Shown here piece by piece: positions 1-32,217 of a stretch of DNA of 32,217 nucleotides. Numbering within the stretch: position 1 is the stretch's first letter; every line of letters begins with the position of its first letter. This DNA is from Chloroflexota bacterium. GTDB lineage: Bacteria > Chloroflexota > Dormibacteria > Dormibacterales > Dormibacteraceae. Below the pieces are notes generated by a model. The model was not told where the DNA came from. It saw only the letters and a list, made by a program, of their open reading frames with translations, and did not search any database. The stretch lies in assembly GCA_005879675.1 (NCBI GenBank), contig VBJE01000040.1:1-32217 (forward strand). Direction: 5' to 3'. The position numbers and the translations under genes were made by a program.

Positions 1-1
1 G

Positions 2-76
2 AAGATCGTCGACAGCCGCAAGCAGGACGCGTATCGCCTCTACCAGGAGTTCCTGGACGACAAGAAAAAGGCCTGA
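2..76 (+). CDS. C-terminal fragment of an unidentified protein truncated by the window edge (…KIVDSRKQDAYRLYQEFLDDKKKA*)
   Basis: Open frame from window start to TGA at 74-76; no family recognised. Confidence 0.4.
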   Translation, partial: KIVDSRKQDAYRLYQEFLDDKKKA

Positions 77-110
77 GGCCACGGGTGCGCGGGCGAATTA
101 GTATTTTGCC

Positions 111-509
111 GTGAGCGAGCTCAAGGACGCCAAGCTCCTGAAGGGCATCCCGGAATCCGAGATCCGTTCCATCGAGAGGCAGGTCAAGACCGTGCGTCAT
201 CCGGCCGGCCACGAGATCGTGCTCCGGGGCGAGGGCGGCGTGGGGTTCATGATCATCACCGACGGCACCGTCACCGTGAAGACGGTCACGGGCAAGAATC
301 GCAAGCTGGGTCCCGGAGACTCTTTCGGGGAGATGGCTCTTCTCGACCAAGAGGGCCGCAGCGCGACCATCACCGCGGACACAGACGTGACCATGGCCAG
401 CATCCCGGAGTGGAACTTCAAGCCGTTCTTGAAGGAGCACCCGGAGGTCGCCTACCGGCTCCTGCAGACGATGAGCCGGCGCATCCGCCAGGCCGAGGCG
501 GACGAGTAG
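111..509 (+). CDS. Stand-alone cyclic nucleotide-binding domain protein (no HTH)
   Basis: RGEGGVGFMIITDGTVTV…GPGDSFGEMALLDQEGRSATITADTDV is a cNMP-binding fold phosphate-binding cassette; GTG start preceded by TAGTAT 6 nt upstream. Confidence 0.85.
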   Translation: MSELKDAKLLKGIPESEIRSIERQVKTVRHPAGHEIVLRGEGGVGFMIITDGTVTVKTVTGKNRKLGPGDSFGEMALLDQEGRSATITADTDVTMASIPEWNFKPFLKEHPEVAYRLLQTMSRRIRQAEADE

Positions 510-593
510 CGAGCCGGCTAGGCCGGCCTGAGCGCCTGCCGAGCGAGCACGAAAGCGGCCGCTCCGCCCGCGAGCGTCAGGCGGCGCTCGCGA

Positions 594-1175
594 TCAAGCG
601 GATGCTGGGCGGTAGGTCGCGATGATCACGCCCTTGGTCGTCGGCACGCTGTCGACGAGTTGCAGCGTGGCGAAAGTCCCGTTGGCGAACAGCCGCCGGC
701 CGGTCCCCAGGACGAGCGGATGGATCAGGAGCAGGTACTCGTCGATCAGGTTCCGGGGCATTAGCGAGGCGACGAGATCTCCGCTGCCGAGAATCGCGAT
801 GTTGCCGTCCGACCGCTCTTTCAGCTCCGCCACGGCATCGGCGGCGTCGCCCTTCAAGAGCGTCGAGTTCATCCAGGGCAAAGGCTCCTGGAGGGTCCGC
901 GACGCGACATATTTCTGCGTCTTGTTGAGGACTTCGGTGTAGGGATTGTCCTTGCGGTTCGGCCACACCGAATAGAAGTCGAGGTAGGTTCGCCGGCCGA
1001 GAAGGATCGAGCCCTCTCGTGCCATGCTCTTGCCCATCTCGGCGGCCATCACCTGGTCGCTGTAGGGGATCCCCCAGCCGCCGTACTCGAAGCCGCCGCG
1101 CGTGTCCTCGTCGGGTCGTCCGGGCGACTGCATCACCCCGTCGAGCGTGAGGCTGCAAACGACGCTCAGCGTCAA
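594..1175 (-). CDS. Dihydrofolate reductase / RibD C-terminal domain family protein
   Basis: SLTLDGVMQSPG…LLGRRTYLDF…ILGSGDLVASLMPRNLIDEYLLLIHPLVLGTGRRLF typical of family. Confidence 0.85.
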   Translation of the reverse strand: MTLSVVCSLTLDGVMQSPGRPDEDTRGGFEYGGWGIPYSDQVMAAEMGKSMAREGSILLGRRTYLDFYSVWPNRKDNPYTEVLNKTQKYVASRTLQEPLPWMNSTLLKGDAADAVAELKERSDGNIAILGSGDLVASLMPRNLIDEYLLLIHPLVLGTGRRLFANGTFATLQLVDSVPTTKGVIIATYRPASA

Positions 1176-2296
1176 TTGGCGCTTGCCATCACCAGGCCGG
1201 CGATCTCCGCCGAGGCGCTGAAGTCCTGCGTCAGGCGGTTCTTGGTCAGGGCGAAGGCGATCCCGGTCGCCGTGTCGCCGAAGGCGAAGCTACCGCCGAC
1301 ACCTCCTACGCCAAACGACGTCGCGGGGTCCTGCGGCGGCCGGCCGGGCACCCCGATCGCATATCCCAGCCCCCAGGTCGTGGGCATTCCGAAAATCTCG
1401 TCGACCCCGCTCACCGGCGCGGTCGTCGCCTCGCGCAGGCGGGCCGGTGAGATGAGCCGAACACCGTCGACCTCGCCGAGCAAGGCGGCGTACATGCGCG
1501 CGATCGCGCGGGCGGACGTCTTGCCTCCGGCCGGGATGTCCGCCGCCAACGTGTCCGGTCGATTGCCGAACGCCGCGTTGGGCATCAGGGACATCGGCGC
1601 GGCCTTGAACATCGGCAGGTCGGGCGGCATTGGCGGCATCTGGAAGTCGGGTGGCATCGGCGCGTCCTCGAGCACCGCCAACCGGGGATGCTCGGCGCGC
1701 GGCATGCCGAAGTACAGCTCCTTGGCGATGCCCAGCGGCTCCGTCACCTCAGCGCGCAAGACCTGCGCCAGCGGCTTGCCGGCGGCGAGCCGGACGATCC
1801 CGCCGGCGATGTAGCCGAACGTATAGGCGTGGTAGCCGATCTTGGTCCCCGGTTCCCACCAGAGCTCTGCGTCGGCGACCGCCGCGCACATCTTGTGCCA
1901 GTTGCAGAGGTCTTCGATCGTCGTCGTCAACGGGATGCCCGGTACGCCGGCCGTGTGGTTGAGGACGTGGCGGATCGTGACGCCCTGCTTGCCGTGGGCG
2001 CCGAACTCGGGCCAGATCTCGGCCACCGGGGTCTCGTAGCCGAACGCCCCGCGCTCGGCCAGCATGTGCACCAGGGTCGAGAGCGCCGCCTTGCAGACCG
2101 AGTAGCAGTAGAACGGGGTCTCAGACGCGACCTTCCGTCCCGTGCTGGGATCGGCGACGCCGGCCACGGCGTCCACGATCTGGACACCATGGCGGTAGAC
2201 CGCGACCTGGAGGCCGCGCTCGCGGCCGGATTCGACCATCTCGTCGAGGGCGTTCTGGACCTGCGCCTGGAGATTGACCGTCTTTGTCTTGCTCAT
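1172..2296 (-). CDS. Beta-lactamase-like serine hydrolase (class C / EstB-like)
   Basis: FYCYSVCKAALSTLVHMLAERG (SxxK), RHVLNHTAGVPG; 4-bp overlap with downstream reductase gene. Confidence 0.88.
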   Translation of the reverse strand: MSKTKTVNLQAQVQNALDEMVESGRERGLQVAVYRHGVQIVDAVAGVADPSTGRKVASETPFYCYSVCKAALSTLVHMLAERGAFGYETPVAEIWPEFGAHGKQGVTIRHVLNHTAGVPGIPLTTTIEDLCNWHKMCAAVADAELWWEPGTKIGYHAYTFGYIAGGIVRLAAGKPLAQVLRAEVTEPLGIAKELYFGMPRAEHPRLAVLEDAPMPPDFQMPPMPPDLPMFKAAPMSLMPNAAFGNRPDTLAADIPAGGKTSARAIARMYAALLGEVDGVRLISPARLREATTAPVSGVDEIFGMPTTWGLGYAIGVPGRPPQDPATSFGVGGVGGSFAFGDTATGIAFALTKNRLTQDFSASAEIAGLVMASAN

Positions 2297-2340
2297 GTCT
2301 GTTCAGACCAGTCCCGTGGCCAAAACTAATCGTTCCCCGG

Positions 2341-2375
2341 GCAAAAAGAAGGCCGGGCTCGATCAAGCCCGGCCC
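2341..2375 (-). terminator. Rho-independent terminator on minus strand, downstream of 2392-2706 gene
   Basis: Perfect 9-bp stem GGCCGGGCT(2351-2359)/AGCCCGGCC(2366-2374), loop CGATCA, minus-strand U-rich tract (complement of AAAAAGAA 2343-2350). Confidence 0.85.
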
Positions 2376-2391
2376 GGGTTGGCGGACCTGC

Positions 2392-2706
2392 CTACTCGTC
2401 CTCGATCTGGTTGTACATGAGGCTGTCCTGGATCTCGTACAGAGCGTCCATCGCCTCCATGACCGAGGCCGGCTTGGCCTGCGCCAGCACGGTGACCTCC
2501 GGCGACTCCTCGATCACCTTGTTGATGGCGACCGAGAGCACCGGCGGCATCTGCCGCTGGTCGGCCAGGTTCAACATCTCGAGCTCGTTGAGGAGCTTGT
2601 CGATGTAGTGCATCTTGTTCCGGCGGGCGTACTTGGCCCGCTGGATCCGGCGCTCCCGAGCGGTCATGTGCTCGATGGCCCGGCTCGCCTGCTTGATCAT
2701 GGGCAT
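2392..2706 (-). CDS. Conserved-looking hypothetical protein (104 aa, charged/helical)
   Basis: ATG with purine-rich GGAGGAGATAGAGGGA upstream, own terminator downstream. Confidence 0.65.
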   Translation of the reverse strand: MPMIKQASRAIEHMTARERRIQRAKYARRNKMHYIDKLLNELEMLNLADQRQMPPVLSVAINKVIEESPEVTVLAQAKPASVMEAMDALYEIQDSLMYNQIEDE

Positions 2707-2802
2707 TCCCTCTATCTCCTCCGCTAGCAGTTTACGGGGCAGGAAAGATTTGTCAAGGACACCCTGTAATAAATCGATTTAGCCCTTCGGGCCTGTGCTA
2801 GA

Positions 2803-3462
2803 GTGGCCCGCAAGCGACCGGATGTGGGGCTCATGATCGCCGGCCGTTCGACCCGCATGGAAGTCCTCGAGCTGCTTCGGCGCAAGGGCCGATCCAGCGC
2901 GGAAACGATCGCCAGCGATCTCGGCGTCACCCCCAACGCCGTCCGCCAGCACCTGACCAACCTGGAGCGGGACGGGCTGGTCGTGAGCCACCCCGAGCGA
3001 AGCGGACGCGGGCGGCCGTCCCTGCTCTTCGCCCTGACCGAACGCGCCGACTCGGTCTTCCCCAAGCGCTATGGGCAGCTGGCGACCATGGTCCTCCAGG
3101 AGGTCCAGGAGATGGGCGGGCCCGAGGCGCTGGACGAGGTTTTCGCCCGGGTCGCCGCCCGGCACGCGACGGCAATCGAGGGCGACCTGATCGGGCTCGA
3201 CTTCGAGGCGAAGCTCGACCGCGTGGTGAGGTGGATCGGCCGGGCCGGCACCCTGGTCGAGCAGACCGAGGGCCCGGAGGGCATCCAGGTGACGATCCAC
3301 AACTGTCCCTTCCGCAACACCGCCCTCAAGTTCCCGCAGGTCTGCACGATCACGCCCCAGCTCATCTCGCGGCTGACGGGCGCGGCCATCTCGCAGTCGG
3401 ACTCCATCCATCGCCGCGATCCTTACTGCTCCTTTGTCGTCCAGCGACCTACCGACTCTTAG
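2803..3462 (+). CDS. HTH transcriptional regulator, SufR/ArsR-like with C-terminal Cys cluster
   Basis: N-terminal winged HTH (RKGRSSAETIASDLGVTPNAVRQHLTNLERDGLV), C-terminal HNCPF…QVCTI…PYCSFVV; start could alternatively be ATG ~2833. Confidence 0.8.
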   Translation: MARKRPDVGLMIAGRSTRMEVLELLRRKGRSSAETIASDLGVTPNAVRQHLTNLERDGLVVSHPERSGRGRPSLLFALTERADSVFPKRYGQLATMVLQEVQEMGGPEALDEVFARVAARHATAIEGDLIGLDFEAKLDRVVRWIGRAGTLVEQTEGPEGIQVTIHNCPFRNTALKFPQVCTITPQLISRLTGAAISQSDSIHRRDPYCSFVVQRPTDS

Positions 3463-4099
3463 CAGCTCCCAGGTCAAGCAGGTCGACGCCCTGGCCGAGG
3501 AGCGCTTCGGCATCCCGGTCGAGTGGCTGATGGAGGCGGCGGGCTGGCAGGTCGCCAGGCTTGTGGAAAGTCGAGCCGCTGTCCTCTGCGGCGTCGGCAA
3601 CAACGCGGGCGATGGGCTCGCGGCGGCCAGGCACCTGCACCGCTGGGGCCGGCTCGCGTCGGTCTCATGTCTCGACGCCGCCAGGCTCCGTGGTCCAGCG
3701 GCTCGCGAGCTCCAGGCGCTGCGCGGCGCCGGGATCGAGGTCGAGGATGATCTCCGGCTCGACGGCGCCGAGGTCATCGTCGACGCGATCTTCGGCACCG
3801 GCCTGTCGCGCGCGCCCGAGGGCCGTTTCGCGGAGTGGATCGAGGCGATCAACGCCTCGGGGAAGACGGTGTTCTCGGTGGACGTCCCCTCGGGTCTCGA
3901 CGCGGAGACCGGCGTCGCCTACGCTCCAACTGTGAGGGCCGACGTCACGATCGCCTTGGGGCTGCCGAAGCCCGGCCTGTCGATGCTCCCTGGGCGAGTC
4001 ATCGTCGCCGACATCGGCGTGCCCCTGGAGGCGTACGTGGGAGCCGGCGTGGTGGTGCCGCCGGACATGTTCGCCCGCGGGGACGTCGTCCGCCTTTGA
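3434..4099 (+). CDS. nnrE: NAD(P)H-hydrate epimerase (YjeF N-terminal domain)
   Basis: VEWLMEAAGWQVARLV…VLCGVGNNAGDGLAAARHL…VDAIFGTGLSR…FSVDVPSGLDAETG. Confidence 0.88.
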   Translation: MSSSDLPTLSSSQVKQVDALAEERFGIPVEWLMEAAGWQVARLVESRAAVLCGVGNNAGDGLAAARHLHRWGRLASVSCLDAARLRGPAARELQALRGAGIEVEDDLRLDGAEVIVDAIFGTGLSRAPEGRFAEWIEAINASGKTVFSVDVPSGLDAETGVAYAPTVRADVTIALGLPKPGLSMLPGRVIVADIGVPLEAYVGAGVVVPPDMFARGDVVRL

Positions 4100-5061
4100 C
4101 CCGCGAGGTCGTCTGGGACCACGGCGTCGCGCTGCCGGGCCACCGCCTCTGGCTCGACCCACTCGTGGTCCGCAACTTCGCGTTCATATCCCACGCTCAC
4201 ACCGACCACGCCCGCAGGCATAAGGAGGCGCTGCTCACGCCCCAGACCCTGGCCCTGATTCCGCCCGAACGCCGACCGCGTGGCTGGCGGATGCTGGGAT
4301 TCGGCGAGACCATGCGCCGCGGCGACGGCACGGTGACGCTATATCCGGCCGGACACATGCTCGGCTCGGCGCAGCTGCACTTCCAGCACGACGGCTGGTC
4401 GGTCCTCTACACGGGAGACATCAAGCTCCGGCAGCCAGGTCGAGTGGAGACACCGGTGCCGAGCGCCGACGTCCTGATCATGGAGACGACCTACGGCCGC
4501 CCGCACTTCCGCTTTGGCGACCCCGACGAGACGCTGGAGCTCATCGCCCGGTGGTGCCGGCGCGCCCTGGACAGTCGCGTGACCCCGGTTCTGCTCTGCC
4601 ACGCGCTCGGCAAGACCGAGGAGATGATGCTCGCGCTCGCGCAGTACGGGTTCGCGTTCGCCCTGGAAAAACGCTGCGTGCCCTGCGCACGGCAGTACGC
4701 GATGGCCGGGCGCTCGCTGCCGGACTGGATCGAGCTCGATGGCGAGCCTGTCAACGACCGCGTCGTCATCGCGCCGCCGGTGGGCAAGGACGATGTCCGC
4801 CGGCTTGGCCGGTACCGGACGGCCTTGATCTCTGGTTGGGCGAAGGACCCGGACTTCGCCCGCCTGTTCGGCGCCGACGCAACCTTCGACCTGTCCGACC
4901 ATTGCGACTTCGACGAGCTGATGGAGGTGGTCGAACGCTCGGGCGCGAAGCAGGTCTACACCGTGCATGGCTTTACCGAGGATTTCGCCCGCTCCCTGCG
5001 CCGCAAGGGCGTCAAGGCCTGGGCCCTAGAGGCGAACGAGCAGCTCGCTCTCGCCCTGTAG
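4096..5061 (+). CDS. MBL-fold exonuclease of the ligase-associated DNA damage response exonuclease type
   Basis: FISHAHTDHARRHKEALLT, YPAGHMLGSAQLHF, WSVLYTGDIKLRQPGR, IMETTYGRPHFRF, LSDHCDFDELMEVV; TTG start overlaps upstream stop (TTGA) in frame with ORF ending 5061. Confidence 0.82.
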   Translation: MTREVVWDHGVALPGHRLWLDPLVVRNFAFISHAHTDHARRHKEALLTPQTLALIPPERRPRGWRMLGFGETMRRGDGTVTLYPAGHMLGSAQLHFQHDGWSVLYTGDIKLRQPGRVETPVPSADVLIMETTYGRPHFRFGDPDETLELIARWCRRALDSRVTPVLLCHALGKTEEMMLALAQYGFAFALEKRCVPCARQYAMAGRSLPDWIELDGEPVNDRVVIAPPVGKDDVRRLGRYRTALISGWAKDPDFARLFGADATFDLSDHCDFDELMEVVERSGAKQVYTVHGFTEDFARSLRRKGVKAWALEANEQLALAL

Positions 5062-5781
5062 TTCCGGCGCCTGTGGCGGCTTCCTGACGGCGAGCCTGAC
5101 CAGCAGCAGCAAGAACCCGCCCGTGATCCCGCCGTAGATCAATCCGACGATCGCGCTGCCCACGACGGCCTGGACGAGCATGTTCATACCGGACAGGTTT
5201 CCCGGGATCAGGCCGACGAGAAAAATCGCACCGAGCACGACGCCCATGGCCACGAGCCACAGCGGAACAGCGGATCGACGGCCAAGCATGTCCGCAAGCA
5301 CCAGGCCCTGACCAAGGCTGAGGATCGCCCAGAAACCAAAGCCGATGACGGCCGGCATCTGATCTCTGAACCAGTAGATGGCGACGAAGTCTTCGACCAC
5401 GAACAGGGCCACCGAGGTCGGTATCCAGGCGGTGGCGGCGGCCGACCGATAGTTCAGCACCACGCGCAGCACGACGTACTGAAGTGAGGTGATGGCCAGG
5501 GCAGTCAGAGCATTAGCGGCGAGCTCAAGGTCGTCGCTGGACGGCGGCACGTCGATGGTGCGAAGCAGACCCCACAGGGCGTCAAGGCCGGTGACCAGCG
5601 CGAGGGCAAGCATCACGCCGAAGATCGCGGCAAACGTCCATGCGCACCACAAGAACAGCCCGCCGTGACGGCGGCGAGCCGCGTCTAGCGCAGCGCCCAG
5701 CCCGACCGGAGCACCGCCCGACGCAGGTCGTGGTCGCCGGCGGCCGCGTCGCTGAGCTTTGTCAGCAATAGGTCGACCCAC
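5026..5781 (-). CDS. Multi-pass integral membrane protein, unknown function (5' end uncertain)
   Basis: Several hydrophobic segments; listed start overlaps the upstream zinc-ribbon gene by ~97 bp, so the true start may be internal. Confidence 0.6.
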   Translation of the reverse strand: MGRPIADKAQRRGRRRPRPASGGAPVGLGAALDAARRRHGGLFLWCAWTFAAIFGVMLALALVTGLDALWGLLRTIDVPPSSDDLELAANALTALAITSLQYVVLRVVLNYRSAAATAWIPTSVALFVVEDFVAIYWFRDQMPAVIGFGFWAILSLGQGLVLADMLGRRSAVPLWLVAMGVVLGAIFLVGLIPGNLSGMNMLVQAVVGSAIVGLIYGGITGGFLLLLVRLAVRKPPQAPELQGESELLVRL

Positions 5782-6041
5782 GCCGCCAGCTCGACGGCCG
5801 GCGCGAGCTCGAGGACTTCGTTCTTGACCCGGGCGCGAAAGCTGCGCCCGTCGACCTCGATCGCCAGCTCGGTGATCGGCCCGCGGTTCAGGTGGCCGCG
5901 CTTGGCCTGCGCGATGGGCAGGCGCTCGACCAGGTAGTCGAGAAGCTCGTCAGGCTGATCGTGCTCGACGAGGGGCGCGTGGCAGAAGACGCACGCGTCG
6001 TCGATGGGCAAAGCAGGGGCGGAACAGACTGTGCAATTCAT
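5685..6041 (-). CDS. Small zinc-ribbon protein
   Basis: N-terminal MNCTVCSAPALPIDDACVFCHAPL (CxxC…CxxC). Confidence 0.65.
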   Translation of the reverse strand: MNCTVCSAPALPIDDACVFCHAPLVEHDQPDELLDYLVERLPIAQAKRGHLNRGPITELAIEVDGRSFRARVKNEVLELAPAVELAAWVDLLLTKLSDAAAGDHDLRRAVLRSGWALR

Positions 6042-6068
6042 TGGTATGGCGGGTACCAGGGCGGTTAT

Positions 6069-6281
6069 TCAGTCGGTGTAGCGGGTAATTGTGCGGTCTT
6101 CGCGCCGTTTTTCAGCCTGGTATAACGGGCAATCCTCGAAATTCCGTACGCAGATGGGTGGGCTGTCAGCAAGCGTGTACTTACGCTTGGAGCGGTGGTC
6201 GACGTGGCAGTCGAACCGATAGATGCGCAGGGGACCACGGGTGTCCTTCACCAGTTCCTCGAGATACGGGCACCTTCGCAT
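6069..6281 (-). CDS. Small Cys-containing hypothetical protein (70 aa)
   Basis: MRRCPYLEELVKDTRG…RFDCHVDHR…SPPICVRNFEDCPLYQ; divergent from ligase; TATCGT 8 nt upstream of ATG. Confidence 0.65.
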   Translation of the reverse strand: MRRCPYLEELVKDTRGPLRIYRFDCHVDHRSKRKYTLADSPPICVRNFEDCPLYQAEKRREDRTITRYTD

Positions 6282-6288
6282 CCCGACT

Positions 6289-6295
6289 TACGATA
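6289..6295. promoter_or_regulatory. Putative bidirectional overlapping -10 element (TACGATA) for ligase (+) and 70-aa gene (-)
   Basis: TACGAT on + and TATCGT on -, each exactly 8 nt from its start codon. Confidence 0.55.
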
Positions 6296-6302
6296 GGTCA
6301 CC

Positions 6303-7958
6303 TTGTTGGAGTTCGCCCGTGCGGGAGCGGCAGTAGGCGCGACCTCCGCCACCCTCGAGAAGACGCGCATCCTCGGCGCCTACTTCCGCACGCTGGACGA
6401 GGACGACCTGCGCCGCGCCGCCGTCTACATGAGCGGGCGTGCCTTTCCACCGTCCTCGCGCCGGACCCTGGGCCTCGGCTGGTCGACACTCAGCAAGGTC
6501 GTGTCGTCGGTGTCGCGGCGTGGCGAGGATGAGCTGGGCGCCATCTTCCGCAAGCACTCGGACCTCGGCGACTGGGCCGGCGAGGCGCTCGACGGAAGCA
6601 CGCAACCAGAGGCTGTCACGCTGGCGGGCGTCGAAGCCGCGCTCGAGTCGATCCGCGCCGCGCGCGGCAACGCGAAGGCCGCCCCGCTGGAGGCAGTGGT
6701 GCGGCGCATGGACGCCGAGTCGGCGCGCTTCTTCATCAAGATCATCTCGGGAGAGATGCGGATCGGCCTCAGCGAGGGCCTGGTCGAGGCGGCCATCGCC
6801 GAGGCTTTCGATGTCCCGATCACCCAGGTCAAGCGCGTGCATCTCATCACCGGAGACATCGGCGAGACCGCGGTGCGCTGCAAGCGTGGGGAGTTCGCGG
6901 CCTCCACGATCACGCTTTTCCAACCGGTGCGCTTCATGCTGGCGAGCCCGGTCGAGACCCCGGGCGAGGCATTCACGCGCATGGGCGCGGGCGCTGTCTG
7001 GACCGAGGAGAAATACGACGGGGTCCGGTGCCAGCTCCACCGCCAGGCATCGCGGGTGGAGCTGTTCTCCCGCGACTTGAAGGAGACGACCGGGGCATTC
7101 CCCGAGCTGGTCGAGGGCGCGTCCACGATCGGCCATGACGTGCTTTTCGACGGCGAGGTGCTCGCGCATCGCGACGGACGCGTGCTGCGATTCTTCGAGC
7201 TCCAGCGTCGCCTCGGCCGCAAGAAGGTGGATGCGGCGCTGAGGCGCGAGGTCCCCGTCGTGCTCGTCGTCTTCGACCTCCTGTGGCTCGACGGCCGAAC
7301 ACTGCTCGACGAGCCGTTGACGACGCGCCGCAAGCTCCTCGAGGGCCTCGGCCTCGAGCATCCCTATCTCCTGGCACGCCTGGAGGAGGCCACCGACCCC
7401 GACCACCTCGACCGCATATTCAAGGAGACGCGCGAGCGGGGCAACGAAGGGTTGATGGTCAAGGATCCGCTCAGCCCGTACACGCCGGGACGCCGCGGCC
7501 TTGCGTGGTTGAAGCTGAAACGCCCGCTGGCGACCCTCGACGTCGTCGTCACCGCGGTCGAGTGGGGTCACGGCAAGCGCCGAGGCGTGCTCTCCGACTA
7601 CACGTTCGCGGTCAGGGACACCGAGACCGGACGTCTCGTCAACGTGGGCAAGGCTTACACCGGACTGACCGACGCCGAGATCGCCGAGTACACCAAGCGT
7701 TTCCTGGCGATGACCGTCGAGGACCATGGCCACACGCGGATGGTGCGGCCCGAAGTGGTGCTCGAGGTCGCCTTCGACTCCATCCAGCACTCGGGCCGCC
7801 ACCTGAGCGGCTACGCGCTGCGCTTCCCGCGCATCGTGCGCATCCGCGACGACAAGCCGGTGGAGGAGATCGACACCCTCGAGCGGGTGGCCGAGCTCTA
7901 CGACCGGTACTTCGGCGAGAAGTCGGAAGTCCCCCTGTCAGAAGTCGCCGAAACGTGA
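6303..7958 (+). CDS. lig: ATP-dependent DNA ligase (LigB / archaeal type)
   Basis: Nucleotidyltransferase motif EEKYDGVRCQLH, FDGEVLA, VFDLLWLDG, EGLMVKDPLSPYTPGRRGLAWLKLKR; TTG start. Confidence 0.95.
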   Translation: MLEFARAGAAVGATSATLEKTRILGAYFRTLDEDDLRRAAVYMSGRAFPPSSRRTLGLGWSTLSKVVSSVSRRGEDELGAIFRKHSDLGDWAGEALDGSTQPEAVTLAGVEAALESIRAARGNAKAAPLEAVVRRMDAESARFFIKIISGEMRIGLSEGLVEAAIAEAFDVPITQVKRVHLITGDIGETAVRCKRGEFAASTITLFQPVRFMLASPVETPGEAFTRMGAGAVWTEEKYDGVRCQLHRQASRVELFSRDLKETTGAFPELVEGASTIGHDVLFDGEVLAHRDGRVLRFFELQRRLGRKKVDAALRREVPVVLVVFDLLWLDGRTLLDEPLTTRRKLLEGLGLEHPYLLARLEEATDPDHLDRIFKETRERGNEGLMVKDPLSPYTPGRRGLAWLKLKRPLATLDVVVTAVEWGHGKRRGVLSDYTFAVRDTETGRLVNVGKAYTGLTDAEIAEYTKRFLAMTVEDHGHTRMVRPEVVLEVAFDSIQHSGRHLSGYALRFPRIVRIRDDKPVEEIDTLERVAELYDRYFGEKSEVPLSEVAET

Positions 7959-8692
7959 GATTGACATTCATGGGCACGGCCGGGGCCCGGTTCATGGTCG
8001 CCAGGCAGGTCGCCGCGTCAGGTGGCCTTTACATCGAGGATGCCGACACCCGGATCAGCCTTGACCCGGGCCCGGGCGCCGTCGTCGCCTATGCGCAGCG
8101 AAAGGTCGACCTGACGACCCTGGACGCCATCGTCGTCAGCCACCGCCACCTCGACCACGCCGGCGACGTCAACGTGATGGTCGAGGCCATGACCGACGGT
8201 GGTTTCGCCCACCGCGGCATGCTGTTCTGTCCCTCGGACGCGCTCGACGAAGACCCCGTCGTGCTCAAGTATCTGCGCCGCTTTCCGCGCGAGATCGTGC
8301 GCCTGGCGCCCGAAACGACCTATTCGGTGAACGGCGTGAGCTTTACCACCAGCGCTCGGCATGTGCACCAGGTCGAGACGTACGGCTTTCGGTTCGGCGA
8401 CCGCCTGGGCTGGATCACCGACTCCGCCTACTACGACGGCATCGCCGAACAGCACAGGGCCGACGTGATGCTGATCCACACGATCCTGCTGCACTGCAGG
8501 CCGGAGCTGCCGCACCTGTGCGTCGACGACGCGGAGCGCATCATCCGCGAGGCGAAGCCGAAGATCGCGTTTCTGACCCACTACGGCATGGCCGTGTGGC
8601 GCGCGAACCCCGAGGAGATCGCGGCCGGCCTCGCGCAGCGCACGGGCACCGACGTCCGTGCCGCGCGCGACGGCATGTCGATAGAAATCTGA
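7955..8692 (+). CDS. MBL-fold metallo-hydrolase
   Basis: FMGTAGARFM, VVSHRHLDHAGDVNVMVEAM, CVDDAERIIREAKPKIAFLTHYG; GTG start overlaps ligase stop by 4 bp. Confidence 0.85.
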   Translation: MRLTFMGTAGARFMVARQVAASGGLYIEDADTRISLDPGPGAVVAYAQRKVDLTTLDAIVVSHRHLDHAGDVNVMVEAMTDGGFAHRGMLFCPSDALDEDPVVLKYLRRFPREIVRLAPETTYSVNGVSFTTSARHVHQVETYGFRFGDRLGWITDSAYYDGIAEQHRADVMLIHTILLHCRPELPHLCVDDAERIIREAKPKIAFLTHYGMAVWRANPEEIAAGLAQRTGTDVRAARDGMSIEI

Positions 8693-9822
8693 TGAACGAG
8701 CGATGGAGATGGCGAGGCCAGGTCGCGCTGCTGGCGGTATGCCTTGCGTTCGTCATCTACCCGGTGCTGCCCAACGAGGACGTCATCAACTCCGACTGGC
8801 CGGCTTTTGCCACCGGGGCGCAGTTGATCGTCGCCGACCCTCAGCACATGTACGACCTCCATGTCCAGGAGCGCTACCAGCGGGTCATCACGGGGGGCCG
8901 CACCCTGGTCACGCCCGGCATCGAGGGCATCCTTCCGTTTCTCGCGCCACCCTGGGTGGCGCTGCTCGCCGTGCCGTTCGACGTTTTCGGCACCGATCTC
9001 GGGGGCCGGCTCTGGATCCTGTTCGGACTCGTGTGCCTCGGGTGCGGCCTCTACCTTGCGACCGGCGGCGCGCAGCGCCGGTGGGGCTTGCCCTCGGCCA
9101 TCCTTCCCGCCTTCGCGTCGGTCCCGACCGCGGTGATGATGCTCAACGCGCAGCTCGACGGGATCGTGGCCCTCGGCATCGGCGCCGCGATCGCGCTGCG
9201 GTCCCGACCGTACCTGGCCGGCCTGGCGCTTGGCCTGACCCTGATGAAGCCCCAGCTCGTTCTGCCTCTGGGCGTGGCCGTGGTCCTCGCCGGGCGTTGG
9301 AAGCTGCTGGCCGGCTGGGCGACCTCAGGTGTCGCGCTCCTGGTACCGACGCTCTTCCTCAACCCGAGCTGGATCGCGCAGTGGCTGGCGCAGACCCGGG
9401 CGACGGTCGCCCCGATCAGCCGCGAGGTGGACCTGCCCCACTTCGGCGTCCTCCTGCCGGGCCCGCTGCAGTCGAGCGGCGTGGTGGCCCTGACCGTCAT
9501 CGCGATCGTCATCGTCATCGTGCTCGCCTGGCGCCGGCGCGACGACTTCGCGGCTTCGGCGGCCGTGGTCATCGCGGGTGGCGTTCTCGCCGCGCCGCAC
9601 GCGCTCCCCGCCGACCTGGTGCTGGTCGCGGTGGCGCTGGCGGTCTGGGGGCGCGCGCAGTGGTTCGACTGGCTGGCCCTATCTCTTGGTGCCGTGGTCT
9701 GCGCGACGACGGTGGCGCCGGTCCCGGCGATCGTCGGCGTTCTCGTGATCGGCTGGGTTTGCCTGCGCGCGAGCGGCGTTACTTCGAGGTCGCCAGCACC
9801 GGCACCGGCGTGGACGCGATGA
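8692..9822 (+). CDS. GT87/DUF2029-like polytopic membrane protein
   Basis: Many TM segments, [31 protein letters not shown] family core; ATG overlaps previous stop (TGATGA). Confidence 0.75.
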
Positions 9823-10399
9823 TGCCGTCGATCAGGCCGTAATCCAGCGCTTCTTGAGGCGTCAGGAAGAAGTCGCGGTCGGTGTCGCGCTCGACGCGCT
9901 CCAGCGTCTGGCCGGTGTGCTTGGCGATGAGGCCGTTGAGCACGGTCCGTATGCGGATGAGCTCCTTGGCGTGGATCTCGAGATCGCTCGCCTGGCCCTG
10001 CAGCCCCTTGCCGCCGACCAGCGGTTGATGCATGTGGATGGTCGAGCTCGGCAGCGAGAATCGCTTGCCCTTCGCGCCCGCCATCAGGATGACGGTGCCG
10101 AAGCTGGCGGCGCGGCCGATGCAAACGGTCGAGATCGGAGCCTGGACATACTGCATCGTGTCGTAGATCGCGAGGCCGGCGGTCACCGCGCCACCCGGCG
10201 AGTTGACGTAGATCTGGATCTCCTTGGTCGGGTCGTCGGCGGCCAGGTACATGAGCTGCGCCACGACGAGGTTGGCGACGACGTCGTCGATCGGTCGGCC
10301 GATGATGATGATCCGATCCTTCAGAAGCCGCGAGTAGATGTCAAAAGTCCGCTCTCGGTTTCCGCCTTCGTTCTCGACGACTGTGGGTACGTAGGCCAA
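9779..10399 (-). CDS. clpP: ATP-dependent Clp protease proteolytic subunit
   Basis: [45 protein letters not shown]; proposed TTG start at 10399 ([19 protein letters not shown]) because 10462 would overlap the divergent gene. Confidence 0.92.
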
Positions 10400-10400
10400 T

Positions 10401-10868
10401 GTGGATCGCAGCTTACGAAAAATGTTGCTCGCACCATCTGATTTCTTCGCCGGCCTGCGCAAAGGGTTGAAGGCGAAGCTGCCCGCCGGACTGCGCGACT
10501 TTCGGACAGTCCGCGGTCGAGGCCGCCTGATGAAGGTCTACTTCCGCGAGCCGGCCTTCCACTACGAGGCATGGCACCACACCGGGGCGGGTAGGCTGGA
10601 GGTGGGATTGCATTTCGAGGCGTCGCCGAGCGAAAACGACGAGGCGTTCGACTTCTTTCGGTCGCGAATGGTCGAGGTCAAGGCGGGACTGCCCCGGGCG
10701 GAGCTCGAGCCCTGGGACCGTGGCTGGTCGAGGCTGTACGAGACCGTGCCGGCGGCGCGCCTCGACGACGAGGTGCTCGAACGCGCGGTCGACTGCCTGA
10801 CGGCGTACGTGGTGGCCCTTCAGCCTTTGCTGGACGAGTTCATGAGGAGGCGGGATGAGAACAGTTGA
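10401..10868 (+). CDS. Hypothetical protein (~148-155 aa)
   Basis: Open frame followed directly by O-methyltransferase; start GTG 10401 or ATG 10422. Confidence 0.6.
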
Positions 10869-11499
10869 AGTCAGCGACGCGTTGCAGGAGTACCTCGACA
10901 AGCTCGTGCCCAAACGCGATGCCGTGCTCGCACGCATGGAGGAGGAGGCGCATCGCGAGGGCATTCCGATTGTCGACCCGCACGAGGGCCAGCTGCTCTA
11001 CCTCCTGGTCAAGATCGCGGGCGCCAAGCGGATCCTGGAGCTGGGCACCGCGACGGGCTACAGCGGCATCTGGCTCCTGCGCGCAACGGACGGCGGCACC
11101 CTGACCAGCTACGAGATGGACCCCGAGCGAGCCCGCCGCGCGCGGGCAAACTTCGCTGAGGCCGGTTTTGGCGACAAGGCACTCGTTCTCGAGGAGAACG
11201 CCAAGGACGGCCTGGAGAAGCTGGACGCGCGGTTTGACGTGTGCTTCATCGACCTTCTCAACTCGTTCCGGTCGGAGGACATCACCAAGCGCGTGGTCGA
11301 GCTATGCCTCGAGCGCCTCGACGGCGGCGCGCTGTTGATGGCGGACAACGCGCTCCGGCAGGGCGAGGTGCTCAAGCCGACGAACCAGCAGGCAAGGAAC
11401 GTGGCCTTCTACAACGAGTTCGTCGCGAAGCACCCGCGCCTGGAGAGCGTGGTGATCCCGATCCGCGACGGCCTGTCCGTGGCCCGCGTGAAAGACTGA
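10855..11499 (+). CDS. Class I SAM-dependent O-methyltransferase (CCoAOMT-like)
   Basis: AKRILELGTATGYSGIWLLRAT, TSYEMDPERARRARANFAEAG, FDVCFIDLL, LLMADNAL. Confidence 0.9.
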   Translation: MRTVEVSDALQEYLDKLVPKRDAVLARMEEEAHREGIPIVDPHEGQLLYLLVKIAGAKRILELGTATGYSGIWLLRATDGGTLTSYEMDPERARRARANFAEAGFGDKALVLEENAKDGLEKLDARFDVCFIDLLNSFRSEDITKRVVELCLERLDGGALLMADNALRQGEVLKPTNQQARNVAFYNEFVAKHPRLESVVIPIRDGLSVARVKD

Positions 11500-11509
11500 A
11501 ACCCAGGCA

Positions 11510-11562
11510 TTTTGCGCAAAAACACTACAAAGCCAGCGCTTTAGGCCCGGCTTTGCGCAAAA
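11510..11562. repeat. Two copies of palindromic TTTTGCGCAAAA-type motif flanking a CAAAGCC/GGCTTTG inverted repeat
   Basis: 11510-11521 TTTTGCGCAAAA (12-bp perfect palindrome); 11552-11561 TTTGCGCAAA; CAAAGCC 11528-11534 vs GGCTTTG 11549-11555. Confidence 0.7.
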
Positions 11563-11575
11563 CCGGCAGCAGCGA

Positions 11576-12007
11576 TCAGCGGCCCACCGGCTTCGCGTCC
11601 TCGCCTTCGATCCAGAAGGTCCCGTCCGCCGCGTGTTCCTTCTTCCAGATCGGCACCGACTCCTTGAGCCGGTCGATCCCCCACCTGCACGCCTCGAACG
11701 CCTCGGCGCGGTGGGGGCACGAGACCGCGACCACCACCGACACCTCGCCGATCTCCAGGTGGCCGGTCCTGTGGGCCATGGCGACCCGGGCTTCCGGCCA
11801 GCGGTCCCTGATCTCCTGGCCGATCTTGCGCATCTGCGGCACGGCCATCTCCGCGTAGGCCTCGTAGTCGAGATGCGTCACGGTCTGGCCCCGGGAGTTG
11901 TCGCGGACGATGCCGCTGAAGGTGCAGACGGCGCCGGCTCCCGGGTGGACGACCGCCGCTTCGAGCTCGCGAACGTCGATGGGAGCCGTCGTCACGTCGT
12001 ATCTCAT
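11576..12007 (-). CDS. moaE: Molybdopterin synthase catalytic subunit
   Basis: GAVCTFSGIVRDNSRGQTVTHLDYEAYAEMA…VAMAHRTGHLEIGEVSVVVAVSCPHRAEAFEAC…PIWKKE. Confidence 0.95.
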   Translation of the reverse strand: MRYDVTTAPIDVRELEAAVVHPGAGAVCTFSGIVRDNSRGQTVTHLDYEAYAEMAVPQMRKIGQEIRDRWPEARVAMAHRTGHLEIGEVSVVVAVSCPHRAEAFEACRWGIDRLKESVPIWKKEHAADGTFWIEGEDAKPVGR

Positions 12008-12264
12008 CGACGGCCTCCGCTCACAGGTGGGATGAACGCCAATTCGTCACCTTCGGAAACTCGCTCGCTCCAGCCGGCGAACTCCTGGTTGACGGCTCCC
12101 CGCACGCCATCCCGCGCCGGCAACGAGGAATGCCTCGCCCGCAGCGCGTCGTACGCATCGGCCAGGGACGAGTTCGGCGCGATCTGCAGGGTTTCGGTTT
12201 CGACACCCGCCAGCTCACGCAGCCGGGCAAAGAACCGGACGCGAACGGCAATAGCCACCGCCAT
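12004..12264 (-). CDS. moaD: Molybdopterin synthase sulfur carrier subunit (ThiS/MoaD family)
   Basis: VRVRFFARLRELAG…NQEF…VSEGDELAFIPPVSGGRR (terminal GG then RR); 4-bp overlap with moaE; ATG at 12264. Confidence 0.88.
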   Translation of the reverse strand: MAVAIAVRVRFFARLRELAGVETETLQIAPNSSLADAYDALRARHSSLPARDGVRGAVNQEFAGWSERVSEGDELAFIPPVSGGRR

Positions 12265-12274
12265 CGGTCTCAAT

Positions 12275-12616
12275 TTACTGGACAAATACGTGGACTTCCT
12301 TACCTGAATCGAGCGCGCGCTCGACGGTGGTGCGCGTCCCCCTCGACGAACCGTCCCAGAACGCGACCAGCACGTCGCACGCGTCGACGAGGCGCTGGTT
12401 CCGCGCGGCCGACTTGCCGGCGTCCGCCAGCTCATCGAACGATGCCGGTATCACCTGCACCGGGATCCCTTTCTCGCGCGCGGCCTTGGTGGCCGCGGCG
12501 TCGACGCCGCTCGCGCTGCCGGTGATGATCGACGCCCGAGGAGGCAGCGACTTCACGTAGTCGGCGACACGTCCGGGTTCCGAGTAGTGCCTGCTCCCGA
12601 CGATCGCGACCCGCAC
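12275..12616 (-). CDS. SLOG-superfamily (DUF2493/YspA-like) protein
   Basis: VRVAIVGSRHYSEP…IITGSASGVDAAATKAAREKGIPVQVIPA…RNQRLVDACDVLVAFWDGSSRGTRTTVERALDSGKEVHVF; GTG start at 12616. Confidence 0.8.
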   Translation of the reverse strand: MRVAIVGSRHYSEPGRVADYVKSLPPRASIITGSASGVDAAATKAAREKGIPVQVIPASFDELADAGKSAARNQRLVDACDVLVAFWDGSSRGTRTTVERALDSGKEVHVFVQ

Positions 12617-12627
12617 CGCCTGCTCGA

Positions 12628-14137
12628 TCAGCCCGCGGTCGACGCGCTCTTGCCGATCATGTGGATGTTCTTCTCGAACATGTCCCGAAGCTTCGCCGCC
12701 TGGCGGTCGTAGTCCTCCGGGTCGGGCCAGCTGTCGCGCGTGTCCAGCACCTCTCGCGGAACGCCGGGCACTCGGTTGGGGATCTGCAACCCGAAGACCG
12801 GGTCGACGTGAGTGCGCGCACGATCGCGCGGGTGTGGGCGATCGACATGCGCTCGCCAACGCCGTGCGGTCCCCCGACCCAGCCCGTGTTGAGCATCCAC
12901 ACATCGGCGTGGTGGCGCTTCACCCGCTCCAGGAGCATGTCCGCGTAGCGCTCGGGCGGCAAGACCAGGAACGGCGCCGCGAAGCACGTGCTGAAGATCG
13001 GCTCGGGCTCGGTCACCCCGCGCTCGGTGCCGGCGACCTTGGCGGTGTAGCCGCTCAGGAAGTAATGGCGGATCTGCTCCTGGTCCAGGAGCGACACGGG
13101 CGGCAGCACCCCAAACGCGTCCGCCGACAGGAACATGATGTTGTGCGGGTGGCTGCCGACGCCTGTGAGGACGGCGTTGGGGATCAGGTCGATGGGGTAC
13201 GCGGCGCGAGTGTTCTCCGTTTTCTCGTCCGAGTCGTAGTCCGGCACGCGCGTGCGTGGGTCGTAGACGACGTTCTCCAGGATCGTGCCGAAGCTCTCGG
13301 TCGCGGTGTAGATCTCGGCTCGGACTCTTTGTGGATGCGGATCGTCTTGGCGTAGCAGCCCCCCTCGAAGTTGAAGACTCCGCGGTCGCTCCACCCATGC
13401 TCGTCGTCGCCGATGAGCCGGCGCGATGGCTCCGCAGAGAGAGTGGTCTTGCCTGTCCCGCTGAGACCGAAGAACAGCGCCACGTCGGAGCCGTCCTTCT
13501 CTGTGTTGGCGGAGCAGTGCATCGGGAAGACGCCTTGCGCCGGCAGCAGGTAGTTGAGCGCGGTGAAGATGGACTTCTTGATCTCGCCGGCGTAGCCGGT
13601 GCCGCCGATGATCACGATCCCGCGGCCGAGGTTGACGAGGATGAACGTTTCGCTATGGGTGCCGTCCCGGTGCGGGTCGGCCTTCACGGAGGGAAGCGAG
13701 ATGACCGTGAAGTCCGGCTCGAAGTTCATCAGCTCGTCGGCTGTCGGCCGGATGAAAAGGTTGCGCGCAAACAGGCTGTGCCATGCCAGCTCCGAGATCA
13801 CGCGCACGCGCAGCCGGTAGCGCGGGTCTGCACAGGCGAAAACGTCCTGCGTATAGACGTCGTGGGCGGCGACGAACTCCTCCATCCGCGCCAGCAGCTG
13901 GTCGAATTTGGCCGAGGCGATGGGCTGGTTGCCCGGGTGCCACCAGATCGCGTCCTGGCTCGTCGGCTCCTTGACGAAGAACTTGTCCTGCGGCGAACGG
14001 CCTGTGTGCTTGCCGGTCTCGGCGGTCAGGGCGCCGGTGGAGACGATGGCGGCCTCGCTGCGCCGGATCGCGTGCTCGTACAGGGCGGCAGGGCTGAGGT
14101 TTCGCCGCTCGACGGCGATCTCACTCTTCGCGGCCAC
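12628..14137 (-). pseudogene. pckA: ATP-dependent phosphoenolpyruvate carboxykinase, broken by at least two frame changes
   Basis: TGKHTGRSPQDKFFV, FFGLSGTGKTTLSAEPSRRLIGDDEHGW in one frame; EIYTATESFGTILENVVYD…TRAIVRAL in a second; THVDPVFGLQIPNRVPGVPREVLDTRDSWPDPEDY in a third. Confidence 0.88.
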
Positions 14138-14145
14138 TTCTAGAG

Positions 14146-14151
14146 AGGATA
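14146..14151 (-). promoter_or_regulatory. Putative leaderless -10 (TATCCT) for pckA
   Basis: TATCCT on minus strand 8 nt from GTG start at 14137. Confidence 0.4.
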
Positions 14152-14170
14152 AACGGGGCGGTAGGCGCGG

Positions 14171-16413
14171 CTACGCGATGCGCGCGCGGCTGCGGTTGCT
14201 GGCTCGGCGCCGCTGCTTGCCGCTGACGTAGTCGACCAGGATGTATTCCCCGAGCCGGTCGGGCGAGACGAAGAACGCCCGGCCCTTGTTGATCCTCGTC
14301 ATCTGGTTGATGAACTCGGTCAGGTACGGACCGCGCTCGAGCATGAACGTGTTGATGACGATTCGGTCGCGGGTGCACCGCTTGACCTCGCTCAGCGTCT
14401 GCTGGATCGTCTCGTACGTCGGCGGGTAGGAGAACAGGGCGCGGCCGTCCTCGCGAAGGTGGGCGGTCGGCTCGCCGTCCGTGATCATGATCACCTGGCG
14501 GTTGCCCCGATGCCTGGCCAGCAGAGAGCGCGCGAGCTGGAACCCGTGCTGCATGTTGGTCCCGTACACGTAGTCGTTGAGCGCGAGCTGTGGGAGCGTC
14601 TGGGGCTTCAGCTCCACCGCGTAGTTCGAGAAGCCGACGACGTACAGCGAGTCGCGCGGGTACTGGCTGCGGATCAGCGAGTCGAGAGCGATCGCGACCT
14701 TCTTGGCGGCCAGGAAGCACCCGCGCAGGAACATGGAGCGGCTCATGTCGATCATCAGCACCGTCGATGCCTGGGTCATAGAGAGCGCGCGAGCTGGAAC
14801 CCGTGCTGCATGTTGGTCCCGTACACGTAGTCGTTGAGCGCGAGCTGTGGGAGCGTCTGGGGCTTCAGCTCCACCGCGTAGTTCGAGAAGCCGACGACGT
14901 ACAGCGAGTCGCGCGGGTACTGGCTGCGGATCAGCGAGTCGAGAGCGATCGCGACCTTCTTGGCGGCCAGGAAGCACCCGCGCAGGAACATGGAGCGGCT
15001 CATGTCGATCATCAGCACCGTCGATGCCTGGGTCATGTGCTCGGTGCGGTGGACGATGAAGTCGTTCGCCGACATCTTCGCCGGCACCTTCGGCCCCTCG
15101 CGGACGATGGAGTTGAAGAGCGTTTCCTTCATGTCCAGGAGGAACGGATCGCCGTACTCGTATTCCTTCAGCTCGTCTGAAGCGTCGGTGCCGACGCCTC
15201 CGCGCCACAGGTTGTGCTGGCCCATGCGCGTCTTCTTGAGCTGGTCGAAGATGTCGCGCAGCGCGGACTGACCGATGCGGCGCATGCCTCGCGGCGTGAG
15301 CTCGAGGCGGCGGCCTTTGCGCTCTACATACCCCGCCTTCTCGAGCACGTCCGTCACGTGCCGCAGCTGATCCAGCGCCTGGCGGGCGTCGGGTCCCAGC
15401 AGATCCTGCGCGAGAGAGCGGTCGACGTCGTCGGGTCGGAAGCTGCCCCGCTCCAGCTGTGACTCGAGGCGGTCCATCTGCTGGAGGCGCTCCATCAAAC
15501 CCATCGCCTGTCCCAGCGTGAGCGGGTCTTCGCCGAAGAACGGATAGCGCTCGCTGATCTCGGACGGCGGCATCATCGCCTGCATGAAGCCCGAAAGGCG
15601 CGCCAGCTCCAGGCGCAGCGAGTCGTCCTGCAGGAGCGCGTCCATCATCTGGCGCAGCTCCTCGCGGGCCTCTGGGCTGAGGCTCTGCATCAGCGACTGC
15701 ATCTGCGCCATCTGTCGCTGCAGGTGTTCGAGCAGCTCGTCGAGGCTGTTGATGCCCGGCGGGAACATGTCGCCGAAACGCTGCATGAAGCCGTTGAAAT
15801 CGGGCGTGCGCCCTTCCATGCGCTGCTCCAGCATCTTGTTGAGCTCGCGCACCATGTCGCGCACACGGGAGAGATCCTGCCCTTGCATCTGCTGCAGCGA
15901 CCCCTTGATCCCCTGGAACATCTGGTCGAGCATCTGCTGCTGCAGCTTCTGCATCAGCTCTTCGAACTTCTGCCTCGCCCCATCGTCGACGAACTCGTAG
16001 TTGCGCAGTCCCTTGACGCGGCCGCCCAGGTCGTCGGGCAGCCGGTCCAGCTGGTCGGTCCGCTGCCGGGCGATGCGGTCGAGCAGCTTGCGTGCCTCGG
16101 GCGTCGCCTCTTTCAGCCGCCGCTCCATGCCCTGGCGCTCGGTGTCGATCACGTCCTGCACCTTCTGGCGCAGCTCCTCGACCGTGGAGTCGAGGTTGAA
16201 GCGGCCTAGCTCGCGCTCACGCGCCTCGCGGAGCTGCTTCAGCAGCTGCTCCAGGCCCGGAGTGTTGGGCGAGCCCCAGCGCAGGAAGCGCTGCAGGGCG
16301 GCGTTCAGGTCGCCGTAGTTCATGAGGTCGTCGGAAAGGGCGTCGAGGACGTCTCCAGCGTCCAGGTCGTCGAGCTTCTGCGTTCCGTCCCAGCGGGAGT
16401 ACCGAAACCTCAC
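14171..16413 (-). pseudogene. VWA-domain protein with long helical N-terminus, interrupted by tandem duplication
   Basis: MIDAS VLMIDMSRSM, VIMITDGEPTAH; removing one 257-bp copy gives a 1986-nt (661 aa) uninterrupted frame. Confidence 0.85.
14523..15036. repeat. Perfect direct tandem duplication, 2 x 257 bp, no spacer
   Basis: 14523-14779 and 14780-15036 identical by direct comparison. Confidence 0.97.
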
Positions 16414-17699
16414 CCGACCACGCTAGCAGGGCGCCAGCCGCCCAAAGCACGCTCGACCGCCCGAGCCGCGCGCAGGGCCACGTTGTCCTGCCAATTGCGG
16501 GCCACGATCTGCACCCCGATGGGGAGGCCTTCTGGCGACGTGCCCGCGCGGACCACGACGCAGGGGTTACCCGTCAGGCTGTAAGGCACCGTGTAGCTGA
16601 ACTGATGGTCGCTGATGACCTTGACCCGGTAGAGGGGAGCGATGTCAGGGGCCACGGGCGTGAGCACGAGGTCGTAGCTCGACATGAACTTGAGGATGAT
16701 GCTGCGGAAGGAGTCCCATCGGCGGTACATGCGCGCGTGGCTCATGTGCTTCAGGCCCCAATAGCCAAGCGTCACCTGCCACGCGTCGGTCAGGGATGGC
16801 GGCCGCTCCTCGGTGACCGTGCAGCCGGCCGCCGCGAGCGCCTTGGCCGCGGCCTTCACCGTGGCCGTGACCGCCGGGGTGGGCTTCGCCATCCCGTCGT
16901 CGGCATACCACGCGACGCGCAGCCCGTCCAGCTTGGGTGTGCGCTTCGGGATCGGTACGGGCACGATTGCCGAGTCGAAGCCATCTGGTCCGGCCAGGAC
17001 GCGGAGCGCGAGGGCGAGATCGGCCACGTAGCGTGCCATCGGACCCACCTGGCTGCGCGGGTCGCTGAGCCCGCCCGGAAGCGCGTAGGCGCCCGTCACG
17101 GGGACCAGGCCCGCGGTCGGCTTGAGACCTGCGACTCCGCAGTAGCTGGCGGGGAGACGGATGCTCCCGCCCGAGTCGCTGCCCAGCCCGAGCGGGGAGC
17201 CGCCCGCGGCGATGATCGCCGCCTCTCCGCTGCTGCTCCCGCCTGGCGTGCGGTTGATGTCGTACGGGTTGCGAGTGCCGCCATGGAACGATCTCCAGCT
17301 CTCTTCCCCAACGCCACCTGGCGGGCAGTTCGTCTTGCCGATCAGGATCGCGCCCGCCCGGCGCATGCGGGCGACGACGGTTGCGTCGTGGTCGGGAATG
17401 TTCGTCCGCAGCATGCGCAAACCCGCCGTGGTGGGCAACCCGGCTGTGTTGAAGATGTCCTTCGCCGTGAAGGGCACACCGTGCAGGGGGCCGAGGGCGC
17501 TCCTCCGCTTGTTGTGCCGGTCCGCCGAGCGGGCTTCTTTGATGGCGCTCTCCGCGGTCGCGAAGACGACCGCGTTCAGGCGCGGGTTCACGGTGTGGAT
17601 GTGCTCGAGGTGCGCACGCACCACCTCGACCGAGGACAGCTCACGTGCCCGGATCTTTCGCGCCAGCCATCCGGCCGGCGCTCCGATGACGTCTCTCAC
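16410..17699 (-). CDS. Amidase signature family protein
   Basis: PLHGVPFTAKDIFNTAGLPTTAG, NPYDINRTPGGSSSGEAAIIAAGGSPLGLGSDSGGSIRLPASYCGVAGLKPT; overlaps VWA start by 4 bp. Confidence 0.93.
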   Translation of the reverse strand: MRDVIGAPAGWLARKIRARELSSVEVVRAHLEHIHTVNPRLNAVVFATAESAIKEARSADRHNKRRSALGPLHGVPFTAKDIFNTAGLPTTAGLRMLRTNIPDHDATVVARMRRAGAILIGKTNCPPGGVGEESWRSFHGGTRNPYDINRTPGGSSSGEAAIIAAGGSPLGLGSDSGGSIRLPASYCGVAGLKPTAGLVPVTGAYALPGGLSDPRSQVGPMARYVADLALALRVLAGPDGFDSAIVPVPIPKRTPKLDGLRVAWYADDGMAKPTPAVTATVKAAAKALAAAGCTVTEERPPSLTDAWQVTLGYWGLKHMSHARMYRRWDSFRSIILKFMSSYDLVLTPVAPDIAPLYRVKVISDHQFSYTVPYSLTGNPCVVVRAGTSPEGLPIGVQIVARNWQDNVALRAARAVERALGGWRPASVVG

Positions 17700-17720
17700 T
17701 CGCTCTTCCCGGGCGAGAGA

Positions 17721-18410
17721 TTAGTCGCTTCCGGGCGAATTTGAACCCGCTAGACGGAGTCTCCGGGCTTGATGTCCAGGACCTTCGGTGCCGAAGTGCA
17801 TGGGCACGACGGTCTTCACGCCCAGGAGCTGGGCAGGCTTCGCCGCCCGGTAGGGCCCCATGGTGTAGAAGCCGCCGATGGGCAGGAACGCGACGTCGAA
17901 CTTGCTCAGCTCGGCGATCAGGGCCATGTCCCCAAACACGTCAGTGTCCCCGGCGAAGTAGACCGTGAAGCCGTTCTCGAACTCGATCACCAGCCCGCAG
18001 GCGTCGCCGCCGTAGACGATGCCGCCGTTGTCGGTGATGCCACACGTGTGCTCGGCGTGGACGAGCGTCACGCTGATGCCCTCCGCCTCGATCGTGCCCC
18101 CCTTGTTGCCGCCGATGATCTTCTCGCTGTCGATCCCCTTCGAGCCGAGCCAGACGCCGATCTCGTGGTTGGTGACGATCGTCGGCTTGGTGCGGCGCGC
18201 GATCTCGAGCGCGTCGTGGATGTGGTCGAAGTGGCCGTGCGTGATCAACATCAGGTCGCAGCGGTCGACGGACTTCAAGTTGTCGGGCGCGACGGGGTTG
18301 TTCATGACCCAGGGGTCGATGAGGACTTCCTTGCCCTTGGCGCTGCGGGCCTTCCAGGTCCCGTGGCCCACCCATGTGAAGCTGACGTCAGCGTTGAGCG
18401 CCATGCTCAC
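17721..18410 (-). CDS. UPF0173 / UlaG-like MBL-fold hydrolase, C-terminus apparently rearranged
   Basis: VSFTWVGHGTWKARSAKGKEVLIDPW, LMLITHGHFDHIHDALEIA, YFAGDTDVFGDMALI, VVPMHFGT; expected C-terminal VLDIKPGDSV* is present in another frame ending at 17750. Confidence 0.85.
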   Translation of the reverse strand: MSMALNADVSFTWVGHGTWKARSAKGKEVLIDPWVMNNPVAPDNLKSVDRCDLMLITHGHFDHIHDALEIARRTKPTIVTNHEIGVWLGSKGIDSEKIIGGNKGGTIEAEGISVTLVHAEHTCGITDNGGIVYGGDACGLVIEFENGFTVYFAGDTDVFGDMALIAELSKFDVAFLPIGGFYTMGPYRAAKPAQLLGVKTVVPMHFGTEGPGHQARRLRLAGSNSPGSD

Positions 18411-19574
18411 CCCCTTTCTGTATCAGCGCGGAAAAGCCGATTTTCCCACACGGCCAAAACGAAGATTCCGATCGCGGCGACCGTCCACAGGTTCGGGAAG
18501 AACAGCTCGCAAGGCTGCTTGTAGAAACCGAGCATGCAGATCGCGAGCAGCATCAGGGTGACGGCTCGCCTCTGTTCCACCGCTCGCACGACGAGCAGGA
18601 GCGCGAGCGGAAGCAGAGGCAGCCACTGGTAGGGCCAGACCTCGTTGGGGATCAGCGCTCCCAGAGCAAAGCCGAGCGCCATCCCGTAGGCCGGGTTCCA
18701 TCCGCTGCGCCAGGCCGCCCACGCCGCCGCCGCGGCGAACGCCATCGCGCTCAGGTAGGACAGGACGATCGCCAGCGTGCCGAAGTGCAGGGGCGACGTC
18801 ACCAGCAGGTACCCGGTCCCGCCGGGAACCGCGAACTCCTCGCCCCCGATGTAGCGCGTGAACAGCGTGCGCACCGAGTCGTATGCGCAGTCCGGGTTGT
18901 GGGAGCCGAGCGATGGAAGCAGGACGTGCTGGTAGTAAGAGACGGCCCCTCCCCAGCCCAGGGGGATGAAGGTGATCGCTGTCACGACCACGGCCGCGAT
19001 GCCGAGGGCGGCCGCGTAGCGCACGCGGTGCGCCGGCCGCGGACCGATGGACCGCGCCGGCGATGACCGGATTTCGCCTCTCGAGCCAGATCGAGGCCAA
19101 GGCGCACACGAGCAGGATTCCTCCCCGCTGGCCCGCGCTCACGTCGGCGAAGAGCGGAGGAAAGTAACCGGCCACCAGCCAGAAAACCGGCTGCGCAACA
19201 GGGTGGCGGGTCGCGACGACGCGAAAGAGGATCGCGAGCGATGCCACCAGCGCGACGGCGTCGATCGCCGTCCAGACCTGCACGGCGACGTCCTTCGGCA
19301 GGAGCGCGATCGGGATCGCAAGCGCCGCGACCGGTGGCGGGCTGACGAAGGCGTCGAGGCCGCCGGGCGGGGCGATGATGTGCAGCCGAGCGAGGTAGTC
19401 GGCCGCGGCGTCGTACATGTGCGACGGCTCGGTCAGGTAGGCCCGCGCCCCTTCCCACATGCCTTCCGTGTCGGGGCGGCGCGGGGTGAGGACGGTCAGG
19501 ACGACGACGCGGATCCAGAACACCGCCGCCAGGGCCCAGTACAACGCCGGCCGGGTGAGGAGTCTTCCGATCAA
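18407..19574 (-). pseudogene. GT87/DUF2029-like membrane protein, interrupted around 19025-19075
   Basis: N-terminal frame RLLTRPALYWALAAVFWIRVVVLTVLTPRRPDTEGMWEGARAYLTEPSHMYD…NPVIAGA; C-terminal half (RYAAALGIAAVVVTAITFIPLGWGGAVSYYQHVLLP…) in a different frame; TTG start at 19574 overlaps LysR stop. Confidence 0.75.
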
Positions 19575-20539
19575 TCGGTGGGGGGTCGCACGCGGCCGCG
19601 CGAGCCGTCGCGCGAGAGCCAGCTCGCCTCTTTGAGGAAGTCGATGAAGGCGTGCACCGAAGCGGGCAGCTTGCGCCGGCGCAGGTGCACGATGTGCCAG
19701 TCGCGCCGAATCGGAAAGCCGCGAACGTCGAGCTCGATCAGCCGGCCGCTGGAAAACTCGAGCGCGGTCGCGTAGCGCGAGATGACGGCCAGGCCGAGCC
19801 CGGATTCGACCGCGTGCTTGATGGCCCCGTTCGATCCGAGCTCCATGGCCACGATCAGCCTGGCGCCGGCCTTGCGAGCGGCCTTCTCGAGTGACCAACG
19901 GCTCCCCGACGCAGCCTCGCGCATGATGAACGGCTGGCCGGCAAGGTCCTTCAGCGTCAGGCCGCGCCTTCCCGCGAAGGGATGACCGGCCGGCGCGACG
20001 ACCACCAGCTCGTCGCTGAGAAACGGGATGATCGCGAGCTCCGGGTCCTTCGCCGCGGGGCCGACCACCGCCAGGTCGAGCTCGTTGCGGAGCACCTGCT
20101 CCTGGACGCGTGCCCTGGTGCCGATCTCGAGCGATATCACCAGCCCGGGATGCAGCTTCTTGAACGCCCCGAGCGCCGCGGGGAGCAGGTAGATGCCGAC
20201 CGTGGTGCTCGCGCCGACGCGCAGCGTGCCGCGCTTGATGCCCCGCATCTCCTCGATCGCAACCGTCGCCTCGTCGAGGACGTCGAGCATCCTGCGCGCG
20301 TAGCTGTAGAGCACGGTCCCGGCCTCAGTGAGCTGCACGCGCTTGCCGAGCCTGTCGAGGAGCGGAAGGCCGAGGGTCTCCTCCAGCTCTTTCACCTGGT
20401 ACGAGACCGATGGCTGGCTCAGCTTGAGTCGCCGCGCGGCGAGGCTGAAGCTCGTCAGATCGGCCACGGTTTTGAACGTCCGGAGCTGGCGGAGAGTGAC
20501 CGCGCGGTCGAGATCGAGCTGAGCTTGGGCCCTGGGCAC
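19571..20539 (-). CDS. LysR-family transcriptional regulator
   Basis: LRQLRTFKTVADLTSFSLAARRLKLSQPSVSYQVKELEETLGLPLLDRLGKRVQLTEAG. Confidence 0.95.
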   Translation of the reverse strand: MPRAQAQLDLDRAVTLRQLRTFKTVADLTSFSLAARRLKLSQPSVSYQVKELEETLGLPLLDRLGKRVQLTEAGTVLYSYARRMLDVLDEATVAIEEMRGIKRGTLRVGASTTVGIYLLPAALGAFKKLHPGLVISLEIGTRARVQEQVLRNELDLAVVGPAAKDPELAIIPFLSDELVVVAPAGHPFAGRRGLTLKDLAGQPFIMREAASGSRWSLEKAARKAGARLIVAMELGSNGAIKHAVESGLGLAVISRYATALEFSSGRLIELDVRGFPIRRDWHIVHLRRRKLPASVHAFIDFLKEASWLSRDGSRGRVRPPTD

Positions 20540-20545
20540 GGCGCC

Positions 20546-20552
20546 TACGATA
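20546..20552. promoter_or_regulatory. Putative bidirectional overlapping -10 element (TACGATA) for lysR (-) and carboxylase (+)
   Basis: TATCGT on - 7 nt from GTG 20539; TACGAT on + 9 nt from ATG 20561. Confidence 0.55.
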
Positions 20553-20560
20553 TATGCGGT

Positions 20561-22139
20561 ATGGCCGCCCGCAAACCACGATCATCGCCGGCTTTGACGC
20601 CGGTGCGCCGAACCGCGCCGGCGCTCGAGGGCGTGGAGGCGCCTCAGCGCGAGGCGGCGACCGTCTCCGAGCAGAAGATCAACTAGTACCGCAAGCGCCG
20701 CTACCAGGCGCTGCACGCGGAGACCGAGGCCGCGAACAAGCGCCGTGCCGCGGGCAAGGCGACGGCTCGCGATCGCATCGAGATGCTCGTCGACGATGGC
20801 TCTTTCGTCGAGCTCGACGTCTTCGCGACGCATCGGGCGCATGGCTTCGGGATGGAGGACCGGAAGATCGCCGGCGACGGCGTGGTCGCCGGCTTTGGCG
20901 AGATCGACCGGCGCCCGGTCGCGGTCTATGCGTACGACGCGACGGTCTTCGGCGGCTCGCTGGGGGAGGTGACGGCGGAGAAGATCGTCAAGGTCCAGGA
21001 GCTTGCGATCCGCAACCGGGTGCCGATCATCGGCATCAACGACTCAGGCGGCGCGCGCATCCAGGAAGGCGTCGTCGCGCTCGCCGGCTACGCTGACATC
21101 TTCTATCGCAACGTCCGCTCGTCGGGGGTGATTCCGCAGATCAGCATCATCGCCGGACCGTGCACCGGCGGCGCCGTGTACTCGCCGGCGATCACCGACT
21201 TCATCTTCATCGTCGCCGGCCAGGGCTACATGTTCATCACGGGGCCAGAGGTCATCAAGGTCGTGACCGGCGAGGCCGTCTCGTTTGACGAGCTGGGCGG
21301 CGGCAACGTGCACAACGCCACCTCGGGGGTCGCGCACTTCCTGCCCAAGACAGAGCAGGACTGCGCCGCGGGGGTGCGCAAGCTCCTGTCGTACCTGCCG
21401 CTGTCGAACTCCGAGCGCCCGCCGTTTGTGCCCACGACCGATGACCTCGAGCGCGCCGACCCCGAGCTGCAGACGATCGTCCCCGAGTCGCCGAACAAGC
21501 CGTACGACATGCGCGAGGTCGTGTCGCGCGTGCTGGATGGGCGCGAGTTCTTCGAGATCCAGCCGTTCTTCGCCCAGAACATCGTCGTCGGGTTGGGCCG
21601 CCTCGGCGGTCATGTCGTCGGCATCGTCGGCAACCAGCCGAAGGTGCTGGCGGGCGCGATCGACATCAACGCCTCGGTGAAGGCGGCGCGATTCATCCGT
21701 TTCTGCGACGCCTTCGGGATCCCGATCATCTCGTTCGTCGACGTTCCCGGCTACCTGCCGGGGCGCGACCAGGAGCACGGCGGGATCATCCGCCACGGCG
21801 CCAAGCTGCTGTATGCGTACGCCGAGGCGACGGTGCCGAAGCTGACAGTGATCACGCGCAAGGACTACGGCGGCGCGTACTGCGTGATGTCGCCCAAGCA
21901 GATGGGCGCGGACCTGAACCTCGCCTCGCCGACCGCCGAGATCGCGGTCATGGGCCCGGAAGCGGCCGTGGGAGTACACGGCCCGCTTCGCGAACCCGTA
22001 CGTGGCCGCCGAGCGCGGCTACATCGACGACGTCATCGAGCCGAGCCAGACGCGGCGCGAGCTCGTGCGCGGGCTGCAGCTGTGCCTGCGCAAAACTATC
22101 GAGCGGCCGCCGCGGAAGCACGGGAACATACCTCTCTAA
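20561..22139 (+). pseudogene. Acyl-CoA (propionyl/acetyl-CoA) carboxylase carboxyltransferase beta chain, with in-frame TAG near the N-terminus and frame break near the C-terminus
   Basis: [92 protein letters not shown]-term [37 protein letters not shown]…KHGNIPL* in another frame. Confidence 0.88.
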
Positions 22140-22149
22140 CCAGGCTCCT

Positions 22150-22200
22150 CCTCCCCATTTATGGGGAGGTGGCGCGCAGCGCCGGAGGGGCGCCTCCCCT
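22150..22200. repeat. REP-like intergenic palindromic element between convergent genes
   Basis: CCTCCCCAT-TT-ATGGGGAGG (22150-22169), GGCGC-GCA-GCGCC (22171-22183), then GGAGGGGCGCCTCCCC; spurious translation [12 protein letters not shown]. Confidence 0.75.
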
Positions 22201-24191
22201 TAGATAGGGCCGTCCGGTGTTCGCCGCAGCGAGTCGGCCTTCCGGCTGTACTCATCCACGCTGACGATGAACTCCGCGTGCGACCACGTGAGCGGCGAGA
22301 CCGAGAGCGGTGCGCCGGTGTGCGGGTCGAGCTGTTCCGAGAGCAGGCCGCCCGGTAGCTGGTGCGCCACCGCCCAGTCGATCATCTTCTTGGCCGGCGC
22401 CAGGTCGGCGGCAGCCTTGGCCGTCGCGATGTACCACTGCGCGAGCCACATCGTGCACATGAACCAGGGATTGCCTGGCACCAGGCTGGTGTTCGGCTCG
22501 ACCTTGAAGTAGTAGTCGTCGGTGTAGCGGGCGATGCCGCCGCAGTTCGCCTTGTTCGACAGCTGCTCGGCGATGGCCTTTGTCGTGTCCACGATCCGCG
22601 CGTCATCGGGGGGATACATGCCGAAACGCCAGAGCCCATAGATCGCGCTGTCCAGGACTGTGTCGACCGTGACCGTCTCGTCGTCCTCGACAGTGATCCG
22701 GCGCGGGAAGCGGCCGAGCTCGGCGCTGTACAGGTTCGTGTCGGCCGCCTCGCGCATCTTCTCGGCCGCGTCGCGGTAGCGCACATAAGCCTTCACGTCG
22801 CCGAACAGGTCGGCGAAGTTGCGCGCCGCGTCGAGTCCCGCCCACACCGCCCCCACGGTGAACGCGTGCACCCCCCACCGCTCTTCCCACAGGTCCCACG
22901 ACGGCATCGGCAGGCCGTTGCGCGGGTCGACGTAGCTGACCATCCAGTCCGCGGCAGGGACGACGAGGTTGGAGTAGAGGCCGACGACGAAGTCCAGGTT
23001 GCGGTGGATCCGGTAGTGCTGCCACAACGCCCAGAGCACCAGCCCCGTCTCGTCCTCCTGCACCGGGAGGGTGCGCACGCCGTTCGAGTCCACCCACGGC
23101 AGCCACGAGCTTCCCGGCAGACCGTACGGCGTGTACTTGTGCAGAAAGAATCCTTCCTCCACCAGCGACTGCTGGCTGAAGAGGAAGAACTGCCGGGTGA
23201 CGTCCTCGTGGCCCGAGCGGTCGAGCGCGTTGGCCACCAGCGCGCCGTCACGCGGCCAGTGGTAGGCGTACGTGTCGCGCGCGAACTTCGTGATGTCGAA
23301 ATCGCTGGAGGCGATCACCGCGCCGTGGTTGTCGACGTGAGCCCGGGCGGTGAGGACGCTGCGACGGTAGAGTCGCGACGCTTCCACGCCGAGCTGCTCG
23401 TCGATGTGCCGGTGGTCCTTTTCGGACCACACCTGCCAGTAGGTGATCGTGCGGTCGCGGTAGGTGTCCGGGCCCCGCGAGACGATCAGGTCCTGCCCAA
23501 ACGAAGTGACCTCGCTCAGGCGCATGCCCATGCACAGCCAGTGGGTCAGGCTTCGCGGCTCGCCCGCCGGCGCTGAGCCGAGGTCGAGGGCGACCGTGCA
23601 GTCGACGGCGCCCTGCTCGATCGGGTTCCGGCCCAGCACTCCGTCCTCCGCGTCGACCCAGGTGCCAGCCGCCCCGTTGCCTTTCTTGCCGTTGGCCCAG
23701 CTGCTGATCCCGTGCTCGGCGCCCGACTGCCCCCCGATCAGGAAGTACCGGTCGGCCTTGTAGGCGATGACGCCGCGGTGCCGCGGGTCGTAGAGGACCG
23801 TGTTGCCGATGTCCGAGCCCTCGATGTACCAGTCGTAGTGAAAGAAGGCGGCGCCTGACTTGAAGCCCGCCGTCGAGGTGACCCTGACGTTGCGGATGAA
23901 CCAGTTGCGAGCGAGGTCGATGTAGTCCTCGAATCGAACCGTGATACCGAGACCGGGGTGCGTGAGCGTCACGTCGCTGACGAGCGAGTCCTGCGCGTAG
24001 CCAAGCTTGCGCACCCAGGCGCCGTCGGACAGCCACGCGAACCTGCCATCGACGAAAAACCCAGTGCGGCAGAGGTTGCCCATCGTGTGGTTGGCATCGC
24101 CGACCCGCGGGAAGTAGATGTCGCGAAGGGAGTAGTTCGCGTCGAAGCCCACGAGCGTGTTTCCGTTTCCGAGGACGAGGCTTCTAGGCAC
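22200..24191 (-). CDS. Glycoside hydrolase family 15 (glucoamylase-like) protein
   Basis: [96 protein letters not shown]. Confidence 0.93.
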
Positions 24192-24227
24192 GTCTGTTGC
24201 GCGGCAATCCTACAATCAGCCCCGAAC

Positions 24228-24719
24228 CTGACTCAGCCACCGGTCCGCATCATCACGTCCCGCAAACGTCGCCGCACGGTGGCTGCTCGACTGCGCTCCG
24301 GCGTGCTCGAGCTCCTTGTCCCCGCGACGATGCCGCAGTCCGAACGGCAGCATTGGGCCGAGGTGATGACGCGGCGGCTGCAGCGCCGCGCCGAGCGCTC
24401 GCGTCCATCTGACGAGCGGCTGGTCGAGCGCGCCAGGAAGCTCAACGACCGGCACTTCGGAGGCCTGCTGCGCTGGACCTCGATCGGCTTCGCCGACATG
24501 GAGCGCCTGTGGGGCAGCTGCACTTTCACGGACGGGGCGATCCGCATCGCCAGGCGCGCGGCCTCGCTCCCGGAGTGGGTGGTCGACTACCTGTTGGTGC
24601 ACGAGTTGGCGCACCTGGTGCACTCGGACCACGGCGCCGAGTTCCATGAGCTGGAGAATCGCTATCCGCTGACCGAGCGCGCGAAGGGCTACCTGCTGGC
24701 GTTGGACTCGATCGGCTAG
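24228..24719 (+). CDS. YgjP/SprT-like (M48-related) zinc metallopeptidase
   Basis: RWTSIGFADMERLWGSCTFTDGAIRIARRAASLPEWVVDYLLVHELAHLVHSDHGAEFHELENRY (HELAH); no ATG/GTG/TTG near expected start, CTG 24228 in frame. Confidence 0.82.
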   Translation: MTQPPVRIITSRKRRRTVAARLRSGVLELLVPATMPQSERQHWAEVMTRRLQRRAERSRPSDERLVERARKLNDRHFGGLLRWTSIGFADMERLWGSCTFTDGAIRIARRAASLPEWVVDYLLVHELAHLVHSDHGAEFHELENRYPLTERAKGYLLALDSIG

Positions 24720-25753
24720 GGAGTCAATACAATCTTCGTCGCCTCGCGGGCGTCGAAGATGCGGTAGGCCTCCTCGGCCTGGTCCAGCTTCATGCGGTGG
24801 CTGATGATCTTTTCGGGCTTCAGCCGCCCGGCGGCGATGAGCTCGAGCAACGGCCGCATGTACATCTGCACGTTGCACCAGCCGGCGCGAAACGTGAGCG
24901 ACTTCAGCCACATCCGCAGGTAGGGGAAGTCGCCCTGCACCGCGCTTGGCACGCCGACCATCGAAATCGTGCCGCCACCACGGACGACGTGGATGGCCGT
25001 GTCGACCGCCGACAGCAGCCCGACGCATTCGATGCTCGAGTCCGCGCCGATTCCTCCGGTCGCGGCCTCGATCGCCTGCACGGGGTGGGCCTGCCTGGCG
25101 TTGATGGGGATGCCGCCGAGCTCCTGCGCGATCTCCAGGCGCGAGTCGACCATGTCGATGACGAAGGTGCGCGACGGACCGAAGAGCTGCGCGCACATCG
25201 TCGCCATCAGGCCGACCGGCCCGGCGCCCACCACGGCGACCACGTCGCCCGGCTTGATCTCCGCACGCTCGGCGCCGAAAAAGCCGGTGGCGAGGATGTC
25301 GCCGACGAAGATCGCCTGCTCGTCGTCCATGCCCTCGGGTATCGGCTCCATCGTGTGGTCGGCGTTGGGCACCACCACGTACTCGGCCTGGCCGCCACCG
25401 AGACTCCCGAAGTACTCGCCGTGCCCGAACGTGCCCTTGTCGACGCACTGGTTGAACCAGCCTTTGCGACACAGCGGGCAGTGACCGCACGAAGTGAAGA
25501 AGCTGGAGACCACGCGATCGCCCGGCTTGAAGCGGGTGACCTCTTTGCCCGCATCCTCCACGACGCCGACGAACTCGTGCCCGAGGACCGCCCCTGTGTT
25601 CATGGGCGTGTGGCCGTGAAGGATGTGGAGGTCCGATCCGCAGACCGCGCCGAGCGTCACCTTGACCAGGACGTCACGCGAGTCCTTGATGGCCGGCTTC
25701 GGAACATCCATCACCTTGACGTCGCCCTCGCCCTGGTACGTCAGCGCCTTCAC
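24716..25753 (-). CDS. Zinc-dependent medium-chain alcohol dehydrogenase
   Basis: VCGSDLHILHGHTP, GHEFVGVVEDAG, CGHCPLCRKGWFNQC, VVAVVGAGPVGLMA; GTG start at 25753. Confidence 0.93.
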   Translation of the reverse strand: MKALTYQGEGDVKVMDVPKPAIKDSRDVLVKVTLGAVCGSDLHILHGHTPMNTGAVLGHEFVGVVEDAGKEVTRFKPGDRVVSSFFTSCGHCPLCRKGWFNQCVDKGTFGHGEYFGSLGGGQAEYVVVPNADHTMEPIPEGMDDEQAIFVGDILATGFFGAERAEIKPGDVVAVVGAGPVGLMATMCAQLFGPSRTFVIDMVDSRLEIAQELGGIPINARQAHPVQAIEAATGGIGADSSIECVGLLSAVDTAIHVVRGGGTISMVGVPSAVQGDFPYLRMWLKSLTFRAGWCNVQMYMRPLLELIAAGRLKPEKIISHRMKLDQAEEAYRIFDAREATKIVLTP

Positions 25754-26379
25754 TCGGCCACCGCCACATGGTCGACGCGCCCGGTCGCGTCGGCGTAGCA
25801 CCACACGTCGATGTCCGGTCCTTCGATGGCATGCGCACCGAGGACCGACATGACGTGCGTGCGGTGGTCGTCGGCGTGGTGGACCGCCTGGGCCATCACG
25901 AGCGCGGCCTTCAGCCGCCAGCCGTCATCGGTCGTGACGTCGCGGCGCGCCAGGCTCTCGTCTCGAGCGGCCTTCTCCCACTCCGGCCCCAACCGGCGGA
26001 TGCGCGCCGCGAGCTCGCTCAGCGCGACCGGCCCGTCCGGCAGCGGCTCCGACAGCCTCCGGTCGGTGACCCTTCGAAAGTAACCCTCCTCCGACTGGAC
26101 CAGGTGCCGGAGCGTGTCCCGGATCGAGCCATACGTTCCGGGGGTCGTCGCGTCGAGAACCTCGTCGCCGATCCCCTGGCAGAACTCGATCAGGGCCAGC
26201 GTGGCCCAGGTCTTGTGCCCGAAGAGCTCGACCAGCGCCTCACTCATGACGCCACCAAGATTAGGCGCTATCTGTGCCAGGCCTCGAGCAGCCCTCTCGA
26301 AACCCACGAGCGCCGGCGGTCGCGGGTAATACGCGTGCCTGAAACGCGCGAGCGCCGGCAGTCGCGGGGAATCCGTCAT
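25750..26379 (-). CDS. DinB-family protein; core 25750-26247, possibly with a repeat-containing N-terminal extension
   Basis: LVELFGHKTWATLALIEFCQGIGDEVLDATTPGTYGSIRDTLRHLVQSEEGYF…VHHADDHRTHVMSVLG; in-frame ATG overlapping DUF72 stop would add 44 aa. Confidence 0.75.
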   Translation of the reverse strand: MTDSPRLPALARFRHAYYPRPPALVGFERAARGLAQIAPNLGGVMSEALVELFGHKTWATLALIEFCQGIGDEVLDATTPGTYGSIRDTLRHLVQSEEGYFRRVTDRRLSEPLPDGPVALSELAARIRRLGPEWEKAARDESLARRDVTTDDGWRLKAALVMAQAVHHADDHRTHVMSVLGAHAIEGPDIDVWCYADATGRVDHVAVAE

Positions 26380-27281
26380 CGCTGCCACGCCTCCAGCAGT
26401 CGCTCCAGCTGCTGGGCGTTCTTCACCGAGTAGTTGGAGTAGTTGTTGTTCATCAGGGCGTGAACCCTGCCGGCCGAGCGCTCCATCTCCCTGATCCTCG
26501 GCACCCACTCGGACAGCTCCTCGTCCGTGTACTCGTACCGAAAGCGGACGTTCGGCGGCACCCCGCGCAGGTCCCATGTCTCGTGGTTGCGGCCGTGGAA
26601 CCGGATCACGGCCAGCTTCGACGACGTCACCTCGTGCGCGGAGGGCATGCTCGTCGCGTGCCCCGGCGGCACGTCGACCGCGACGTAGGGGATGTCGCGG
26701 CTGCGCAAGAACGCGAACGTGCCGTCGCGATGTCGCGGGTCCAGCCACTCCGGCTTGCGGAACTCGACCGCGACCTGGAAGCCATGCATCCGCTCCTGGA
26801 CCTGCTCGACGTAGGCGAGCGACCGCGACGATGGCAAGAACCAGGGCGGGAACTGGAAGAACACGGCGCCGAGCTTGCCCGCGGCGCGCAGCGGTTCGAC
26901 CGCCGCCCGGAAGCGCTCCCAGGCCTCGTCCACGAGCTCGGCGGGCAGATGCTCCAGGTAGAGGTTCTTCTTGTCCCCGAGGTTCGCCGGCAGCTCCGCA
27001 CGGATGTCGGGCGGCAGGGACAGGGGCCGAGTCGGGTGGTTGGTGAACAGGGAGAACGACTTGACGTCGAAAACGAAGCCTGGCGGCGTCTGGGCGGCCC
27101 ACGCCTCGGCGTTGTCCGGTTTGGGGATGCCGTAGTAGGTCGAGTCGACCTCGACGAGTGAGAACTGCGTCGCGTAGAAGCGCAGCCGGTCGCCGGACGT
27201 CTTCACGGCGAGCGGGTAGAAGAGCTTGGAGTCGATCAGCGACTTGTCGACCCATCCGGCAATGCCGCAAACAACGCTCAC
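26376..27281 (-). CDS. DUF72 (YecE-like) family protein
   Basis: VVCGIAGWVDKSLIDSKLFYP…YATQFSLVEVDSTYYGIPKPDNAEAWAAQTPPGFVFDVKSFSLFTNH…VEFRKPEWLD…RFHGRN. Confidence 0.93.
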   Translation of the reverse strand: MSVVCGIAGWVDKSLIDSKLFYPLAVKTSGDRLRFYATQFSLVEVDSTYYGIPKPDNAEAWAAQTPPGFVFDVKSFSLFTNHPTRPLSLPPDIRAELPANLGDKKNLYLEHLPAELVDEAWERFRAAVEPLRAAGKLGAVFFQFPPWFLPSSRSLAYVEQVQERMHGFQVAVEFRKPEWLDPRHRDGTFAFLRSRDIPYVAVDVPPGHATSMPSAHEVTSSKLAVIRFHGRNHETWDLRGVPPNVRFRYEYTDEELSEWVPRIREMERSAGRVHALMNNNYSNYSVKNAQQLERLLEAWQR

Positions 27282-27304
27282 GGCCCTTATGATCGCCGCG
27301 AAAC

Positions 27305-29494
27305 TTGGGCCGCTACATCCGGTACTGGTACTCCTACCGCACGGCGGTCGCCCTTCTGATCGCGCTCGTCCTCAGCGGTCTCATGTTCTGGCTCTACACC
27401 CAGCAGCTGGCGTGCGACGCCGGCTCGAAGGGCTGCTACGTAAACGTGTCCGTCCACCCTGAAGACCGCTTCGCCGCGCAGTACGACCCGGGCAAGCCGC
27501 AGGACTCGGTGGTCATCGTCGGCATCGACAACGAGAGCCTCAAGTCCAGCTCCATCGGGCGCTTCCCGGTGCCGCGCAGCGTCTACGCCCAGGCGCTGCA
27601 GAACCTCCAGAAGGACGGCGTCACGGCGGTGGCATTCGACATCGGGTTCCCCGACCCGAGCACGGATGAGGGCGACGCCGCCTTCCACCAGGCCCTGGTC
27701 GACACGAAGGTTCCCGTCGTCCTGGCCTACGGCGCCAGCGGGCTGGAGACCGGCGACGGCAAGGCCGTCCAGGGCGGGGTCATCGACCAGATCCCGATCA
27801 GGAAGTTTCGCTGCGCCGACACGGAGGGGCCCATCGACGGTCCCTGCCAGCAGCCGCTAGCCAATGTCGTGCTCGCCTCCCCGGACCTCTTGCTCGACCG
27901 GGACGGGGTGGTGCGCCGCATGCCGCTCACCGTGCAACCCCTGTGCTACGACAGGCACACCTGCACGACGCCCGTGATCGACACGCTCGGCGCGGCCGCC
28001 TACCGTCTCGGCCAGTTCGGCGGCGACTTCCAGTCCGCGCCCGACGTCCAGGTGGCGAAAGGCGCCGCCACCTTCGGCACCGCCTGGAGCACCCCGGTCG
28101 ACCCTTCTGGCGCCGTGCTGGTCAACTTCTCCGGCCCGCCGGGCAACTTCGAGAGCTACGGCCACTACGTGAGCCTCAGCAAGGTCCTCGACGGCAGCGT
28201 CTCCGCCGACTTCCTCAAGGACAAGATCGTGCTCATCGGCGCCTACGGCCTGACCGGCGTCAACGACCAGCAGCTCGTGACCACTAGCTTCGGGCTCAAC
28301 CGCACCAACGCCATGGCCGGCGTCGAGATCCACGCCAACGTCGTCCAGATGCTGCTCAACGCGGTTCCGCTGCCGCCGAACCCCTCACGGTTCCTGACGG
28401 CGGAGCCTCCGTGGGTGCTGCTGGTGCTGATCCTGGTGCTCAGCCTGGCGACCGCGATTGGAGTCGCCCGCGTCACCGTGCTCTGGGGCCTTGTCGGGAC
28501 TGTGCTCGCCCTGGGTGTGTTCACCTTGGGCATGTCGGCGCTGTCGACGTTCAACAACTGGGTGCCCGACCTCTTCCATCCCTGGCTCGCGATCGCCCTC
28601 ACCTACTCGGGCGTCACCGCCTACCGATTCCTGTACGAGGACCGTGAGAAGCGAAAGGTCACGGCGCTGTTCGGCCACTACCTCAAGCCCGAGATCGTGG
28701 CCCAGCTGGCCAAGACCCGCGGCGGCGTCGACGATATTCTCCGGGGCGGCGAGCGGCGCGACATCAGCCTGTTTTTCGTCGACATCCGCGGCTTCACGTC
28801 GATGTCCGAGTCGATGGCCGCGAGCGACGTGACCGAGGTGGTGCAGATGTACCTCGACCACCTGAGCGGGATCATCTTCACCTGGGACGGGACGGTCGAC
28901 AAGTACGTCGGGGACGAGATCATGGCCTTCTGGAACGCACCCCGGCAGCAAGAGAACCACGCCCTGCTCGCGATCCGCTGCGCATACGACTGCATCAACC
29001 GCGCGCCCGAGCTGCAGCAGAAGCTTCTCGCCAAGGGACTTCCGCCGATCCGCTGGGGCATCGGCATCAACACGGGACCGGCCGTGGTCGGCAACATGGG
29101 CTCGCGCAGCCGCCTGCAGTACACGGCGCTCGGCGACACGGTCAACACCGCCGCGCGCTTCTGCGCCCACGCACCGGCGTTCCAGGTCCTGATCGGGCAG
29201 ATGACATACGACATGTGCCGCGACTACATCGCCGTCGACCTCGTCCCGGGCGTGCAGCTGAAGGGCAAGTCGGCGGAGACCTTCAGCATCTACGAGGTGA
29301 CCGCCATCCGCCAGGACGCGGAGTCGCCGTGGGTCCAGTTCCCCAGCCAGATGGCGACCCAGGCGCACCACACGTTCACGTCGCAGTACACGCAGCAGAC
29401 GGTGCTCGCCGCGGCCGAGACCGGCTCGACCGACCTGCTGGTCGGCGAGGAGGCGCGGGAGATGCTCGCGCGCCAGCCGCAGTCGCTCAACTAG
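27305..29494 (+). CDS. CHASE2-domain adenylate/guanylate cyclase (class III)
   Basis: N-term TM plus extracytoplasmic VVIVGIDNESLKSSSIGRFPVPRSVYAQALQNLQKDGVTAVAFDIGFPDPS; C-term DISLFFVDIRGFTSMSESM, TVDKYVGDEIMAFWNAP, GIGINTGPAVVGNMGSRSRLQYTALGDTVNTAARF. Confidence 0.95.
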   Translation: MGRYIRYWYSYRTAVALLIALVLSGLMFWLYTQQLACDAGSKGCYVNVSVHPEDRFAAQYDPGKPQDSVVIVGIDNESLKSSSIGRFPVPRSVYAQALQNLQKDGVTAVAFDIGFPDPSTDEGDAAFHQALVDTKVPVVLAYGASGLETGDGKAVQGGVIDQIPIRKFRCADTEGPIDGPCQQPLANVVLASPDLLLDRDGVVRRMPLTVQPLCYDRHTCTTPVIDTLGAAAYRLGQFGGDFQSAPDVQVAKGAATFGTAWSTPVDPSGAVLVNFSGPPGNFESYGHYVSLSKVLDGSVSADFLKDKIVLIGAYGLTGVNDQQLVTTSFGLNRTNAMAGVEIHANVVQMLLNAVPLPPNPSRFLTAEPPWVLLVLILVLSLATAIGVARVTVLWGLVGTVLALGVFTLGMSALSTFNNWVPDLFHPWLAIALTYSGVTAYRFLYEDREKRKVTALFGHYLKPEIVAQLAKTRGGVDDILRGGERRDISLFFVDIRGFTSMSESMAASDVTEVVQMYLDHLSGIIFTWDGTVDKYVGDEIMAFWNAPRQQENHALLAIRCAYDCINRAPELQQKLLAKGLPPIRWGIGINTGPAVVGNMGSRSRLQYTALGDTVNTAARFCAHAPAFQVLIGQMTYDMCRDYIAVDLVPGVQLKGKSAETFSIYEVTAIRQDAESPWVQFPSQMATQAHHTFTSQYTQQTVLAAAETGSTDLLVGEEAREMLARQPQSLN

Positions 29495-30810
29495 CGGAGA
29501 AAGGCGACTCCCAGGAGCGCGGCCATCGCGGCGATCACGACCAGGACGCCGAACGCGCTGACGCACCCGATCGAGCGCTTGGCCACCGGCTTCACGGGCG
29601 GCGTGGGGTTGTAGACGGCATGCGCCTGGGGAATCGCAGCCGCCGGCTGGGCGATCGCGATCCCGATCGGCGTCGACGGGATCGCGCCTACCTGCGCCGG
29701 GCGTGGGACCATGCGCGACAGGTCGGCGCCCGGCTCGAGGCTGCGCTGCCAGCCGGGGCACATCTGGTCGGCGACCTTCGACATCGCCTCATCGAACTGG
29801 TGGCCGCTCTGGTAGCGGTCCTCGGGCCGCTTGGAAAGCGACTTCAGGATCACCTGCTCGAGCTCGGGGTTGAGGCCCGGGCGAAACACCGAAGGCGGCT
29901 TGGGCGGGGCCTGCACGTGCTTGGCCATCAGGGTGAAGGGCCCGTCCGCCTCCGAGGCGGTGAAGGGCGGCTGGCCGACGACCAGCTCGTAGAACATGAT
30001 CCCGGCCGAGTAGAGGTCGCTGCGGCCATCCACCTTGCTGGACGCCACCTGCTCCGGCGACATGTACTGCGGAGTGCCCACCGTCGTCCCGGTCTTGGTC
30101 GCGGTCCCGCCGATCCCAGTGTCGTCCATCAGCCGGGCAATGCCGAAGTCGGCCACCTTGACCATCCCCTCATCCGAGATCAGCACGTTTTCGGGCTTCA
30201 TGTCGCGGTGCACGATGGCGTGGCGGTGCGCGTAGTCGAGCGCCTGCAGGACTCCATGCATGACGGCGAAGACCTGGGGCGGAGGGATCTGCGCCTGGTT
30301 CATCCAGTCCCGCAGCGAGCGGCCACGAATGAACTCCATGACGAGGTAGTTGACGTTGCCCTGCAGCTCCATGTCGTGGACCTGGACCAGGTTGGGATGG
30401 CTCGTCCGGGCCATCACCTGCGCCTCCTGGAGGAATCGTTTCAGGGCCATCGGATCGGCCGATTGGATCAGCTCCTTGATCGCCACCTCGCGGCCGAGTC
30501 CGGGCTGCTCAGCAAGGAAAACGGCGCCCATTCCTCCTCGCCCCAGCTCGCCTTTGACGCGGTACTTGCCGATGTAGCGCTCGCCAGGGACGGACGGCGG
30601 GGTCGTGATGGAGGCGACCGAAGGTGGGGGCACGGTCGGCGGCGGCACCGGGATCAGGCGCATGGTGGCCGCGTAGTCGCCCGAGTAGGCGCCGGGTTCC
30701 GCGGGCGGCGTCGGGCGCGGCTGCTCGGCTGGATCGCTGCTTTCGGGGCGCGGAGCCCAGCCGGGGACGGGTGTCGGGGGTCCGTTGGGTGGTTGACCGG
30801 AGTCGGTCAT
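29491..30810 (-). CDS. Membrane-anchored Ser/Thr protein kinase (PknB-like)
   Basis: YRVKGELGRGGMGAVFLAEQPGLGREVAIKEL, IVHRDMKPENVLI, KVADFGIARL, GTPQYMSPEQV, C-terminal single TM; TAGGCT 8 nt upstream of ATG. Confidence 0.95.
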   Translation of the reverse strand: MTDSGQPPNGPPTPVPGWAPRPESSDPAEQPRPTPPAEPGAYSGDYAATMRLIPVPPPTVPPPSVASITTPPSVPGERYIGKYRVKGELGRGGMGAVFLAEQPGLGREVAIKELIQSADPMALKRFLQEAQVMARTSHPNLVQVHDMELQGNVNYLVMEFIRGRSLRDWMNQAQIPPPQVFAVMHGVLQALDYAHRHAIVHRDMKPENVLISDEGMVKVADFGIARLMDDTGIGGTATKTGTTVGTPQYMSPEQVASSKVDGRSDLYSAGIMFYELVVGQPPFTASEADGPFTLMAKHVQAPPKPPSVFRPGLNPELEQVILKSLSKRPEDRYQSGHQFDEAMSKVADQMCPGWQRSLEPGADLSRMVPRPAQVGAIPSTPIGIAIAQPAAAIPQAHAVYNPTPPVKPVAKRSIGCVSAFGVLVVIAAMAALLGVAFLR

Positions 30811-30941
30811 CTCCGGCGAGCCTACCAGAGATCCGTTCCGACTCAGTACACGCTCGCGAACTGGTGTCAGCTATGGCGTTTTGAAGGCATTAGCTCGATA
30901 ATCTGGCCCGCACCAGCCAGCCCACAGGAGGAGATTTATCG

Positions 30942-31337
30942 ATGGCTCAGACCCCCCCACCGCCCCCGAGCCAGCCCGCGGGCGCGACACCGAGCTCGGT
31001 GGGAAGCAACAAGAAGACCTACACGATTCTTGCCTACGTCCTGACCTGGATCGGCGGACTCATCTTCCTTTTCGTGGGCAAGGACGATCCCGACGTCAAG
31101 TGGAACGCGGCCAACTCCTTGCTCATATTCGGCGGCCTGACGATCCTGAACATCATCTTCGGCTTCATCCCGGGCCTGAACCTGGTCACCTTCTGGCTCA
31201 TCCCGCTCATCGGCTTCGGGTTCTGGCTCTTCTTCCTCGTGAAGGCCATCCAGGGCAACGGCGAGCGCATCCCGGCGCCCGGAATCGGCAACTTCCTGAA
31301 CCAGTACGTCGAGCAGATCGCGAACGCCGTCAAGTAA
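30942..31337 (+). CDS. DUF4870-type small membrane protein
   Basis: Pro-rich N-term then YTILAYVLTWIGGLIFLFVGKDDPDVKWNAANSLLIFGGLTIL…FVKAIQGN; AGGAGGAG RBS upstream of ATG. Confidence 0.85.
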   Translation: MAQTPPPPPSQPAGATPSSVGSNKKTYTILAYVLTWIGGLIFLFVGKDDPDVKWNAANSLLIFGGLTILNIIFGFIPGLNLVTFWLIPLIGFGFWLFFLVKAIQGNGERIPAPGIGNFLNQYVEQIANAVK

Positions 31338-31354
31338 CCACGAGACCCGACCCA

Positions 31355-31385
31355 GGCCCTGCCTTCGGGCGGGGCCTTCTTTTTA
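31355..31385 (+). terminator. Rho-independent terminator after DUF4870 gene
   Basis: GGCCCTGCC-TTCG-GGCGGGGCC followed by TTCTTTTTAT. Confidence 0.9.
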
Positions 31386-31667
31386 TTCGGCGCTCAGCTG
31401 CTCCAGCGCCTTTTCGATCCCCTGGCGCATCTCGTCCCGCTCCTCGCGCAGCCGGGTGGCCTCTGCCCGCGACGAGGCGAGCTGGTAGCGGAGGCGTTCG
31501 ATCTCTTCGCGCAGCTCGCCCACGCGAGGGTCCGGGCCACCTCCGCCGGCGGCTTGAGCATCCGCGAGCTCGATCTTCAGCCGTTCGACGGCGACCTTGA
31601 GCTGGCGCCTCTCGGTCAAGAGGTCCTGGACGAGCGACTCAGACGGCTTGGTCTGCTCTTTCGACAT
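31383..31667 (-). CDS. Small coiled-coil protein
   Basis: 94 aa; ERRQLKVAVERLKIELADAQ…RVGELREEIERLRYQLASSRAEATRLREERDEM heptad-like. Confidence 0.6.
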   Translation of the reverse strand: MSKEQTKPSESLVQDLLTERRQLKVAVERLKIELADAQAAGGGGPDPRVGELREEIERLRYQLASSRAEATRLREERDEMRQGIEKALEQLSAE

Positions 31668-31935
31668 ACCGGCAGAGCCCGGGCTGGAACTCGCGAAGGC
31701 GCAGATGCTCCATCTCGCCGCGGAGGAAGCGCGCCTTCACCTCGAGGCCGCGGATGCCCTTCAAGGTTTCATAGGGGAAGCGGTAGAGCTTGCCCGAGTC
31801 GACCAGCAGGCACACGGAGAGCTGCTCACCGGCTTTCTCGAGCACGCGCTTGTAGCAAGGCACGGTGCGGCGCGCGACCTCCATCTTGGTGAAGCCGCCG
31901 ACCCTTCCCTTGAGCACGTCGATCGGGCTGCGCAT
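31639..31935 (-). CDS. Hypothetical protein (98 aa)
   Basis: Open frame, TAGCAT 9 nt upstream of ATG; no family recognised. Confidence 0.55.
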   Translation of the reverse strand: MRSPIDVLKGRVGGFTKMEVARRTVPCYKRVLEKAGEQLSVCLLVDSGKLYRFPYETLKGIRGLEVKARFLRGEMEHLRLREFQPGLCRYVERADQAV

Positions 31936-31947
31936 GCGCTTGAAATG

Positions 31948-32217
31948 CTAATTGAGCAAGCGCAGCTGTTCCGGCTCCGGGGGTGGTTTGAGGATGACGC
32001 GACGCCGGTCTGAGATCCCGTGGGACGAGCGGAGCCGCCCCACCTCATGCATCGTCTTCTCGCCGAATGCCTGAGGCAGGTACGCCCGGTCGCGATACGC
32101 GTGCTCATACCGCGGCAGGAGCTCCGGCCAGTGATGGGCGAGGACGGAAAGGAAGTGCTCTCGGGTGCCGTCCTTGAGGTGAAGCATCCCGGCCCACAGG
32201 CCCGTCGCGCCGGCGGC
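31948..32217 (-). CDS. C-terminus of radical SAM protein (SPL/Rv2578c-like), truncated by window edge
   Basis: AGATGLWAGMLHLKDGTREHFLSVLAHHWPELLPRYEHAYRDRAYLPQAFGEKTMHEV…; open to window edge. Confidence 0.65.
   Translation of the reverse strand, partial: AAGATGLWAGMLHLKDGTREHFLSVLAHHWPELLPRYEHAYRDRAYLPQAFGEKTMHEVGRLRSSHGISDRRRVILKPPPEPEQLRLLN

Follow-up and report, generated by a model that had tools for sequence, protein, structure and literature searches.

A symmetric TAnnnTA core between divergent start codons in Dormibacterota as a probable minimal bidirectional promoter

The 21-nt spacer between a lysR gene and a divergent acyl-CoA carboxylase gene is, judging from its sequence, probably (probability of about 0.8) a minimal bidirectional promoter, in which one shared symmetric -10 core would serve two leaderless or near-leaderless mRNAs. 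The spacer lies in a window of 32,217 nucleotides, the whole stretch of DNA analysed. This window corresponds to contig C266 from a draft genome that totals 2.74 Mb, spread over 396 contigs, and is 80% complete. We base this reading on observations of the spacer sequence, its conservation among relatives, the clade-wide positional enrichment of its core, a leaderless signature in the same clade, and the independence of the layout from lysR.

The layout of the locus is compact. Coordinates proposed in the earlier note were confirmed from the sequence: lysR GTG 20539 (-) and carboxylase ATG 20561 (+) are the edges of the 21-nt gap GGCGCCTACGATATATGCGGT, with TACGATA inside it (Table 1). The distances of 7 and 9 nt that the note gave between heptamer and starts hold as coordinate differences but not as unpaired nucleotides, which number 6 on the lysR side and 8 on the carboxylase side. 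In the window, the same base pairs provide a -10-like element on both strands, TACGAT (+) and TATCGT (-), and 22 nt separate the first base of one start codon from that of the other (19–23 nt in relatives). Inspection by eye for a Shine-Dalgarno sequence found no GGAG-like stretch in GATATATGCGGT before ATG 20561 or in TATCGTAGGCGCC before GTG 20539. No conserved -35 element was seen, as is common for such promoters.

Table 1. Positions of the two window spacers, their flanking genes and a third spacer elsewhere in the genome.
Feature	Position	Strand	Details
Spacer, all the non-coding DNA of the proposed bidirectional promoter	20540..20560	.	21 nt between two start codons
TACGATA symmetric core (TAnnnTA)	20546..20552	.	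Putative -10 read on both strands; conservation and clade-wide enrichment
Putative carboxylase -10 hexamer, TACGAT	20546..20551	+	9 nt to ATG 20561, 6–9 nt in most relatives; matches clade-wide TANNNT peak
Putative lysR -10 hexamer, TATCGT	20547..20552	-	7 nt to GTG 20539; matches clade-wide TANNNT peak
LysR-family regulator	19571..20539	-	GTG start, 322 aa; Pfam HTH_1 1.8e-22, LysR_substrate 3.5e-59
Acyl-CoA carboxylase carboxyltransferase subunit	20561..22136	+	ATG 20561; Pfam Carboxyl_trans 1.1e-170; interrupted here
Membrane protein gene, downstream of lysR	18416..19565	-	Frameshifted here; tblastn with L012, L107, L109 and L119 upstream proteins, 64–72% identity
Second copy of the architecture, 21-nt spacer	6282..6302	.	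TACGATA 6289–6295, flanks 7 and 7; ATG 6281 (-) / TTG 6303 (+)
Conserved 70-aa protein, partner of the 6282–6302 spacer	6069..6281	-	17/17 genomes of the genus, 86–96% identity outside own genome
ATP-dependent DNA ligase, partner of the 6282–6302 spacer	6303..7958	+	TTG start; Pfam DNA_ligase_A_M 1.2e-45, DNA_ligase_A_N 3.2e-25
Third 21-nt TACGATA divergent pair (L150)	G000:C304:8975-9001		CHASE2/adenylate cyclase-like gene / transporter-like gene

Homologues support the start codons on which this layout depends. Carboxylase proteins of relatives (L092–L094) align from residue 1 at ATG 20561, which argues that this start is correct; relatives also conserve its N-terminus, MAARKPRS...EQKINQYRKRRY. 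The lysR GTG has a GTG at the same position in relatives, with ATG there in L108 and L111, and the ligase start, TTG in the window, is GTG in G006, the relative read. A search anchored on the ligase N-terminus matched the own genome alone, relatives carrying GTG in place of the window's TTG. The 70-aa protein that starts at ATG 6281 occurs in all 17 genomes of the genus. By these sequence comparisons all four starts (20539, 20561, 6281 and 6303) stand; the earlier note had allowed for downstream starts backed by homologues, and the homologues instead favour GTG 20539 and ATG 20561.

Conservation centres on the core. Its outer TA...TA is unchanged in 28 of 28 sequences, which are the window and 27 relatives or copies, with CGA or CCA at the centre. 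Over the same 28 sequences spacer length runs from 18 to 22 nt, 21 and 19 being most frequent, and we therefore rejected a fixed 21-nt spacing as a conserved feature; compared with its 19-nt relatives, the window has two additional bases (AT) on the carboxylase side. Beyond both start codons conservation drops to third-codon-position wobble, and no conserved block was found within 66 nt to the left or right of the spacer. A 7-nt core with two discriminators of 5–9 nt spans 17–25 nt, typically about 7+7+7, and 21 nt is thus a natural value of this geometry, neither a fixed measure nor a LysR operator.

The same signals recur across the clade. The gene census took in about 2.6 Mb: about 190 kb came from the window's own genome and about 2.4 Mb from relatives, which belong to the same genus, to two sister genera and to three further families of the class. 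Genes were called with a simple home-made gene caller that picked starts by coding score alone and was blind to upstream motifs. Within the genus, TANNNT lies 6–9 nt before 13.6% of 1,216 gene starts, against a per-position background of 0.3%; the values per position are 3.4, 3.4, 2.7 and 4.1% at distances (d) of 6, 7, 8 and 9 nt, and the present locus falls at d = 7 for lysR and d = 9 for the carboxylase. The peak is present in the sister genera and the three other families as well, and is a strong leaderless signature in this clade.

The symmetric form of the box, TANNNTA, is concentrated between divergent starts. Start codons of coding ORFs lie 5–9 nt away on both sides at 15 of 173 TANNNTA sites, whereas control words in the same test gave 0 of 1,970 (ATNNNAT) and 2 of 3,491 (AANNNTT plus TTNNNAA), and displacing the TANNNTA flanks by 10 or 20 nt left 0. 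These 15 sites represent 8 distinct loci, orthology having been assigned by us from flanking genes, and Fisher's test on distinct loci gave p ~6e-10. The density of TANNNTA is 0.067 per kb overall but rises to 15.2 per kb where divergent spacers measure 15–28 nt, and the motif was absent from 4.8 kb of convergent spacers of up to 150 nt; seven of the 22 divergent spacers of 15–28 nt contain it, a count never reached by spacer shuffles. In 42 whole genomes from the family, exact 7/7 flanks were seen at 25 places and the 17/17 control flanks at 6. For the search pattern CAY-N6-TANNNTA-N8-RTG a reversed pattern was also tried as a control and proved uninformative, ATNNNAT being about eleven times commoner, and shifted-flank controls were used instead. 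Actinobacteria are a group rich in leaderless genes. In 14 of their genomes, compared at the exact 7/7 flank length only, the layout was found at 4 places versus 14 with shifted flanks; there is no excess, and leaderlessness alone thus does not produce the layout.

The recurrent unit is TAnnnTA, and other pairs carry TACGGTA, TAATCTA, TAGGATA, TAACCTA or TAAGCTA. The recurrent promoter architecture suggested in the earlier note is accordingly borne out, in the genome and in the clade, as narrow divergent spacers with a central TA-rich symmetric core, but neither the particular heptamer nor the 21-nt length is fixed.

As a word, TACGATA is not enriched. It occurs 9 times in the 2.74-Mb genome versus 11 for the reversed word, and 9, 12 and 19 times in three relatives versus 9, 12 and 15; on this balance we rejected it as an enriched word. 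Its placement, not its frequency, is far beyond chance: all nine genome copies fall outside called genes and four of them occupy narrow divergent spacers (two in the window, one of 21 nt on C304 and one of 26 nt on C312), three of these being exactly 21 nt, while two further copies (C146 and C270) stand 5–6 nt before a single long ORF. The genome-wide enrichment that the note proposed to look for therefore exists in position and is lacking in word count. The note had also described a first pair with an identical 21-nt spacer and TACGATA, which we found at 6282–6302. That spacer carries TACGATA with 7/7 flanks in G004, G006, G007, G013, G014 and G019 as well, and our search of the genus looked for the 70-aa protein always as the divergent partner of an ATP-dependent DNA ligase. 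The 70-aa protein has no match in Pfam or NCBIfam; it holds several cysteines and histidines. Spacers resembling that of L150 (CTACSATACCGGCGACATG) turn up repeatedly in the genus, at about 20 kb from the carboxylase.

Under the bidirectional reading, RNA polymerase holoenzyme could bind the TAnnnTA core in either orientation and would meet a TANNNT -10 box each time. Transcription would start about 6–9 nt to the left and right of the core, on the start codons or no more than about 3 nt away from them. Leftward transcription would yield the lysR mRNA and rightward transcription the carboxylase mRNA, both leaderless or nearly so, and the ribosome would load on them. The carboxylase hexamer, 9 nt before its ATG, is at the long end of the range, so a leader of 1–3 nt is possible on that side. 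One polymerase would probably occupy the core at a time, and the two genes would then be transcribed alternately, at a common low basal level.

Simpler accounts have to be set against this reading. That two 21-nt gaps share a heptamer within one window might be coincidence, given that the word is not enriched and that two copies in the window were reached in 9 of 100 shuffles, which is within chance; conservation of both window spacers across genera, the third 21-nt TACGATA pair on C304 and the very strong positional enrichment of TANNNTA leave that explanation hardly credible. Alternatively, only one direction could be a promoter, the other gene using an internal or distant promoter and the symmetry being incidental. 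The discriminator is exactly 7 nt on the lysR side and anywhere from 6 to 9 nt on the carboxylase side, and in L118, a more distant relative, TACGAT stands 9 nt ahead of the carboxylase start but lacks the symmetric TA, both of which would suit a one-sided promoter. We nevertheless consider it unlikely, because neither outer TA changes in any of the 28 sequences and because narrow divergent spacers concentrate TANNNTA and not one-sided TANNNT.

A LysR-controlled divergent operon is the classical alternative for such a gene pair: LysR would bind the conserved block as its operator, repressing its own gene and activating the carboxylase. LysR regulators are often placed divergently from genes under their control, the Pfam matches confirm a LysR-family protein divergent from its neighbour, and the lysR/carboxylase pair is retained in many genomes of the family. 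Against this, four relatives (L012, L107, L109 and L119) lack lysR beside the carboxylase yet keep the core and the GTG, and the orthologue of membrane gene 18416–19565 starts in them at that same GTG behind the same core; the shared region thus persists where lysR is missing. It follows that the gain or loss of lysR involved the gene as a unit and left promoter and start codon in place. Comparison of these relatives with the window shows a clean exchange, with one gene taking the place of another behind a shared start codon. Neither end of a T-N11-A LysR box, read from the window sequence, falls in 20540–20560, in keeping with the earlier claim that the genes leave no room for one, and no conserved block reaches into the 66 nt on either side. 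The layout also occurs at regulator-free pairs, such as that of the DNA ligase and others that we take, from reading their proteins, to be ABC permease/ATPase and PyrE-like/RbfA-like; by the same reading, aldolase/amidohydrolase and PolX-like/CaiB-like pairs have it too. A LysR operator in the spacer was rejected on these grounds, and LysR control as the meaning of the conserved block is improbable; the evidence concerns the spacer and its 66-nt flanks and is compatible with LysR binding elsewhere. The link to LysR that the note had raised does not explain the architecture, since the core outlives lysR and most other pairs of this type have no regulator. Persistence without lysR and occurrence at regulator-free pairs together point to a general promoter form and not to a LysR circuit.

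Both ingredients of the proposed promoter have precedents. Warman et al. (Nat Microbiol 6:746, 2021; cited in PMC12825309) reportedly described bidirectional promoters with a symmetric -10 element in E. coli, Salmonella and others. Bidirectional promoters are defined in the field by divergent start sites 7–25 bp apart, most often 18 (PMC10268837; PMC12825309); the 22 nt between the first bases of the two start codons would be compatible with that range if both mRNAs are leaderless. According to work on E. coli (PMC12825309), opposing polymerases cannot bind such promoters together, and those tested had low basal activity. The likeness to the E. coli and Salmonella promoters would be one shared symmetric -10 element for both strands. 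They are, in the text read, defined by mapped start sites and not tied to start codons (PMC12825309), whereas the Dormibacterota spacer would have its start sites at or near both start codons, which would leave a whole intergenic region of only 18–22 nt.

TANNNT next to an ORF is an established leaderless signature (Zheng et al. 2011, PMC3160421; Deinococcus-Thermus, PMC12340547; Mycobacterium tuberculosis, PMC3898074). The box is the same here, and its first T lies 12–15 bp from the start codon, against about 12 bp in PMC3160421. Zheng et al. gave few leaderless genes for Chloroflexi and did not list Dormibacterota (PMC3160421). The leaderless-gene papers treat boxes gene by gene, and the words divergent, head-to-head and bidirectional are absent from the body of PMC3160421 and PMC12340547. 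In M. tuberculosis, prpD (Rv1130) and the divergent regulator Rv1129c were both mapped as leaderless mRNAs, and the authors describe divergent promoters lying close together as common in that transcriptome (PMC3898074); this too is a divergent regulator/enzyme pair, with another regulator family and another enzyme. Our literature search, which covered subscription journals thinly and is weak evidence of absence, found nothing joining leaderless genes with bidirectional promoters and nothing on Dormibacterota transcription. Both ingredients are known, and their fused, recurrent form in Dormibacterota appears to be undescribed.

If the bidirectional reading is true, the spacer is a near-smallest possible regulatory region for two genes, with two promoters and no leader in 18–22 nt. 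The sequence rule (start codon, 5–9 nt, TAnnnTA, 5–9 nt, start codon) finds such pairs from sequence alone. Dormibacterota are a little-studied phylum of soil bacteria, known mainly from metagenomes, and the rule can correct start-codon annotation there. We raise tentatively the broader idea that merged promoters might be lineage-wide in Dormibacterota, with back-to-back leaderless genes on one palindromic -10 core, mutually exclusive transcription, start codons that fix the spacing, and genes swappable behind a conserved start as lysR was. A testable question is whether the shared core was selected to couple two genes or is a by-product of the tightest packing of leaderless genes; the comparison with Actinobacteria hints that leaderlessness is insufficient by itself.

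Several genes of the contig are interrupted. The carboxylase, whose closest named relatives are Chloroflexi/Candidatus Dormiibacterota metagenome genomes (92–95% identity), has an in-frame TAG at 20684–20686, where all close relatives read have CAG, and a net 68-nt deletion with a frameshift near 21976. Two more interrupted genes lie on the same contig, at 13316–14137 and 14764–16410. Lesions affect 4 of 40 genes in the genome's own contigs versus 0 of 90 orthologous genes put to the same test in two relatives; the frameshift in membrane gene 18416–19565 was taken separately from this test, by comparison with the lysR-less relatives. The simplest reading is that the carboxylase and other contig lesions are errors of a low-coverage assembly, gene decay being the less simple alternative. 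The promoter region is unaffected by these lesions, and is intact and conserved.
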